A stretch of 64,000 nt of DNA from Oricola indica (GTDB taxonomy: Bacteria > Pseudomonadota > Alphaproteobacteria > Rhizobiales > Rhizobiaceae): the NCBI RefSeq assembly GCF_019966595.1, contig NZ_JAINFJ010000011.1, positions 62,001 to 126,000 of the forward strand. The letters run 5' to 3'. A model generated the notes under the pieces. It was not told the DNA's origin and ran no database searches. It worked only from the letters and a program-made list of their open reading frames with translations. Positions 1 through 64,000 of this stretch are shown here, one piece after another. Every line of letters starts with the position of its first letter. The stretch's first letter is position 1. A program made the position numbers and the translations under genes.

Positions 1-112
1 TGGTGACATCCTGCACGGCGTGGACCGCCGGTTTCGGCTGCCCGAACAGGGACCGGCCGCCGCCGAAGACGCGCTCGGCCTTTTCAATGGACAGAAGCGG
101 CGCGTCAGACAT
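1..112 (-). CDS. oligopeptide ABC transporter ATP-binding protein (DppF/OppF-like), 5' end only
   Basis: Only the first 37 codons are in the window; the gene runs off the left edge. It starts at an ATG whose first bases overlap the stop of the fused permease-ATPase gene by 8 bases, so the two are translationally coupled. The visible N-terminus (MSDAPLLSIEKAERVFGGG, then a Phe-Gly-Gln-Pro stretch and AVHAVQDV) matches the start of the second ATPase (DppF/OppF type) of peptide ABC importers, where a short strand and a substrate-independent loop precede the Walker A motif. The Walker motifs lie outside the window, so the assignment rests on position in the operon and on this N-terminal pattern. 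Confidence 0.75.
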   Translation of the reverse strand, partial: MSDAPLLSIEKAERVFGGGRSLFGQPKPAVHAVQDVT

Positions 113-2048
113 CGGCATCGTCTCCGGTGAGCGGGTGGATACAGCGCACCGTTCGCCCCTTGCCCATTTCGGTGAGTGGGATCGGCGCGGCGCGGCAATC
201 GTCCTGCGCGCGCGGACAGCGCGCCGCGAAGGCGCATCCCACCGGCAGGTTGTTGACCACGGGCGGCCGGCCCTCGATGGCGTCGAGACGGCGTTCGGGC
301 TCTCCGAGAACCGGAACGCAATCGATCAGCTTGGCGGTGTAGGGATGGGCCGGGGAATTGAGGATTTCCTCGGTCGTGCCGGTTTCGACGAACTTGCCGG
401 CATACATCACGGCGACGCGGTCGCAGATCGCCGAGACGACGCCGAAATCATGGGTGATGAAGAGAATGCCCGCATTCTTTTCCTTGCGCAGCGTATCCAG
501 CAGCGACAGCACCTGCGCCTGCACGGTGACGTCGAGCGCGGTGGTCGGTTCGTCGGCGATGATGATCTTCGCGTCGTCGGCGAGCGCCATGGCGATGCAG
601 ACGCGCTGACGCATGCCGCCGGAGAGCTCGTGCGGATAGGCCTTCAAACGTTCCGCCGGATTGGGGATGCGGACGACCTTCAGCAGGTCCGCGGCCTTGG
701 CGGTCGCCTCGCTTTTCGACAGCGGCTGATGCGCCTGGATCGCCTCGACCAGCTGGTCGCCGACGGTGAACAGCGGATGCAGCGTCGAAAGCGGATCCTG
801 GAAGACATGGGAGACGGCGGAGCCGCGCAATTTGCGGATTCGCTCGTCGGAGGCGGCAAACAGATCCTCGCCATCGAGCAGCGCCGCGCCACCGGCGATA
901 CGGCCGGGCGGCGTGGGGACCAGTCCCATGATCGACATCGCGGTCACCGATTTGCCGGAGCCGGATTCGCCAACAACGCCAAGGCACTCGCCCTGCCCGA
1001 CGGCAAGATCGACGCCGCCGACCGCCTTGTAGATTTCGCCGCCGAAGCGGAATTCGGTCTTCAGGCCGCGCACGTCGAGGACGGTGTCCGGACGGGGCGT
1101 GACGTCCGGGACGTCCTCGCGCATGACGGCGGTGCGCGCCACGGGCCTTGTCAGCGCGCCGGATTTCAGGCGCGGGTCGAGCACGTCGCGCACGCCGTCG
1201 CCGAGCAGGTTGATGCTCATGACCAGGGCGAAGATCATCACGCCGGGGATGATCGAGACATGCGGCGCGGTGAAGAGGATCTTGCGGCCGTCGCCAAGCA
1301 TCGAGCCGAGATCGGCCTGGGGCGGCTGCGCACCGAGACCAAGGAAGGAGAGGCCCGCCGTTTCGAGGATCATCCAGCCGATCGTGGTCGACATGGTGAT
1401 GATGATCACCGGCAGCACGTTGGGCAGCACCTCGATGAACAGGATCTGCGCGTTCGACTTGCCCGACAGCCGCGCCGCATCGACGAATTCGCGGCGCGAC
1501 AGGCCGAGCGCGATGCCGCGGATGTTGCGCGCGAAGAAGGGGATGTTGACCACGGCGATCGCGTAGAGCGCGTTCAGGAGGCCGGGGCCGAGGACGGCGA
1601 CGATGGCGAGCGCCAGAAGAATGTAGGGAAAGGCCATGACCATGTCGATGCCGCGCATCAGCAGCGTATCGACGCGGCCGCCGGCATAGCCGGCGACAAG
1701 GCCGATCAGCGAGCCGAAGAAGGCGGCGATCAGCGTGGCGGAAATGCCGACCAGAAGGCTGACCTGCGTGCCCCAGAGCAGGCGCGAAAGGATGTCGCGG
1801 CCGAGCGCGTCGGTGCCGAGCAGATGGCCTTCAGCCAAGGGACGCAGCAGGCGGTCGGCGGGCGCTGTCGCGTCCGGATCCGGCAATGGCAGAAGCGGCG
1901 CGGCGAGCGCGGCCAGAACGATTAGTGCGAAAACGACCAGACCGGCGGTCGCCAGCGTGTTGTTGAGCAACAGCGACAGGCTGTCCGGGCGTCCCTTCGG
2001 CTTCTTCGCCGGCTTCTGGGCGGCGGTCGTGGCGGTCGCTTCGGCCAT
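105..2048 (-). CDS. fused permease / ATP-binding protein of a di/oligopeptide-type ABC importer (DppC-DppD fusion)
   Basis: This 647-residue protein joins two subunits that are usually separate. Residues about 30-295 are a DppC-type inner-membrane permease with several hydrophobic segments and the EAA loop near residues 190-213. After a linker, residues about 320-647 form an ABC ATPase with Walker A GESGSGKS at 360-367, signature LSGGMRQR at 475-482, Walker B IIIADE at 495-500 and the C-terminal Cys-containing tail (CAFAARCPRAQDDC) typical of peptide-importer ATPases. It should supply one membrane half and one motor domain for uptake of peptides or similar solutes. The start overlaps the stop of the upstream permease by one base, and its end overlaps the next ATPase. 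DppC-DppD fusions are known in some rhizobia; the substrate is not evident. Confidence 0.9.
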   Translation of the reverse strand: MAEATATTAAQKPAKKPKGRPDSLSLLLNNTLATAGLVVFALIVLAALAAPLLPLPDPDATAPADRLLRPLAEGHLLGTDALGRDILSRLLWGTQVSLLVGISATLIAAFFGSLIGLVAGYAGGRVDTLLMRGIDMVMAFPYILLALAIVAVLGPGLLNALYAIAVVNIPFFARNIRGIALGLSRREFVDAARLSGKSNAQILFIEVLPNVLPVIIITMSTTIGWMILETAGLSFLGLGAQPPQADLGSMLGDGRKILFTAPHVSIIPGVMIFALVMSINLLGDGVRDVLDPRLKSGALTRPVARTAVMREDVPDVTPRPDTVLDVRGLKTEFRFGGEIYKAVGGVDLAVGQGECLGVVGESGSGKSVTAMSIMGLVPTPPGRIAGGAALLDGEDLFAASDERIRKLRGSAVSHVFQDPLSTLHPLFTVGDQLVEAIQAHQPLSKSEATAKAADLLKVVRIPNPAERLKAYPHELSGGMRQRVCIAMALADDAKIIIADEPTTALDVTVQAQVLSLLDTLRKEKNAGILFITHDFGVVSAICDRVAVMYAGKFVETGTTEEILNSPAHPYTAKLIDCVPVLGEPERRLDAIEGRPPVVNNLPVGCAFAARCPRAQDDCRAAPIPLTEMGKGRTVRCIHPLTGDDADV

Positions 2049-2992
2049 CAGCGCAACCTCGGATCGAGTATGGTCTGGACGACATCGGCGGCGAGGTTGA
2101 ACAGCACATAGGCGCTGGCAACGACCAGAACGCCGCCCTGCACGAGCAGCAGGTCACGCGTCGAGATCGCCTTGACCAGCATCGAGCCGATGCCCGGCCA
2201 CTGGAACACGGTCTCGATATAGACCGCTCCGCCGAGCACGAAGCCGGCCTGGATGCCGATCACGGGAATGACGGTGACCAATGCCGCCTTGAATGCATGC
2301 TTGTAGATGACGGTGCTTTCGGTGACGCCCTTGGCGCGGGCCGTGCGGATGAAATCCTGGCGCAGAACTTCCAGCATCGCGGTGCGGGTCAGCCGGGCGA
2401 TGACGCCGGTGGCGACCACGGCGAGCGTCAGGGCCGGGAGAAAGAGGTGCTTGAGAAGATCGGGCAGATCGCCGCCGCCATAGATGGCGTACATGCCAGA
2501 CGCAGGAAACCACTTCAGATTGACGGCGAAGACGAGGATCAGCAGGAGGCCGAGCCAGAAAGACGGCACGGAGATGCCGATCAGGACGACGAAGGTGATG
2601 GCCTTGTCGACCCAGGAATATTGCCGAACGGCGGAGATCACTCCGGCAATCAGGCCGAGGACGGAGCACAGGACGAGCGATGTTCCGGCGAGGATGAGCG
2701 TCGCCGAGAAGCGCTCCAGAACCTCGTCGATGACCGGGCGATTGAGCGTGTAGGAGCGGCCGAAATCGCCCTGCAGCATGTTGCCGAGCCAGATGAAGTA
2801 TTGCTGCACGAGAGGTTTGTCGAGGCCAAGATCGCGGTTCAGCTTCTCGACGTTTTCCGGGGTCGCGTAGGAGCCGAGAATGGCCGTCGCCGGGTCGCCG
2901 GGGATCATCGCCATGATCAGGAAGACGATGATGGTCAGGCCGAAGATGACCGGGATCGCAGCCAGAAGGCGCTTGGCGATATAGGCCGACAA
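2048..2992 (-). CDS. ABC importer permease, DppB/OppB type
   Basis: A 314-residue inner-membrane permease of the DppB family. It begins with the usual first helix (IAKRLLAAIPVIFGLTIIVF), has six predicted hydrophobic segments, and carries the EAA loop with RTARAKGV near residues 218-225. It forms the membrane channel together with the permease part of the fused protein downstream. The start is a TTG codon (reading SAYIAKRL after the initiator) preceded by GGAG at 7 bases; there is no in-frame ATG nearby. It lies between the binding-protein gene and the fused subunit in one minus-strand operon. Confidence 0.9.
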   Translation of the reverse strand: MSAYIAKRLLAAIPVIFGLTIIVFLIMAMIPGDPATAILGSYATPENVEKLNRDLGLDKPLVQQYFIWLGNMLQGDFGRSYTLNRPVIDEVLERFSATLILAGTSLVLCSVLGLIAGVISAVRQYSWVDKAITFVVLIGISVPSFWLGLLLILVFAVNLKWFPASGMYAIYGGGDLPDLLKHLFLPALTLAVVATGVIARLTRTAMLEVLRQDFIRTARAKGVTESTVIYKHAFKAALVTVIPVIGIQAGFVLGGAVYIETVFQWPGIGSMLVKAISTRDLLLVQGGVLVVASAYVLFNLAADVVQTILDPRLR

Positions 2993-3053
2993 GGCGGGCT
3001 CCGCGTGAGAATGGGGGAAAGCCGCCGGCCCGCAAGCCGGCGGCTCGTCGTCG

Positions 3054-4613
3054 TTACTGCGGCTTCGCCACGTCCTGAAGCATCAGGAAGAAGGAAGGCT
3101 GCAGCTTGAAGTTCTCGACGCTCGCCTTGGTGACGGCGTTCTGCTTCCAGTTGGCGACGAAGACCCAGGGTGCGTCTTCCTGCACGATTTCCTGCATCTT
3201 CTTGTAGAGCTCGGCGCGTTCCCCCTGATCGGTGGCCTGGCGCGCCTTGTTGAGCAGTTCGTCGACTTCCGGATTGGAGTAGTAGCCGGAGTTGAAGCCG
3301 CCCTTGTCCGGGAAGGCCTCGGAGCGCAGCGCCAGGAAGGGCAGCGTGTCCGGATCGTTGGTCATCCAGGCCATTTCGGCCATGTCGGCCTTGCCTTCGA
3401 GACCGGGATTGACCTTGCCGAGGAAGGTATTCCACTCGTAGGTCTCGATGTTGACGTCCATGCCGACGGCTTCGAGATCGGCCTGGATGGCCGTGCCCAT
3501 GGCGATCGGATCGAGCATGCCGGAGCCGCCCTCGGTGACGTAGAAGGTCACCGGTTCGCCGTCATAGCCGGCTTCCTCGAGCAGCGCCTTGGCCTTTTCC
3601 GGATCGTAGGGATAGGGCTCCAGGCTTTCATTGTAGGCCCAGTTGAAGGCCGGCGGCGTCGGTCCGTTGGCCACAGCAGCCGTGCCCTGCAGGATGTTGT
3701 CGACCAGCGCGGTCTTGTTGATCGCGTAGTTGGCCGCCTGACGCACCGCCTTGTTGGCGAACGGGCCTTCCTTGGCGTTGAGGATGAGGAACCAGACATG
3801 CGGGCCAACCTGTTCGTAGACGGTGTAGTTCGCATCGCTGCGGAACTGCTGCAGGCTGTCCGGCGGGACTTCCGGCATGACGTCGATGCCGCCGGAAAGC
3901 ATCTCGGCGATGCGGGTGTTGGTGTCGGTTATCGGGCGGTAGATCACCGCTTGGAGCGGCGCGGCGCCATCCCAGTAATCCTCGTTACGGGTGACCACCA
4001 CTTTCGAGTTGGCTTCCCACTCGGCGAATTTGAACGCGCCGGTGCCCGACGGGTTGCGGCCGAAATCGGCGCCATTGTCCATCACGCCCTTGGGCGAAAC
4101 GATGAGGCCGGTCGCATAAGCGAGGTTCGAGAGGAAGGGCGCGTAGGGCTCCTTCAGCTTGAACTCGACCGTCGTGTCGTCAATGGCGGTCACGGTGTCG
4201 ATCGAGGAGAAATAGAAGGCCAGCGGGAACGGCCCCGTGTCGTGATAGGGGTGATCCTCGTTCAGCATGCGTTCGAAGGTGAACTTGACCGCCTCCGCGT
4301 TGAACGGCGAGCCGTCGTGGAAGGACACACCCTCGCGCAGCTTGAACGTGTAAGTCAGGCCGTCATCGGAGATCGTCCAGCTTTCGGCCAGCGCGGGCTC
4401 GACTTCCAGCGTGCCGTCCTTGTAGCGCACGAGGCCGTCATACATGTTGAGCAGGATGCGGAAGTCGTTCTGCGCGGTGACCGCGGAAGGATCGAGCGAC
4501 TTGGGCTCCGCGATCTGGCCTACGACCAGAACATTTGGCGGCGTTTGTGCCAGGGACGGTGAGGCGAATGCGAGCGATGCGACTGTTACCGCAGCGGCCA
4601 GAAGTCTCTTCAT
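3054..4613 (-). CDS. periplasmic solute-binding protein, family 5 (peptide/nickel type)
   Basis: A 519-residue SBP_bac_5 protein that captures the substrate for the ABC importer. MKRLLAAAVTVASLAFASPS-LAQ is a clear Sec signal peptide with cleavage after Ala-Gln. The mature protein has the family features, including the LAESWTISDDGLTYTFKLRE stretch. An ATG four codons upstream exists, but GGAG lies six bases before the chosen start and inside the longer reading, so the shorter form is preferred. It is the first gene of the operon, with a promoter 30-60 bases upstream. The ligand cannot be read from sequence; peptides are the default for the family, but amino-acid derivatives are also possible given the divergent amidohydrolase. 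Confidence 0.9.
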   Translation of the reverse strand: MKRLLAAAVTVASLAFASPSLAQTPPNVLVVGQIAEPKSLDPSAVTAQNDFRILLNMYDGLVRYKDGTLEVEPALAESWTISDDGLTYTFKLREGVSFHDGSPFNAEAVKFTFERMLNEDHPYHDTGPFPLAFYFSSIDTVTAIDDTTVEFKLKEPYAPFLSNLAYATGLIVSPKGVMDNGADFGRNPSGTGAFKFAEWEANSKVVVTRNEDYWDGAAPLQAVIYRPITDTNTRIAEMLSGGIDVMPEVPPDSLQQFRSDANYTVYEQVGPHVWFLILNAKEGPFANKAVRQAANYAINKTALVDNILQGTAAVANGPTPPAFNWAYNESLEPYPYDPEKAKALLEEAGYDGEPVTFYVTEGGSGMLDPIAMGTAIQADLEAVGMDVNIETYEWNTFLGKVNPGLEGKADMAEMAWMTNDPDTLPFLALRSEAFPDKGGFNSGYYSNPEVDELLNKARQATDQGERAELYKKMQEIVQEDAPWVFVANWKQNAVTKASVENFKLQPSFFLMLQDVAKPQ

Positions 4614-4643
4614 GGCGATCTCCATCGTTGCAGATGGGATTCA

Positions 4644-4672
4644 ATTAATTCGGAAAATTAAAATTCATGCAA
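4644..4672 (-). promoter_or_regulatory. predicted sigma-70-type promoter of the binding-protein/ABC operon
   Basis: On the minus strand TTGCAT (-35, 4672-4667) and ATTAAT (-10, 4649-4644) are separated by 17 bases. Transcription would start about 20-25 bases before the binding-protein ATG. The whole divergent spacer is AT-rich, unlike its surroundings. Confidence 0.5.
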
Positions 4673-4674
4673 GC

Positions 4675-4690
4675 ATTTATTATGATAAAT
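4675..4690. promoter_or_regulatory. AT-rich inverted repeat in the divergent promoter region (possible operator)
   Basis: ATTTAT-TATG-ATAAAT is a perfect 6-bp inverted repeat directly upstream of the -35 of the ABC operon and about 35 bases before the amidohydrolase start. Its position fits an operator controlling both divergent units. No regulator gene is adjacent in the window, so the binding protein is unknown. Confidence 0.35.
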
Positions 4691-4725
4691 TTTTGTGCAT
4701 CCTTGATCCGTCACCTGCCCGGAAA

Positions 4726-5991
4726 ATGGAAGGCATGCCCGTCCGCACCATGAGCCACACTGCGCCCGTCATCGATATCGACCGACTGCGTCGCCTGCTC
4801 GACGGCGTAAACGTCTTTGGATTCAACGCAGTAACCGGCGGCTACAATCGTGTCGGTTATTCCGGCGAAGACATGGCCGTGCGCGACTGGTTCGCCCGCG
4901 AGATGGGCAGTGACGGATTGCAAGTCAGCCGCGACGCGGTGAACAACCTGTTCGGACGCTTCGGACCGGAGACCGGTCCGTGCATCATGGCGGGCTCGCA
5001 TCTCGACACCGTGCCGGAAGGCGGCGCCTTCGACGGATCGCTTGGCGCCTGCGTGGCGCTGGAATGCGTGCGCGCCTTGCGTGCCGCCGGCCATGTGCCG
5101 AAGACCGCCATCGTCGTCGCGGCGACGGCCGAGGAGGAAGGCCGTTTCGGCGGCATGCTCGGCTCGCAGACAATCGCGGGGCGGGTCACGCGCGACTGGA
5201 TCGAGCAGGCCTCTGACGCGGATGGCGTCCGCCTGGTCGATGCGATGCGGGATCAGGGGCTCGATGCGTTCGGGGCGCTCGACGCCGGCTGGGCGCCGGG
5301 CTCGATCTCCGCGTTCCTGGAACTGCATATCGAGCAAGGACCGGTGCTCGAACATGCCGAAATCCCGCTCGGGATCGCCAATGCCGTGTCGGGCGTCTGT
5401 TTCCTGCAGGTGCGTTTCGACGGCGTGGCGAACCATTCGGGCACGACGCCGATGGAGATGCGCGCCGATGCATTCGCCGGGCTCGCGGATTTTGCCGGGA
5501 CGATCACCGACACGATCGCCATTCACGGAACAGAGCAAAGCCGGATCACCATCGGCAAGGTTGAGGTCCATCCCAACCATGCGCACACGATCCCCGGCGC
5601 GGCCGAATTCTCGATCATCCTGCGCGACACGTCCGAAGAGGTGATGCTGGGCTTGCGCGACGCGGTGCGAACGAAACTCGAAACCGCTGCCGCCCGGCAC
5701 GGGCTGGCGCTGTCGATCGAGGAGAAGAGCTGGCTTTCGCCCGTCGCGCTGGATGCCGAGCTGCACGCCATGTTGATGGAGGAAGCCGGCACGCTGGGCC
5801 ATGCGGCGCTCGACATGCCCTCCGGCGCCGGTCATGACGCCCAGACCATGCAATCGGTCTGCCCGTCCGGTCTCGTCTTCATCCCGTCGCGCAACGGCAT
5901 CAGCCACGCGCCGGAGGAATGGAGCGACTGGGCGGATATCGAAAAGGGCGCCCAGCTGATGCTGAACGCCCTCGTGCGGCTCTCGTCGTGA
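4726..5991 (+). CDS. Zn-dependent amidohydrolase, M20 family (allantoate amidohydrolase / N-carbamoyl-L-amino-acid hydrolase group)
   Basis: A protein of about 421 residues of the hydantoinase/carbamoylase branch of the M20 metallopeptidase superfamily. Visible metal-site motifs are GSHLDTVPEGGAFDGSLG (His and bridging Asp), ATAEEEGRFGGMLGSQ (the Glu pair) and HIEQGPVLE. SGAGHDAQ near the C-terminus contributes a further His. Such enzymes hydrolyse N-carbamoyl or ureido groups from amino acids, allantoate or ureidoglycolate; the exact substrate cannot be told. Starts at 4726, 4735 and 4750 are all in frame and none has a convincing ribosome site; the first is given. It is divergent from a peptide-type importer that may bring in its substrate (inference). 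Confidence 0.85.
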   Translation: MEGMPVRTMSHTAPVIDIDRLRRLLDGVNVFGFNAVTGGYNRVGYSGEDMAVRDWFAREMGSDGLQVSRDAVNNLFGRFGPETGPCIMAGSHLDTVPEGGAFDGSLGACVALECVRALRAAGHVPKTAIVVAATAEEEGRFGGMLGSQTIAGRVTRDWIEQASDADGVRLVDAMRDQGLDAFGALDAGWAPGSISAFLELHIEQGPVLEHAEIPLGIANAVSGVCFLQVRFDGVANHSGTTPMEMRADAFAGLADFAGTITDTIAIHGTEQSRITIGKVEVHPNHAHTIPGAAEFSIILRDTSEEVMLGLRDAVRTKLETAAARHGLALSIEEKSWLSPVALDAELHAMLMEEAGTLGHAALDMPSGAGHDAQTMQSVCPSGLVFIPSRNGISHAPEEWSDWADIEKGAQLMLNALVRLSS

Positions 5992-6000
5992 TCTGCGAGA

Positions 6001-7164
6001 TTACTCGCTGAGTTCCTTGTCCTCGATATCCGGCGACAGGTCCTGCTCGGCCTCGCCGGTGGGCTGGCGGGTGAAGCCCTTGACGCCCGACGTCTCCTTG
6101 AAGTCGCGCTTGATCATCACCGGGCTGACGACATAGGCGGTGATCAGTTCCGCGAGTGACCGTAGCGCGTGGGTGTGGATGCGCTCGTAACCGTGCGAGG
6201 CGTCTACGCCGAAGGTGATCAGCGCGGTGCGGACATCAGCGCCGGCCTCGATGGCGCTGGCGGAATCCGACCGGTAATATTTGAAGATGTCCTTCTGGTA
6301 ACGGATCTCGTTTTCCCGGCACAGGCTCGCGAGCTTCTTGGCGAGATGATAGTCGAACGGGCCGGTCTGGTCGGCCATGCCGATGGTCACGCCGAACTCG
6401 TCGGAGTTCTGGCCCGGCGCTGTCGTGCCATTGTCGACCGTGATCATCGAGGCGATGTTGTGGGTCAGAACGGACGACGCGCCGACGCCGACCTCCTCCG
6501 CGATCGTGAACAGGAAATGGATATCGACGGGTGTCTCGACCTCCTCGTCCTGCAGCGCCTTGAGCGCCGCCAGCATCACGGCGACGCCGGCCTTGTTGTC
6601 GAGGTGACGGGACACGATGAAACCGTTGTCGAGGAATTCGGGCTGCGGATCGATGGCGATGATGTCGCCGATCTCGATGCCGAGACGTTCGATGTCGGCC
6701 TTGTCGCGCGCCAGCGCGTCTATGCGAAATTCGACGTTTTCCCAGCCGATGGGCATCTTGTCGACTTCGTCATTGTAGGTGTGGCCGGACGCCTTCAGAG
6801 GCAGGATCGTGCCGCGATAGCTGCCGCTCTCCGTGAAGACCTCGGCACGCGCGCCCTCGGCAAAACGCGCCGACCAATGCCCGATGGAAACGACTTCAAG
6901 GCGGCCATTGTCCTTGAGGTATTTGACCTGCGCGCCGAGGGTGTCGAGATGCGAGACGATGGCGCGCGCGCCCTCTTCGCGCTTGCCGGGCCGGATCGCG
7001 CGGATCGCGCCGCGCCGCGTCATTTCCACTGTCAGCCCGTGGCGTTCCAGTTCCGACGTGACGAAACGGACGATGGAATCGGTGAAGCCGGTCGGGCTGG
7101 GGATGTGCAGCATCTTCTCCAGGACCGAGAGCAGGTATTCGTGATCAATCGCCAGTCGTGACAT
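6001..7164 (-). CDS. M42-family peptidase of the N-acetylglutaminylglutamine amide (NAGGN) cluster
   Basis: This 387-residue protein belongs to the M42 aminopeptidase/glucanase family. It has IVSHLDTLGAQVKYL near residue 68, the metal-site stretch HLDNKAGVAVML, TIAEEVGVGAS with the catalytic Glu pair, and a late DASHGYERIH. It is third in the conserved trio with asnO and ngg, 21 bases after ngg. M42 members of this trio are annotated as osmoprotectant NAGGN-system peptidases, and a role in turning over or trimming the dipeptide is inferred, not proven. Its end faces the amidohydrolase, with only 9 bases between the stops. Confidence 0.88.
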   Translation of the reverse strand: MSRLAIDHEYLLSVLEKMLHIPSPTGFTDSIVRFVTSELERHGLTVEMTRRGAIRAIRPGKREEGARAIVSHLDTLGAQVKYLKDNGRLEVVSIGHWSARFAEGARAEVFTESGSYRGTILPLKASGHTYNDEVDKMPIGWENVEFRIDALARDKADIERLGIEIGDIIAIDPQPEFLDNGFIVSRHLDNKAGVAVMLAALKALQDEEVETPVDIHFLFTIAEEVGVGASSVLTHNIASMITVDNGTTAPGQNSDEFGVTIGMADQTGPFDYHLAKKLASLCRENEIRYQKDIFKYYRSDSASAIEAGADVRTALITFGVDASHGYERIHTHALRSLAELITAYVVSPVMIKRDFKETSGVKGFTRQPTGEAEQDLSPDIEDKELSE

Positions 7165-7185
7165 AGGTCGACACCCCCAATTTTC

Positions 7186-8994
7186 TTATCGTATTCGCTT
7201 GACCGATGCAGGTACCGATAACGGAAACAGCAAGTCGATGAAACGTTCCGCCGTCGGCTGCGGTTCATGGTTGGCGAGGCCGGGGCGCTCGTTTGCCTCG
7301 ATGAAGGCGTAATCGGGCCGGCTCGGCGATTTCACCATCAGGTCGATGCCTGTGACCGGAATGTCGATCGCCCGGGCAGCCTCGATGGCGGCCTCCACCA
7401 AAACCGGGTCGACGATGTCGGTCACGTCGTGGATCGTGCCGCCGGTGTGCAGGTTTGCGGTCTTGCGCACGGCGACGTGGACCTCCGGGTCGAGGACGTC
7501 GTCGAGACCGTAGCCCGCGTCGCGCACGGTGCGTTCGGTTTCCTCGTCGAGGGGTATCCGCGATTCTCCGCCCGTGGCCGCCTTGCGGCGCCGGCTTTGT
7601 GCGGCGATCAGTTCGCGGATGGTGCGCTCGCCGTCGCCGACAACCACCGGCGGACGCCGGACCGCGGCGGCGACGACACGGAAATTGATGACGATGAGGC
7701 GAAGGTCTTCGCCCTCGACATATTCCTCCAGAAGGATCGTGTCGGAGACCTGGCGGGCGGCGGCGATCGCCTTTTCGACCTCATCGAGCTCGGACAGGCC
7801 CACGGAGATACCCCGGCCCTGCTCGCCCCGCGCCGGCTTGACCACGACCTTGCCGCAGCGGCGGACGAATTCCGAAATTTCATCGGGGCTGGCGCCATCG
7901 GCAAGTTGCTCGGGCACGCGTACGCCGGCCGCCGAGACGATGCGGCGGGTCACCGACTTGTCGTCGCAGATCGACATGGCGACGGCGGATGTCAGTTCCG
8001 ACAGGCTCTCGCGGCACAGGACCGAGCGGCCGCCATGAGTCAGCCGGAAGAAGCCGCCCTCGGCATCGACGACCTCGACATGGATACCGCGCCGGCGCGC
8101 CTCGTTGACGAGGATGCGGGCATAGGGATTGAGGGCCTGATCGTCGGCGGGTCCGGTGAACAGGGTCTCGTTGATCGGGTTCTTGCGCTTGACCGAGAAG
8201 AAGGAAACGCGCTGGAAACCGAGCTTCTCGTAGAGCGCGATCGCCTGCTCGTTGTCGTGCAACACCGAGAGATCGAGGAAAGCGGCGCCGCGCGTCGTGA
8301 AATACTCCGCCAACCGCCGCACCAGCGCCTCACCGATGCCCGGATGACGCGCCGAGGGATCGACGGCGAGACACCAGAGCGAGGAGCCGCGTTCCGGATC
8401 TTCGAAGGCGCGCATGTGATCGACGCCGGTCACCGTGCCGAGCACCTCGCCGGTCTTCTCGTCTTCGGCGACAAAGTAGATGATGGTGCGCGCGTCGCGC
8501 TTGGCCCAGAAGAACTCGGGCGGCACCGTGACCATGCCGCGCGCCGCATAGATGCGGTTGATCGCCTCGGCGTCTGCCTGCGAGGTCAGCCGCCGGATGA
8601 AATATCCCTTTGGTCTCTTTCTCGACGCCCGATAGCGCGACAGGTCGAGACGGTAGGTGTGGGACGGGTCGAGGAAGAGTTCCTGCGGGGCGTTGGCGAG
8701 CAGAACATGCGGATTGCGCACATAGACCGCGATATCGCGCCGGTCGGGCTGTTCGCCGCGCAGCGCCGCGATCATCGCGCCGGAGTCCTCGAAGGTCTGG
8801 GAAAAGACGAGCCTTCCCCAGCCGCAATCCAGCGCGAATTGCGGCGTCGTCTTCGTCTTGTCGCCGCCGTGGCGCGCGATCGGCGGTTTCAGGCCCTGGT
8901 CGCGCATGCGCTTCAGGCGATGCTTGTAGGCATCGCTCGTCTGCCTGGAACGCGGGCCGGAGCCGGGTTTCGAACCGTCGCTTTCCTTGCCCAT
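7186..8994 (-). CDS. ngg: N-acetylglutaminylglutamine synthetase (GNAT + ATP-grasp)
   Basis: A 602-residue two-domain enzyme. Residues about 130-270 are a GNAT acetyltransferase with the acetyl-CoA loop HPGIGEAL near 217-224. Residues about 315-600 are an ATP-grasp ligase with KVVVKPARGEQGRGISVG and a C-terminal EANERPG. In the known pathway this enzyme joins two glutamines and acetylates the product to give N-acetylglutaminylglutamine, which AsnO amidates to the compatible solute NAGGN. The start chosen (MGKESDGSK) lies 8 bases after the asnO stop; a longer form starting 19 codons earlier would overlap asnO. Domain order and neighbours agree fully with the family. Confidence 0.93.
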   Translation of the reverse strand: MGKESDGSKPGSGPRSRQTSDAYKHRLKRMRDQGLKPPIARHGGDKTKTTPQFALDCGWGRLVFSQTFEDSGAMIAALRGEQPDRRDIAVYVRNPHVLLANAPQELFLDPSHTYRLDLSRYRASRKRPKGYFIRRLTSQADAEAINRIYAARGMVTVPPEFFWAKRDARTIIYFVAEDEKTGEVLGTVTGVDHMRAFEDPERGSSLWCLAVDPSARHPGIGEALVRRLAEYFTTRGAAFLDLSVLHDNEQAIALYEKLGFQRVSFFSVKRKNPINETLFTGPADDQALNPYARILVNEARRRGIHVEVVDAEGGFFRLTHGGRSVLCRESLSELTSAVAMSICDDKSVTRRIVSAAGVRVPEQLADGASPDEISEFVRRCGKVVVKPARGEQGRGISVGLSELDEVEKAIAAARQVSDTILLEEYVEGEDLRLIVINFRVVAAAVRRPPVVVGDGERTIRELIAAQSRRRKAATGGESRIPLDEETERTVRDAGYGLDDVLDPEVHVAVRKTANLHTGGTIHDVTDIVDPVLVEAAIEAARAIDIPVTGIDLMVKSPSRPDYAFIEANERPGLANHEPQPTAERFIDLLFPLSVPASVKRIR

Positions 8995-9002
8995 GCCGGT
9001 CT

Positions 9003-10778
9003 TCAAACTCCGTGTGACTGGAACCACATTTCCAGTAGCGCGACCTGCCACAGCTCGGAGCCGCGCAGGGGCGTGATATGGCTCGCCGGATCGGCGAACA
9101 GCGCATCGAGGTAATCCTGCCGGAAAAGGCCGCGCTCGCGCGCCGCCTGCGACCCGAGCGCATCCCTGACCATGTCGAGATATTCGCCCTGGATATATTT
9201 GAGCTGCGGAACCGGGAAATAGCCCTTCTTGCGGTCGATCACCTCATGCGGGACGACAAGGCGGGCGGCATCCTTGAGAACGCCCTTGCCCTGGTCGTGC
9301 AGCTTGAATTCCGGCGGGATGGTCGCCGCCAGTTCGACCAGTTCGTGGTCGAGGAAGGGCACGCGGGCTTCAAGCCCCCAGGCCATGGTCATGTTGTCGA
9401 CGCGCTTGACCGGGTCGTCGACCAGCATGACGTGAGAATCGAGCCGGAGCGCGCGATCGACCGAGGTCGCCGCGCCCGAGCGCAGGAGATGCTCGCGCAC
9501 GAAATCGAGGCTGGCATCGGTGTCGGCCAACCAGCGGCCGTCCAGCTGCGTCTTCAGCTTTTCGTGGCTGCGGTCGAAGAACACCTTGGCATAGTCGCCG
9601 ACAACATCGTTGGAATCGGCGAGCGGCGGATACCAGTGATAGCCGCCGAAGACCTCGTCGGCGCCCTGCCCGGACTGCACGACCTTGATGTGTTTCGAGA
9701 CCTCGCGGCTCAACAGGAAGAATCCGATATTGTCGTAGGAGACCATCGGCTCGGACATGGCGGAGATCGTGTCGGGCAGATGGCCGATCAGATCGGCCGA
9801 CGGCACGAAGATTTTGTGGTGATCGGTCCCGAACCGCTCGGCGATCAGGTCGGAATAGGTGAACTCGTCGCCCTTTTCGCCATTGGCCTCCTCGAAGCCG
9901 ATGGAGAAGGTCATCAGGTCCTTCTGGCCTTCCTCGGCGAGCAGGCCGACGATCAGCGAGGAATCGACGCCGCCGGACAGGAGCACACCGACCGGCACGT
10001 CGGCCACCATGCGGCGGCGCACGGATACGCGCAGCGCCTCGAGGACGCGGTCGCGCCAGTCATTGCGGGTCAGGCCGGTGTCTTCCGAACGGCGCTGATA
10101 AGGCGGCGACCAGTAGGTGCGGTCGGTCGCCGTGCCGTCCGCCTCGATGCGCCGCGTGGTCGCCGGCGGCAGCTTGCGCACACCCTTCAGGATGGTGCGC
10201 GGCGGCGGCACGACGGCGTGGAAGCTCATGTAGTTGTGCAGCGCCTCGCGGTCGATCTCGGTATCGACGTCGCCCGCCTTGAGAAGCGCCGGCAGGAAGG
10301 AAGCGAAGCGGATCCGCTTGCCCGATTCCGAATAGTAGAGCGGCTTGATGCCGAACCGGTCGCGCGCAAGGGTCACGGCGCCGCTGTCGCGTTCGTGGAT
10401 CGCGAAGGCGAACATGCCGTGGAAGCGCTCGACGCAGGCCTCGCCCCATTTGTGGAAGGCCTTGAGGACGACCTCGGTGTCGCCATGCGAGAAGAAATCG
10501 TATCCCTCGGCGATCAGCTGCTCGCGAAGCTCCGGATAGTTGTAGATGCAGCCATTGAAGACGATCGTCATGCCGAGCGCCGAATCCGTCATCGGCTGGC
10601 CGGCCTTTTCGGACAGATCGATGATCTTGAGGCGGCGATGGCCAAAGGCAACGCGACCCTGGGCGACGAGCCCGCTTCCGTCAGGCCCGCGGGGGGCCAG
10701 CATCTCGGTCATCCGCGCAACGGCGGCTGTATCTGCAAACGCACCGTCGACACGGATTTCTCCGGCAATTCCACACAT
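9003..10778 (-). CDS. asnO: N-acetylglutaminylglutamine amidotransferase (asparagine-synthase type)
   Basis: A 591-residue class II glutamine amidotransferase fused to an asparagine-synthase domain. The start is fixed by the Ntn nucleophile: MCGIAGE puts Cys at position 2 after Met removal. The N-terminal half is the glutaminase (RGPDGSGL, NGCIYNYPELR). The C-terminal half has the PP-loop LLSGGVDSSLIVG. It transfers the glutamine amide nitrogen to the C-terminal carboxyl of N-acetylglutaminylglutamine. It is the first gene of the osmoprotectant trio and is divergent from an SDR gene with about 270 bases between them. NAGGN synthesis in rhizobia and Pseudomonas is osmotically induced; no certain promoter is seen here. 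Confidence 0.93.
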   Translation of the reverse strand: MCGIAGEIRVDGAFADTAAVARMTEMLAPRGPDGSGLVAQGRVAFGHRRLKIIDLSEKAGQPMTDSALGMTIVFNGCIYNYPELREQLIAEGYDFFSHGDTEVVLKAFHKWGEACVERFHGMFAFAIHERDSGAVTLARDRFGIKPLYYSESGKRIRFASFLPALLKAGDVDTEIDREALHNYMSFHAVVPPPRTILKGVRKLPPATTRRIEADGTATDRTYWSPPYQRRSEDTGLTRNDWRDRVLEALRVSVRRRMVADVPVGVLLSGGVDSSLIVGLLAEEGQKDLMTFSIGFEEANGEKGDEFTYSDLIAERFGTDHHKIFVPSADLIGHLPDTISAMSEPMVSYDNIGFFLLSREVSKHIKVVQSGQGADEVFGGYHWYPPLADSNDVVGDYAKVFFDRSHEKLKTQLDGRWLADTDASLDFVREHLLRSGAATSVDRALRLDSHVMLVDDPVKRVDNMTMAWGLEARVPFLDHELVELAATIPPEFKLHDQGKGVLKDAARLVVPHEVIDRKKGYFPVPQLKYIQGEYLDMVRDALGSQAARERGLFRQDYLDALFADPASHITPLRGSELWQVALLEMWFQSHGV

Positions 10779-11051
10779 ATTCGGTTGTATTTCCCTCGTG
10801 ATTGTTGTCACGCGGCCAAAATCGGGCGGATCGCCGGCCACGCGGGCGAAAATCGCGGCGAAGCGCGATTCATGCGGATATGTTCAATACGTAGACATCC
10901 CCGCGCAGTAAGGCAAATTTCGATAGTGCGGCGCACAATGAGAGACTTTGCCGTCGATTGCCCATACCATGCTCAGTCCGTAACATGCTCACCGGGTTAT
11001 CAGGTTCCGTCATTCGATCCACGCCACTGTCGCGAAATGCAGGAGGTAAAC

Positions 11052-11903
11052 ATGAACCACCCCGTTTTGGTTCCCGGCGCCGTCGCCATCGTGACCGGAG
11101 GCGCGGCCGGTATCGGCCTCGCAGCCGCAAAGGCCTTCGCAAGCCTTGGCCTGAAGGTGGCCATCGCCGATCTCGGCGCGGAACGGCTGACCGCGGCGGA
11201 AGGCGAAATCGCGGAGGTCGCACCGCAAGGCATGGAAAGCGTCATGGCGCTGGAATGCGACGTCGGCCAAATGGACGATCTCAAGCGGCTGGAGGCCGAC
11301 GTTCTGGCGCGGTTCGGGTCGATCGACGTGCTGATGAACAATGCCGGCATCCAACCCGGCAGCGCCATATTCGGGCCGGCCGAGAACTGGCGGCGCGTCA
11401 TCGGCGTCAATCTGTGGGGCGTGATCAACGGCGTGCAGGCGATCGTGCCCGGCATGATCGAGCGCGGACGGCCGGGGCTTGTCATCAATACCGGGTCGAA
11501 ACAGGGCATCACCACGCCGCCGGGCGACCCGGCCTACAATGTGTCGAAAGCGGGCGTGAAGGCATTCACCGAGGCTCTGCAGCACGATTTGCGCAACCGC
11601 GAGAGCTGCGCGATCTCGGCGCATCTGCTGATCCCGGGATTCGTCTTCACCGAACTGACGCGCGGCGGCAGGGCCGAGAAACCGGCCGGTGCATGGACGC
11701 CGGACCAGACGGTAGACTTCATGATGCAAAGCCTGGAAGCCGGCGACTTCTACATCCTGTGCCCGGACAATGACGTGCCGCGCAGCGTGGACGAGCGACG
11801 GATCCTGTGGGCTGCGGGCGACATCGTCGAGAACCGCCCGCCGCTGTCGCGCTGGCACCCGGATTACGACGAGGCCTTCAAGGCTTTCCTGGAGGAGAAA
11901 TAG
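11052..11903 (+). CDS. SDR-family NAD(P)-dependent oxidoreductase
   Basis: A 283-residue classical short-chain dehydrogenase. The cofactor loop TGGAAGIG is at residues 15-22, NNAG at 96-99, the catalytic Ser near 149 and the YNVSK motif (Tyr162, Lys166). Asp40 at the end of the second strand suggests a preference for NAD. The start has a perfect AGGAGGT seven bases upstream. It stands alone on the plus strand with a hairpin terminator after it. The substrate is unknown. Confidence 0.88.
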   Translation: MNHPVLVPGAVAIVTGGAAGIGLAAAKAFASLGLKVAIADLGAERLTAAEGEIAEVAPQGMESVMALECDVGQMDDLKRLEADVLARFGSIDVLMNNAGIQPGSAIFGPAENWRRVIGVNLWGVINGVQAIVPGMIERGRPGLVINTGSKQGITTPPGDPAYNVSKAGVKAFTEALQHDLRNRESCAISAHLLIPGFVFTELTRGGRAEKPAGAWTPDQTVDFMMQSLEAGDFYILCPDNDVPRSVDERRILWAAGDIVENRPPLSRWHPDYDEAFKAFLEEK

Positions 11904-11908
11904 GGATC

Positions 11909-11930
11909 GGGCGGCGAGCCGCCGCCCTTT
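11909..11930 (+). terminator. rho-independent terminator after the SDR gene
   Basis: GGGCGGC and GCCGCCC form a 7-bp GC stem around the loop GAGCC and are followed by TTT only. The short T-run makes it a moderate prediction, but the position, five bases after the stop and between convergent genes, fits. Confidence 0.55.
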
Positions 11931-11941
11931 CCGCGTCGGGC

Positions 11942-12328
11942 CTAGGCCTTGGCCGCCTGGCGTTCGCCGGAGAAGATGATGAAGGCGAAGAGGATCACGC
12001 CTGCAAAGGTGATCAGCGAGCCGCCGGCCACCAGCGGTTCGTATTGCGGGTTGCCGAGCAGCAGCATGTAAAGCGCCGGGATCATGATCAGCACGCCGAG
12101 GGTGTAGACACCGTATTGCACCATCGCGAGGCGGCCTTCCGCCTTGGCCGGCGCGAGGGCGTAATACGCGCCCATGATCGCCATCGTCACCCAGCCCAGA
12201 AGATTGGCGTGAGCATGCGCGCCGGTGACGTTGTGAACGCCTGAGATCGACATCTTGAGGCCGATCGCGATCCCCACCAGGAGGAACAGGATCGCTGTCT
12301 TGAAGAAGAGTTTCGAGATTTTCGGCAT
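11942..12328 (-). CDS. small four-helix membrane protein with a haem-copper-oxidase-like HAHANLLGW motif
   Basis: 128 residues with four hydrophobic segments (about 7-26, 43-60, 70-90 and 98-118). The second begins with VTGAHAHANLLGWVTM, which resembles the His-rich helix of cytochrome oxidase or NO reductase subunit I. Similar short proteins in alphaproteobacteria are often labelled cytochrome-c oxidase, but at this size it cannot be a full catalytic subunit. It could bind haem or a metal through the two His and Asn; this is inference. AAGGA precedes the ATG. It is the last gene of the minus-strand series GST - small membrane protein, 48 bases after the GST stop. Confidence 0.75.
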   Translation of the reverse strand: MPKISKLFFKTAILFLLVGIAIGLKMSISGVHNVTGAHAHANLLGWVTMAIMGAYYALAPAKAEGRLAMVQYGVYTLGVLIMIPALYMLLLGNPQYEPLVAGGSLITFAGVILFAFIIFSGERQAAKA

Positions 12329-12376
12329 GATTGGGGGTCCTTTTTTTTGATTATCGATTTGTCAGACCAGAAGGGA

Positions 12377-13033
12377 TCAGGCCGCTTCGGCCGCCACCAT
12401 CCGGTGGAAGGCCTCATTGACCCGGTCCCAGTGTTCGAGGCGTTTCATGGCCGCGAGCCAGCGCATGATATGCGGATATGGCGAAAAGTCGAAACCGATG
12501 ACTTCGCCGAGGCCGACGATACCGGCACCCATGAAATCCGCGATGGTCAGCCGCCCGAGGCAGATGTAATCCGACTTCGGACCGATGAAATGCCGGTCGA
12601 GGACCGAGAGCCATTCACATGACTTTTCATAGCCCCAGGTGACGACATCGGCATTGCCGGTGTCGGTGCGCCGGCGGTGATGCGGCATGATCTGCGGGTA
12701 GACGTAGTTGAAGCCGAAGTCGCGATAGAAATTGGCGTTCAGCCAGTCCATCGCCTCGTTGACCCGCGCCCGTTCCTGCAGGTCATCCGGGTAGAGCGGC
12801 GAGTTCGTCTTCTGCGCGAGGTATTTCAGGATTGCGGAACTTTCCGTCAGGACGAAACCGTCATCGTCGAGGACCGGCACGAGGCCGTTCGGATTGACGG
12901 CAACGAAGTCAGGCGCCTTGTGCTCGCCGGTCATCAGGTCGATGACGATCTCGTCGAGCGGTATGCCGGCCTCGGCCGCGAACAGCGAGACCGGCCGCGA
13001 CGTGGTGGATACCGGGTTCATATAGAGTTTCAT
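12377..13033 (-). CDS. glutathione S-transferase family protein
   Basis: A 218-residue cytosolic GST with an N-terminal thioredoxin fold (MKLYMNPVSTTSRPVSLFAA, where Ser/Thr 9-12 are in the active-site position; NPNGLVPVLDDDGFVLTES supplies the cis-Pro and the Glu-Ser pair that hold glutathione) and an all-helical C-terminal half. It would conjugate or reduce small electrophiles. It follows the LysR gene on the same strand after 162 bases that hold TTCGG half-sites and a hairpin covering the ribosome site, so it is probably regulated by that LysR protein. Confidence 0.88.
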   Translation of the reverse strand: MKLYMNPVSTTSRPVSLFAAEAGIPLDEIVIDLMTGEHKAPDFVAVNPNGLVPVLDDDGFVLTESSAILKYLAQKTNSPLYPDDLQERARVNEAMDWLNANFYRDFGFNYVYPQIMPHHRRRTDTGNADVVTWGYEKSCEWLSVLDRHFIGPKSDYICLGRLTIADFMGAGIVGLGEVIGFDFSPYPHIMRWLAAMKRLEHWDRVNEAFHRMVAAEAA

Positions 13034-13035
13034 GG

Positions 13036-13063
13036 GGAGCCTCCCTGGTGTTTGACCAGGGAG
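13036..13063 (-). promoter_or_regulatory. leader hairpin that buries the GST ribosome-binding site
   Basis: CTCCCTGGT (13063-13055 read on the minus strand) pairs perfectly over 9 bp with ACCAGGGAG (13049-13041) around a 5-base loop. The Shine-Dalgarno AGGGAGG (13046-13040, six bases before the ATG) lies almost entirely in the 3' arm. There is no T-run after it, so it is not a terminator. Translational control is an inference. Confidence 0.5.
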
Positions 13064-13092
13064 ATCATCGGTGGACCGGTGATCGGGGACTA

Positions 13093-13131
13093 CCGAATAA
13101 ACTCCGAACGTGGTGTCCGAAATTTCCGAAC
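13093..13131. promoter_or_regulatory. array of four CCGAA (TTCGG) half-sites upstream of the GST gene
   Basis: CCGAA occurs at 13093, 13104, 13117 and 13126 in the same orientation, spaced 11, 13 and 9 bases. The same half-site forms the perfect dyad TTCGG-AAAAA-CCGAA upstream of the LysR operon. This suggests a common regulator, probably the LysR protein encoded between the two places. Confidence 0.45.
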
Positions 13132-13195
13132 AGCCATGGCGGATGGTGATCGACGCGCCGGACGGCGGGGCGCAAAAAGCGGATCGCGTAAGGCT

Positions 13196-14134
13196 CTAGA
13201 GTTGGATCAGGCCGGCATCGGCCAGCGCAAGGTCCCATGAGGGCGGATCGCCGAGCGCCTTGCGCAGGTGATCGATGAGCGCCTGCAACCGGGGCAGGCC
13301 GGCATTGGCGGCGGGATAAACCGCCGAAACCGAAATGGATTCCACCTCCGCGCCCAGATCGACGGTGATCAAACGGCCGGCGAGCAGATCCCGCGACACG
13401 ATGAAGGTCGGGACGAGCACGATGCCGGCGCCGGCGCCGGCGACGGCGGCGCGGCCAAGTGTAACGCCATCATCGGCCTGAAACCGGCCCGTGACCCATT
13501 CGGAGCGGATGCCCTTCGCGGTCCGGAACGTCCAGTCCTGGGTCACCCGCCTGTTGCGGTAGCCGATACACTCGTGGCCGGCCAGATCGGCGGGCGACGA
13601 GGGCACGCCCCGGCGATCGCGATAATCCGGGCTGCAGACGACGACGCGGTGCGAGGACGTGATCTTGCGTGCGAGCAATGCCGAATCGGAGAGATTGCCG
13701 CCACGGATCGCGAGATCGAAACCATCCTGGACGATGTCCACCGACCTGTCCGACACGGAGAGTTCGATCGAAACAAGCGGATTTTCCTGCAGGAAATCAT
13801 TGAAGACCGGGACCAGCCAATCGCCGGTCAGGGCGGCGGGGGCGGCGATGCGCAGCGAGCCGCTGATCTCGCCGCCGGCGCTCGCGACATCGTTGCGGGC
13901 GACCTCCATGGCTGTGGCAATCTCGCGGGCATGGCGCAGGAAAACCTCGCCCGCGCGCGTCAGGCTGAGACCATGGGTCGACCGGGTTATGAGCTGCGTG
14001 CCGACATCGGCCTCAAGCGCGTTCAGACGATCGCTGACCACGGAGCGCGAAAGCCGCAACCGCCCCGCTGCCGCGTTGAGGCTGCCGCAGTCGACGATCA
14101 GAACGAATGTTGCGATCAGTTCGCTTCGAATCAT
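13196..14134 (-). CDS. LysR-family transcriptional regulator
   Basis: A 312-residue LysR regulator. Residues 1-60 are the winged helix-turn-helix (IATFVLIVDCGSLNAAAGRL, then SRSVVSDRLNALEADVGTQL), followed by the linker helix and a periplasmic-binding-like effector domain from about residue 90 (ISGSLRIAAPAALTGDWLVP). The ATG chosen starts MIRSELIATF and has GGAGG 13 bases upstream, a little far. It is second in a unit with the luciferase-fold gene, 34 bases downstream of it, and is followed by a GST. Autoregulation and control of the GST are suggested by matching DNA motifs at 14739 and 13093. Confidence 0.9.
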   Translation of the reverse strand: MIRSELIATFVLIVDCGSLNAAAGRLRLSRSVVSDRLNALEADVGTQLITRSTHGLSLTRAGEVFLRHAREIATAMEVARNDVASAGGEISGSLRIAAPAALTGDWLVPVFNDFLQENPLVSIELSVSDRSVDIVQDGFDLAIRGGNLSDSALLARKITSSHRVVVCSPDYRDRRGVPSSPADLAGHECIGYRNRRVTQDWTFRTAKGIRSEWVTGRFQADDGVTLGRAAVAGAGAGIVLVPTFIVSRDLLAGRLITVDLGAEVESISVSAVYPAANAGLPRLQALIDHLRKALGDPPSWDLALADAGLIQL

Positions 14135-14168
14135 GCCGGATCGGGTTCCTCCCGGTGATGGGATGATC

Positions 14169-14651
14169 CTAACCGACAAGCTCCGGCAATCCAGTCGCAT
14201 ATTCGTGGCTTGCGCGGACCAGCGACCAGACGACTTCGAGTTCGGCTTCGTCGCGAGGACCGTAGAGCATCACGTTGGACGCGGCGATGCGGCCGAGCGC
14301 GACCCAGGGATGAGGTTCCGCCCAGCCCTTTTCGATCGCCTCGACCCTCGCGTGTTCGGGCAAACAGGCATGCAGGCTGCCGTCCTGCGCGGGATGGATA
14401 TGCGCGAATTCCAGGCCTTTCATCACACAATCGGGGCAAACCGACGCCACCCCGTCATCGCAGGCGAAGATCGCACGCGCGCCGGGGACCGAAATCAGGC
14501 TTTGCCCGGTCTCGACGCCCGGAAGCCCGCGCATACGGTCCCACAGCCGCTCTTGCAATTCGACCGGTGCGTTCTGGTCCAACTGCCGATGCGGAATCTC
14601 GACCGATGTTTCGGGTTTCGCACCGCTGCGCCTTGCGAGGTGAATGGCCAT
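14169..14651 (-). CDS. luciferase-fold (PF17648/DUF5519-like) protein
   Basis: 160 residues resembling the C-terminal luciferase domain family found widely in bacteria and fungi. Markers are SVPGARAIFACDDG, FAHIHPAQDGSLHACLP, EKGWAEPHPW and VMLYGPRDEAEL followed by a C-terminal helical segment. Family members are short and of unknown function in bacteria; the name comes from similarity to fungal luciferase and does not prove light production. It starts with MAIHLARR after GAGATTCCG. It is the first gene before the LysR regulator and has a LysR-type dyad about 90 bases upstream. The family call is from memory of the motif pattern. Confidence 0.7.
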   Translation of the reverse strand: MAIHLARRSGAKPETSVEIPHRQLDQNAPVELQERLWDRMRGLPGVETGQSLISVPGARAIFACDDGVASVCPDCVMKGLEFAHIHPAQDGSLHACLPEHARVEAIEKGWAEPHPWVALGRIAASNVMLYGPRDEAELEVVWSLVRASHEYATGLPELVG

Positions 14652-14738
14652 CGGAATCTCATTCGCTGTCGTGAACTCAATTCCGGCAGTGTTCCGCGAA
14701 GGAGGTTTGGCGGCTAGAGGTGAAATACCGGACTGCCT

Positions 14739-14755
14739 GTTCGGAAAAACCGAAC
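14739..14755. promoter_or_regulatory. LysR-type operator (T-N11-A dyad) upstream of the luciferase-fold/LysR unit
   Basis: GTTCGG-AAAAA-CCGAAC is a perfect inverted repeat with 6-bp arms. It fits the LysR rule T-N11-A (T14741, A14753). It sits 88 bases before the first gene of the unit that encodes a LysR protein, where an autoregulatory site is expected. Confidence 0.55.
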
Positions 14756-14791
14756 CCTGAAAGCGGCAGCCCGGATTTTCCGGGGTTCGCG

Positions 14792-15868
14792 CTATTCCAT
14801 GTGGTAGCCGGGGGTGGAACGCATGATCTCGCGCTCCTCGTCGTCCATATCCTCCGGAATGCCCTCGAAGAGCGGGGTCGAGAGATAACGTTCGCCGGTG
14901 TCCGGCAGCATGCACAGGATGACGGAGCCCGGTTCGGCCGTCTCGGCTATCTTCATCGACACCGCGAAGGTGGAGCCGCCGGAGATGCCGGTGAAGATGC
15001 CTTCCTTCTGCGCCAGCTTGCGCGACCATGCGATGCCGTCAGGCCCCGCAACCGGGATCAGATCGTCGTAGTATTTTCCGTCGACCGCCTCCTGCAGGAC
15101 AAGCGGGATGAAATCCGGCGTCCAGCCCTGGATCGGGTGCGGCTCGAAGGCGGGATGGCTGGCGGCCGGCGCGCCATCCGGCGTGCGCTCCTGCGCCGTG
15201 CCGCTCGCTATGAGCGCGGCATTGGCCGGTTCGCTGAGGATGATCTTCGTGTCGGGCCGCTCCTTGCGCAGGACGCGTCCGATGCCGGAGACCGTGCCGC
15301 CCGTGCCGTAGCCCGTGACGACGTAATCGAGCCGCCCGTCGCCGAAATCGCCGAGGATTTCGCGGGCGGTCGTCGCCTCGTGGATTTCGGCATTGGCCGA
15401 CGTCTCGAACTGGGAAGCCAGGAACCAGCCGTGCTTCTCGGCCAGTTCAGCCGCCTTCTGGTACATGCCGAACCCCTTCTGGGCGCGCGGCGTGAGAACG
15501 ACCTTCGCGCCGAGCATGCGCATCAGCCTGCGGCGCTCGACCGAGAAACTGTCGGCCATGGTGATGACGAGCGGATAGCCCTTGGCGGCGCAGACCATGG
15601 CGAGACCGATGCCGGTGTTGCCGCTGGTCGCCTCGACGACCGTCTGGCCCGGCTTCAGCTTGCCCTCGCGTTCCGCTGCCTCGATGATGTTGACGGCGAG
15701 ACGGTCCTTGACCGAGGCGCCGGGGTTGAACGCCTCCGCCTTGACGTAGACGGTCACGTGATCCGGCGCGAGCGAGTTGATCCGGATGACGGGGGTGTCG
15801 CCGATCGTGTCGAGAACGCTTTCGTATAGCCGCCCGCGGCCACTGGTGGTTCTGAGCTTGCCGGTCAT
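14792..15868 (-). CDS. cysK: cysteine synthase (PLP-dependent O-acetylserine sulfhydrylase family)
   Basis: A 358-residue fold-type II PLP enzyme. NPGASVKDRLA carries the PLP lysine (about residue 56), TSGNTGIGLA binds the substrate carboxylate, and GTGGTVSGIGR is the phosphate-binding loop. GISGGSTFAVS and a C-terminal tail longer than that of E. coli CysK are also present. It makes cysteine from O-acetylserine and sulfide, though cystathionine beta-synthase-like activity cannot be excluded. The chosen start (MTGKLRTTSG) follows GGAGG by 6 bases; an upstream in-frame extension lacks such a site. It is a single gene, upstream of the luciferase-fold operon. Confidence 0.85.
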   Translation of the reverse strand: MTGKLRTTSGRGRLYESVLDTIGDTPVIRINSLAPDHVTVYVKAEAFNPGASVKDRLAVNIIEAAEREGKLKPGQTVVEATSGNTGIGLAMVCAAKGYPLVITMADSFSVERRRLMRMLGAKVVLTPRAQKGFGMYQKAAELAEKHGWFLASQFETSANAEIHEATTAREILGDFGDGRLDYVVTGYGTGGTVSGIGRVLRKERPDTKIILSEPANAALIASGTAQERTPDGAPAASHPAFEPHPIQGWTPDFIPLVLQEAVDGKYYDDLIPVAGPDGIAWSRKLAQKEGIFTGISGGSTFAVSMKIAETAEPGSVILCMLPDTGERYLSTPLFEGIPEDMDDEEREIMRSTPGYHME

Positions 15869-16042
15869 TGCTGCCTCCTCAGGCGTTTCGAGCGCCTTGC
15901 GTGTTTTTCGGGTGCGACAACTTAGCACGGTTACCGACAGGCGTGGACCGCCGTCATTCCGACAGCGCGGCTGCTGGAGGCATATTCCTCTCGATCAGGG
16001 CAAGGATCCGGAACGAAATTCCAAACGAGGCAGACCGGCGGA

Positions 16043-18277
16043 TCAGCTTTCGGCGTATTCCGCGAGCGCGCAGAAGACGTGATAGAAGCTCGATGACGGC
16101 ATGTCCGGCGCGGTCACGTGACCCTCCTCGTCGATAGCGTCGTACCACCCGCCGGGCACGGGACCGTTCAGGTAGTACGCGAACAGCACGTCGAACATGC
16201 GGCGGCGCAAGGCGGCGGCGGAACCGAGACCGCGTTTCTCGAAAGCGAGCGCCGCCTTCAGAGCCTCCGTCTGCGGCCAGAGGCGGGCATGCGGCTCGAC
16301 GGCGGAACCGTCCGGCTGCAACCCGTCGGCGGCCGCCCCGGTGGCCGGGTGATGGCCGAAAGTGGCGGCGGTCGCGAAAAGCTGTCGCGCCTTGGCATCG
16401 ACACCCGGAAGGGGCCGATAATCGAGAAAGCGAGAGATCAGCCATGCCCACTCGTAGTGATGGCCGGGCTCGATGCGGGCTTCGGCGGGGGTCTTGCGGC
16501 TGATCGTCCAGTCGGCGTCGAAGAATTCCGACAGCGTGCCGGTGGCGCTGTCGAAGAAATGCCGGTCGAACAGCCTGACCATCGCCTGGGCGCGGTCCAG
16601 GAACTTCTCCTCGCCCGTCGCCTCGTACCACGCCATCATCGCCTCGAGGAAATGCATGTGCGGGTTGGCGCGGCGCGGCAGCTTGCGGCCGTCCGTCTCG
16701 TAGTAGCCGCCATGGGCGTGATCGGCGAGATGCCGGTCCATGTAATCGAGGGTCCAGTCGGCCCATTCGCGCGCTTCGGGCTTTCCGGTGGCGCGGTAGA
16801 GCCAGGCCAGGCCGAACATCACGAAACAGTGGTCGTAGGTGTCGCGGGTTTCGTCGCGCACCGACCCGTCCGGATTGAACAGGTGAATCCAGCCGCCGTC
16901 GCCATGCCAGCCAGTGGTCGTCAGCGTGTGGAAGCAATGCTCCAGCACGCCATCGGCGTCACCCGGCCAGCCCATCAGCTTGGCGCGGGAAAAGCAGTAG
17001 ATCTGGCGCGCCAGCACTCTCAGGCGCTTGGCTTCGTGCGGCGCCGGCTCACCATCGAATGTCAGCGCCTCGTGGACGCCGCCATGGACGCGGTCGATGC
17101 CGTGTTCGGCCCAGTAGGGCAAGGCGGTCTCGAACAGCCACGAGCGAACCGTCGATGGGTGGGTGTCGTCGCCACGCTCCTTGAAGGCCTGCGTGACATT
17201 CTTGACCAGGTGGGTGCAGTCGCGGCGCGTGACGAGGATCTTGTTGTCCTCGGCGACGACCACGAGATCCTCGACACCGGCGATCGCGACCGAGGCGCCA
17301 CGAGCACGAACGAGGTTGTTGGAGGCCTGCACGGTGATGACGTCGCCGGACAACGCGTTGCCCGCGTCGTCCTTGGAGGCGCCCTCATAGAGCTGCGCCC
17401 ATGATCCGAGATCGTCCCAGTCGAACATGGCGGGCACGACGCCGATATTGCCGGCTTGTTCCATGATCGCATAGTCGATGGAAAGTTTCGGCGAGGCGGC
17501 GAAGGCCTCGGGATCGAGCAAAAGTTTCGCGCCGTCGCGAACGCCCTCTTCTACGGCCTTTCGGGCGCAATCCCAGATTTCCGGCTGCAGCCGCGCATAT
17601 TCATCTGCGAGCCGTCCGGCGCGAAACAGGAAAATGCCGGCGTTCCAGAGGAAATCTCCGCTCGCCAGATAGCGTTCGGCGGTGGCGTGATCCGGCTTCT
17701 CGCGGAAGCGGGTGACGCTGAACCCCTCGCCGAGCGGTTCGCCCTTCTCGATATAGCCGTACTGCGTCTCGGCGCGCGACGGCGTGATGCCGATGGTCAT
17801 GATCGCGTCGGTGGCGCGCGCCTGGCGGGCCGCCGCGGCGACGGTCTTCTGGAAACCGGCAACATCGTCGATGCGCGCATCGGACGGCAGAACGATGAGG
17901 AATTCGTCAGGATCGCTTTCGACGATGGCGGCAGCAACGGCCGCCGCCGTGTCGCGGATGCAGGGTTCGAGCACCAGCACGTCCGGGCGAACCGGCGCGC
18001 GGGCGACTTCTTTCTCAAGCGCGTCGCCAAGCGCGGCGGACCCGATGACCCGGACCGGGCGAAACGCGATCTCGTCGACGGCGGGCACCATGCGCTCGAT
18101 CGTGTTGACGAGCAGGCTGCGGTCATTGACCAGGGCGTGGAACTGCTTGGGCTTGTCCTCGCGCGACATCGGCCACAGGCGCGACCCCGCGCCGCCGCAC
18201 AGGATGACCGGCGTGACGGCGACCGTGCCGGCTTTCTTGTTCGCGCGTTCTGAGATGTCGGCTGTTTCCCGGTTCAT
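16043..18277 (-). CDS. fused mannose-1-phosphate guanylyltransferase / AGE-family epimerase-isomerase
   Basis: A 744-residue two-enzyme fusion. Residues about 20-350 are a sugar nucleotidyltransferase (VILCGGAGSRLWPMSREDKP near the start, then KPKQF, FREKPDH, WNAGIFLF and KLSIDYAIME), typical of ManC. Residues about 360-744 are an AGE (N-acylglucosamine 2-epimerase) barrel with repeated helices and RANPHMHFLEAMMAWYEATG, AWLISRFLDY and PQTEALKAAL. Together they could carry out isomerisation to mannose-6-phosphate and GDP-mannose formation for surface polysaccharide. The AGE part replaces the cupin-type isomerase found in many ManC-ManA fusions. AGGG lies seven bases before the ATG. It is monocistronic; the gene upstream (Flp pilin) has its own terminator. 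Confidence 0.87.
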   Translation of the reverse strand: MNRETADISERANKKAGTVAVTPVILCGGAGSRLWPMSREDKPKQFHALVNDRSLLVNTIERMVPAVDEIAFRPVRVIGSAALGDALEKEVARAPVRPDVLVLEPCIRDTAAAVAAAIVESDPDEFLIVLPSDARIDDVAGFQKTVAAAARQARATDAIMTIGITPSRAETQYGYIEKGEPLGEGFSVTRFREKPDHATAERYLASGDFLWNAGIFLFRAGRLADEYARLQPEIWDCARKAVEEGVRDGAKLLLDPEAFAASPKLSIDYAIMEQAGNIGVVPAMFDWDDLGSWAQLYEGASKDDAGNALSGDVITVQASNNLVRARGASVAIAGVEDLVVVAEDNKILVTRRDCTHLVKNVTQAFKERGDDTHPSTVRSWLFETALPYWAEHGIDRVHGGVHEALTFDGEPAPHEAKRLRVLARQIYCFSRAKLMGWPGDADGVLEHCFHTLTTTGWHGDGGWIHLFNPDGSVRDETRDTYDHCFVMFGLAWLYRATGKPEAREWADWTLDYMDRHLADHAHGGYYETDGRKLPRRANPHMHFLEAMMAWYEATGEEKFLDRAQAMVRLFDRHFFDSATGTLSEFFDADWTISRKTPAEARIEPGHHYEWAWLISRFLDYRPLPGVDAKARQLFATAATFGHHPATGAAADGLQPDGSAVEPHARLWPQTEALKAALAFEKRGLGSAAALRRRMFDVLFAYYLNGPVPGGWYDAIDEEGHVTAPDMPSSSFYHVFCALAEYAES

Positions 18278-18340
18278 GGCTAAGCCCTGGATGTCGGTTC
18301 GGGACCGAATTCCCGTCGTCCCTGCCGTGCAAGGGAATCG

Positions 18341-18373
18341 AAAACGGCCTGCCCCCGGTTAGGGGACAGGCCG
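18341..18373 (-). terminator. rho-independent terminator after the Flp pilin gene
   Basis: On the minus strand CGGCCTG-T-CCCC pairs with GGGG-CAGGCCG around a short loop, with one bulge, and is followed by TTTT. It lies 38 bases past the pilin stop and separates it from the fused nucleotidyltransferase gene. Confidence 0.75.
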
Positions 18374-18410
18374 CGATTGTTTGTCAAGTGCCGCCAAAGC
18401 GGCGCGACAC

Positions 18411-18575
18411 TTAGGCGGTCGAGCCGACCTTGGTACCGATAGCGTTGAACTTGGCGTTCAGGCTCGAACCAAGCGTCGTGGCGCCGGTGATGATGGCAAC
18501 GGCGATCAGGGCAGCGATCAGACCGTATTCGATTGCGGTTGCACCGGACTCGTCTTTCATGAAGCGTGCGAACAT
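18411..18575 (-). CDS. Flp/Fap-type pilin
   Basis: A 54-residue type IVb prepilin: a short leader MFARFMKDESG, then the processing site before ATAIEYG with the essential Glu at +5, and a hydrophobic helix (LIAALIAVAIITGATT). TadV/CpaA-type prepilin peptidase should cleave after Gly. AAGGAG is well placed eight bases before the ATG, which favours this start over an in-frame one 24 codons upstream. It is divergent from a CpaC N-domain gene. The Tad motor and outer-membrane genes are not in the window, so the locus is an orphan fragment or satellite of a Tad system elsewhere. Confidence 0.92.
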   Translation of the reverse strand: MFARFMKDESGATAIEYGLIAALIAVAIITGATTLGSSLNAKFNAIGTKVGSTA

Positions 18576-18840
18576 TGTTGAGCTCCTTACTCGTTTACAC
18601 AGCACACCCGTCAACACTCTGCGGGCATTGATCGGATGGCTGGACACTACACGGCTGCTCTTGCCACCCGCTTAAGGAACAGGGTTGCCAAAGCTTTAAC
18701 CCGCCAAACGGGCTTTCATAGTGAACAAATCGTAGCTTTCGGCGGGTGCGTGCGGCGGCGTCCGCGCAGCCCGCTTATGGTTAAATCTTCGTTCATCATT
18801 CGCGGCGATATTGGGGCCCGAGTTTGCAAGGAGTACAGGC

Positions 18841-19317
18841 ATGTTCATGGGCATTCGATCCGGACTGGCCGCAATGGCGGTCGCAGGCGCCCTCCTCAAT
18901 ATGTCGGCCGCTGTCGCCGAAGAGGATTTCCTTGCCATGAACGCCGTTCCCGAGCCCGGCATCCGCGTCGTGCTGAACCATGCCAAGATCGTCAAGCTGT
19001 CTCAGGCGGCAGCGACCGTGATCATCGGCAATCCGGAAATCGCCGACGCGACCGTACGCGACTCACAGACGCTGGTGCTGACGGGACGCGGCTTCGGACA
19101 GACCAACATGGTCATCCTCGACGTCGACGGGAACGCGATCCTCGACGAGCGCATCGCGGTCTCGCGCGAGAACGGGACGGCCCTGCGTATTTACAGGCAG
19201 GCCAATATCGAGACTCTGTCCTGCGAACCCTATTGCGAGAAAGCCTATCTGACGGAAGCCGAGGTGCAGTCCATCCGGGCCGTGCGGCTGGCAAACCGGG
19301 CGAAAGAACAAGACTGA
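18841..19317 (+). CDS. secreted pilus-assembly N-domain protein (CpaC N-terminal domain only)
   Basis: 158 residues with a Sec signal (MFMGIRSGLAAMAVAGALLN, cleaved near SAAVA-EE). The mature part matches the N-terminal domain of the CpaC/RcpA secretin: GIRVVLNHAKIVKLSQAAAT, IIGNPEIADATVRD and VLTGRGFGQTNMVILD. A secretin channel domain is absent; the protein ends after a Cys-x-x-x-Cys segment (CEPYC) and a charged tail. It probably acts in the periplasm with Tad-like components. AAGGAG lies seven bases upstream of the ATG. It is followed, after 114 bases, by two TadE/G-like genes. Confidence 0.85.
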   Translation: MFMGIRSGLAAMAVAGALLNMSAAVAEEDFLAMNAVPEPGIRVVLNHAKIVKLSQAAATVIIGNPEIADATVRDSQTLVLTGRGFGQTNMVILDVDGNAILDERIAVSRENGTALRIYRQANIETLSCEPYCEKAYLTEAEVQSIRAVRLANRAKEQD

Positions 19318-19431
19318 CGGCGATATCGAGATCCGGGCCCGCATTCCGGGCTCCTGCCGTAGCGGCACATTCATATTCTTAGCCGTCGCGACAACGATTC
19401 CTCAATCATTTCGGCCTATTCAGGAACGAGT

Positions 19432-20004
19432 ATGTTCCTCGGGGTCATCATGGCGTCACGCGCGCTCAACACCATTCGGCACCTTGCCGATGCCGTCCGT
19501 GCCTTGCGTCGCGACCAGAGCGGCGCGACAGCGATCGAGTTCGCGATGCTTGCCCTGCCCTTCGCCTTCCTGTCCTTTGCGATCATCGAAACGACGGTCT
19601 CTTTCACCGCGCAACAGGTGGTCAGCAATGCCGTCGACACGATTTCGCGCGAAATCCGGACCGGCCAGCTGACGCTCGCCAACACGACAAAGAGCCAGTT
19701 CGGCCAGAAGATCTGCGACGAGATTTCCGTCATGTCGGGCAGCAAGTGCAGCGGTCTCGTCTGGGACCTGCAGTCCTACAACAGCTTCGCGGAAGTGCCC
19801 AAGGAAATCCCGCATGACGGCAATGGCGACATCGATACGACCGGGTTCAAATACGATCCCGGCATGGAAAACTCGATCGTCTCGCTGCGCGTCTTCTACA
19901 AATGGCCGGTACTGATCGATGTGATGCAATCCTCCATGTCCAACCTGCCGGACGGCAAGACGCTGCTCTATGCCTCCGTGACCTGGCAAAACGAGCCATT
20001 CTAG
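19432..20004 (+). CDS. TadE/TadG-family pseudopilin-like protein
   Basis: 190 residues. After a basic N-terminus, RRDQSGATAIEFAMLALPFA gives the TadE signature: a Gly before ATAIEF, the prepilin-like cleavage site, then one hydrophobic helix and an extracytoplasmic domain with the Cys-containing stretch KICDEISVMSGSKCSGL. Such minor pseudopilins help Flp pilus assembly. An internal ATG at 19450 is an alternative start. It is followed by a paralogue eight bases downstream, so they are co-transcribed. Confidence 0.87.
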   Translation: MFLGVIMASRALNTIRHLADAVRALRRDQSGATAIEFAMLALPFAFLSFAIIETTVSFTAQQVVSNAVDTISREIRTGQLTLANTTKSQFGQKICDEISVMSGSKCSGLVWDLQSYNSFAEVPKEIPHDGNGDIDTTGFKYDPGMENSIVSLRVFYKWPVLIDVMQSSMSNLPDGKTLLYASVTWQNEPF

Positions 20005-20012
20005 GACATGCG

Positions 20013-20618
20013 ATGATGACAAAGACCCGCAGCCTCATCGCGAAATTCCGCCGCTTTACCGCAAACCGGCGCGGCGCGGCCGCGATCGAATTCGCGCTCG
20101 TCGTTCCGATGATGCTGGTGATGTATCTCGGCACGCTGGAGATTTCGGGCGCCGTCTCGATCAACAAGAAGGTGTCGCGTATCGCCGCCACGGTGGCCGA
20201 CCTCGTGACCCAGCAGACGGAAACCAACAAGACCGACCTGAAGGGCATGCTGGAAATCGGCGAGTCGCTTCTGTTTCCCTATACCGCCGAGAAGCCTAGG
20301 ATCACGATCACCGCGATCAATGTGAACTCCTCCTATCCGACCGGCGGCAAGGTTGCCTGGGCGCGGCGCTACAACAAGGGCACGTTCGACGACGCCGGTC
20401 TGAACAAAAACCAGAACACCTGGGTTCCCGACGACCTGCGCATCGACGGCACGTTTCTGGTGCGCGTTGACGCGGAACTCGACTATGTCCCGATCGTTCA
20501 CTGGCTGATCGGCGATACGACGGGCAAGTTGAAAGACGGCGTCGGCGTGATCGAGATGAGCGAACGCTATTTCCTGCGCCCGCGTCTCGGCGCGTCCATT
20601 CCCTGCACCAACTGCTGA
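20013..20618 (+). CDS. TadE/TadG-family pseudopilin-like protein (second copy)
   Basis: 201 residues. NRRGAAAIEFALVVPMMLVM is the TadE/G segment with processing after Gly, and the rest is a periplasmic domain ending in a CTNC motif. Low but visible similarity in layout to the preceding gene suggests a TadE-TadF/G pair. The start MMTKTRSL has AGGA seven bases upstream. It ends the Tad-like group; deoB begins 129 bases later after a spacer that includes the 14-bp palindrome CGGCCGATCGGCCG (20702-20715). Confidence 0.87.
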   Translation: MMTKTRSLIAKFRRFTANRRGAAAIEFALVVPMMLVMYLGTLEISGAVSINKKVSRIAATVADLVTQQTETNKTDLKGMLEIGESLLFPYTAEKPRITITAINVNSSYPTGGKVAWARRYNKGTFDDAGLNKNQNTWVPDDLRIDGTFLVRVDAELDYVPIVHWLIGDTTGKLKDGVGVIEMSERYFLRPRLGASIPCTNC

Positions 20619-20747
20619 ACCTCGCGCCGGTGCGCCGGTGCGACAGGCTAGATCCCTCACCTTGTTTCCGCCGATTGGCGATGCCATCTTCCGTGTCCGA
20701 CCGGCCGATCGGCCGCATCCGGCAATGCAATCTGGCAGGCTGATCTC

Positions 20748-21986
20748 ATGAAGCGCGCATTTCTCTTCGTCCTCGATTCCGTCGGCATCGGCGGTGCCAA
20801 CGACGCCGAGGCTTTCGGCGACACGGGATCGAACACGGTCGGGCACATCATGGAGCGCGCCGCGCACGGCGAGGCCGACGAAGCGGGCCTGCGCGAAGGC
20901 CCGCTGAAACTGCCCAATCTGGCGGCGCTCGGCCTTTTCCACGCGCTCGACGCGGCCTCGGGACATCCGCTGGCCGAAGCTTCCAAGGCGCCAACCGTCA
21001 CAGGTTTCTGGGGCGCGGCGGACGAAGTGTCGAACGGCAAGGACACGCCCTCCGGCCACTGGGAGATCGCCGGCGTGCCGGTGCGCTTCGACTGGGGCTA
21101 TTTTCCCGACGAGATTCCCTGCTTCCCGCAGGACCTGCTCGACACGATCTACAAGGAAGCGGGCCTTAAGGGTTCACTCGGCAACAAGCATGCCTCGGGC
21201 ACGGAGATCATCGCCGAGCTCGGCGAGGAGCATGTGAAGACAGGGCTGCCGATCTTCTACACGTCCGCCGATTCCGTCTTCCAGATCGCCGCGCACGAGG
21301 AAGCCTTCGGCCTGCAGCGTCTCTATGAACTGTGCGAAATGGTGCGCACCCATGTCGATGCGCTGAATATCGGCCGCGTGATCGCGCGCCCCTTCCTCGG
21401 AAGCAGCGCGGAGGATTTCGAGCGAACCGGCAATCGGCGCGACTATTCCGTCCTGCCGCCGGAACCGACGCTTCTCGACCGGCTGACCGATGCGGGCGGG
21501 CGCGTGCTCGCTGTCGGCAAGATCGGCGACATCTTCGCCCATCAGGGCATTACCAAGCTGCGCAAGGCGACCGGCAACATGGCGCTGCTCGATGCGACGC
21601 TGGAAACGATGGACGAGGCGGGCGACCGCGACCTCGTCTTCACCAATTTCGTGGATTTCGACATGCTCTACGGCCATCGGCGCAATGTCGCCGGTTATGC
21701 CGCTGCGCTGGAGGCATTCGACCGGCGGCTGCCGGAACTGACGGCGAAGCTGCGGGACGGCGACCTGATGATGATCACCGCCGACCATGGCTGCGATCCG
21801 ACATGGCGCGGCACGGACCACACCCGCGAACGCGTGCCGATCATCGGCACGGGGCCGGGATTGCAGCCCGGGACGATCGGTGTCCGGCCGAGCTATGCCG
21901 ACATGGGCGAAACCATCGCCGAACATCTCGGTCTCGCCGCCGGACCGCACGGGACATCGTTCCTCTCCACCATCGCCGATGCCTGA
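20748..21986 (+). CDS. deoB: phosphopentomutase
   Basis: A 412-residue cytosolic enzyme interconverting ribose/deoxyribose 1-phosphate and 5-phosphate in nucleoside salvage. It belongs to the alkaline-phosphatase-like metalloenzyme superfamily. The N-terminal [20 protein letters not shown] (metal Asp), [10 protein letters not shown] (phosphorylated Thr region), the internal [15 protein letters not shown] and the C-terminal [17 protein letters not shown] (metal His/Asp) are all present. Length matches the family. Its last 8 bases overlap the start of mutM, so the two are coupled. Confidence 0.95.
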
Positions 21987-22872
21987 ACTGCCGGAGGTCG
22001 AGACCGTTCGGCGCGGCCTGCAGCCGGCTATGGAAGGCGCGCGCATCGGCGATGTCGAGTTGCGGCGGCCCGATCTTCGCTTTCCGCTGCCTGAGGGGAT
22101 GAAAGCGGCGCTGGAAGGCCGGCGGATCGTCGCGCTCGGGCGGCGCGCAAAATATCTCACCGTCGAGCTGGACGACCGGAGCGTGCTCGTCTGTCATCTC
22201 GGCATGTCCGGCTCCTTTCGCATCGAGACAGACGACGGGGCCGCGATGCCGGGGGACTTCCACCATGCGCGCGGCAAGCTGGCGGCGCATGATCACGTGG
22301 TCTTCCATCTCGCGCGCGCTGACGGTGCGGCGTGCCGCGTGATCTACAACGATCCGCGCCGCTTCGGCTTCATGTTCCTGACCGACCGAAACGGCATGGC
22401 GGAGCATCCGCATCTGAAAAATCTCGGGCTGGAGCCGACGGGAAACGCGCTGGATGGCGCGGCGCTGGCGCGGATGCTGGCCGGTCGCCGGACACCGCTG
22501 AAGGCGGCCCTGCTCGACCAAAGCGCGATCGCCGGTCTCGGCAACATCTATGTATGCGAGGCGCTGTGGCGCGCCGGACTGTCGCCCAAACGCGCGGCAG
22601 GCACGCTGGTGCGCCGCGACGGGACGCCGACGCAACGCTGCATACGCCTGGCCGATGCGATCCGCGCGGTCATCGCCGACGCCATCGCCGCCGGCGGATC
22701 GTCGCTCAGGGACTATATGCAGGCCGACGGAACTCTCGGCTATTTCCAGCATTCCTTCGCCGTGTACGACCGTGAAGGCGAAATCTGCCGCAGCGACGGA
22801 TGCGGCGGGACGATACGCCGCATCGTCCAATCGGGGCGCTCGACTTTCTACTGTCCGGCGTGCCAGAAGTAG
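21979..22872 (+). CDS. mutM: formamidopyrimidine-DNA glycosylase
   Basis: 297 residues. The start is fixed by the catalytic Pro2-Glu3 ([16 protein letters not shown]). A conserved Lys in the LGRRAKY turn, the H2TH region ([20 protein letters not shown]) and the C-terminal zinc finger ([10 protein letters not shown] with FYCPACQK) complete the Fpg family. It removes 8-oxoguanine and formamidopyrimidines and nicks the AP site. The overlap with deoB and the following enoyl-CoA hydratase reproduce the order seen in many rhizobia. Confidence 0.96.
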
Positions 22873-22906
22873 CCGGTCCAACGGCATGTCGAACGGGGAG
22901 ACGAAG

Positions 22907-23680
22907 ATGGCCTACGACACGATCCTGACAGAGAAACGCGGCGATGTGGCCCTGATCACGCTGAACCGGCCCGACGCGCTGAATGCGCTGAACTCGAAGC
23001 TCCTGGAAGAATTGCTCGACGCGGTCGGCAAATACGACAAGGACGCCAAGATCGGCGCGATGGTGATCACGGGATCGGCCAAGGCCTTCGCCGCCGGCGT
23101 CGACATCAAGGAAATGCAGTCCCACACCTATGTCGACGTCTATATGGGCGACTTCATCTCGGGTTGGGACCGGTTCGCGGCGACCCGCAAGCCGATCATC
23201 GCGGCCGTCTCCGGCTATGCGCTGGGCGGCGGATGCGAACTGGCGATGATGTGCGACTTCATCATTGCCGGCGAGGGCGCGAAATTCGGCCAGCCGGAAA
23301 TCACACTCGGCGTCATGCCGGGCATGGGCGGCACGCAGCGCCTCACCCGGGCCATCGGCAAGGCCAAGGCGATGGAAATGTGCCTGACCGGTCGGCTGAT
23401 GAACGCCGCCGAGGCGGAGAGCTCCGGCCTCGTGGCGCGGGTCGTGCCCGATCACGATGTCATCGAGGAAGCGATGCGCGCCGCCGGCAAGATCGCCTCC
23501 TTCTCCGCGCCGGTCGTTCTGATGACCAAGGAAACGGTCAACAGGTCGTTCGAAACGACGCTCGCCGAAGGGCTTCGCTTCGAGCGGCGGGTCTTCCATT
23601 CGATGTTTTCGCTGGAGGACCAGAAAGAGGGCATGGCCGCCTTCGCGGAGAAGCGTTCGCCGAGCTTCAAGAACCGTTGA
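22907..23680 (+). CDS. enoyl-CoA hydratase
   Basis: A 257-residue crotonase-family enzyme of beta-oxidation. [15 protein letters not shown] is the CoA/oxyanion region, [14 protein letters not shown] holds the first catalytic Glu region, and [17 protein letters not shown] carries the second oxyanion-hole and catalytic residues, as in short-chain hydratases. [12 protein letters not shown] follows GGAG by 7 bases; an in-frame start seven codons upstream is less likely. The rpsT promoter overlaps its last codons. Confidence 0.92.
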
Positions 23681-23705
23681 CGACCCGGTGATTTGCGCGT
23701 ATAGA
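23677..23705 (+). promoter_or_regulatory. rpsT promoter
   Basis: TTGACG (23677-23682) and TATAGA (23700-23705) are 17 bases apart, the best -35/-10 pair in the window. The -35 overlaps the stop codon of the enoyl-CoA hydratase gene. The start of transcription near 23712 would give a leader of about 90 bases before rpsT. Confidence 0.75.
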
Positions 23706-23804
23706 CCGCGCACCTTGGCGGCCAACCGGTCGCCATTACGTTTTTAGCTGCCCTGACTGGCGCCAACGCCGCCGCGGGGACCCGGAAAAAAGAAAGAGGA
23801 CACC

Positions 23805-24071
23805 ATGGCCAATACAGTCTCGGCCAAGAAGGCGACGCGCAAGATCGCACGCCGCACCGCGGTGAACACGAACCGCCGCTCCCGCATCCGCTCCTTCATG
23901 CGCAAGGTCGAGGAAGCGATCGCAGCCGGCGACGCCAAGGCGGCAAGCGACGCGCTGAAAGCCGCGCAGCCGGAGATCATGCGTGCCGCTTCCAAGGGCG
24001 TGCTGCACAAGAATACGGCGTCGCGCAAGATCTCGCGCCTGGCGTCTCGCGTGAAGGCGATTGCAAGCTGA
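23805..24071 (+). CDS. rpsT: 30S ribosomal protein S20
   Basis: 88 residues, highly basic and Ala-rich, with the S20 pattern [39 protein letters not shown] and the C-terminal [20 protein letters not shown]. It binds 16S rRNA early in 30S assembly. AGAGGA precedes the ATG. It is flanked by its own promoter and a strong terminator, so it is monocistronic, and it lies directly before dnaA as in most Hyphomicrobiales. Confidence 0.97.
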
Positions 24072-24101
24072 TTTCCATTAGCTGGCAAAATGATTTTTTC
24101 G

Positions 24102-24125
24102 AGCCCGGCCCTGCCGGGCTTTTTT
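24102..24125 (+). terminator. rho-independent terminator of rpsT
   Basis: AGCCCGGC and GCCGGGCT form a perfect 8-bp stem with a CCT loop, followed directly by TTTTT. It lies 30 bases past the rpsT stop. Confidence 0.92.
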
Positions 24126-24302
24126 GTTGCCGGGCGGCGAGAAGCCACCATTTGTGGAAACCGAGTTTTGCGTTCTGGCGCAAAGCCTTAGGCGGCGACG
24201 CCCACATGAACAGGATCGCGACGGATGTCGCGAAACTGTCGCCTGATTTTCGGTCGTTTTAAAAAAACAAATAATTACAATAACTTATAATCGCATCCTC
24301 CA

Positions 24303-24311
24303 CGTGGATAA
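24303..24311 (-). promoter_or_regulatory. DnaA-box-like site
   Basis: TTATCCACG on the minus strand matches the consensus TTATCCACA at 8 of 9 positions, next to the AT-rich block. A second, weak match (GATTCCACA) follows at about 24317-24325. One good site is not enough to call an origin, but it fits autoregulation of dnaA. Confidence 0.4.
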
Positions 24312-24320
24312 CCCCATGTG

Positions 24321-24446
24321 GAATCCCTCTCCCAAAATCTTACGATGAGAAATAATTAAAAAATTAGATTCCCGACGGGGGCTCTCCGGAGCCAAAATCT
24401 AAAGTCGTGGAATCACAATTGTTTAGGTTTACACAAGGCTCGAATC
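24321..24446. promoter_or_regulatory. cluster of four GANTC (CcrM methylation) sites
   Basis: GANTC occurs at 24321, 24367, 24410 and 24442, and once more at 24783. About one per 256 bases is expected by chance. CcrM methylates GANTC in alphaproteobacteria, and in Caulobacter the methylation state of the dnaA promoter affects its expression. The functional link here is an inference from position. Confidence 0.5.
24364..24402. repeat. nested inverted repeat upstream of dnaA
   Basis: Outer arms TTAGATT (24364-24370) and AATCTAA (24396-24402) are perfect complements. Inside them GGCTC (24380-24384) pairs with GAGCC (24389-24393). The left outer arm overlaps a GANTC site. It is not followed by a T-run, so it is unlikely to be a terminator. 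Confidence 0.45.
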
Positions 24447-24503
24447 GCATCAGCCGACGTCCGATTTGGTCCGCTTTGGAGATTAAAAATCGGTAAACAC
24501 GAC

Positions 24504-24532
24504 TTGCTTTCGCATGCCGCTTTTCGCTATCT
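24504..24532 (+). promoter_or_regulatory. predicted dnaA promoter
   Basis: TTGCTT (24504-24509) and CTATCT (24527-24532) are 17 bases apart and resemble the alphaproteobacterial housekeeping consensus. This would give a dnaA leader of about 415 bases containing a 7-bp hairpin. Confidence 0.45.
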
Positions 24533-24633
24533 TGAGGCCATCAGACAAGACGCTCAAACAGACGTCGGCGCGCTTCTCCGCAGGGTTCTTTTTTCGGGAT
24601 CCAGGGCGCGAAGACGGCAGGGTTTTGTCTAAC

Positions 24634-24652
24634 GACAGGCACTTCGCCTGTC
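24634..24652 (+). repeat. hairpin in the dnaA leader
   Basis: GACAGGC and GCCTGTC pair perfectly around the loop ACTTC. It lies in the middle of the long predicted 5' leader. There is no T-run, so a role in mRNA stability or translation is possible but unproven. Confidence 0.35.
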
Positions 24653-24956
24653 ACTCCAAACGAGAACGAGAACAGCCTCGGGGACCGTCGGTTTCGCGAC
24701 CGGTGAACGGTGGGGCTATGCCGTGGGGGCGCCGGGCAAGAGATAGACGACCGACAGTGGCTATTCCGCGACGGGCAACGCGGAATCGACGACCACACCC
24801 AACACATACCGATGAATACTGGCGACAGAGAGAGGGTCGATGAGATACGATAGCGGGCGCATCAGCGGACGGAACGAGGGACCGGCCAGCATACCAGCAA
24901 TAATGATTGGAAAACGCGCAACACAATCGGCCTCGACTTCGATCAAGGGGGAAATT

Positions 24957-26462
24957 TTGAGCGACGACAAGATGGACGGGCCGGACACCACTCCAGACGA
25001 TTTCGAGAACGATACTCCAAAACGAAAAGCGGCTTTCGACCGCGTGCAGCAGCGATTGCGCGCCAAGCTCGGCGCCGATGTCTACAACAGCTGGTTCGGC
25101 CGCCTGAAACTGGATTCGGTCAGCCGCAACGTGGCGCGGATGTCCGTGCCGACGGCCTTCCTGCGGTCGTGGATCAACAGCCATTATATAGACGACCTTC
25201 TGGCGCTCTGGACGGAAGAGGTTCCGCAGATCATGCAGGTCGAGATCGTTGTGCGCAGCGCGACGAAGCCTGCGCATATCCGTCCCGAGGACGCGAAGAA
25301 CCCCGGCCTTGCCGCCAAGAAGACCTCCGTGCAGCCGGTCGCCCGCGCCGTATACAACCAGGACCGGGCCAAGGCGGCGCGCAGTGGCGGCTTCGCCGAG
25401 CAGAACGCCAATGGCAAGCTGATCGGCTCGCCGATCGACTCGCATTACACCTTCGACAATTTCATCGAGGGCAAGTCGAACCGCGTCAGTCTCGCCGCAG
25501 CCCGCGCGGCCGCCGACCAGGGGGCCAATTCGGCCCGTTTCAACCCCCTGTTCATCTATGCCTCGGTCGGCCTGGGCAAGACGCACCTTCTGCAGGCGAT
25601 CGCCAACGGCGTGCTCGCCGACGAGCCCAAGAAGCGCGTCGTCTACCTGACCGCCGAATATTTCATGTGGCGTTTCGCCAGCGCCATTCGCGACAACAAT
25701 GCGCTCCTTCTCAAGGAAACGCTGCACGATATCGACCTCCTGATCATCGACGACATGCAGTTCCTGCAGGGCAAGAAGATCCAGTCGGAGTTCTGCCACC
25801 TGATCAACACGCTGCTCGACAGCGCGCGCCAGGTGGTCGTCGCCGCCGACCGGCCGCCGCATGAACTGGAATCGCTGGATGCGCGGGTGCGATCACGCCT
25901 GCAGGGCGGCGTTGCGCTGGAAATCGGCGCGCCCGACTACGACATGCGGCTCGCCATGCTGCAGCAGCGCCTCGAAAGCGCAAAGCGGGACGATTTGACG
26001 CTGGAGATCGGCAGCGACGTTCTGGATCACGTCGCCAAGAACGTGACCTCCAGCTTCCGCGAACTGGAAGGCGCCTTCAACCAGTTGGTCTTCCGTCACT
26101 CCTTCGAGCCGGACCTTTCGATCGACCGTGTCGACGACATTCTGGGTCATCTCGTGCGCGTCGAGGACAACCGCAAGATCCGCATCGAGGACATCCAGCG
26201 CGCCGTCTCGCGCCACTACAATGTGTCGCGCACGGACATGCTGTCCAACCGGCGTACGCGGGTGATCGTCAAACCGCGCCAGATCGCCATGTATCTGGCC
26301 AAGATCATGACGCCGCGTTCGCTGCCGGAAATCGGCCGCCGCTTCGGCGGGCGTGATCACACGACGGTGTTGCACGCGGTGCGAAAGGTGGAATCGATGA
26401 TCGCCGAAGACGGCCAGCTCGCCAAGGAACTCGAGCTCCTGAAGCGACTGATCGAGGAATAA
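24957..26462 (+). CDS. dnaA: chromosomal replication initiator protein DnaA
   Basis: About 501 residues in four domains: an N-terminal protein-interaction domain ([20 protein letters not shown]), a variable linker, the AAA+ core with Walker [12 protein letters not shown] near residues 203-213 and Walker [13 protein letters not shown] near 261-272, and a C-terminal DNA-binding domain with the signature [20 protein letters not shown]. It opens the origin and also acts as a transcription factor. I place the start at a TTG preceded by AAGGGGGA at 5 bases. Other in-frame choices are ATGs at 24840, 24903 and 24972, of which the last gives a product five residues shorter. A terminator hairpin follows the gene. 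Confidence 0.95.
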
Positions 26463-26514
26463 CAAGCGGCCCCGGCGGCGCTTCGCCGGGACTGCGCTCT
26501 TTTCCCCAATCTTT

Positions 26515-26539
26515 GGCCGCGCCTCGTGCGCGGCCTTTT
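26515..26539 (+). terminator. rho-independent terminator after dnaA
   Basis: GGCCGCGC and GCGCGGCC make a perfect 8-bp stem with loop CTCGT, followed by TTTT. A second hairpin (CCCGGCG / CGCCGGG, 26471-26490) with TTTT ten bases later lies just before it, so the end of dnaA has two tandem hairpins. Confidence 0.75.
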
Positions 26540-26688
26540 GCTGCGCGCTTGCTTTTCGGACCGCAAACCGCCACATTCGCGGTCCGATCCGGCGGGGACC
26601 CGGCGTCGACGGATTCGCCCGAATCCGCAGCCGCGCCACCCGTCATTCCGCCGGTCCATCAGTGATTTACCCAAGCGGACAGCGAACA

Positions 26689-27807
26689 ATGCGTGTCACA
26701 ATCGAGCGAGCCAACCTGCTGAAATCCCTGAACCACGTTCACAGGGTCGTGGAGCGCCGCAATACGATACCGATCCTTTCGAACGTGCTTCTGAAAGCCG
26801 ACAGTTCGGCGCTGGAAATGAAAGCGACGGACCTCGACCTCGAGATCACCGAGGCTGTGCCGGCGGTCGTCGAACAGGCCGGCGCAACGACCGTCGCAGC
26901 GCATCTTCTCTACGACATCGTGCGCAAGCTTCCCGACGGCACGGAAGTCATGCTGTCGACGGATGCCGACGGCAATTCGATGACGGTGATTTCGGGGCGC
27001 TCGAACTTCAAGCTGCAATGCCTGCCGCAGTCCGACTTCCCGGAACTGACTGCCGGCGAGTTCACGCATACGTTCCGGCTCGAATCCGGGCAGTTGCGGG
27101 CGCTGATCGACCGCACACAGTTCGCGATCTCCACCGAGGAGACGCGGTACTATCTCAATGGCATCTACATGCACACGGCCGAAAGCGACGGCGACATGGT
27201 GCTGCGCGCCGTGGCGACCGACGGACACCGGCTGGCGCGCTGCGAGACTACTGCGCCCAACGGCGCCGAACAGATGCCCGGCATCATCATCCCGCGCAAG
27301 ACGGTGGGCGAGTTGCAGAAGCTCGTCGACGATCCGGATGTCGCGGTGACCGTGGAACTCTCTGACTCGAAGATTCGCTTCACCATCGGCGGCATTGTGC
27401 TGACCTCGAAACTGATCGACGGCACGTTCCCGGACTATCAGCGCGTCATACCGACCGCCAACGACAAGGACATGATGGTCGACCGGCAGACCTTCGCCTC
27501 CGCCGTCGACCGCGTCTCCACCGTTTCCAGCGAACGCGGACGTGCGGTGAAGATCGCGCTCACCGACGGCCAGATGACGCTGACCGTCAACAACCCCGAT
27601 TCCGGATCGGCGACCGAGGAACTGGCGGTGGGCTACGAAGCGGAACCGATGGAGATCGGTTTCAACGCGCGCTACCTTCTCGACATCACCAACCAGATCA
27701 CCGGATCGGACGTGAAGTTCACGCTTGCCGATGCCGGATCGCCGACACTGATCATCGACACGGCGGACGAGAATTCGCTCTACGTGCTGATGCCGATGCG
27801 CGTCTAG
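26689..27807 (+). CDS. dnaN: DNA polymerase III subunit beta (sliding clamp)
   Basis: 372 residues forming three clamp folds. MRVTIERANLLKSLNHVHRV and RRNTIPILSNVLLKA at the N-terminus, YYLNGIYMH and DGHRLARC in the middle, and the C-terminal VLMPMRV that closes the ring are all present. It tethers the replicative polymerase and binds MutS, DnaE and others. The start at MRVTIER is supported by family length; an upstream ATG nine codons earlier would add a non-conserved extension. It follows dnaA after 226 bases with a terminator, so it probably has its own promoter. Confidence 0.96.
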   Translation: MRVTIERANLLKSLNHVHRVVERRNTIPILSNVLLKADSSALEMKATDLDLEITEAVPAVVEQAGATTVAAHLLYDIVRKLPDGTEVMLSTDADGNSMTVISGRSNFKLQCLPQSDFPELTAGEFTHTFRLESGQLRALIDRTQFAISTEETRYYLNGIYMHTAESDGDMVLRAVATDGHRLARCETTAPNGAEQMPGIIIPRKTVGELQKLVDDPDVAVTVELSDSKIRFTIGGIVLTSKLIDGTFPDYQRVIPTANDKDMMVDRQTFASAVDRVSTVSSERGRAVKIALTDGQMTLTVNNPDSGSATEELAVGYEAEPMEIGFNARYLLDITNQITGSDVKFTLADAGSPTLIIDTADENSLYVLMPMRV

Positions 27808-27833
27808 GAGCGGGATCCGCGAACCGTGGGACG

Positions 27834-28985
27834 ATGACGCCGGAAAGCCATCTCTCCGCGCTGAAACTGACGGCGTTCCGCAACTATGCGCAGCTTTCGG
27901 TCGCGTTCCAGCCGAAGCATATCGTGCTGACCGGGCCGAACGGCGCCGGCAAGACCAATCTCATGGAAGCTGTGTCGTTCCTGTCGCCGGGCCGTGGCCT
28001 GCGCCGCGCGCAATTGGCCGACGTGGCGAAGGCCGGGACCGAGAACGGCTTCGCGATCCACGCGACGCTGGAACGCGATGGCGAAAGCTATGCGATCGGC
28101 ACCGGCACCGCGTTCGGCGACGCCGGGCAGCGCCGGCTGCGCATCAACGGCACCAACGCCAAGACCGCCGACGAACTGCTCGACCTGTGCCGCATCATCT
28201 GGCTGACGCCGTCGATGGACGGGCTTTTCACCGGTCCGGCCTCGGACCGGCGGCGTTTCCTCGACCGCATGGTGCTGGCCATCGATCCGGCGCATGGCCG
28301 CCGGGCGGCGGATTACGAAAAGGCGATGCGGCAGCGAAACCGGCTGCTCGACGAGCCCGCGACCGGCCAGACGGATGCCTGGCTCGCCGCGACCGAAACG
28401 CAGCTGGCCGCGCTCGGCTCGGCGATCATCGCGGCACGGCAGGAACTGGCGGGGTTGCTCGCGGGCATCATCGATGCGCGGCGCGACGGCGATGATCCGT
28501 TTCCGACGGCCACGCTCGCGCTGGTCGGCACGATGGAGGAGGCCGCGCGCGAGGGCATGGCGGCAGGCGAAATCGAGGACCGGCTCGTCGCCGACTATCG
28601 CGACGGTCGGTATCGCGACCGGGCGGCGGGACGCACATTGTCGGGACCGCACCGCGCCGAATTCGCCATCCGCCACACGGAAAAGGACATGGAGGCAGCG
28701 CGCTGCTCGACCGGCGAACAGAAGGCGCTTCTCGTCGGGCTAGTGCTCGCCCACGCAAGCCTGACGCGCACGGTTTCCGGCATGGCGCCGATCATGCTAC
28801 TCGACGAAATCGCGGCGCATCTCGATCCGGCACGCCGCGCCGCCCTGTTCGACCGCATCGACGATGTCGGCGGACAAGCCTTCATGACCGGCACCGACCG
28901 GGCGCTGTTCGATGCGCTGGCCGACCGGGCGCAGCATTTCCGGGTCGAAAACGGCGCCCTTGCGGCGGAAGCGGACCCGACATGA
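27834..28985 (+). CDS. recF: DNA replication and repair protein RecF
   Basis: A 383-residue SMC-like ATPase. LKLTAFRNYAQLSVAF starts the fold, GPNGAGKTNLMEAV is Walker A (about 39-52), STGEQKALLVGLVLAH the ABC signature and MLLDEIAAHLD Walker B. RecF helps load RecA at single-strand gaps. It follows dnaN after 26 bases and its stop overlaps the next start (ATGA), so dnaN-recF-moeB form one unit. Confidence 0.95.
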   Translation: MTPESHLSALKLTAFRNYAQLSVAFQPKHIVLTGPNGAGKTNLMEAVSFLSPGRGLRRAQLADVAKAGTENGFAIHATLERDGESYAIGTGTAFGDAGQRRLRINGTNAKTADELLDLCRIIWLTPSMDGLFTGPASDRRRFLDRMVLAIDPAHGRRAADYEKAMRQRNRLLDEPATGQTDAWLAATETQLAALGSAIIAARQELAGLLAGIIDARRDGDDPFPTATLALVGTMEEAAREGMAAGEIEDRLVADYRDGRYRDRAAGRTLSGPHRAEFAIRHTEKDMEAARCSTGEQKALLVGLVLAHASLTRTVSGMAPIMLLDEIAAHLDPARRAALFDRIDDVGGQAFMTGTDRALFDALADRAQHFRVENGALAAEADPT

Positions 28986-29743
28986 ATGACGACAAGGCCT
29001 TGAAGCCCGACGAGATCGAGCGCTATGCGCGCCACATCATCCTGTCCGAGATCGGCGGCGCCGGCCAGCAGAAGCTGAAGAAGGCGCGCGTCCTGGTCAT
29101 CGGCGCGGGCGGCCTCGGCAGCCCGGTGCTTCTCTACCTGGCGGCCGCGGGGGTCGGCACGTTGGGCGTGGTCGATGACGATGCGGTGAGCCTGTCGAAC
29201 CTGCAGCGCCAGATATTGCACGGAAGCGGCGATATCGGGCGGCCCAAGACCGAGAGCGCGGCGCATGCGCTCGGCGAGGTCAATCCGCTGGTCGAAATCG
29301 TCGAACATCGCGCGCGGCTGACGGCGGACAACGCGTCCGCGATCATGAAGGACTACGACATCGTGGTCGATGGCTCGGACAATTTCGGGACGCGCTACCT
29401 CGTGGCGGACATGGCGGAGGCGCTGGCGATGCCGCTGGTCGCGGGCGCGCTCGGCCGTTTCGACGGCAGCCTGACCGTGCTTGCGCCGCACGAGACGGAC
29501 GCCGAGGGCGCGCCCAATCCGCGTTACCGCGACCTGTTTCCCGAGCCGCCGCCGGACGGCACGGTGCCGACCTGCGCGGAGACCGGCATTCTCGGCGCGG
29601 TCGCTGGCGTAATCGGCACGCTGCAGGCCGTCGAGACGCTGAAACTGATCACCGGAACGGGCGAACCGCTGGTCGGAAAGCTCCTGCTTTATGACGCGCT
29701 ATCGGTTCGGTTCCAGACGATGACTTACCGGCGGCGCGGGTGA
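28982..29743 (+). CDS. moeB: HesA/MoeB/ThiF-family adenylyltransferase (molybdopterin-synthase adenylyltransferase type)
   Basis: 253 residues with the E1-like fold: ALKPDEIERYARHIILSEIGG at the N-terminus, the ATP loop VIGAGGLGSPVLLYLAAAGV, the Arg finger region SNLQRQILH, DGSDNFGTRYLVAD and the Cys region VPTCAETGILGAVAGVIGT. It activates the C-terminal Gly-Gly of MoaD (or ThiS) by adenylation. The CxxC zinc pairs typical of E. coli MoeB are not evident, so ThiF or a general sulfur-carrier function is possible. It overlaps recF by four bases. Confidence 0.85.
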   Translation: MNDDKALKPDEIERYARHIILSEIGGAGQQKLKKARVLVIGAGGLGSPVLLYLAAAGVGTLGVVDDDAVSLSNLQRQILHGSGDIGRPKTESAAHALGEVNPLVEIVEHRARLTADNASAIMKDYDIVVDGSDNFGTRYLVADMAEALAMPLVAGALGRFDGSLTVLAPHETDAEGAPNPRYRDLFPEPPPDGTVPTCAETGILGAVAGVIGTLQAVETLKLITGTGEPLVGKLLLYDALSVRFQTMTYRRRG

Positions 29744-31608
29744 GCGCCATGTCAGCGTCCGATTTCATTTTCCGCCCCTTCGAGACGATTGTCCGTCCGC
29801 TCGACATTCCCTATGAGCCGCTTCCGGCGAGCGGGCCATTCGCCCTTCTGGCGCATTTCGCGCGGATGTTTCGCGGTGTCCTGGCGGCCGTGGCCTTGCT
29901 GATGGTGACGGTCGAGGGAATCAACCTCGCCACCATCTGGGGTATCTCGTTCGCCGTCGACGGTGTCGGGGCGAAGGGCGCTTCCGCGTTCCTGTCAGAG
30001 GAATGGCCGATCCTTGCGCTTCTCGGCTTTCTCATCGTTCCCGTGGTGCCAGTGCTCATCTTTCTCGCCAACACGTTGAACTCCCAGGTCGTCGCCGTCA
30101 GCATGCCGGCGGCAATGCAGTGGCAGGGGCACAAGGCGGTCGAGCGGCAGGATCTCGCCTTCTTCCAGGACCTGTTCGCCGGGCAGGTGGCCTCGCGTAT
30201 CTCGCAGGTCGCTTCGGCCGTGCAGCAGCAGATCGTCGTCGCCTTCTATTCCGTTCCGTATTTCCTGGTGCAATTCGTCGGCTCGCTCGTCCTGCTCGCC
30301 ACACTGTCCTGGCCGCTTGCGATACCGGTCTTCATATGGATCGCCGCCAACGTCACCCTCGCCGTCGTCGCGGTGCCGCATTTTGCGGAACGCTCGCGCC
30401 ATGCCGCCCGCGCGCGCAGCCTCGTGGTGGGTGCGATGACGGACCTCTACGCCAATATCCAGATGGTGAAGCTGTTCGCCGCCGAGGACAGCGAAGCAGG
30501 CGCGATGCGCGGCGTGATGGGCGAATCGATCCGCACCCAGCAGATGGAACGGCGCCTGCATTTGACGACCGACAGCACTGTCGTGGTTTTCAATGCGCTG
30601 CTGTTAGTCGCCAATATCGCCATCGGGTTCTGGGGCCTCGTCGCCGGTTTCGTCACGACAGGCGAATTCGTCGCCTCGATCGCCATCGTGCAGCGGCTCA
30701 GCGCGAATTCGCGCGCCTTCCTGCAGATGGGCCAGCAGATCTTCCGCGCGGTGGGCACGATCCGCGACGCCATGCCCGTGGTCACCACGCCGCCGACGAT
30801 CGTCGACGCGCCGGACGCCAGGCCACTCGTTGTGAGCGAGGGCGCGGTCGAGTTCAGCGGCGTCCGGTTCGAGTACCGCGAGGGACAACGCGTCATCCGC
30901 GACCTGTCGCTGTCGATCCGGCCCAGCGAAAAGGTCGGGCTGGTCGGGCTGTCGGGCGCGGGCAAATCCACGCTGGTCAGCCTTCTGCTTCGTTTTTTCG
31001 ATGTCGAGGGCGGCGCAATCCGGATCGACGGCCAGGATATCCGCGACGTGACCCAGGAGAGCCTGCGCGACAGTATCGGCGTCGTGACGCAGGATGTGTC
31101 GCTGCTCCACCGGTCGGTCGGCGACAACATTCTCTATGGCCGGCCGGAGGCGACGCACGAGGAGATGGAACACGCCACCGCGCTCGCCGAGGCGGACGGG
31201 TTCATCGCCGATCTGGAAGACGGCGAAGGCCGCACCGGCTTCGATGCCTATGTCGGCGATCGCGGGGTGAAGCTCTCGGGCGGACAGCGGCAGCGCGTCG
31301 CCATTGCACGGGTGCTTCTCAAGGACGCGCGGATCCTCGTTCTCGACGAGGCCACGTCGGCGCTCGACAGCGAGGCGGAAGCGGCGGTCCAGGACAAGCT
31401 GGCGCTGCTGATGGAAGGCAAGACCGTGATCGCGATCGCGCACCGTCTCTCGACGATCGCCAGCATGGACCGGATCGTCGTCCTCGACGAAGGCCGCATC
31501 GCCGAAGAGGGAACGCCGGCGGCGCTTCTCGAGCAGGACGGGCTGTACGCCAAATTGTGGAAGCGACAGACCGGCGGCTATATCCCGGACACGATCGACC
31601 CGGCATAG
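29740..31608 (+). CDS. ABC exporter, fused transmembrane and ATP-binding domains
   Basis: 622 residues. Residues about 40-330 form an ABC type-1 exporter membrane domain with six hydrophobic segments. Residues about 365-610 are the ATPase: Walker A GLSGAGKSTLVS, Q-loop VTQDV, signature KLSGGQRQRVAIARV, Walker B ILVLDEATSALDSE and the H-loop AIAHRLSTI. Half-transporters of this type export lipids, drugs or iron-sulfur intermediates as dimers; the substrate here is unknown. The start is either a GTG overlapping the moeB stop (GTGA) or an ATG nine bases later. Confidence 0.9.
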   Translation: MSAMSASDFIFRPFETIVRPLDIPYEPLPASGPFALLAHFARMFRGVLAAVALLMVTVEGINLATIWGISFAVDGVGAKGASAFLSEEWPILALLGFLIVPVVPVLIFLANTLNSQVVAVSMPAAMQWQGHKAVERQDLAFFQDLFAGQVASRISQVASAVQQQIVVAFYSVPYFLVQFVGSLVLLATLSWPLAIPVFIWIAANVTLAVVAVPHFAERSRHAARARSLVVGAMTDLYANIQMVKLFAAEDSEAGAMRGVMGESIRTQQMERRLHLTTDSTVVVFNALLLVANIAIGFWGLVAGFVTTGEFVASIAIVQRLSANSRAFLQMGQQIFRAVGTIRDAMPVVTTPPTIVDAPDARPLVVSEGAVEFSGVRFEYREGQRVIRDLSLSIRPSEKVGLVGLSGAGKSTLVSLLLRFFDVEGGAIRIDGQDIRDVTQESLRDSIGVVTQDVSLLHRSVGDNILYGRPEATHEEMEHATALAEADGFIADLEDGEGRTGFDAYVGDRGVKLSGGQRQRVAIARVLLKDARILVLDEATSALDSEAEAAVQDKLALLMEGKTVIAIAHRLSTIASMDRIVVLDEGRIAEEGTPAALLEQDGLYAKLWKRQTGGYIPDTIDPA

Positions 31609-31703
31609 GCCATCGGTCGGGACAAAAAGACGACGCCTTCCCGACACTTGACGTTGCGGAAGCGTGGCGGTTGGATGCGGCTCCGAGCCAGTGAGGAGCA
31701 TGC

Positions 31704-32498
31704 ATGACCATTCGTCCCACCATCTACCACATCCCGGTCTGCCCGTTTTCGCAACGGCTGGAGATCTTGCTGGCACTGAAGGGCTGCACCGGCGACGTGG
31801 CGTTCAGCGTCGTCGACATTACCAAGCCACGCGACCCGGAATTGCTGAAGAAGACGCGCGGCACGACGGCCCTGCCGGTTCTGGAAACGCCCGACGGGCG
31901 CATCCTGAAGGAAAGCCTCGTCATCCTGCGCTATTTCGACGAGGTTTTTGGAACCCCGGTTCGGCGAAGCGACCCGTTCGAACATGCGGTCGAAAACATG
32001 CTGATCGCAAAGGAAGGTCCGTTCACGGCGGCGGGGTATCTCTTCGTCATGAACCAGGACCGGGCGAAACGCGACGCGTTCAACGACAAGCTGCTGGCGC
32101 TCTACCGGGACATCAACGGCTTTCTTGTGGAACACAATCCCGGCGGCACGTTTCTCTTCGACGACTTCGGACTGGCCGAGGCCGTGTTCACGCCGATGTT
32201 CATGCGGTTCTGGTTCCTCGACTATTACGAGAATTTCGAGTTGCCGTCGGGTGAGGAATACGACCGGGTGCGCAAGTGGAAGGCCGCCTGTCTGGAGCAC
32301 GAGGCCGCGCAGCAGGTTTCATACGAGGAAATCGTCAAGAGCTACCACGACTATGCGCTCGGCGCGGGCAATGGCGCGCTGCCGAAAGGCCGCTCGGTCT
32401 CAAGCTTCGTCTTCACGCCTGACTGGAAGGACCGGCCCTGGCCGCCGCGCGACAAATACGATGCGGCCGCGACCGACGCGGAGCTGGGGCTGGTCTGA
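31704..32498 (+). CDS. glutathione S-transferase-like protein
   Basis: 264 residues. The thioredoxin-fold N-terminus has YHIPVCPFSQRLEILLAL with the glutaredoxin-like CPFS at residues 13-16, TTALPVLETPDGRILKES with the cis-Pro, and a C-terminal GST helical domain (FLFDDFGLAEAVFTPMFMRF). The Cys in the active site resembles omega/beta or glutaredoxin-like GSTs. A 30-residue tail rich in Trp, Pro and Lys follows the fold. AGGAG lies seven bases before the ATG. It is convergent with the dehydrogenase gene, with 3 bases between the stops. Confidence 0.87.
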   Translation: MTIRPTIYHIPVCPFSQRLEILLALKGCTGDVAFSVVDITKPRDPELLKKTRGTTALPVLETPDGRILKESLVILRYFDEVFGTPVRRSDPFEHAVENMLIAKEGPFTAAGYLFVMNQDRAKRDAFNDKLLALYRDINGFLVEHNPGGTFLFDDFGLAEAVFTPMFMRFWFLDYYENFELPSGEEYDRVRKWKAACLEHEAAQQVSYEEIVKSYHDYALGAGNGALPKGRSVSSFVFTPDWKDRPWPPRDKYDAAATDAELGLV

Positions 32499-32501
32499 GG
32501 C

Positions 32502-33503
32502 TTACACCATCGACGGCAGGACGCGGTCCGGCGGGCGGTCGCCATCGGCCATCATGCGGATATTGATGATGACCTTTTCGCCCATCTCGATGCGGCCTTC
32601 GATGGTTGCCGAGCTCATATGTGGCGAGACGACGACCTTGCCCTTGCGGGCCAGTTCGCGCAGGCGCGGGTCGAGGGTCGGCTCGTTATCGAAGACATCG
32701 AGGCCGGCGCCGGCGATACGATCCTCCTCGATCAGCCGGATCAGCGCGTTCTCGTCGATCACGTCGCCGCGCGAGGTGTTGACGATATAGGCCGTCGGCT
32801 GGAGCAGTTCGAGCCGGCGCGCGGACAGGAGATGGAAGGTCGCCGGTGTGGACGGGCAGTTGACCGAGACGATGTCCATGTGGGCGAGCATCTGGTCGAG
32901 GCTTTCCCACCAGGTCGCGCCAAGCGCGGTCTCGATCGCCTCCGACATGCGCTGGCGATTGTGATAGTTGATCGACAGGCCGAATGCGCGGGCGCGCCGC
33001 GCCACCGCGATGCCGATGCGGCCGAGGCCGACGATGCCGAGGCGCTTGCCGGAAATTCGGCGGCCGAGCATCCATGTCGGCGACCAGCCCTGCCATTCGC
33101 CCTCACCCGTCAGCACAGCCGCGCCCTCGGTGAGCCGGCGCGGCACGGCGAGGATCAGCGCCATGGTCATGTCGGCCGTGTCCTCGTTGAGGACGTTGGG
33201 CGTGTTGGTGACAGTCAGGCCGTGGGCGTGGGCCTCCTTGACGTCGATATTGTCGACGCCGTTGCCGAAATTGGCGATCAGCTTCAGTTGCGGGCCGGCC
33301 CTGCTGATCAGCTCGGCGTCGATCCTGTCGGTGACGGTCGGCACGAGCACCTCGGCGATGCCCATCGCCTCGGCCAGTTCCTCGCGCGACATGGGCCGGT
33401 CGGTCTCGTTCAGACGCACATCGAACAATTCGCGCATCCGGACCTCGACGGCCTCCGGCAGCTTGCGCGTGATGACGACCAGCGGTTTTCGGCTCAGGGG
33501 CAT
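32502..33503 (-). CDS. D-isomer-specific 2-hydroxyacid dehydrogenase (D-glycerate/glyoxylate reductase-like)
   Basis: A 333-residue NAD(P)-dependent dehydrogenase. FGNGVDNIDVKEA belongs to the catalytic domain, the Rossmann loop is GIVGLGRIGIAVA, the substrate Arg is in IVNTSRGDVIDENAL, the Glu in GAGLDVFDNEP and the catalytic His in VVVSPHMSSATIE. It reduces or oxidises a 2-hydroxy acid such as glycerate/hydroxypyruvate. The ATG chosen has GGAG five bases upstream; a GTG two codons earlier overlaps that site and is rejected. Confidence 0.9.
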   Translation of the reverse strand: MPLSRKPLVVITRKLPEAVEVRMRELFDVRLNETDRPMSREELAEAMGIAEVLVPTVTDRIDAELISRAGPQLKLIANFGNGVDNIDVKEAHAHGLTVTNTPNVLNEDTADMTMALILAVPRRLTEGAAVLTGEGEWQGWSPTWMLGRRISGKRLGIVGLGRIGIAVARRARAFGLSINYHNRQRMSEAIETALGATWWESLDQMLAHMDIVSVNCPSTPATFHLLSARRLELLQPTAYIVNTSRGDVIDENALIRLIEEDRIAGAGLDVFDNEPTLDPRLRELARKGKVVVSPHMSSATIEGRIEMGEKVIINIRMMADGDRPPDRVLPSMV

Positions 33504-33709
33504 TCGCACTCCCTAGGACGCACTCTTTCTTGTTCCAGCCCGGGACAAGTGTTGAGTGCTCATTAACCAATGTGGGACCAAAATAGAATTCGGCCCGTTC
33601 GCCGTTCTCTAGCAAGGCGGCCGGGCCATGACAAAGAGTTTTGCGCGCGTCCGCGACGCTCCCCTCCGCAGCACCGCGACCGCCCGGAAAATCGAAAGGC
33701 CGAGACCGC

Positions 33710-34285
33710 ATGTATTCCCGTTTCTTCCTCTCCGCCGCGCCGAAAGCCGCCATTGCCCTCGCCATCGCGCTTGCCGCCTTCGCGACCGCCGCGCCGGCGA
33801 CCGCACAGCAGACCGGTTCGATCAATCGCGGTGCGAGCGGATTGCCGCTGCCGCGTTACGTCAGCCTCAAGGCGACGAAGGTGAACATGCGCGTCGGGCC
33901 AGGGTCGGACTACTCGGTCGCCTACCGGTACCTGAAGAACGGCATTCCGATGGAGATCATCCAGGAATACGACAACTGGCGCCGGGTGCGCGATGCGGAC
34001 GGCACCACGGGGTGGATCCACAGCTCGCTGCTTTCGGGCGAGCGCACGGCCATCGCTTCGCCCTGGCGCGAGGAAAATTCCCCCGACGACACGGTGATCC
34101 TCTACAACACGCCTGCCGCCGCAGCCGGCGTGGTCGCCTATCTGGAACCGGGCGTTGTCGGCAAGATCGCATCCTGCGACGGCGCCTGGTGCGAGCTGGA
34201 AGTCGGCTATGAAAGCCGCAAGCTTCGCGGCTACGTCAACCAGGCGGAACTCTGGGGCGCGTATCCGGACGAAGTCATCAAGTAG
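33710..34285 (+). CDS. secreted bacterial SH3-domain protein
   Basis: 191 residues with a Sec signal (basic start MYSRFFLSAAPKAAIAL, cleavage after ATAQQ or nearby). The mature protein has an SH3 type-3 repeat: YVSLKATKVNMRVGPGSDYS, then DNWRRVRDADGTTGWIHSSL, and a second half ending in GYVNQAELWGAYPDEVIK. Such domains bind peptidoglycan or act in envelope maintenance in the periplasm. A paired Cys (CDGAWC) may form a disulfide. It is transcribed towards irr, with 17 bases between the stops. Confidence 0.85.
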   Translation: MYSRFFLSAAPKAAIALAIALAAFATAAPATAQQTGSINRGASGLPLPRYVSLKATKVNMRVGPGSDYSVAYRYLKNGIPMEIIQEYDNWRRVRDADGTTGWIHSSLLSGERTAIASPWREENSPDDTVILYNTPAAAAGVVAYLEPGVVGKIASCDGAWCELEVGYESRKLRGYVNQAELWGAYPDEVIK

Positions 34286-34302
34286 AAGAGAAAGCCCGCG
34301 GC

Positions 34303-34737
34303 TCAGCGCTTGCGGCGCAGCCGGATCACCACATCGATATTGGCGACTTCCATGCCCTCGGGCGGCTCGGGCAGGTTTTGAACCGAGAGGCTCGAGACAG
34401 GAACGTCGATCACCTCGCCATCCTCCTCGACATAGAAGTGATGGTGGTCGGAGGTGTTGGTGTCGAAATAGGTGCGCGAGCCCTCCACCGACAGAATGCG
34501 AAGCATGCCCGCATCGGTGAACTGGTGCAGCGTGTTGTAGACGGTCGCAAGCGAGACGGGCACGCCGGAGGCGAGCGCCTCGCCATGCAGGTCCTCGGCA
34601 GCGAGATGGCGATCACCCTGAGCGAATAACAGTTCAGCAAGCGCAACGCGTTGCCGCGTCGGCCGAAGCCCCGCGCTCTGCAGTTTGTGCCTGATCTCCA
34701 CCCCAGACTCAGCCAATTCCTCGTCCAATTCCCGCAT
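34303..34737 (-). CDS. irr: Fur-family iron response regulator Irr
   Basis: About 144 residues. ESGVEIRHKLQSAGLRPTRQ and VALAELLF form the winged helix, LATVYNTLHQFTDAGML the recognition segment, and TSDHHHFYVEEDGEVIDVP the HHH metal/haem region of Irr. In Hyphomicrobiales Irr represses haem synthesis and iron-storage genes under iron limitation and is degraded on binding haem. The start at MRELDEELAESG gives the typical length. A start 20 codons upstream (34797) is possible but would place coding sequence over the fabA promoter. It is divergent from fabA, the usual arrangement. Confidence 0.9.
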   Translation of the reverse strand: MRELDEELAESGVEIRHKLQSAGLRPTRQRVALAELLFAQGDRHLAAEDLHGEALASGVPVSLATVYNTLHQFTDAGMLRILSVEGSRTYFDTNTSDHHHFYVEEDGEVIDVPVSSLSVQNLPEPPEGMEVANIDVVIRLRRKR

Positions 34738-34781
34738 AACGTGTTTCAACTTGCGTGCAAAACAGCGAATTTTTCTGTCCC

Positions 34782-34810
34782 TTGCAGTGGTCTTCATATA
34801 TTCGCTATGG
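34782..34810 (+). promoter_or_regulatory. predicted fabA promoter
   Basis: TTGCAG (34782-34787) and CTATGG (34805-34810) are 17 bases apart, in the irr-fabA divergent region. It gives a leader of about 70 bases before fabA. Confidence 0.4.
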
Positions 34811-34887
34811 CTTGAACGATCAATAGGCGCGGGTCCGGAGGAACCCTCCCGCGACGCCTGAAAGAACACGAAGGGAAGAAGCGGCCG

Positions 34888-35403
34888 ATGGCTGACCAGA
34901 AATCCAGCTATACATTCGAGGAGTTGATGACCTGCGCTCGCGGCGAGATGTTCGGTCCGGGCAATGCGCAGCTGCCGGCTCCACCGATGCTCATGGTCGA
35001 CCGGATCACCAATATCAGCGAGACCGGCGGCGAGAACGACAAGGGTCAGATTCGCGCGGAATTCGACATCAAACCCGATCTCTGGTTCTTCCCCTGCCAC
35101 TTCATCGGCGACCCGGTGATGCCCGGCTGCCTTGGCCTCGATGCGCTCTGGCAATTGACGGGCTTTTTCCTCGGCTGGCTTGGCGAGCCCGGCAAGGGGC
35201 GCGCAATCTCGACGGGCGAGGTCAAGTTCAAGGGCATGGTCACGCCGAAGACGAAGCTGGTCAGCTACGAGATCGACTTCAAGCGCGTGATGCGCGGCCG
35301 GCTGGTGCTCGGTATCGCGGATGGCCTCGTCAAGGCCGACGGCGAAACGGTTTTTCAGGCGAAGGACTTGCGTGTCGGTCTGTTCCAAGAAAAAACGGCC
35401 TGA
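34888..35403 (+). CDS. fabA: 3-hydroxydecanoyl-ACP dehydratase/isomerase
   Basis: 171 residues, the family's exact length. The hot-dog fold carries the active-site His71 in [15 protein letters not shown] and Asp85 in [10 protein letters not shown]. It dehydrates 3-hydroxydecanoyl-ACP and isomerises the double bond, the branch point for anaerobic unsaturated fatty acid synthesis. The genes fabA, fabB and fabI lie in order on the plus strand with gaps of 54 and 19 bases, one operon. Confidence 0.97.
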
Positions 35404-35457
35404 CACAACGCAGCCTGCAGGGCCGCAGCGCCCTCCACACAAGCCAGGGAGCCTTTC

Positions 35458-36678
35458 ATGAGACGCGTCGTCGTTACAGGGCTGGGTATCGTTTCATCCA
35501 TCGGCAACAATGCCGAAGAGGTCACCGCCTCGCTGCGCGAAGCGAAATCCGGCATCAGTTTCTCTCCGGATTTCGCTGAACGCGGATTCCGCTGCCAGGT
35601 CTGGGGAGCGCCAACGCTCGACCCCAGCGAACTCGTCGACAGGCGGGCCATGCGCTTCCTGTCACAGGGCGCGGGGTGGAACCACGTCGCCATGGAACAG
35701 GCGATCGCCGATGCCGGGCTGACCACGGACACGATCACCGATGACCGGATCGGCATCATCATGGGATCGGGCGGACCGTCGACCCACACGATCGTCGAGG
35801 CCGCCGACATCACCCGCGAGAAAGGGTCTCCGAAGCGCATCGGGCCGTTCGCGGTGCCGAAGGCGATGTCGTCAACCGCATCGGCGACACTGGCGACCTG
35901 GTTCAAGATCCATGGCGTCAACTATTCCATCTCGTCGGCCTGCTCGACGTCGGCGCATTGCATCGGCAACGCCTACGAACTGATCCAGTGGGGCAAGCAG
36001 GACATGGTCTTCGCCGGCGGCCACGAGGATCTCGACTGGACGATGTCGAACCTGTTCGACGCGATGGGCGCGATGTCGTCGAAGCACAACGACACGGCCG
36101 CAACCGCCTCGCGGGCCTATGACGTGGCGCGCGACGGCTTCGTCATCGCCGGCGGCGCGGGTGTGCTGGTGCTCGAGGAACTGGAGCACGCCAAGGCGCG
36201 CGGCGCGAAGATTTATGCCGAGATCGTCGGCTACGGCGCGACCTCCGACGGTTACGACATGGTGGCCCCTTCCGGCGAAGGCGCGGTGCGCTGCATGCGC
36301 CAGGCGATGGCGACCGTCGACGGCAAGGCCGATTACATCAACACGCACGGCACCTCGACGCCCGTCGGCGACAGCCGCGAAATGGCGGCGATCCGCGAGG
36401 TCTTCGGCGAGGAGATGCCCTACATCGCCTCGACGAAATCGCTGACCGGCCACTCGCTCGGCGCGGCCGGGGCGCAGGAATCGATCTATTCGATCCTGAT
36501 GATGCAGAACGGCTTTATCGGCGAGAGCGCCCATATCAGCGAACTCGATCCGGAGTTCGAAGGCATGCCGATCGTGCGCGAACGCATCGACAACGCCAAG
36601 ATCGATACGGTGCTGTCCAACTCCTTCGGCTTCGGCGGCACCAACGCCACCCTGGTTTTCCAACGCCATAACGGCTGA
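35458..36678 (+). CDS. fabB: 3-oxoacyl-ACP synthase I
   Basis: A 406-residue condensing enzyme. The nucleophile Cys162 is in [10 protein letters not shown] and the catalytic His residues in [10 protein letters not shown] and [12 protein letters not shown]. The C-terminal [14 protein letters not shown] is conserved. It elongates the cis-unsaturated intermediate made by FabA. AGGGAG is placed seven bases before the ATG. Confidence 0.96.
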
Positions 36679-36697
36679 CCTGAGAGGAACTGCAAGC

Positions 36698-37507
36698 ATG
36701 AACGGGTTAATGGCGGGAAAACGCGGCTTGATCATGGGAGTGGCCAACGACCACTCCATCGCCTGGGGAATCTCCAAGGCGCTGGCCGACCAGGGCGCCG
36801 AGATCGCGCTGACCTATCAGGGCGATGCTTTCGGCAGACGCGTGAAACCGCTGGCCGAGGAGATCGGCTCGAAACTGCTCATGCCATGCGATGTCGAGGA
36901 CATCGAGAGCGTCAAAAGCGTTTTCGACACGCTGAAATCCGAATGGGGATCGATCGACTTCCTCGTTCATGCCATCGGCTTTTCGGATCGCAACGAACTC
37001 AGGGGCCGCTATCTCGACGTCACCACGCGGGCCAACTTCACGCGCACGATGGTGATTTCGGCTTATTCCTTCACCGAAGTCGCACAGCTTGCGGCACCGC
37101 TGCTCAACAAGGGCGGATCGGTGCTGACGCTGACCTATGGCGGATCGGTGCGCGTGATGCCGAACTACAATGTGATGGGTATCGCGAAAGCGGCTCTGGA
37201 GGCGATGGTGCGGTATCTGGCGGCCGATTTCGGCGAGGACGGGGTGCGCGTCAACGCGATCTCTGCGGGGCCGGTGCGGACGCTTGCGGGTGCCGGCATC
37301 GGCGACGCGCGACCGATTTTCTCATACCAGCAGCGCAATTCTCCTCTCCGTCGGACTGTCGACATCAAGGAAATCGGACAGTCGGCTCTCTATCTGCTGT
37401 CGGACATGTCCTCGGGCGTCACGGGTGAAATTCATTACGTGGATTCGGGGTACAACATCATGTCGATGCCGATGATGGACGAACTGCGCAAGCTCGACCC
37501 CAAATAG
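36698..37507 (+). CDS. fabI: enoyl-ACP reductase (NADH)
   Basis: A 269-residue SDR-type reductase. MAGKRGLIMGVANDHSIAWG is the distinctive FabI start, the active-site pair lies in PNYNVMGIAKAALEA, and SAGPVRTLAGAGIGD is the substrate-loop region. The C-terminus is MDELRKLDPK. It does the last reduction of each elongation cycle and is the target of triclosan-type inhibitors. It is third in the fabABI operon; an ACAGTC / GACTGT inverted repeat lies shortly after its stop but lacks a T-run. Confidence 0.95.
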   Translation: MNGLMAGKRGLIMGVANDHSIAWGISKALADQGAEIALTYQGDAFGRRVKPLAEEIGSKLLMPCDVEDIESVKSVFDTLKSEWGSIDFLVHAIGFSDRNELRGRYLDVTTRANFTRTMVISAYSFTEVAQLAAPLLNKGGSVLTLTYGGSVRVMPNYNVMGIAKAALEAMVRYLAADFGEDGVRVNAISAGPVRTLAGAGIGDARPIFSYQQRNSPLRRTVDIKEIGQSALYLLSDMSSGVTGEIHYVDSGYNIMSMPMMDELRKLDPK

Positions 37508-37591
37508 GCTGCCGCGACAGTCCAAAAAACGACTGTTAAGCAACGGCTTATTAGGGTTTGACGGGCAATCTTCGAAACGTTCGAGGTTGTC

Positions 37592-39130
37592 ATGTCTAGT
37601 CGGTCTACCGTTGCACATTCGAGTCTTTTCCGGCTGATCACGATTTTTTCGAGCGGCTTCGGCGCCGCTTCACTCAGCCTCTGGGCGGTGATGATGAACC
37701 AGCTGGACGCTGCCGGCGCATCCGATTTCAACGCCATTTCAGCGATTATCGCCGGCCTGTCCGCACTTGCAGGGGCCGGCTGCGCACATGCCTATTTCAT
37801 CGGCTCCGACGAAGCCTCGAAAGTCTACGAGGCCGCGCTCGCCACCGACTCCGCCACCGGCCTTCTTTCGCGCGAAGGTCTGGAAAAGGCCGTCACGGGC
37901 CTGGACGAATCCGGTGAGAGCCATATGCACAAGCTGATGCGCTGGATGCTCGTATCGATCGAGGTCGACACATTCCGCGACATCAATCAGGTGCATGGCG
38001 CGGAGACGGGTGACGAAATACTGCGATATATCGGCGACCGTATCCGCCGGCTGGTCGGCGATCTGGGCCCGGTGGCGCGGATCACCGGAAGCGAATTCGC
38101 CTTCGCGTTCCAGGTCAGTCATGACGAACGCGAACTGCATGCCGTGATGACGGCCGTGCTGGAAGAGATGGCCCGGCCGATCCGCCTGGGCCACCACGTG
38201 ATACCGATCTTCTGCACAGCGGGCCTTGTCGAGCTTGGCCCGGAGAACCGTTCCATGGCCACCGCGCTGAGACGGACGAACCTGGCGCGCAGCAATGCGC
38301 GGGCGGGCGGGCTCGGAAACTGGGCCATCTACCATCCGGAGATGACCCGGTCAGACACCTACCGCAAATGGATCGAGAGCGAGCTTGCGAAGACTGTGCA
38401 TACGCGAGATTTCGAACTGGTCTACCAGCCTCAGGTGCAGAGCATTTCGGGGGAGGTCGTCGGTTATGAGGCACTGTTGCGCTGGAACCATCCCGAGAAG
38501 GGCTACATCCCGCCCTCGGAGTTCATCTCTGTCGCCGAGAAATGCGGATTGATCGGTCAGATCGGAATGTGGGTGCTGAAACGCGTGTGCGAGGACATCG
38601 CCCGGTTCCCGCAGGATGTCACGATCGCCGTGAACGTCTCTCCGAAGCAACTGGAGTATCCGGACTTCGTCGCGCGGTTTTCAGAAGTGATGCGCGCTCA
38701 CGGTGTCTCGCCGAAACGGATCGAACTGGAAGTCACCGAGAACATCCTGATCCTCGATCATTTTACCGTGCGCCGGAAGTTCCAGGAAATCCGCGATCTT
38801 GGCTGTGCGATCTCGATCGACGACTTCGGAACAGGCTATTCCAATCTCGGCTACCTGACCGAATTGCCCTTTACCAAGCTGAAACTCGACCAGTCGCTCG
38901 TGGCGCGGATCGGCGAGCACGAGAACGGCGCGGCTGTCATTTCCACGGTCGTCAATCTCGGGCATGCGCTCGGCGTCTCAGTGCTGGCCGAAGGCGTGGA
39001 AACGGAGGCGCAAAAGCTTCTCCTGGAGGCTGCCGGCTGCACGTTGATGCAAGGGTATTACTTCGGCAAACCGGTCGCAATCGAGGACACCCGCGAAGAG
39101 CACGACGAGCCCGAGAGCGTGCTAGCGTAA
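37592..39130 (+). CDS. membrane-anchored cyclic-di-GMP phosphodiesterase with degenerate GGDEF and intact EAL domain
   Basis: 512 residues. Two hydrophobic segments (about 12-35 and 47-70) anchor it. Residues about 80-245 are a GGDEF-like domain whose signature has decayed to RITGSEF (163-169), so it should not make c-di-GMP. Residues about 255-500 are an EAL domain with GYEALLRWNHP (E293-L295), EVTENILI, IDDFGTGYSNLGYL and KLDQSLV, all consistent with hydrolysis of c-di-GMP. The degenerate GGDEF may act as a GTP-sensing or dimerisation module. Its last 9 bases overlap the end of the rsmC-like gene on the other strand. Confidence 0.9.
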   Translation: MSSRSTVAHSSLFRLITIFSSGFGAASLSLWAVMMNQLDAAGASDFNAISAIIAGLSALAGAGCAHAYFIGSDEASKVYEAALATDSATGLLSREGLEKAVTGLDESGESHMHKLMRWMLVSIEVDTFRDINQVHGAETGDEILRYIGDRIRRLVGDLGPVARITGSEFAFAFQVSHDERELHAVMTAVLEEMARPIRLGHHVIPIFCTAGLVELGPENRSMATALRRTNLARSNARAGGLGNWAIYHPEMTRSDTYRKWIESELAKTVHTRDFELVYQPQVQSISGEVVGYEALLRWNHPEKGYIPPSEFISVAEKCGLIGQIGMWVLKRVCEDIARFPQDVTIAVNVSPKQLEYPDFVARFSEVMRAHGVSPKRIELEVTENILILDHFTVRRKFQEIRDLGCAISIDDFGTGYSNLGYLTELPFTKLKLDQSLVARIGEHENGAAVISTVVNLGHALGVSVLAEGVETEAQKLLLEAAGCTLMQGYYFGKPVAIEDTREEHDEPESVLA

Positions 39131-40135
39131 AGCTTCCACGACCTTGTAACCGGCTTCCACCGTTACTTCCTTCACGTGCCGGAACCCCTGCGTCAGCGCC
39201 TGCTCGTAGGGCAGCTTGCGGTTCGCGACCATCAGCAAACGACCGCCGGGCTTCAACGCCTTCGATGCCGCCGCGATGAAGGCCTTGCCAATATCCGGCT
39301 CCGACCCGCGGCCTGCATGGAAGGGCGGGTTCATGACGATCCAGTCGAAGCGGCGGTCGAGCGGTTCGGATGTCAGGTCGGCCCAATGCATTTCGAGCGT
39401 CACGTCGCCAAGGATATCCGCGAGATTGCGCCCCGCGGCCTGCAGCGAGGGATGATGCGCCTCGAAAAGCGCCAGGCTTTGCGGACGCCCATTCTCCAGC
39501 ACATGCGCCGCCAGATAACCCCAGCCCGCGCCGAAATCGGCGACCGCGCCCTTGATGCGGTCATCGAAATGGCGCGCCAGCAGGATGGAGCCGGGATCGG
39601 GCCTGGTGTGGGAGAACATGCCCGGTGCGGTTTCGAAGCGGCCATCCACGGTGGCGGGCGCTGCAAACGCATCGGCGAAGGTCTCATCGCCCGGCGCGGC
39701 GAACCAGAAGACCGTGGCGTGGTGCTTGGCGAGCGAGCCTTCGATCGCGACGCGGTCTCCGGCCCATTTGCGCAAGCTGGCAATGCCGAGTGCCTTGTCG
39801 CCCGCGACGGCGATGGTGCCTCCGGGTTTCACAAGGCGGGCGGCACGCGCGAGCATCGCGTGGTTCTCGCCCTTGTGCTTGCCGGCCAGAACCAGCGCGG
39901 CAGCCAGGCTGCCATCTTGCGCATTTAGGTCGGCAGTCACGGCGAAACCGGCACGCTCCAGCGCGAGATAGTCCGGGCGGAAGCCCTGCTCGCACAAAAG
40001 CGCCGCCTTGAGTGCCGGGTCAGGCGCAGACAGCGGAACGGCGGCGTTGAGAAAAGCGACGCGCTCGCCTTCGCGCGGCGGGTCGATATCGCCGGACGAC
40101 AGGGGCAGGAACAGGGTTTCGACAGCGCCGCTCAT
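39122..40135 (-). CDS. rsmC: RsmC-like 16S rRNA m2G methyltransferase
   Basis: A 337-residue protein. The N-terminal half is a degenerate methyltransferase fold (GDIDPPREGERVAFLNAA, AGDKALGIASLRKWAG). The C-terminal half is a class I SAM methyltransferase with AVADFGAGWGYLAAHVL and the catalytic IVMNPPFHAGRG, the N-P-P-F type used for amino groups of guanine. This layout matches RsmC/RlmG. GAGG lies six bases before the chosen ATG (MSGAVETLF). RlmG or a related N2-guanine enzyme is the main alternative. Confidence 0.82.
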   Translation of the reverse strand: MSGAVETLFLPLSSGDIDPPREGERVAFLNAAVPLSAPDPALKAALLCEQGFRPDYLALERAGFAVTADLNAQDGSLAAALVLAGKHKGENHAMLARAARLVKPGGTIAVAGDKALGIASLRKWAGDRVAIEGSLAKHHATVFWFAAPGDETFADAFAAPATVDGRFETAPGMFSHTRPDPGSILLARHFDDRIKGAVADFGAGWGYLAAHVLENGRPQSLALFEAHHPSLQAAGRNLADILGDVTLEMHWADLTSEPLDRRFDWIVMNPPFHAGRGSEPDIGKAFIAAASKALKPGGRLLMVANRKLPYEQALTQGFRHVKEVTVEAGYKVVEALR

Positions 40136-40148
40136 CTCGTGCCTCAAA

Positions 40149-40177
40149 GAAAAAACGCGGGGCAAAATGCCCCGCGT
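40149..40177 (-). terminator. rho-independent terminator after pnp
   Basis: On the minus strand ACGCGGGGCA and TGCCCCGCGT form a perfect 10-bp stem with a three-base loop, followed by TTTTTT-C-TTT. It lies 27 bases past the pnp stop and separates it from the rsmC-like gene. Confidence 0.93.
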
Positions 40178-40203
40178 CGTTGTTCATTCCGGGATGAAAG
40201 GAC

Positions 40204-42333
40204 CTACTCGGCCTTTTCCTCGCGCGGCTTTTCCTTGCCGGTCTCCTGATCGACGACCTTCATCGACAGGCGGACCTTGCCGCGCTCGTCGAAGCCCATC
40301 AGCTTGACGAAGACCTTGTCGCCTTCCTTGACGACGTCGGTAGTCTTGCCGACACGCTCGGGAGCGAGCTGCGAAATGTGGACGAGGCCGTCACGCGGGC
40401 CGAAGAAGTTCACGAAGGCGCCAAAATCGGCGGTCTTGACGACCGTGCCCTCGTAGATCTCGCCGACTTCCGGCTCGGCCACGATGGAGTGGATCCACTT
40501 CTTGGCCGCCTCGATCTCCTTGCCGGAGGCCGATGCGATCTTCACCGTGCCGTCGTCCTCGATGTTGATCTTCGCGCCGGTCTGCTCGACGATCTCGCGG
40601 ATCACCTTGCCGCCCGAGCCGATGACGTCACGAATCTTGTCGACCGGGATCTGCAGCTGCTCGATGCGCGGGGCGAATTCGCCCAGTTCCGCACGGCTTT
40701 CCGACAGCGCCTTCGACATTTCGCCGAGGATGTGCAGGCGACCGTCCTTGGCCTGGTCGAGAGCGACGCGCATGATCTCCTCGGTGATGCCCTGGATCTT
40801 GATGTCCATCTGCAGCGAGGTCACGCCATTGGCCGAACCGGCCACCTTGAAGTCCATGTCGCCGAGATGATCCTCGTCACCGAGAATGTCGGAGAGGACG
40901 GCGAAGTCTTCGCCTTCCTTGATGAGGCCCATCGCGATGCCCGCGACCGGCGACTTCAGCGGAACGCCCGCATCCATCAGCGACAGCGAGGTGCCGCAAA
41001 CGGTTGCCATCGAGGACGAGCCGTTGGACTCGGTGATCTCGGAGACGACGCGCAGCGTGTAGGGGAATTCCTCGGCGCTCGGCAGGAGCGGGTGCACCGC
41101 GCGCCATGCCAGCTTGCCGTGGCCGATCTCGCGGCGGCCCGGGGAGCCCATGCGACCTGCTTCACCGACCGAATAGGGCGGGAAGTTGTAGTGCAGCATG
41201 AAGGATTCCTTGTAGGTCCCGGTCAGCGCGTCGATGAACTGCTCGTCCTCGCCGGTGCCGAGCGTGGCGACGACGAGAGCCTGGGTTTCACCGCGGGTGA
41301 ACAGGGCCGAACCGTGCGTGCGCGGCAGGATGCCGACTTCCGACACGATCGGGCGGACCGTCGAAAGATCGCGGCCGTCGATGCGGGTCTTGGTCTTGAG
41401 GATGTTTCCGCGGACCACCTTGGCCTGAAGCGACTTGAAGACCGAGCCGATCTGCTCGCCGGTCCATGCGGCTTCCTCGCCTTCGGCCGGCGCGAAATGC
41501 GCCTTCACCTTCGCCTTGGCGGCGTCGATGGCCTTGTAGCGGTCCTGCTTGTCGGTGATGGTGTAGGCTTCCGCCAGTTCCGAGGCGACGAGGCCTTCCA
41601 TCTCGCCTTCGAGGGCGGAGAGATCTTCCGGCTGGAAATCGCGCGGCTCGTTGGCGGCGACTTCGGCCAGCTTGATGATGGCGTTGATGACCGGCTGCAT
41701 CGAGCGATGGCCGAACATGACCGCGCCGAGCATGACATCTTCGGACAGTTCGTTGGCTTCCGACTCGACCATCAGCACGGCGTCCGTGGTGCCGGCGACG
41801 ACCAGATCGAGTTCGCTTTCCTCCATCTCGTCGATATGCGGGTTGAGCACATACTCGCCGTTGATGTAGCCGACGCGCGCGCCGCCGATCGGGCCCATGA
41901 AGGGAACGCCGGAGAGCGTCAGCGCAGCGGAAGCGCCGACCATGGCGAGGACGTCCGGATCGTTTTCCAGATCATGCTGAAGAACGGTGAGGACGACCTG
42001 GGTGTCGTTCTTGTAGCCGTCGGGGAAAAGCGGGCGGATCGGGCGGTCGATCAGACGCGAGGTCAGCGTTTCCTTTTCCGACGGGCGGCCTTCACGCTTG
42101 AAGAAGCCGCCGGGGATCTTGCCGGCCGCGAAGGTCTTTTCCTGGTAGTTGACGGTCAGCGGGAAGAAATCCTGGCCGGGCTTCGGCTCCTTGGCGGAGA
42201 CGACGGTGGCCAGAACGACGCTCTCGCCGTAGGTGGCGATGACCGAGCCATGCGCCTGACGGGCAACCTTGCCCGTTTCGAGAATGAGCGGGCGGCCGCC
42301 CCAGTCGATTTCGACCTTGTGATGATTGAACAT
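40204..42333 (-). CDS. pnp: polyribonucleotide nucleotidyltransferase (PNPase)
   Basis: 709 residues: two RNase PH domains (the second with [16 protein letters not shown] and the catalytic stretch [18 protein letters not shown]), an alpha-helical linker, a KH domain ([20 protein letters not shown]) and a C-terminal S1 domain ([20 protein letters not shown]). It degrades RNA 3' to 5' using phosphate and can add tails. It follows rpsO after 238 bases that contain a strong hairpin, as in many bacteria where this spacer controls pnp. Confidence 0.97.
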
Positions 42334-42540
42334 GTCTTGTCCTTGTTATGCGGAACGCATCCGCTGCGTTATCGCGCGGATCGCCCCTGTCTTCGTTCTG
42401 AACGAGCGACGGGCAAGACGACAGGATGCTTGGAACGGTCTCAAGCAGCCGGCAATCCTGCCCCGAAGCTCCCTCGGGTCTGGCGGCGGCACCAATGTCC
42501 GCCGGCCGGTGTTTTCCGGTTAATGCCCCGGAATGGCAAA

Positions 42541-42565
42541 GACGGACCGGCAGGACCGGTCCGTC
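42541..42565 (-). terminator. hairpin between rpsO and pnp
   Basis: GACGGACCGG and CCGGTCCGTC form a perfect 10-bp stem with a five-base loop. On the minus strand it is followed only by TTTGCC. It starts 7 bases after the rpsO stop and is probably a partial terminator or RNA-processing site that sets pnp expression. Confidence 0.65.
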
Positions 42566-42571
42566 AATTTG

Positions 42572-42841
42572 TTAGCGGCGAATGCCGAGTTCGGAAATCA
42601 GCGTCTGATACCGTGCCACGTCGATGCGCTTCACATAGTCCAGAAGGCTGCGGCGCTGCGAAACCATCTTCAGGAGGCCACGGCGGGAATGGTTGTCCTT
42701 CTTGTGGCCCTTGAAGTGTTCGGTCAGGTTGGTGATCCGTTCGGTGAGGATCGCCACCTGGACTTCCGGCGAACCTGTGTCGCCTTCCTTGGTCGCGAAT
42801 TTCTGGATAAGTTCGGCTTTGCGCTCAGGCGTAATCGACAT
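42572..42841 (-). CDS. rpsO: 30S ribosomal protein S15
   Basis: 89 residues with the standard S15 pattern: [39 protein letters not shown] and [14 protein letters not shown]. It binds 16S rRNA helices 20-22 and often represses its own mRNA. AAAGGA lies before the ATG. The leader has GGGGC-CAA-GCCCC (42861-42873), whose complement on the plus strand is followed by six Ts. It has its own promoter and is first in an rpsO-pnp unit. Confidence 0.97.
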
Positions 42842-42953
42842 CGTGTGTCCTTTCTATTTCGGGGCCAAGCCCCTTTTTTGTTCGGGTGAGCCGCCCTGTG
42901 CCGGGATGTCGTCCAGCAGGGGCCGTGTTTCGCATTTCGGGAATGCTGGCGCG

Positions 42954-42982
42954 CATATAAGCGATGAAAGGCCAAATGTCGA
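42954..42982 (-). promoter_or_regulatory. predicted rpsO promoter
   Basis: On the minus strand TCGACA (42982-42977) and TATATG (42959-42954) are 17 bases apart. It lies 40 bases past the aldehyde dehydrogenase stop and would give a leader of about 105 bases, so rpsO-pnp need not be read from the dehydrogenase. Confidence 0.55.
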
Positions 42983-43021
42983 GGGTTTCCGGAGATACCG
43001 CTCGACATGGCGCTTCGCTGG

Positions 43022-44446
43022 CTAGCGCGCGCTGACGATCTTGACCTCCAGAAAATCCTCGATGCCCCAGCGGCCGCCCTCGCGGCCATTGCCGGACTGC
43101 TTGTAGCCGCCGAAGGGATGGCCGGCGGAGAAGCCGGCGCCATTGACGCGGACCATTCCGGCGCGCAGTTGCCGCGCGACGCGCTGGCCCTTTTCGGCGT
43201 CGCCCGTCGAGAGATAGGCAGCAAGGCCGTAAGGCGTGTCGTTGGCGATGGCGACAGCCTCTTCCTCGCCCTCGAAGGGGATCATGACCAGCACCGGACC
43301 GAAGACCTCCTCGCGTGCGATCGTCATCCCGTTATCCACGTCGGCGAAGACCGTCGGGCGCACATAGTAGCCGCGATTGATACCGTCGGGGCGGCCCATG
43401 CCGCCCGTGACAAGCCGCGCGCCTTCCGAAATGGCGGTCTCGATCAGGCCCTGGACCTTGTCGAACTGCGCCTGCGAGACGAGCGGGCCGATATGATCTC
43501 CATGCTCGCGCGGATTGCCGACGCCGACGGCCTCGGCGGACTGCCGGGCAAGATCGACCGCTTCTTCGTAAACCGGGCGTTCGACCAGCATGCGGGTCGG
43601 CGCATTGCAGGACTGGCCGGTGTTCTCCATGCAGTGATCGACACCGCGGCGGATGGAGCGCGGCAGGTCGGCATCGGCGAAGATGATGTTGGGCGACTTG
43701 CCGCCAAGCTCCAGCGTGACGCGCTTGACCATTTCGGCCGCGCCCCTGGAAACGGCCGTCCCGGCGCGGGTGGAGCCGGTGAACGACATCATGTCGATGT
43801 CGGGGTGGTTGGACATCGCCTCACCAACACCCGGGCCGTCGCCATTGACGAGATTGAAGACACCGGCCGGGAAACCCGCCTCGTCGACGAACTCAGCGAA
43901 CAGGAGCGCCGAGAGCGGCGCGATCTCCGAGGGTTTCAGGATGCAGGTGCAGCCGGTCAGGAGCGCCGGATAGACCTTCAGCGCGATCTGGTTGATCGGC
44001 CAGTTCCACGGCGTGATGAGGCCGCAGACGCCGATCGGCTCGCGCACGATCACCTGTCCCTCGGCGAAGGGTTCTTCCCATGCGATGTGCTTCGCGCCTT
44101 CGAGGAAGCCGCTCATATGCCACGGGCCGCAGGCCGCCTGGTCGTTGGTGGCGAAATCGATCGGCGCACCCATTTCCAGCGAGATCGCCTCGCCGAGCTC
44201 GCCGATGCGGCGCTGCATGACGGCGTCGAGCTTTTCCAGCAGCGCGATGCGGGTTTCAAGCGGCGTCGCCGCCCAGGCCGGGAAAGCGCGGCGCGCGGCC
44301 GCGACGGCAGCGTCGACATCGGCTTTCGCGCCCAGCGAAATGACGGCGCAGGCCTCTTCCGTGGCCGGATCGATGACGTCGCAATCATTGGGCGCGCGCG
44401 GCGCGACCCATTTGCCGTCGATATAGAAATCCCGTTTCTCGATCAT
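43022..44446 (-). CDS. aldehyde dehydrogenase family protein
   Basis: A 474-residue NAD(P)-dependent aldehyde dehydrogenase. The cofactor and oxyanion stretch ITPWNWPINQIALKVYPALL, FTGSTRAGTAVS, VTLELGGKSPNIIFADADLP with the general-base Glu, and the nucleophile Cys in GQSCNAPTRMLV are all visible, as is GPVLVMIPFEGEEEAV near the end. The substrate is not evident. AAGGAT lies six bases before the ATG. It stands between truB and rpsO, which are normally adjacent, with about 110 and 180 bases on either side, so it looks like an insertion into the ribosomal cluster. Confidence 0.93.
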   Translation of the reverse strand: MIEKRDFYIDGKWVAPRAPNDCDVIDPATEEACAVISLGAKADVDAAVAAARRAFPAWAATPLETRIALLEKLDAVMQRRIGELGEAISLEMGAPIDFATNDQAACGPWHMSGFLEGAKHIAWEEPFAEGQVIVREPIGVCGLITPWNWPINQIALKVYPALLTGCTCILKPSEIAPLSALLFAEFVDEAGFPAGVFNLVNGDGPGVGEAMSNHPDIDMMSFTGSTRAGTAVSRGAAEMVKRVTLELGGKSPNIIFADADLPRSIRRGVDHCMENTGQSCNAPTRMLVERPVYEEAVDLARQSAEAVGVGNPREHGDHIGPLVSQAQFDKVQGLIETAISEGARLVTGGMGRPDGINRGYYVRPTVFADVDNGMTIAREEVFGPVLVMIPFEGEEEAVAIANDTPYGLAAYLSTGDAEKGQRVARQLRAGMVRVNGAGFSAGHPFGGYKQSGNGREGGRWGIEDFLEVKIVSAR

Positions 44447-44555
44447 GGTGAGATCCTTTCGTTTGTTCATTTCGCTACACCAGCACAAAGCCCATGCGAG
44501 ACGCTATCGGCGCAGCGATCCTGCAGGTCGCATTCTTGCGATCCCGCACGGCAGG

Positions 44556-45533
44556 TCAGGTCTTGATGACGCGGCGCGGCCGGAACTCGCCGCCGGCGAT
44601 CTCGCCGATGGCGATCAGCCTGCCGTGTTCGAAAGCACAGGCGTCTTCGGCGGGCAGCGGCGCGTCGCGGCCGCGCAGAATCACCGGATTGCCGAGACGA
44701 ATGCGATTCGCCTGATCGCCCGACATGACGACCTGCGGATAACCGTCCATCGCCTCGCCAGTATCCAGGAGAACCGGATCGAGCGCCGCGAACCGCGCCT
44801 TCAGGCGCTCCTCGACAATTTCATCCTCCTCACCTTCGGAGGCCACGGCCGCTTCGGCCTCGGCGACGGCCTTTTCCAGTTCCTCGAGCGAGACCGCGTC
44901 TTCCTCATCGAAGGGTTCGACGACCGTGCGACGCAATTCGACGACATGGCCGTAGCAACCGAGATCGCGCCCCATGTCGCGGGCGAGCGCACGGACATAG
45001 GTTCCTTTGCCGCAATCGACCTCGAAGGCGGTGCGTCCGTCTTCGTGGCTGACGATCTCCAGGCTCTCGATCTCGACCTCGCGGGCCGGGATATCGACGG
45101 CTTCGCCCTCGCGGGCGAGATCATAGGCGCGCTCGCCGGCGATCTTGATCGCCGAATAGGCCGGCGGCTTCTGCTGGATCGTGCCGGTGTAATCGCCGAG
45201 GATCGCCTCGATGGCATCGCGGGCCGGACGGTCTTCCGAGGTCTTGAGCACCTCGCCCTCGGCATCGTCGGTCGCCGTCTCCGAGCCCCACGCGACAGTG
45301 AAGCGATAGACCTTGGCGCCGTCCATCACGTAGGGCACCGTCTTGGTGGCCTCGCCGAGCGCGATCGGCAGGATGCCAGAGGCCAGCGGATCGAGCGTGC
45401 CGGCATGCCCCGCCTTCTCGGCCTTGAACAGCCATTTGATCTTCGAGACGGCGTCGGTCGACCCCATGCCGAGCGGCTTGTCGAGCACCAGCCAGCCCGA
45501 TACCGGACGGCCCTTTTTCTTTCTGCGACCCAT
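44556..45533 (-). CDS. truB: tRNA pseudouridine(55) synthase
   Basis: 325 residues. [18 protein letters not shown] and the catalytic Asp48 in [20 protein letters not shown] identify Tru[21 protein letters not shown] and [19 protein letters not shown] follow. It makes pseudouridine 55 in the T-loop of tRNAs. An acidic insertion (about 225-250: [15 protein letters not shown]) precedes the C-terminal PUA-like part. It follows the HNH gene after 47 bases. Confidence 0.95.
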
Positions 45534-45580
45534 GTTTTTCCTGTCCGTTCATGCATCCGCCGGCGAAGGCGCGGCGGATT

Positions 45581-45871
45581 CTATATCGAGTTGCGCCGCT
45601 TGCGGGTCGGCGCGTGAAATTCTGGCGGCTTGCGGTCGATCCAGCGCAGGAAGCGCGCGACCTTCTCCTGTCGTCTCAGCGCCGCGACATCGTCGCCGAA
45701 GACGGCAAGCTCCGTGTTGGAGAAATGGCGATGCAGCGTGGCGTGGCAGATCGGATGGACGGGGACCGTGTCCCGGCCGCCGCGACTTTTCGGCACCGGG
45801 TGGTGCCATTCGACGCGGGGCCCGAGCGCCCGGTCGCACAGCCAGCAGGTTGCCGCTTCGCCCGCCCTCAC
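45581..45871 (-). CDS. small HNH-endonuclease-like protein
   Basis: 96 residues with an HNH-type zinc site: [20 protein letters not shown], then [23 protein letters not shown], giving the CxxC pair, the His-His and the C-terminal His residues. Proteins like this are annotated as HNH endonucleases in rhizobia but have no proven role. The GTG start overlaps the rbfA stop (GTGA), so it is translated together with rbfA in the ribosome-maturation cluster. A nicking activity or a simple structural Zn role are both possible. Confidence 0.78.
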
Positions 45872-46281
45872 TCGTTCTCGTCTCCCTCCCCGTGGTCGAG
45901 ATCGCGCGCAACCTCGGGAGACCGCAGCAATTCGTCGATCTTCGAGAAATTGTCGAAGCTGGTATCGGCGCGGAAGCGGAATTGCGGCATGTATTTCATC
46001 TGGCGAAGGGACGGGCCGACGCGGCCGCGAATGAACTTCGCGTTGGCGGCGAGCGCCTTGACGACGGGGTCCATGTCCTCGCGGCCAAGCGCCGTGACAT
46101 AGGCCGTGGCGATCTTGAGGTCCGGCGACATGCGCACCTCGTTGACCGAGATCACCGAGCCTTCGAGGACGGGATCGCGGACTTCGCCGCGCTGCAGGAT
46201 TTCGGTGAGGGCGTGGCGAACCTGTTCGCCGACACGCAATTGGCGCTGGGACGGCCCCTTCGACTGTTCAGAACGTGACAT
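45868..46281 (-). CDS. rbfA: 30S ribosome-binding factor A
   Basis: 137 residues with the KH-like RbfA fold: [26 protein letters not shown]-type strand ([20 protein letters not shown]), and [19 protein letters not shown]. It helps 16S rRNA 5'-end maturation. The start [13 protein letters not shown] gives the family length. An acidic tail (DHGEGDENE) ends the protein. Confidence 0.95.
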
Positions 46282-46348
46282 TGGCTTACTCTGTTTTGTT
46301 CGCCCCGCGGGATCGGACCGGAGAGCGTTTGGCGCGTCATAACGCCGG

Positions 46349-46921
46349 TTATCGGTTTTCGCCACCCTTTGCGCCGTAAAGGAACGTCTCGGGGTCGCGG
46401 GCGGCCTCCTCCCAACCCTCGGCGAAGGCAACCATCTCGCCGGTGTCCTCGAAGGCGCGCGCGGGGATGATCAGGATATCGTCCGGCGCATCGATGAAGA
46501 CGTGACGCTCGGTGCGCGTCACCGACGCGATCGTTTCGAGCGGCACCTCGGTTGTGCGGCCGTCGCGCTTCTCGCAGAGATGATCGCCCCATTCCTCCAG
46601 TTCAACATCGCATGGCGCCGGCACCAGCCGGCGGGCACGCCGCCGCAGGCGCAGATTGAAGACCAGGACGAGGACCGCGAACTGGAAGAGGAGAAGTCCT
46701 CCTCCAATCGCCCACCATCGCAGGGAGCGATCCGCACCGACGATGCTTTCCGGAAGCAGTCCCATCGCGACACCGGCCAGCATCAGCCAAAGGATGGAAA
46801 GAAATTTTCCGGTGCCCGAATAGGCGCGTGGGATCGAGACCCATGCGTAAGCGTCTTGCGGCGTCAGGCGGTAAGCAAAGGTGCGGATCGGCTGGCCGCT
46901 GTCGGGATCATCCTGCTCCAC
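46349..46921 (-). CDS. YcxB-like membrane protein
   Basis: 190 residues. Two hydrophobic segments (about 38-56 and 68-88) are followed by a cytoplasmic YcxB-like C-terminal domain with [18 protein letters not shown] and [20 protein letters not shown], then [17 protein letters not shown]. YcxB proteins have no known function. The start is a GTG; no closer ATG fits the fold. It lies after the infB terminator and before rbfA, with a 67-base gap to rbfA, so it may start the rbfA transcript. Confidence 0.75.
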
Positions 46922-46934
46922 GCCTTTGCCCCCA

Positions 46935-46966
46935 AAAAGCGGCGGGCCGGTATCGCTACCGGCCCG
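46935..46966 (-). terminator. rho-independent terminator after infB
   Basis: On the minus strand CGGGCCGGTA and TACCGGCCCG make a perfect 10-bp stem with a four-base loop. CCGCTTTTT follows four bases later. It lies 27 bases past the infB stop. Confidence 0.8.
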
Positions 46967-46992
46967 ACTCGGATTTCACGTCGCGCCCGGCG

Positions 46993-49566
46993 TCAGAGCG
47001 TCCGGGCGATTTCCTCGACGCGGAAGCACTCGATCACGTCGCCGGCACGGATGTCGTCGTAGTTCTCGAACGCCATGCCACATTCCTGACCAACCGGCAC
47101 TTCCGCAACTTCGTCCTTGAAGCGCTTGAGCGTCTTCAGCTTGCCCTCGTGGATCACGACGTTGTCGCGCACGAGGCGCACGCCGGCTCCACGCTCGACC
47201 TTGCCTTCGGTGACCTGGCAACCGGCAACCTTGCCGACCTTGGTGATGTTGAACACCTCCAGGATCTCGGCATTGCCGAGGAAGGTCTCGCGACGTTCCG
47301 GCGAAAGCAGGCCGGACATGGCCGCCTTCACATCATCCAGCAGGTTGTAGATGATGTTGTAGTAGCGGATCTCGACGCCGTTGGCTTCTGCGGCTTCGCG
47401 GGCCTGCTTGTTGGCACGCACGTTGAACGCCATGATCGCGGCGCCGGTGGATTCGGCAAGCGAGACGTCGGTCTCGGTGATGCCGCCGGCGCCCGAATGG
47501 ACGATGCGGGCCTGGACCTCGTCGGTGCCGAGCTTATCGAGCGCACCGAGGATCGCCTCCACGGAACCCTGCACATCGCCCTTGATGACAAGCGGGAACT
47601 CGGCCAGTTCGTTGTCGCGGGCCTGGGCCATCATCTGCTCGAGCGAACCGCGCGAGCCGGCCTGGCGGGCGACCGCCTTTTCGCGCGACACGCGCTGGCG
47701 GTACTCGGAGATTTCGCGGGCACGTGCTTCCGAATCGACCACGGCGACACGGTCACCGGCCTGCGGCGTTCCGCTGAGACCGAGGATCTCGACCGGAAGC
47801 GACGGCTCGGCTTCCTTCAACTGCTCGCCGCGATCGTTGATGATCGCGCGGACGCGGCCCGACTCGTCGCCGGCGACGACGATGTCGCCGGTCCTGAGCG
47901 TACCGGCCTGAACGAGCACGGTCGCAACCGAACCGCGGCCCTTGTCCAGCTTGGCCTCGATGACCACGCCTTCGGCCGTGCGGTTCGGATTGGCCTTGAG
48001 TTCGAGGAGTTCCGACTGCAGCAGGATCGCCTCGAGCAAGCCGTCGAGATTGGTGCCCTTGAGCGCCGAGACTTCGACATCCTGGATTTCACCACCCATG
48101 GATTCCACGAAGACCTCGTGCTGGAGCAGTTCGGTGCGCACTTTCTGCGCATCGGAGTCCGGCTTGTCGATCTTGTTGATCGCCACGATCATCGGCACGC
48201 CGGCCGCCTTGATGTGATTGATCGATTCGATCGTCTGCGGCATGACGCTGTCGTCCGCCGCGACCACGAGGATAGCGATATCGGTGGCCTGGGCACCGCG
48301 CGCGCGCATCGCCGTGAAGGCGGCGTGGCCCGGCGTGTCGAGGAAGGTGATCTTCTGACCGTCCTTCTCGACCTGATAGGCGCCGATATGCTGGGTGATG
48401 CCGCCGGCTTCGCCGGACACCACATTGGCGTTGCGGATCGCATCGAGCAGCGAGGTCTTGCCGTGGTCGACGTGACCCATGATGGTCACGACCGGCGGAC
48501 GCGGCCGCATGTCGTCGGGGTTGTCCTCGACGTCGAAGATGCCTTCCTCGACATCGGCCTCGGTGACGCGCCGGACCGTATGTCCGAATTCGCCGGCGAT
48601 GAGTTCGGCCAGATCGGCGTCGATCAGATCGCCGGGCTTCATCATCTGACCTTCCTTCATCAGATACTTGACCACATCGACGGCGCGTTCCGCCATGCGC
48701 TGGGCAAGTTCCTGAATGGTGATGGTCTCGGGCAGCTGCACCTCGCGGGAAATCTTCTCGCGCGGCTCGTTCGACGCCATGGAGCGCTTGAACTTCTCCT
48801 GGCGGCGACGCATGGCCGACAGCGAGCGCGAGCGCCCTTCGGCGTCGGCGCCGACATTCGACAGGGTCAGCTTGCCGCGACGGCGTTCATCCTCGCGGCG
48901 CGGCGCCGGCTTCGGCGGCGCTTCGACGGCGCGGCTGGACCGGCGCGGACCACCGCGTCCGTCGTCCGCGTCGCCCGCTGCACGGCGTCCGCTCTTGGCG
49001 GCCGCCGCGGGCTTTTCCTCTTCGGGTTCCGGCGCACGCTTGGCGGCCTCGACCTCGGCGCGTTCGCGCGCGGCCTTCTCGGCGGCAAGACGCTCTTCTT
49101 CCTCGCGCTGGCGGCGTTCGGATTCGGCACGCTCCTGCGCACGGCGCTCATCTTCCTCGGCGCGACGCTTGGCCTCTTCGGCCGCACGCTGACGATCCTC
49201 GACCTCGCGGGCCTTGGCTTCTTCCAGCGCGCGCTTGCGTGCTTCCATCTCGTTATCGGAGAGCTGGTTCAGCACAACGCCGCTGCGATCGTCGGCCGCC
49301 GGCGCGGGACGCGGGGCGGCGGGCTTCGGCGCCTCGGGCGCCGGAGCCGGTGCGGCTGCGCGTGGCTTCACGCCGGACGCAACGGAGCCGGCCGGCTTTT
49401 CGTCGGGCCGCGTAAACTTGCGCTTGCGCGTTTCGACGACAACCGACTTCGTGCGGCCGTGGCTGAAATTCTGCCGGACGGTGCTCTTGTCACCGCCGGA
49501 GCGTTTCAGCGTCAGCGTGCGTTTGCCGTCCGCGCCTGTCTTCTTGTCGTCTGTCGTATCACTCAT
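46993..49566 (-). CDS. infB: translation initiation factor IF-2
   Basis: 857 residues. The first 270 residues are a charged, Ala/Glu/Arg-rich extension with a long coiled coil (about 105-180). Then come the IF2_N module and the G domain with [13 protein letters not shown] (G1, 364-376), [15 protein letters not shown] (G3) and [10 protein letters not shown] (G4), followed by domains II-IV ending in [20 protein letters not shown]. It brings initiator fMet-tRNA to the 30S subunit. Its ATG overlaps the ylxR stop. The last gene of the rimP-nusA-ylxR-infB operon. Confidence 0.97.
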
Positions 49567-50210
49567 TCCGTAGTCATGTCCTTTGCGGTCTTTTCGCTCG
49601 AACCGCCTGATCTGTCATTTTCTGCGCTGGAATGCCGGAAATGGTCGAGAAACACAAGGTGCCGCAGTGCGGCACGTCCCGGCTGTCCGTCAAGTATCGC
49701 AGCATGTATCACATTTCCCGCGCCCAATGCCAAATCCAATTCGCCCTCGGCAAAGGATTTGAACGCGGGTATATCAGGCCCTTCCATACGGCGGACGAAT
49801 GTCCGGGCCTGGTCAATCTTGCGCACGCCGTCCGCAGCCGCGGACGGATCGTGCAGAACGGCGATCGCCATGCCGCTTCGCACTGCCTTTTCGACCTGAG
49901 CGTGTCCCGTGACGGCACCGCCGGCCTTGCGTGTCAGACCCAGTTGGCCGAGCGCGCGCCTAGCTATCAGATGATCGACGAGGGCGCCGAGTTCAAGATC
50001 GGCGGACACTTCCTGTTTCAGACCGCGGCGAAACAGTTTCTTCGCAACGGCCTTGTCGACGAGGTCCCGCCTGGCCGTGACCCAACAGCCACGACCCGGC
50101 AGATTGCGCTTCAGGTCAGGGACGACCGTCCCGTCGGGACCCGCCACGAAGCGGATCATGTCGTCCACGGACCCGGCCTTCCCGGTCACGATGCAGGTGC
50201 GGTCGTTCAT
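49563..50210 (-). CDS. ylxR: YlxR-family RNA-binding protein with L7Ae-like C-terminal domain
   Basis: 215 residues. Residues 1-80 are a YlxR (DUF448) domain: [40 protein letters not shown] and the basic KKLFRRGLK. Residues about 90-185 resemble the L7Ae/L30e fold ([40 protein letters not shown]). YlxR binds RNA and associates with RNase P and ribosomes in other bacteria; the role in alphaproteobacteria is inferred. AAGGA lies before the chosen ATG. It sits between nusA and infB as expected. Confidence 0.88.
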
Positions 50211-50276
50211 GTCGTCCTTCTTGCCTGCGATCCCGCCCAAGTGCCGTTATCTCCGTCCGCGCGCGCATCGTTCGTC

Positions 50277-51920
50277 TCAGGCGTCGAAGATCACGCCGGT
50301 CGAGACCGGTGCTTCTTCCACGGCTTCCTCTTCGCCTTCGCCCTCGACTTCCTCCTCGGGGGCGCGCAGGTCCTCCTCGGTGATCCAGCCGACGGCGAGA
50401 CGCGCGGCGACGACCATTTCCTCGGCATCAACGCGGCTGACGCCGAACGGCGTCAGGACGCCGTCGTGGAACGTCGTCTCGCCATCCTTGCGCTCGCGCC
50501 AGCCGACGAGGTCGTCGGAGGCGCAACCGGCGAAGTCTTCCATCGACTTGATGCCTTCCTCGCCGAGCGCGACCATCATCGCGGTGGTGATGCCGGGAAC
50601 TTCGCGAATTTCGTCGGCGACGCCCAGACTCTTGCGCTTCTCGTCGTTTTCCGCCTCGATGCGGTCGAGGTGCTCGCGCGCACGGGTCTGGATCTCGGCG
50701 GCGGTTTCCTCGTCGAAGCCCTCGATGGAGGAGACTTCCTCGGCATCGACATAGGCGACTTCCTCGATCGAGGTGAAGCCTTCCGAAGCCAGCACCTGGC
50801 CGACCATCTCGTCGACATCGAGCGATTCCATGAACAGGTTCGAGCGCTCGACGAATTCCTTCTGACGGCGCGCCGATTCCTCTTCCTCGGTCAGGATGTC
50901 GATATCCCAACCGGTCAATTGCGAGGCAAGACGGACATTCTGGCCGCGGCGGCCGATGGCCAGCGACAGCTGCTCGTCCGGCACGACGACCTCGATGCGC
51001 TCGGCATCCTCGTCGAGGACGACCTTGGCGACTTCGGCCGGCTGCAGCGCGTTGACGATGAAGGACGCCGCATCGGGCTGCCAGGGAATGATGTCGATCT
51101 TCTCGCCCTGCAACTCGGCGACGACCGCCTGAACCCTGGAGCCGCGCATGCCGACGCAGGCGCCGACCGGGTCGATGGCCGAATCGCGCGAGACGACGGC
51201 GATCTTGGCGCGCGAACCGGGGTCGCGGGCGACAGACTTGATCTCGATGATGCCGTCGTAGATTTCCGGCACTTCCATCTGGAACAGCTTCGCCATGAAC
51301 TGCGGATGGGTGCGCGACAGGAAGATCTGCGGGCCGCGCTGCTCGCGGCGCACGTCATAGACATAGGCGCGCACGCGGTCGCCATAGCGGTAGGTCTCGC
51401 GCGGGATCAGTTCGTCCCGGCGGATGATCGCCTCGGCGCGGCCGAGATCGACGATCACGTTGCCGTATTCGACGCGCTTGACCGATCCGTTGACGATCTC
51501 GCCAACACGGTCCTTGAACTCGTCATACTGGTTGTCGCGCTCGGCCTCGCGGACCTTCTGCACGATGACCTGCTTCGCGGACTGTGCGGCGATACGGCCG
51601 AAATCGAGCGGCGGCAGCTGTTCGGCGATGAAATCACCGGGCTGGGCGTCCGGGTTGCGGTCGCGGGCCTGCTCGATGGAAATCTGCGTCGCGGAGTCCT
51701 CGACGGTCTCGGAGACCTCCAGAAGCCGCTGCAGCTTGATCTCGCCGGTCTTGGTGTTGATATCGGCGCGGATATTGGTTTCCTGCCCGTAGCGGGACTT
51801 CGCGGCCTTCTGAATGGCATCGGCCATGGCGCCGATCACGATGTCCTTGTCGATGAGCTTCTCGCGCGCCACGGCATCGGCGATCTGAAGAAGTTCCAAC
51901 CTGTTTGCACTGACAGCCAT
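50277..51920 (-). CDS. nusA: transcription termination/antitermination protein NusA
   Basis: 547 residues: an N-terminal RNA-polymerase-binding domain, an S1 domain ([20 protein letters not shown]), two KH domains ([40 protein letters not shown]) and two C-terminal acidic repeats with helix-hairpin-helix character. The tail is acidic ([15 protein letters not shown]). It modulates pausing, termination and rrn antitermination. AGGAGA lies six bases before [11 protein letters not shown]. It follows rimP after 19 bases. Confidence 0.96.
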
Positions 51921-51939
51921 TGCGGTCTCCTGTGGGCCT

Positions 51940-52569
51940 TCAGTTGTCCGTATCGTCTTCGGATACGGAGTCCTCGTCTTCCAGTTCCAGTCCACGCGCC
52001 TGGCGGGCAGCCTTGTCGGCCTTCAGCGCGGCGCGGATCAATTCATCGGTCAGGATCAGCCGTGCATCGGCGATCGTGTCGAGCGGGATTTCCGCGACCA
52101 TCGAATCGCCGAAGCTCGCCTTGTCGGATTCCACCGTGACGCTGTCCTGCGAAAGCCCGATGATCGTGCCGCGAAAGCGCTTGCGCCCCGCGACAATCAC
52201 CGACGTGTCGATCTTCGCCATATGGCCGCTCCACCGCGCGAAATCGGACATGCGCACAAGCGGCCGGTCGATGCCGGGCGATGACACTTCGAGGTGGTAG
52301 GCCCGGTCGATCGGATCCTCGACGTCGAGCAGAGGCGAGATCATGCGCGATACGTTCTCGCAATCCTCGACGGTCATTGTGCCGTCGGCACGCTCGGCCA
52401 TGATCTGGAGCGTCAGTCCGTTCATTCCGGACAGGCGGACGCGGACCAGCCGGTAACCGGCCGAATTGAGCACGGGCTCGACGATCGACGCGACGCGCGC
52501 ATCCACGCCCGTCTCGCGGACGATGCGCTGTTCGTCATTTTCGATCGGCGCCAGATATGCGTCGCTCAA
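51940..52569 (-). CDS. rimP: ribosome maturation factor RimP
   Basis: About 209 residues. [20 protein letters not shown], the strand [20 protein letters not shown] and [20 protein letters not shown] with IDRPL identify RimP; the C-terminal SH3-like part and an acidic tail follow. It is needed for 30S maturation. I place the start at a TTG (reading [10 protein letters not shown]) preceded by GAGGAA nine bases upstream; no ATG is available before the conserved part. It is the first gene of the operon, with a promoter and a leader terminator hairpin upstream. Confidence 0.93.
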
Positions 52570-52590
52570 TTTGGTGCGTTCCTCACCGCT

Positions 52591-52622
52591 AAAACAAAAA
52601 GAGCGGGTCCTTGCGGGCCCAC
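52591..52622 (-). terminator. terminator-like hairpin in the rimP leader (attenuator candidate)
   Basis: On the minus strand GTGGGCCC-GCAA-GGACCCGC forms an 8-bp stem with one mismatch and one G-U pair, followed by TCTTTTTGTTTT. It lies between the predicted rimP promoter and the rimP start, about 20 bases before that TTG. No gene upstream on this strand ends nearby, so it looks like premature termination control. Confidence 0.6.
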
Positions 52623-52652
52623 CCTTGTTCAAAAGACCAAGAATTTGACTTC

Positions 52653-52681
52653 CATATACGCCCCGGGCGGACAAAGCGCAA
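52653..52681 (-). promoter_or_regulatory. predicted promoter of the rimP-nusA-ylxR-infB operon
   Basis: On the minus strand TTGCGC (52681-52676) and TATATG (52658-52653) are 17 bases apart. Transcription would start near 52646 and run into the hairpin at 52622. Confidence 0.5.
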
Positions 52682-52784
52682 GGGGCGCGATCTTTCGTGA
52701 GCACGGCAAGCCGGCGACGGGCCGAAAGGGTCCATTAACCATAATCGGCGAAAACAAACGGGCGAAACAGACCGTGCGAGTCCC

Positions 52785-53603
52785 ATGTTCCAGCGTCTTC
52801 TGCCGCCGCTGCTCGGCGCCCTCCTCATCGCCGGTTGCGCCAGCACCCAGGCCCCGGACAAATTCCGCAAATCTTCCGAAGCTGGCGGCACCGAAGTGGC
52901 CTCCGCCTTCGTCCGGCCCGGACGGGCGCCTTTCGATGAAGTGCTACCGCGCAAGGGGCGGCTCGCCGGGCGCACCATTTCCGTTTCGAATGTCTACGAC
53001 ATCCGTCTGAAGCCGCGTGAAGTGATCCTGACTTTCGACGACGGGCCGGTGCCGGGGCGCACTGATTCCATTCTCAAGACGCTCGACCAGTTTGGCGTGA
53101 AGGCGACCTTCCTGATGGTTGGCCAGATGGCGAAGAACCATCCCGGGACCGTTCGCAAGGTGGCAGGCCGGGGGCATTCGATCGGCAGCCATACATGGGG
53201 CCATCCGAACCTTGCGCATATGAGCTTCGATCGCGCGGTGGCCGAGATCAAGCGCGGCGAGGATGCGATCCGGGCGGCCGGTGGTGGGCCGGTCAGGTTC
53301 TTCCGGTTCCCCTACCTCGCCGATACCAGCCGGCTTCGCTCCTACATGGCGTCGCGCGGCGTCGTGGTTCTCGATGTGGACATCGATTCCAAAGATTATT
53401 TCAAATCAGGGCCGCAACAGGTTTCGGCGCGCACCATGGCGTCGCTTCGGCGCAAGGGCGGCGGCATCATCCTGTTCCATGACCTGCAAGCGCGCACGGC
53501 TGCGATGCTGCCGGGCTTCCTCGCGGAGCTGAAGCGGAACGGATACTCGGTCGTCCATATCGTGCCGCGACGCGGACCCTTGCAGTTGGCCTCGGCCAAG
53601 TGA
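52785..53603 (+). CDS. polysaccharide deacetylase (NodB domain) lipoprotein
   Basis: 272 residues. A lipoprotein signal ends in LIAGC at residue 18, so it should be lipid-anchored. The NodB domain has the metal/catalytic motifs TFDDGPVPG, SIGSHTWGHPNL, FFRFPYL and a late HDLQARTA. It removes acetyl groups from an N-acetylglucosamine polymer such as peptidoglycan or an exopolysaccharide. The gene is the only plus-strand one between 40 and 64 kb; it ends 3 bases before the trmB stop on the other strand. Confidence 0.88.
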   Translation: MFQRLLPPLLGALLIAGCASTQAPDKFRKSSEAGGTEVASAFVRPGRAPFDEVLPRKGRLAGRTISVSNVYDIRLKPREVILTFDDGPVPGRTDSILKTLDQFGVKATFLMVGQMAKNHPGTVRKVAGRGHSIGSHTWGHPNLAHMSFDRAVAEIKRGEDAIRAAGGGPVRFFRFPYLADTSRLRSYMASRGVVVLDVDIDSKDYFKSGPQQVSARTMASLRRKGGGIILFHDLQARTAAMLPGFLAELKRNGYSVVHIVPRRGPLQLASAK

Positions 53604-53606
53604 CCG

Positions 53607-54304
53607 CTATTTGCGCCGAAATGTGAGATAGGCCGGCGTCCGCCCCTCGCGAAGCGCCTTGGCCTCGTAGCGCGTGCCGGGCCAGCCTTCATAGGGCGTG
53701 CGCCAGTCGGATGCGTTGCGGGCCGGCCAGTCGAAGTCCGGATGGGCGTATATGTGCCGGAGCGTCCAGTTGACATAGGTGTCGATGTCGGAGGCGAAGC
53801 GGAAGCGCGCGCCGGGCTTCAGGACGCGCGCGAAGCGATCGAGATTGACCTCGTTGACGAAGCGCCGCTTCCAGTGCCGCATCTTCGGCCACGGATCGGG
53901 ATAGAGCAGGTCGATCCCGTCCAGGCACGCATCGGGCAGCCAGTCGAGCAGCTGCGTCGCGTCATCGTCGTAAAGGCGGACATTGGTCACGCCCGCATCG
54001 CCCGCAGACGCGACGAATTTCGCCATGGAATTCACGAAGGGCTCGACACCGATGAAGCCCGTTTCCGGGCTTTCGAGCGCCCGATGCAGCAGATGCTCTC
54101 CGCCGCCAAAACCGATTTCGAGGAGGACAAGCTGCGGCGCGTGGTCGAACAGGTCGGCCAGCCCCGCAGGGGCGGGTTCCGTCAGGTCGATCTTCCACGC
54201 CGGCAGAAGGCGGCCGAGTTGTTCCGCCTGGCGCGGCTTCAGCGTTTTGCCGCGGCGGCGACCGAAAAACGCCTCGGTTGCCCGGGAGCGTCGCTTCTCT
54301 TCGG

Positions 54305-54308
<4 letters not shown>
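53607..54308 (-). CDS. trmB: tRNA (guanine-N7-)-methyltransferase
   Basis: 233 residues. A basic N-terminus is followed by a SAM-binding loop, [14 protein letters not shown] (about 75-88), and [19 protein letters not shown], the substrate-binding PDPWPK motif characteristic of Trm[19 protein letters not shown] follows. It makes m7G46 in the variable loop of tRNAs. Its ATG overlaps the metK stop (ATGA), so the two are coupled. Confidence 0.95.
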
Positions 54309-55576
<1,268 letters not shown>

Positions 55577-55635
55577 GGATAAGGTCCCCGCTTTGTCAAA
55601 CGCGCCAAGACCGAACGGCGGCGCAAAGTCCGCCC

Positions 55636-55664
55636 TCGTTAGGCAAGTGACGAATTTCGGTCAA
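55636..55664 (-). promoter_or_regulatory. predicted metK promoter
   Basis: On the minus strand TTGACC (55664-55659) and TAACGA (55641-55636) are 17 bases apart, 60 bases before metK. A GANTC site lies just upstream at 55676. Confidence 0.4.
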
Positions 55665-55724
55665 GCAAAAAGCGGGATTCGCTTAAAGATATAAGGATAA
55701 GTGCATATCCATTGACCGCACCAT

Positions 55725-56144
55725 TCAAGCGTCGTCGAATTCCGCCGCAAGCGCCTTGACGAGATCGATGATACGGCGGCGCACCTTGGGGTCCGAAATG
55801 CGGACGAACGCCCGGTTGAGCTGCAGTCCCTCGGCACTCGACAGGAAATTCACGACATAGGACGACGAGCTCTCATTCATGCCGCCGACTTCAGACGTCA
55901 CGCTGTCGCCAGGCGCATCCTCGAAGAAGAAGGAAACCGGGACGCCAAGAATGGCGGCGATGTTCTGCAGCCGGCTGGCGCCGACGCGGTTGGTTCCCTT
56001 TTCGTATTTCTGCACCTGCTGAAAGGTGATTCCCAATTGCTCGCCGAGCTTCTCTTGGCTCATTCCCATCATCGTACGCCGCAAGCGGATACGTCCGCCA
56101 ACGTGAATGTCGATCGGATTGGGTTGCTTTTTGTTCGCGGTCAT
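55725..56144 (-). CDS. XRE/Cro-type helix-turn-helix transcriptional regulator
   Basis: 139 residues. Residues about 13-68 form the HTH_3 domain: GGRIRLRRTMMGMSQEKLGE, QLGITFQQVQKYEKGTNRVG and ASRLQNIAAILGVPVSFFFE. The C-terminal half (FLSSAEGLQLNRAFVRISDP) is a short helical dimerisation or effector region. Regulators of this type next to metK are conserved in Hyphomicrobiales; targets are not known from the sequence. It has its own predicted promoter with a GANTC site on the -35, so expression may follow DNA methylation state in the cell cycle. Confidence 0.9.
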   Translation of the reverse strand: MTANKKQPNPIDIHVGGRIRLRRTMMGMSQEKLGEQLGITFQQVQKYEKGTNRVGASRLQNIAAILGVPVSFFFEDAPGDSVTSEVGGMNESSSSYVVNFLSSAEGLQLNRAFVRISDPKVRRRIIDLVKALAAEFDDA

Positions 56145-56230
56145 TAATTGCCCTTGCCGACCAGCGGCTGTTTATCATTTTTATTTCCAAGGACCAGAGT
56201 GACGGCAGCGGAGCCGACATCACGTAGCGT

Positions 56231-56259
56231 AGCATAACAGCCAATTTCACGCGATTCAA
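56231..56259 (-). promoter_or_regulatory. predicted promoter of the XRE regulator with overlapping GANTC site
   Basis: On the minus strand TTGAAT (56259-56254) and TATGCT (56236-56231) are 17 bases apart. The GANTC at 56253-56257 covers the last bases of the -35. The promoter lies right after the lnt stop and gives a leader of about 80 bases. Confidence 0.55.
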
Positions 56260-56278
56260 AGCGCGTTAATCAACATGA

Positions 56279-57880
56279 TTAATGCCTGAAGGTGTGCCGG
56301 AGTTCCACATACCGGCCGATGAAGGCGGCCAATGCCAGCGCCGCGATCAGGCCCCAGAACGTGAAAAGGCCCTGCCGCGCATACCAGGTCGGGGCCAGTG
56401 CCTGCGGCAGCCGCGCCTCGACGGCGCCTTGCGGGCCATAGCCCAGTGCGGCGGACTGCCGCCCAAGGGCATCGTAGATCGCCGAGACGCCGTTATTAGC
56501 CGCGCGAAGCATGGGCAGACCGTTCTCGACGGCGCGAATGCGCGCCTGATGGGCGTGCTGATAGGGTCCCGGCGTGTCGCCGTACCACGCGTCATTGGTC
56601 ACGTTGACCATCACTGTCGCCGGTTCGCCTTCGGCTTCCGCTTCATAGGGGAAGATGGCTTCGTAGCAGACCGAGGGCAGGACAACGACGCCGCCGGGTA
56701 GCGACAGCGCACGCCGCCGCTCCGCCGGCGAATAGCCGCGATCGGCTGCGGCGGCGATCGCCTTCAGGCCAATGCGTTCGAGCAACGGCCGCAGCGGCAG
56801 GTATTCGCCGAAGGGCACGAGGTGCTTCTTGTCGGCGGCGTCGAAGATCACGCCGTCGCTGTCGAGCGCGAGAATGGAATTGTAGTAGGTCGGCATGCCG
56901 TCGGCCCGGTCGACCTCGCCGAGGCGGGCGGCTCCGGCGAGCAGGACCTGACCCGGCGCGAGCGCCGCCGCGATCGCCGCAACGGCCTGCGGCGCTTCCG
57001 TCAGGAGGAAGGGAACGGAGGTTTCCGGCCAGATCACGATATCGGGCGCGTCGCCCGACGGTCCCGGCTTTTCGGTCAGCGCGATCAGCATGTCGAAGAT
57101 CTCGTTGCGCTTGGCCCTGTCCCACTTCTCCGACTGGTCGATCGCCGGCTGGACGATGCGCACCAGCGGCGCGCCGGCTTCCGGTTCCTTTGCATCGGCC
57201 AGCCACCAGTATCCGTAGCCGGCGTCGGCGGCGACCAGGACAACCAGCATTGCGGCGGCCAGGGCCGCGCGGCGCGCGCCCTGCGCCATCGCCGCCGGCA
57301 GAGAAAAGGCGAAAACGGCAAGCGCGTTCATGCCGAAGACGCCGAAGACGGCGGCCGGCTGCATCAGGATCGGCACGGGCATGGCGGCATAGCCGACGGC
57401 ATTCCACGGAAAGCCGGTCAGGACGAAGCTGCGCAGCCACTCGGTGACACCGAAACCGAAGGCAAGCGCGGCGATCCGGCCGAGACCGTCCGACCACAGA
57501 ATGCGGGCGAGGACGGCGGCCAGACCATAGAATACGGCGAGAAGCGCGGGGATCAGGGTTACCGCGAAAGGCCAGAGCCAGATGAACTCCTCGGCATCGA
57601 CAAAGAGCGCATTGCCGACCCACCAGAGCCCGGCGACGAAATAGCCGAAGCCGAACAGCCAACCGGTCGCGAATGCGGGCCACGCCATGGCGATCCAGGA
57701 CCGCGAGGGCCGCGCGATGGCGCCGTCGATCATCCAGACGAGGATAGGGAATGACAGGAAACAGACGACGAAGGCGTGCAACGGCGCCTGGCCGAGAACA
57801 GCCGCCGCGCCGGCACCGAACGCAAGCAGCGCGCGTTTCCAGCCGGTCATCAGCACTATGCGGTTGGCCAGACGCTCCAT
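56279..57880 (-). CDS. lnt: apolipoprotein N-acyltransferase
   Basis: A 533-residue inner-membrane enzyme with about seven hydrophobic segments in the first half and at the C-terminal end. The periplasmic nitrilase-like domain has IVIWPETSVPFLL (catalytic Glu), KHLVPFGEYLPLRPLL (Lys) and LPSVCYEAIFPYE (Cys). It adds the third acyl chain to lipoproteins such as the NodB-type protein nearby. It follows corC after 65 bases. Confidence 0.94.
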   Translation of the reverse strand: MERLANRIVLMTGWKRALLAFGAGAAAVLGQAPLHAFVVCFLSFPILVWMIDGAIARPSRSWIAMAWPAFATGWLFGFGYFVAGLWWVGNALFVDAEEFIWLWPFAVTLIPALLAVFYGLAAVLARILWSDGLGRIAALAFGFGVTEWLRSFVLTGFPWNAVGYAAMPVPILMQPAAVFGVFGMNALAVFAFSLPAAMAQGARRAALAAAMLVVLVAADAGYGYWWLADAKEPEAGAPLVRIVQPAIDQSEKWDRAKRNEIFDMLIALTEKPGPSGDAPDIVIWPETSVPFLLTEAPQAVAAIAAALAPGQVLLAGAARLGEVDRADGMPTYYNSILALDSDGVIFDAADKKHLVPFGEYLPLRPLLERIGLKAIAAAADRGYSPAERRRALSLPGGVVVLPSVCYEAIFPYEAEAEGEPATVMVNVTNDAWYGDTPGPYQHAHQARIRAVENGLPMLRAANNGVSAIYDALGRQSAALGYGPQGAVEARLPQALAPTWYARQGLFTFWGLIAALALAAFIGRYVELRHTFRH

Positions 57881-57945
57881 CAGCGGGTCCGAAGGCGAAT
57901 CATCTCAGTTTGGAGACTTATCAGCCAAGCATCGCCGAAGCGATG

Positions 57946-59106
57946 TCACCCCGCATTTTCCGCCGACTTTAGCGCCGTTTCGGCAGTGGCGACGGGTTCG
58001 GCCTCGGGCACGGCGTCCTGCTGGGGCACCGGAAGCTCCCGTCCCTGCGGATCGCGGCGCGTCGCGCGGCGCTTGGCGCGCAGGATGCGCACGCGCTTGA
58101 TGCGGCGCGGATCGGCTTCGAGGACCTGGAACTCGTAACCGGCGAAGGACGCGATGACCTCGCCGCGCACCGGAATGCGCCCGAGAAGGGAGAAGATCAG
58201 GCCGCCGATCGTATCGACATCGTCGTCCTCGGTTCGCGCGGCTTCGAGAAAGTCCTTGCCCAGCGCATCGGATAGATCTTCCAGATAGACACGCGCATCG
58301 GCGACGATGGTGCCGTTGGCGTCCTCGGTGAACAGAACTTCCTCGTCGTCGTGCTCGTCCTCGATATCGCCGACGACCATCTCGACGATGTCCTCCAGCG
58401 AGACGAGACCGTCGGTGCCGCCATATTCGTCGATGACAAGCGCCATCTGGATACGCTGCGTCTGCATGCGCGCCATCAGGTCGGCGGCAAGCATGGACGG
58501 CGGCACGAAGAGCACCTCGCGCGGCAGCTTCAGTTCCTCGATCGTCTTGTCGAGTTCGACCCTGCCGAGATCGAGTTGCGATATCGAATTGTGGCCGACC
58601 GTCGCGGTTCCGTTCTTGCGCCGGCCGCGCGGCTTTTCGCCGGCGACGCGGGTGATCGACGCGACGACGTCGCGGATGTGGACCATGCCGCGCGGATCGT
58701 CGAGCGTCTCGTCATAGACCGGCATGCGGCTGTGGCCGGATTCCTCGAACAGCTTCAGCAATTCGCCGAGCGTGGTCTTCTGGTCGACCGCGTCGATCTC
58801 GGCGCGCGGGATCATCACGTCCTCGACGCGCACCTCGCGCAGGCGGAGGATGTTGTGCAGCATCGCGCGCTCGCCCGGCGTGATCGTCTGATCCCAGACA
58901 CCGTTGCCTTCCAGCGCGTCCTGCAGGTTTTCGCGAATCGTCGCGGCCGAATGCGGCCTGAAAAGGAATAACAGGCGTTGAAGGAAACCCGGCTGGCCGC
59001 GTGACTTGCCGGACCCCGTGTCGGGACTTCGGGGGTCGCCGTCGCCCGGATCTTCCGGTCTGGCGGCGTCGCTCTCGTTACTGGTCATCGGCATCGAATA
59101 GTTCAT
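57946..59106 (-). CDS. CorC/HlyC-family protein with CBS domains
   Basis: 386 residues. After a disordered acidic N-terminus come TPGERAMLHNILRLREVRVE and DVMIPRAEIDAVDQ, then a pair of CBS domains (about 95-275; MALVIDEYGGTDGLVSLEDI at the second) and a CorC_HlyC C-terminal domain. No membrane helices are present, unlike the longer CNNM/DUF21 forms. The family is linked to magnesium/cobalt resistance and lipoprotein processing in the ybeY-lnt cluster. A TTG three codons before the chosen ATG overlaps the ybeY stop and is an alternative start. Confidence 0.9.
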   Translation of the reverse strand: MNYSMPMTSNESDAARPEDPGDGDPRSPDTGSGKSRGQPGFLQRLLFLFRPHSAATIRENLQDALEGNGVWDQTITPGERAMLHNILRLREVRVEDVMIPRAEIDAVDQKTTLGELLKLFEESGHSRMPVYDETLDDPRGMVHIRDVVASITRVAGEKPRGRRKNGTATVGHNSISQLDLGRVELDKTIEELKLPREVLFVPPSMLAADLMARMQTQRIQMALVIDEYGGTDGLVSLEDIVEMVVGDIEDEHDDEEVLFTEDANGTIVADARVYLEDLSDALGKDFLEAARTEDDDVDTIGGLIFSLLGRIPVRGEVIASFAGYEFQVLEADPRRIKRVRILRAKRRATRRDPQGRELPVPQQDAVPEAEPVATAETALKSAENAG

Positions 59107-59111
59107 TTGTC

Positions 59112-59582
59112 TCAAGAATAGGGATCGGCAATGCCCATGTCAGCAAGAATCGCGCGCTCCGCGGCTTCCATCTCTTCGGCATCCGTGTCGTTTTCGTGGT
59201 CATAGCCTAAAACATGCAAAAAACCATGAACAACAAGATGACGCAGATGGTCATCGAAAGGCTTGCCTTCAAGCTCCGCTTCCGACTTCACGGTTTCGAA
59301 GGCGATGACGATATCGCCGAGCATCGGACCGGGCGGATCGCCCGGTGACAGCGGGAATGCCGGGAAGGAGAGCACGTTGGTCGGCTTGTCCTTGCCGCGC
59401 CATTGCGCATTGAGCGCGCGCATGGCCTCGTTGTCGGTGAAGACGATGGACAATTCGCTCCCGGCGTCGCCGAGGCCGAGACGGGAAACAGCGGCGTCTA
59501 CCGCCCGGCGCGATAGCGCGGCCAGTTCGTCCTCGCCGGCCCAGTCGCCGGCTTCCACCCCGACATCGATGCTTATGGTCAA
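59112..59582 (-). CDS. ybeY: endoribonuclease YbeY
   Basis: 156 residues. The zinc site [20 protein letters not shown] with three His is complete, and [20 protein letters not shown] is the conserved mid-region. It processes 16S rRNA 3' ends and takes part in 70S quality control. The start is a TTG (reading [11 protein letters not shown]); no ATG is found before the conserved part. It lies 5 bases after phoH. Confidence 0.94.
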
Positions 59583-59587
59583 ATGCG

Positions 59588-60601
59588 TCAGTCCGGATTG
59601 CGATCGTATGCGGCGACGATGCGGCCGACCAGCGGATGGCGCACCACGTCCTTCTCGTTGAAGCGCACGGTGACGATACCCGGCACGTCGTGCAGGATCT
59701 GCAGCGCCTCGACAAGGCCCGACTTCGCGCCGAGCGGAAGGTCGACCTGCGAGGGATCGCCCGTCACCATCATCACCGAGTTCTCGCCGAGACGGGTCAG
59801 GAACATCTTCATCTGCATGGATGTCGTGTTCTGGGCCTCGTCGAGGATAACGGCCGCGTTGGTCAGCGTGCGACCGCGCATGAAGGCGAGCGGCGCGATC
59901 TCGATAACGCCGGCGGCGAGCGCGCGCTCCACCTTGTCGGCGGGGATCATGTCGTACAGCGCGTCGTAGAGCGGGCGCAGATAGGGATCGACCTTTTCCT
60001 TCATGTCGCCGGGCAGGAAGCCGAGCCGCTCGCCCGCCTCGACGGCGGGACGCGACAGGATGATCCGCTCGACGACGCCGCGTTCCAGCAGCATGGCTGC
60101 ATGCGCCACGGCGAGGAAGGTCTTGCCCGTGCCCGCCGGGCCGACGCCGAAGACGAGTTCGGCACGGTCGAGCGCGCGGATATAGGCATCCTGGTTCGGC
60201 GTGCGGGCGAAGACCGTCTTCTTTCGTGTCGAAATCTGCGCCACGGCAAGCTTCGCCGGCTGGCTGATCGTCGGCAGCGAGAGCTGATCGTCGGCGGCCA
60301 CGGCCATGCGCAACGCGCCGTCGACATCGGAGGTGTCGGGCTCGTCGCCGCCCGCCGCCAGCCGGTCGTAGAGATAGTCGAGCGCGCGGCGCGCCTGCTC
60401 GGTCGCGGTCGGTTCGCCGCGGATCGTGACCTGGTTGCCCTTGGAGCGAACATCGACACCGAGGCGCTGCTCGATCAGCGCGAGGTTCTCGTCGAACTGC
60501 CCGTAGAGCGCGCGGGCATGGTCATTGTTGTCGAAGCTCAGAACGATATGCGCCAGATCGGAGGCGCCGGTTGCGGGATTCACCTTGGCTTCTGCGTTCA
60601 A
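59588..60601 (-). CDS. PhoH-like ATPase
   Basis: 337 residues. A KH-like N-terminal part ([20 protein letters not shown]) is followed by the PhoH domain with Walker [41 protein letters not shown] and Walker [21 protein letters not shown]. Proteins of this group (YbeZ) act with YbeY in RNA metabolism. The start is a TTG overlapping the miaB stop (TTGA); no ATG is in reach. Operon order miaB-phoH-ybeY-corC-lnt is conserved in proteobacteria. Confidence 0.94.
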
Positions 60602-62007
60602 GCCGTCTGTTCCACTTCCCTGTTGTCCGCGATCAGGCTGTTCGCGGAGACCTTGCTGATTCGCACATCAACAATGTCGCCGATTTTTCCGACATTTTCA
60701 TCACAAACAACAGGCTGAAGCCAGGGAGACCGTCCGACGAGCTGTCCTGGCTCGCGACCGGGCTTTTCCAGGAGCACGGGAAGGGTCCTGCCGCATAGCC
60801 CGTTCATGAAGGCGGCCTGCTGTTGGTCGAGCAGCGCCTGAAGCGACAGAAGCCGCGCCGACTTGACGTCCTCGGCAACCTGATCGCCCATATCGGCGCC
60901 CGGCGTGCCGGGACGCGGCGAGTATTTGAACGAGAAGGTCTGGGCATAGCCGACGTCGCGGATAAGGCGCATCGTGTCCTCGAAATCGGCATCCGTCTCG
61001 CCGGGAAAGCCGACGATGAAATCGCCAGACAGGGCGATGTCGGGCCGTGCCGCGCGAATGCGATCGACAAGACGGCGATAGTCGTCGGCCGTGTGCTTGC
61101 GGTTCATCGCCTTGAGGATGCGGTCGGAGCCGGACTGCACCGGGAGATGCAAATAGGGCATCAGCGCCCCCAGATCGCGATGGGCCTCGATCAGGTCGTC
61201 ATCCATGTCGCGCGGGTGGCTGGTCGTGTAGCGAAGGCGGTCGAGCCCGTCGATTTCGGCCAGTTCGCGCAGGAGCCGTCCAAGACCCCATTCGCCGCCG
61301 TCCGGTCCCTCGCCGTGCCAGGCGTTGACGTTCTGGCCGAGAAGCGTGACTTCGCGCACGCCCGCTTCGGCCAGGCGACGCGCTTCGGCAACGATCTGCG
61401 AGACGGGACGCGAGACCTCGGCGCCGCGCGTATAGGGCACGACACAGAAGGTGCAGAACTTGTCGCAGCCCTCCTGCACGGTGAGGAAGGCGGTGACGCC
61501 GCGCGCACGCACCTGCTTTTCGTCGCGCTCGGGCAGTTTCTCGAACTTGTCCTCGATGGCGTAGTCCGTCTCGACGACCTTGTCGCCGCCACGGGCGCGC
61601 GAAACCACCTGCGGCAGGCGGTGGTAGGTCTGCGGGCCGATGACGAAATCGACCACGGGCGCGCGGCGAATGATTTCCTCGCCTTCCGCCTGGGCGACGC
61701 AGCCGGCGACGCCGATCAGCATCTCGCGGCCATCGGCGCGGCGCATGTCGCGCAGTTTCCGGAGGCGGCCGAGCTCCGAATAGACCTTCTCGGCGGCTTT
61801 TTCGCGGATGTGGCAGGTGTTGAGCAGCACCATGTCCGCATCGTCCGGAGAGGCGGTTTCGACATAACCGTCCGCGCCCAGCGCATCGGCCATGCGCTGG
61901 CTGTCATAGACATTCATCTGGCAGCCATAGGTCTTGACGAAAACCTTGCGCGCATTCGCCGAAGCCGGCACGGCCTCGCGATCCTCTATCTTGACGAATT
62001 CGTTCAT
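60598..62007 (-). CDS. miaB: tRNA-2-methylthio-N6-dimethylallyladenosine synthase
   Basis: 469 residues. The N-terminal UPF0004 domain has [19 protein letters not shown], with further Cys residues in NTCHIREKA and [15 protein letters not shown] for the auxiliary cluster. The radical-SAM core carries [15 protein letters not shown], and a C-terminal TRAM domain ends near [14 protein letters not shown]-like sequence. It methylthiolates A37 of tRNAs reading UNN codons. It is 9 bases after plsC and overlaps phoH. Confidence 0.96.
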
Positions 62008-62016
62008 GGGCGCTCC

Positions 62017-62844
62017 TTAGCGCTTTTCGTCGCCCGTGAGAAGCGGTTCGCGACCGCGAAGAACGCCTGACGCCATCTCGCGGACGGCGTTTTCACAGGC
62101 TGCGGCGAGCGCCTTTCGATTGGCCATGTCGCCAACCGCAATCGGCTCGCCGAAACAGACGACCACATCGATGGCACCTGCCTCGAGCACGCCGGCCACG
62201 TGGGGCCCCAGTTCGACATCGCCCGGCCATGCGGCGACGGGGCGATCGAAACGGCCCATCGGCACGCCGTGCAGATGGGTGTAGACGATGGCGACCGGCT
62301 GCACGCGGACGGACTCATGGGCGACTTCGCTGCCCGGGCCGACGCCCACCGCACCGAAAAGCGCAGATTTGAAGGGCAGCAGGAAATTGCCGTCCGAGGT
62401 CGTTCCTTCCGCAAACAACACGATGGCGTCGCCGCGGGCCAGCCGCTCGCGGATCTGACCGGCCTGTTCACCCACCTTGCCGCGCCGCTCGCGTTCGATG
62501 AACAGCGTCTCCTGCAGCTTCGCCAGGATCGACACGCCCGGCCAGCCGCCGACCTCGTGCTTGGCAACGTAGGAGACCGGCGCGGCCGCGCCCAGCGCGA
62601 CGATATCGAGCCAGGAAACGTGATTGGACGCGATCAGGACGCCTGCGTTTTCATGGATGGCTGGCCTGCCGATCACATTGACCCGCAATCCGAGCATCCG
62701 CGTGGCGACACGGTGCCAGACATGCGGCAGCCGGCGGCGAAGCGGATGGCCGGCACGAATGGCGGCAATCTGGATCGGAAGGAGGACAGCCGTCATCGGC
62801 ACAAGGATACCGATGACGAGGGCCAGACGAATGCGCCGGATCAC
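62017..62844 (-). CDS. plsC: 1-acyl-sn-glycerol-3-phosphate acyltransferase family protein
   Basis: 275 residues. An N-terminal membrane segment (ALVIGILVPMTAVLLPIQIA) precedes the acyltransferase domain with NHVSWLDIVAL (HxxxxD), LFIERERRGKV, LFAEGTTSDGNFLLPFKSAL and VQPVAIVYTH. It makes phosphatidic acid or, in rhizobia, may acylate ornithine lipid precursors (OlsA); sequence alone does not decide. The GTG start overlaps the fur stop (GTGA). Confidence 0.87.
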   Translation of the reverse strand: MIRRIRLALVIGILVPMTAVLLPIQIAAIRAGHPLRRRLPHVWHRVATRMLGLRVNVIGRPAIHENAGVLIASNHVSWLDIVALGAAAPVSYVAKHEVGGWPGVSILAKLQETLFIERERRGKVGEQAGQIRERLARGDAIVLFAEGTTSDGNFLLPFKSALFGAVGVGPGSEVAHESVRVQPVAIVYTHLHGVPMGRFDRPVAAWPGDVELGPHVAGVLEAGAIDVVVCFGEPIAVGDMANRKALAAACENAVREMASGVLRGREPLLTGDEKR

Positions 62845-63281
62845 CCCCCGTCCTTCTCCTTTTCGTCGAGCGGCACGGCATAGAGTTCCAGCCGGTGATC
62901 GACGATGCGATATCCCAGTTCGCGGGCGATCTCCTCCTGTAACGCCTCGATGCGGGCATTGCGGAACTCGATCACATCGCCCGACTTCACGTCGATCAGG
63001 TGATCGTGGTGTTCGTCGGGGATCGGCTCGTAGCGCGCCCGGCCATCGCGGAACTCGTGCTTTTCGATGATGCCGAGATCCTCGAACAGCTTGACGGTTC
63101 GATAGACGGTGGAGATCGAGATATTGCCGTCAATGGCGACCGCGCGGCGATAGAGTTCCTCGACGTCGGGGTGGTCATAGGCGTCCTGCAGGACGCCGGC
63201 GATGACGCGGCGCTGGCCGGTCATGCGCATGCCGCGCTCGACACACAGTTCCTCCAGCGTCTTCCCGTCTTCCTCGGCCAT
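62841..63281 (-). CDS. fur: Fur-family metalloregulator (Fur/Mur)
   Basis: 146 residues. ERGMRMTGQRRVIAGVLQDA starts the winged helix, ISISTVYRTVKLFEDLGIIE is the recognition part, and IPDEHHDHLIDVKSGDVIEF holds the metal-binding His cluster. In Hyphomicrobiales the orthologue at this locus often senses manganese (Mur) while Irr, also in this window, handles iron. The start MAEEDGKTLEEL is supported by length. It is between rimI and plsC. Confidence 0.92.
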   Translation of the reverse strand: MAEEDGKTLEELCVERGMRMTGQRRVIAGVLQDAYDHPDVEELYRRAVAIDGNISISTVYRTVKLFEDLGIIEKHEFRDGRARYEPIPDEHHDHLIDVKSGDVIEFRNARIEALQEEIARELGYRIVDHRLELYAVPLDEKEKDGG

Positions 63282-63312
63282 GGGACCCACCCGGTTTCGC
63301 GATGCGCGGTAG

Positions 63313-63810
63313 CTAACGAAGATCGCGGCGCATGACAAGCGCGGCGGTCCGGCGCCCGGCCTTGTCGCGGTAGTAGTCCGGACGACCGCCGACCTGGAAA
63401 AATCCGAGCTTGCGGTAGAGGGCGATGGCCGGCGCATTGGTCTCGTCGACCTCGAGAAACACCGACTCGATGCGCTCGCCATGCGCCTTGCGCAGCACCG
63501 CATCCATCAGCTTGCGACCGAGGCCGTGGCCCTGCCAGTCGGGCGCGACCGTTATGGTGAGGATTTCGGCTTCGCCAGCCGCGCCGCGCGCCAGCACGAA
63601 ACCGAGAACCTTCGATTTGCCCCAGGTCAGTTCGCGCGCGACGAATCCGAAGACGGTCGGCTGGCCGAGCATGTCATGGAATTCGCCATCGGTCCAAGGC
63701 CGCGAGAAGGAGACCGCATGCAGGTCGGCCATGTGGCGGGTATGCGATATGTCGAGGGGATCGACGACGACGTCGATCGGCCAGAGGCGGCCGAGGAACG
63801 GCCATCTCAT
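63313..63810 (-). CDS. rimI: ribosomal-protein-alanine N-acetyltransferase
   Basis: A 165-residue GNAT enzyme. PLDISHTRHMADLHAVSFSR, the acetyl-CoA loop TVAPDWQGHGLGRKLMDAVL and LEVDETNAPAIALYRKLGFF with GGRPDYYRD, the Tyr pair common in RimI, are all present. It acetylates ribosomal protein S18 in E. coli. Its ATG overlaps the tsaB stop, the usual tsaB-rimI pair. Confidence 0.92.
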   Translation of the reverse strand: MRWPFLGRLWPIDVVVDPLDISHTRHMADLHAVSFSRPWTDGEFHDMLGQPTVFGFVARELTWGKSKVLGFVLARGAAGEAEILTITVAPDWQGHGLGRKLMDAVLRKAHGERIESVFLEVDETNAPAIALYRKLGFFQVGGRPDYYRDKAGRRTAALVMRRDLR

Positions 63811-64000
63811 GACGCCGCGCTCCCGTCTGTCGCCTCGGCGCGCGGCAGGGCAAAGCCGGCCTGTGTCTTGGCGTCGGCACCGCGCAGATAGAGCGGAACG
63901 GGCCTGCGATTCGACGCGACCGCCAGCCGGGCGACGGTTTCGACCGATCCGGTGGCGCGGTCCGCAAGGAGCAACGTCCGGTCCCCCGCGAGCGCGACGG
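63807..64000 (-). CDS. tsaB: tRNA threonylcarbamoyladenosine biosynthesis protein TsaB, 3' end only
   Basis: The last 64 codons or so of a gene entering from the right edge. The C-terminus contains PVPLYLRGADAKTQAGFALP, close to the PLYLR-x-x-DAK end of TsaB, and ends before the rimI start with a four-base overlap. TsaB works with TsaD and TsaE to make t6A37 in tRNAs. Call based on this tail and on the tsaB-rimI order. Confidence 0.85.
   Translation of the reverse strand, partial: VALAGDRTLLLADRATGSVETVARLAVASNRRPVPLYLRGADAKTQAGFALPRAEATDGSAAS

Follow-up and report, generated by a model that had tools for sequence, protein, structure and literature searches.

The rimP-nusA-ylxR-infB operon in the 64-kb stretch of Oricola indica DNA analyzed here (64,000 nucleotides, the window) is probably controlled by a leader attenuator, in which an upstream hairpin (P1) and a terminator hairpin (P2) compete and NusA is the likeliest input. 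Attenuation is well supported by comparison of related sequences, and we infer that transcription is terminated at P2 in the cell. The role of P1 as an antiterminator, and with it the effect of P1 on termination, is a prediction, and NusA is put forward as the effector by analogy with other bacteria. The initial annotation had proposed an attenuator between the promoter and rimP, a proposal that stands, but it missed both the competing P1 and the known leader class. The features are listed in Table 1.

Table 1. Features of the rimP leader and its surroundings, in window coordinates
Feature	Position	Strand	Basis
-35 box TTGCGC	52676-52681	-	Sequence; aligned consensus CTTG at 52682-52679
-10 box TATATG	52653-52658	-	Sequence; TAT conserved in alignment
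P1 upstream hairpin, putative antiterminator: UCUUGGUC-UUUU-GAACAAGG	52623-52642	-	Covariation, strand swap, shuffles, truncated-RNA folding
P2 terminator hairpin: AAGGGUGGG-C-CC-GCAA-GG-A-CCCGCUCUU (read 52626-52599)	52599-52626	-	Sequence, folding, conservation
P2 core GUGGG-C-CC-GCAA-GG-A-CCCGC	52622-52603	-	
U.G wobble in the terminator stem	52621 paired with 52604	-	
U tract UUUGUUUU	52591-52598	-	Sequence
Ribosome-binding site GAGGAA, probable	52579-52584	-	By inspection of the sequence
rimP, TTG start	51940-52569	-	Pfam RimP_N and DUF150_C
nusA reading frame	50277-51995	-	Pfam NusA_N, S1 and KH_5; ATG start near 51920 probable, by inspection
ylxR (DUF448)	49563-50240	-	Pfam PF04296
infB (IF-2)	46993-49566	-	Pfam IF-2, GTP_EFTU and IF2_N
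Polysaccharide deacetylase gene, divergent, between trmB and rimP	52785-53603	+	Pfam PF01522

The gene order rimP, nusA, ylxR, infB was confirmed by Pfam, in agreement with the earlier statement that the operon encodes NusA and IF-2. The promoter-like pair proposed at 52653-52681 also held up. Its boxes are separated by 17 nt (TTGCGC to TATATG, minus strand, 52681-52653), and CTTG and TAT were each conserved in at least 90% of 70 aligned leaders. These came from the family of the window and from close relatives with names, and had been picked for the hairpin and not for the promoter. Promoter boxes and hairpin aligned together in this all-leader alignment, and the leader start CAAATTCTTGG was kept ahead of the hairpin. 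From the spacing, the transcription start would lie at about 52646. A simple consensus scan listed neither the rimP promoter nor the rimP terminator. The TTG of rimP (52569) follows the end of the U tract by 21 nt, matching the distance of about 20 bases first noted, and the nearest relatives (L002, L003 and L006) align with rimP from residue 1. Directly past infB, a strong hairpin with a T-rich tail (46940-46971, minus strand) precedes a 190-amino-acid frame without a Pfam match (46349-46921) and then rbfA; in E. coli, terminator t3 is likewise described upstream of rbfA (PMC6511841).

The 33-nt P2 had a folding energy of -16.2 kcal/mol, and 6 of 200 shuffles were equally good. Counting both strands, the window contains 129 candidates for a hairpin followed by a T tail. 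P2 ranked 36th of these by energy, and only P2 and two others have 7 or more T in 8. The lowest energy among these three belongs to an intrinsic-terminator-like hairpin at 40154-40178 (minus strand) with the tail TTTTCTTT. Longer stretches around P2 folded no better than shuffles (z of -0.89 for 101 nt, -0.93 for 56 nt and -1.34 for 80 nt). On the sequence evidence, the reality of P2 is settled by conservation.

The best RimP matches among the named genomes came from Oricola and its relatives in the Hyphomicrobiales. Of the 80 named loci, 79 were usable, one being too short, and 59 of them carry GTGGG..CCCGC no more than 350 nt ahead of rimP; at least two of the 59, L070 and L074, seem to be chance hits. 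The stricter pattern GTGGG-N(3-26)-CCCGCTCTTT was present in 144 of 151 family genomes, once in the window's genome and twice in 16 family genomes; the count is of matches anywhere in a genome, and the only match of G005 is not at rimP. At the level of the order, genomes were sampled through their RimP, which was present in 136 of 140, and 130 leaders were read. A P2-like hairpin preceded rimP in 119 of the 130 leaders and in 46 of 49 families. The leaders cover 130 of the 135 RimP genomes besides the window's, all but G162, G169, G206, G242 and G276. With such recurrence the hairpin is not a chance feature.

In the order the hairpin typically reads GAGUGGG..CCCGCUCUUUUUU, and its U.G wobble hardly ever changes. 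Since the order-level pattern forces G-U-G-G and C-C-[G/A]-C, together with a T tail and flanking pairs, the constancy of the core letters is partly by construction. When core position 2 was left free, the pair was U.G in 113 of 120 scored leaders (130 examined), C-G in 4, U-A in 2 and A-U in 1. The motif as searched missed 11 of the 130 leaders; among these, inspection by eye found C-G replacing U.G in L212, L282 and L291 and a hairpin without a U tract in L173, L177 and L240. Outside the order, GTGG[GA]..[CT]CC[GA]C with a T tail was present in 49 of 68 class-level leaders (68 of 112 RimP genomes outside the order being covered), with U.G in 25 and U-A in 24 of the 49, both of which the pattern allows.

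The upstream genes bear on whether the hairpin regulates rimP or merely stops stray transcription from entering it. The latter would suit the 45 of 75 loci with enough upstream DNA in which trmB lies upstream in the same direction (metK is there too in 43, and the divergent deacetylase gene intervenes in 2 of these). In the window, trmB is on the same strand as rimP and ends at 53607, about 1 kb upstream, and the immediate neighbor is the divergent deacetylase gene, which agrees with the earlier remark that no upstream gene on this strand needs a terminator here. Across the 75 loci the P2-like hairpin was kept whichever gene is upstream, including where the divergent gene intervenes. Neither trmB nor metK was found in 30 loci, and 21 of these keep the hairpin, 4 of them without a U tract. 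A general roadblock, moreover, needs no such cross-family sequence likeness. Because the hairpin lies downstream of the conserved promoter boxes and is kept whatever the upstream gene, it is best read as a leader attenuator and not as an upstream gene's terminator, and an unregulated block of stray transcription is improbable. The placement of an attenuator at the head of the operon is therefore strongly supported by comparison, through conservation, promoter alignment and gene context. A divergent deacetylase gene at the trmB-rimP position is confined to L003 and L006 among the 80 named loci.

The U tract is less constant than the hairpin. At least 5 T in the 11 nt past the hairpin were kept in 111 of 119 order-level matches, and 8 had fewer than 5. 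GUGG..CCGC persists although a proper U tract is missing in L025, L026, L028, L029 and L030 (Hansschlegelia, Chenggangzhangella and Methylopila), and the same holds for families f34 (3 of 3 leaders), f52 (2 of 2) and f16 (3 of 4, L221 keeping TTT) and for single leaders of f2, f14 and f45. With relaxed matching, the forms of f34, f52 and the three genera read GUGGG..CCGC followed by CCAAA or alike. Where the U tract is lost or very short, in these five named loci, f34, f52 and most of f16, the sequence is CCCGCCCCAAA and similar. The natural guess is that a hairpin without a U tract is a protein-binding or pause site. In the same vein, the hairpin could primarily serve an operon product (NusA or RimP) as a place to bind or to pause the polymerase, with termination secondary where a U tract is present; that it outlasts the U tract in several lineages and carries a U.G wobble in 113 of 120 leaders, unneeded by a plain terminator, would be explained in this way. 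The prevalence of the U tract, however, indicates that termination is the prevailing design, and L240 and L041, in which by eye a T run lies slightly further on behind a possible alternative hairpin, may still terminate. We consider a primary role in binding or pausing doubtful, though the most plausible of the alternatives. The relatives without a U tract offer a natural means to part hairpin recognition from termination.

P1 can be folded immediately 5' of GUGGG in many order-level leaders, with AAGA, GAGA, UAGA, GUGA, etc., as its 3' strand. In an f34 leader the main outer P1 stem stops two bases short of the core. Its 3' end in the window (52626-52623) is also the base of the P2 5' arm. 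For the covariation analysis, 70 leaders including the window's were reduced to 61 by removal of identical shorter stretches, and the 61 were aligned with MAFFT without structure. To be selected, a leader had to have GTGGG..CCCGC, purine-rich letters ahead of it and a T tail; neither these filters nor those of the order-level set look at the P1 5' strand. The 84 eligible loci yielded 69 leaders; 10 loci were duplicates, L007, L090 and L091 failed the letter filter, and L125 and L126 had no such leader. For P1 together with the P2 core in the 61 leaders, the covariation score was 0.117 versus 0.083 in shuffles, and there were 36 doubly changed cells versus 16.9, neither value being reached in 500 shuffles (0/500); the number of further pair types was not above shuffles (249/500). 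For the P2 base, covariation did not exceed that of shuffles, as there is hardly any variation on its tail side. The covariation search suggested with the initial annotation supported P1 and not the P2 base. RNAalifold applied to the same alignment predicted P2 and not P1.

The clearest single case is column pair 11-27 of P1, which was U-A in 48, C-G in 10 and U-G in 3 of 61 leaders. The P2 partner of column 27 was U in all 61, indicating that the change in column 27 tracks P1 and not P2. P1 usually has an internal mismatch, sited in column pair 12-26 or 13-25 (unpaired in 41/61 and 26/61 leaders, respectively). When the 3' strands of P1 were swapped between 46 families, the own pairing was better (P = 1, 13 and 2 of 5000, then 1 and 21 of 5000), whereas five control regions gave 3198, 2854, 2015, 3699 and 2908 of 5000. 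At the four lengths used, the mean probability per family that the shared segment pairs upstream was 0.67-0.78, versus 0.55-0.58 in dinucleotide shuffles (Wilcoxon p from 0.0021 to 3.7e-7). Family by family the signal is modest: depending on length, between 6 and 13 of the 46 families have a median p <= 0.05, and for the window's own family with 52 nt, promoter DNA included, P1 was below shuffles (0.37 vs 0.43). The strand-swap signal was absent in 49 leaders of other Alphaproteobacteria (P = 2322/5000). From these sequence comparisons, P1 is proposed within the order only and not class-wide.

Complementary half-sites of a DNA operator also covary, and P1 spans roughly positions +5 to +24 relative to the proposed start. 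P1 may thus be a palindromic operator near the start site and not an RNA structure, which would leave a plain attenuator without an antiterminator; the 17 of 366 P1 cells that are neither Watson-Crick nor G-U would fit this. Against it, P1 contains G-U pairs (21/366), loop lengths of 3 to 7 nt are seen among the aligned family leaders, and longer forms with extra inner helices occur in leaders of other families. Fixed-spacing operators seldom accept varying loop length or extra inner helices. The 3' strand of P1 also abuts the terminator core. We therefore regard a DNA operator as unlikely, and P1 is treated below as an RNA hairpin.

By computation, P1 and P2 are two mutually exclusive hairpins sharing 52626-52623, in the manner of an antiterminator and a terminator. 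When the growing window RNA was folded, P1 stood at 1.00 until CCCGC emerged. Once UCUUU was out, P1 fell to 0.31 with the P2 base at 0.63, and with 45 nt more the two were about even again (0.52 and 0.46). With one leader per family (n = 46), mean P1 was 0.77 and then 0.27. The explicit window structures differed by 0.9 kcal/mol (-15.8 for P1 plus core and -16.7 for full P2), and free folding favored P2 in the window by 2.7 kcal/mol. P2 was favored over P1 plus core in all 61 family-level leaders, with a median advantage of 1.2 kcal/mol by free folding (interquartile 1.2-1.8). In 46 order families the median gap by free folding was 2.4 kcal/mol (0.9-3.7), with 17 of 46 within 2. The near-balance of P1 and P2 is a family-level trait, less so order-wide. 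In 40 of 46 families P1 competed better than would be expected from upstream DNA shuffled base by base (Wilcoxon p = 4e-8).

In the proposed mechanism, a polymerase starting near 52646 would make a leader of about 50-55 nt. P1 would fold first and hold the AAGG/GAGA segment. As the GUGGG..CCCGC core and then UCUU emerge, P2 would take this segment from P1, and completion of the P2 stem up to the U tract would release the polymerase. Persistence of P1 would leave a shortened P2 stem and poorer termination. Because P1 and P2 overlap by no more than about 4 pairs, termination is probably tuned and not abolished by P1; the P2 core alone might still terminate despite P1.

The nature of the signal was considered from several sides. 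The conserved hairpin sequence suggests that a protein reads the hairpin, and NusA is the likeliest such protein; encoded by the operon, it would favor P2 and thereby lower its own synthesis. Cold shock has been proposed as the input for the E. coli operon, with Csp proteins melting the hairpin and raising read-through (Bae et al. 2000, cited in PMC6511841). PMC6511841 states that its own northern data do not fit antitermination, and by folding both P1 and P2 of the window become more stable on cooling, making cold shock a rather remote candidate. The terminated leader, a predicted separate RNA some 50-55 nt long that ends in a terminator, could in principle act in trans as a small RNA. The P1 and P2 loops, however, are among the least conserved leader parts, and no conserved single-stranded seed was seen beyond the first bases of the leader; this is the least probable of the explanations considered. 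A leader-peptide attenuator was set aside, as the length of the frame that begins with UUG is not constant: in the alignment rows inspected by eye, it stops early in some and continues in others.

A fuller model can be offered tentatively. The Hyphomicrobiales rimP leader may be a two-state switch that is near-balanced in the window's family, in which NusA or RimP recognizes the GUGGG hairpin and P1 sets the threshold for read-through, and some lineages may keep a hairpin without a U tract solely for protein binding or pausing. The operon products NusA, IF-2 and RimP are central transcription and translation factors, and this compact leader, about 55 nt long and equipped with a competing hairpin that covaries, provides a precise, testable model of how the NusA level might be set in these Alphaproteobacteria.

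Covariance models did not recognize this leader. For Rfam RF01770 (rimP), 0 of 31 genomes (the window's and relatives) were over the cutoff, with 1 of 14 named genomes as control, and the only match in the window's genome was subthreshold and on another contig. RF01770 shares its name and position with the window leader, which its covariance model misses. No Rfam family reached its gathering score within the 64-kb window; in 52400-53000 there were only subthreshold candidates (L20_leader, 24.3 versus 58.7 bits, and M23), which were rejected. A full-text literature search found no paper on the rimP leader in Hyphomicrobiales. In their main texts, a Sinorhizobium meliloti sRNA survey (PMC2873474) does not contain nusA, infB, SMc0291 or trmB, and an agrobacterial start-site paper (PMC10469942) does not contain nusA or rimP. 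The covarying competitor hairpin, the near-fixed U.G pair and the forms without a U tract appear to be additions, none having been found in the literature search.

Several known leaders resemble the one described here. The E. coli metY-rimP-nusA-infB leader shares a UGGGC..GCCC hairpin and a T tract before rimP, and differs in having a tRNA gene and a second terminator upstream and in being without the GAGUGGG..CCCGCUC form. NusA feedback is reported there (PMC6511841, PMC7815308), and a fusion of the rimP 5' UTR plus open reading frame is reported to have gone down in a Rho mutant (PMC7815308). In the rimP operon of Streptococcus agalactiae, short and long transcripts are described from one start, the short one ending 31 nt past it at a predicted intrinsic terminator (PMC4448216); that evidence is experimental, and the likeness drawn here lies in the description of a short leader transcript. 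NusA of Bacillus subtilis is described as autoregulated by NusA-stimulated termination in the leader of the nusA operon (2025 review PMC12288461; Mondal et al. 2016), whereas for the O. indica leader the NusA input is proposed by analogy.

The closest counterpart is the rimP-leader of Naville and Gautheret 2010 (PMC2965389), who describe it as more ubiquitous than any other attenuator, report that its GGGc..gCCC terminator is conserved and propose NusA as the best candidate effector. In the main text of that paper, Alphaproteobacteria and Rhizobi are absent and alpha-proteobacteria occurs only in a reference title; the order may be among the supplement entries. The rimP-leader lies in the 5' UTR of rimP-nusA-infB, 4-130 nt before the gene, compared with 21 nt in the window, where transcription is deduced from the promoter boxes. 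Its G-rich 5' arm, C-rich 3' arm (GGGc..gCCC) and U stretch are paralleled by GGG..CCC in the window, with a C.A mismatch in place of the lower-case c/g pair. By its position and terminator, the sequence of the window element places it in the rimP-leader class. The general form has no visible antiterminator, one being reported in that paper only in several Gammaproteobacteria, and the presence of P1 in the window is a difference at the level of a variant and not of the class.
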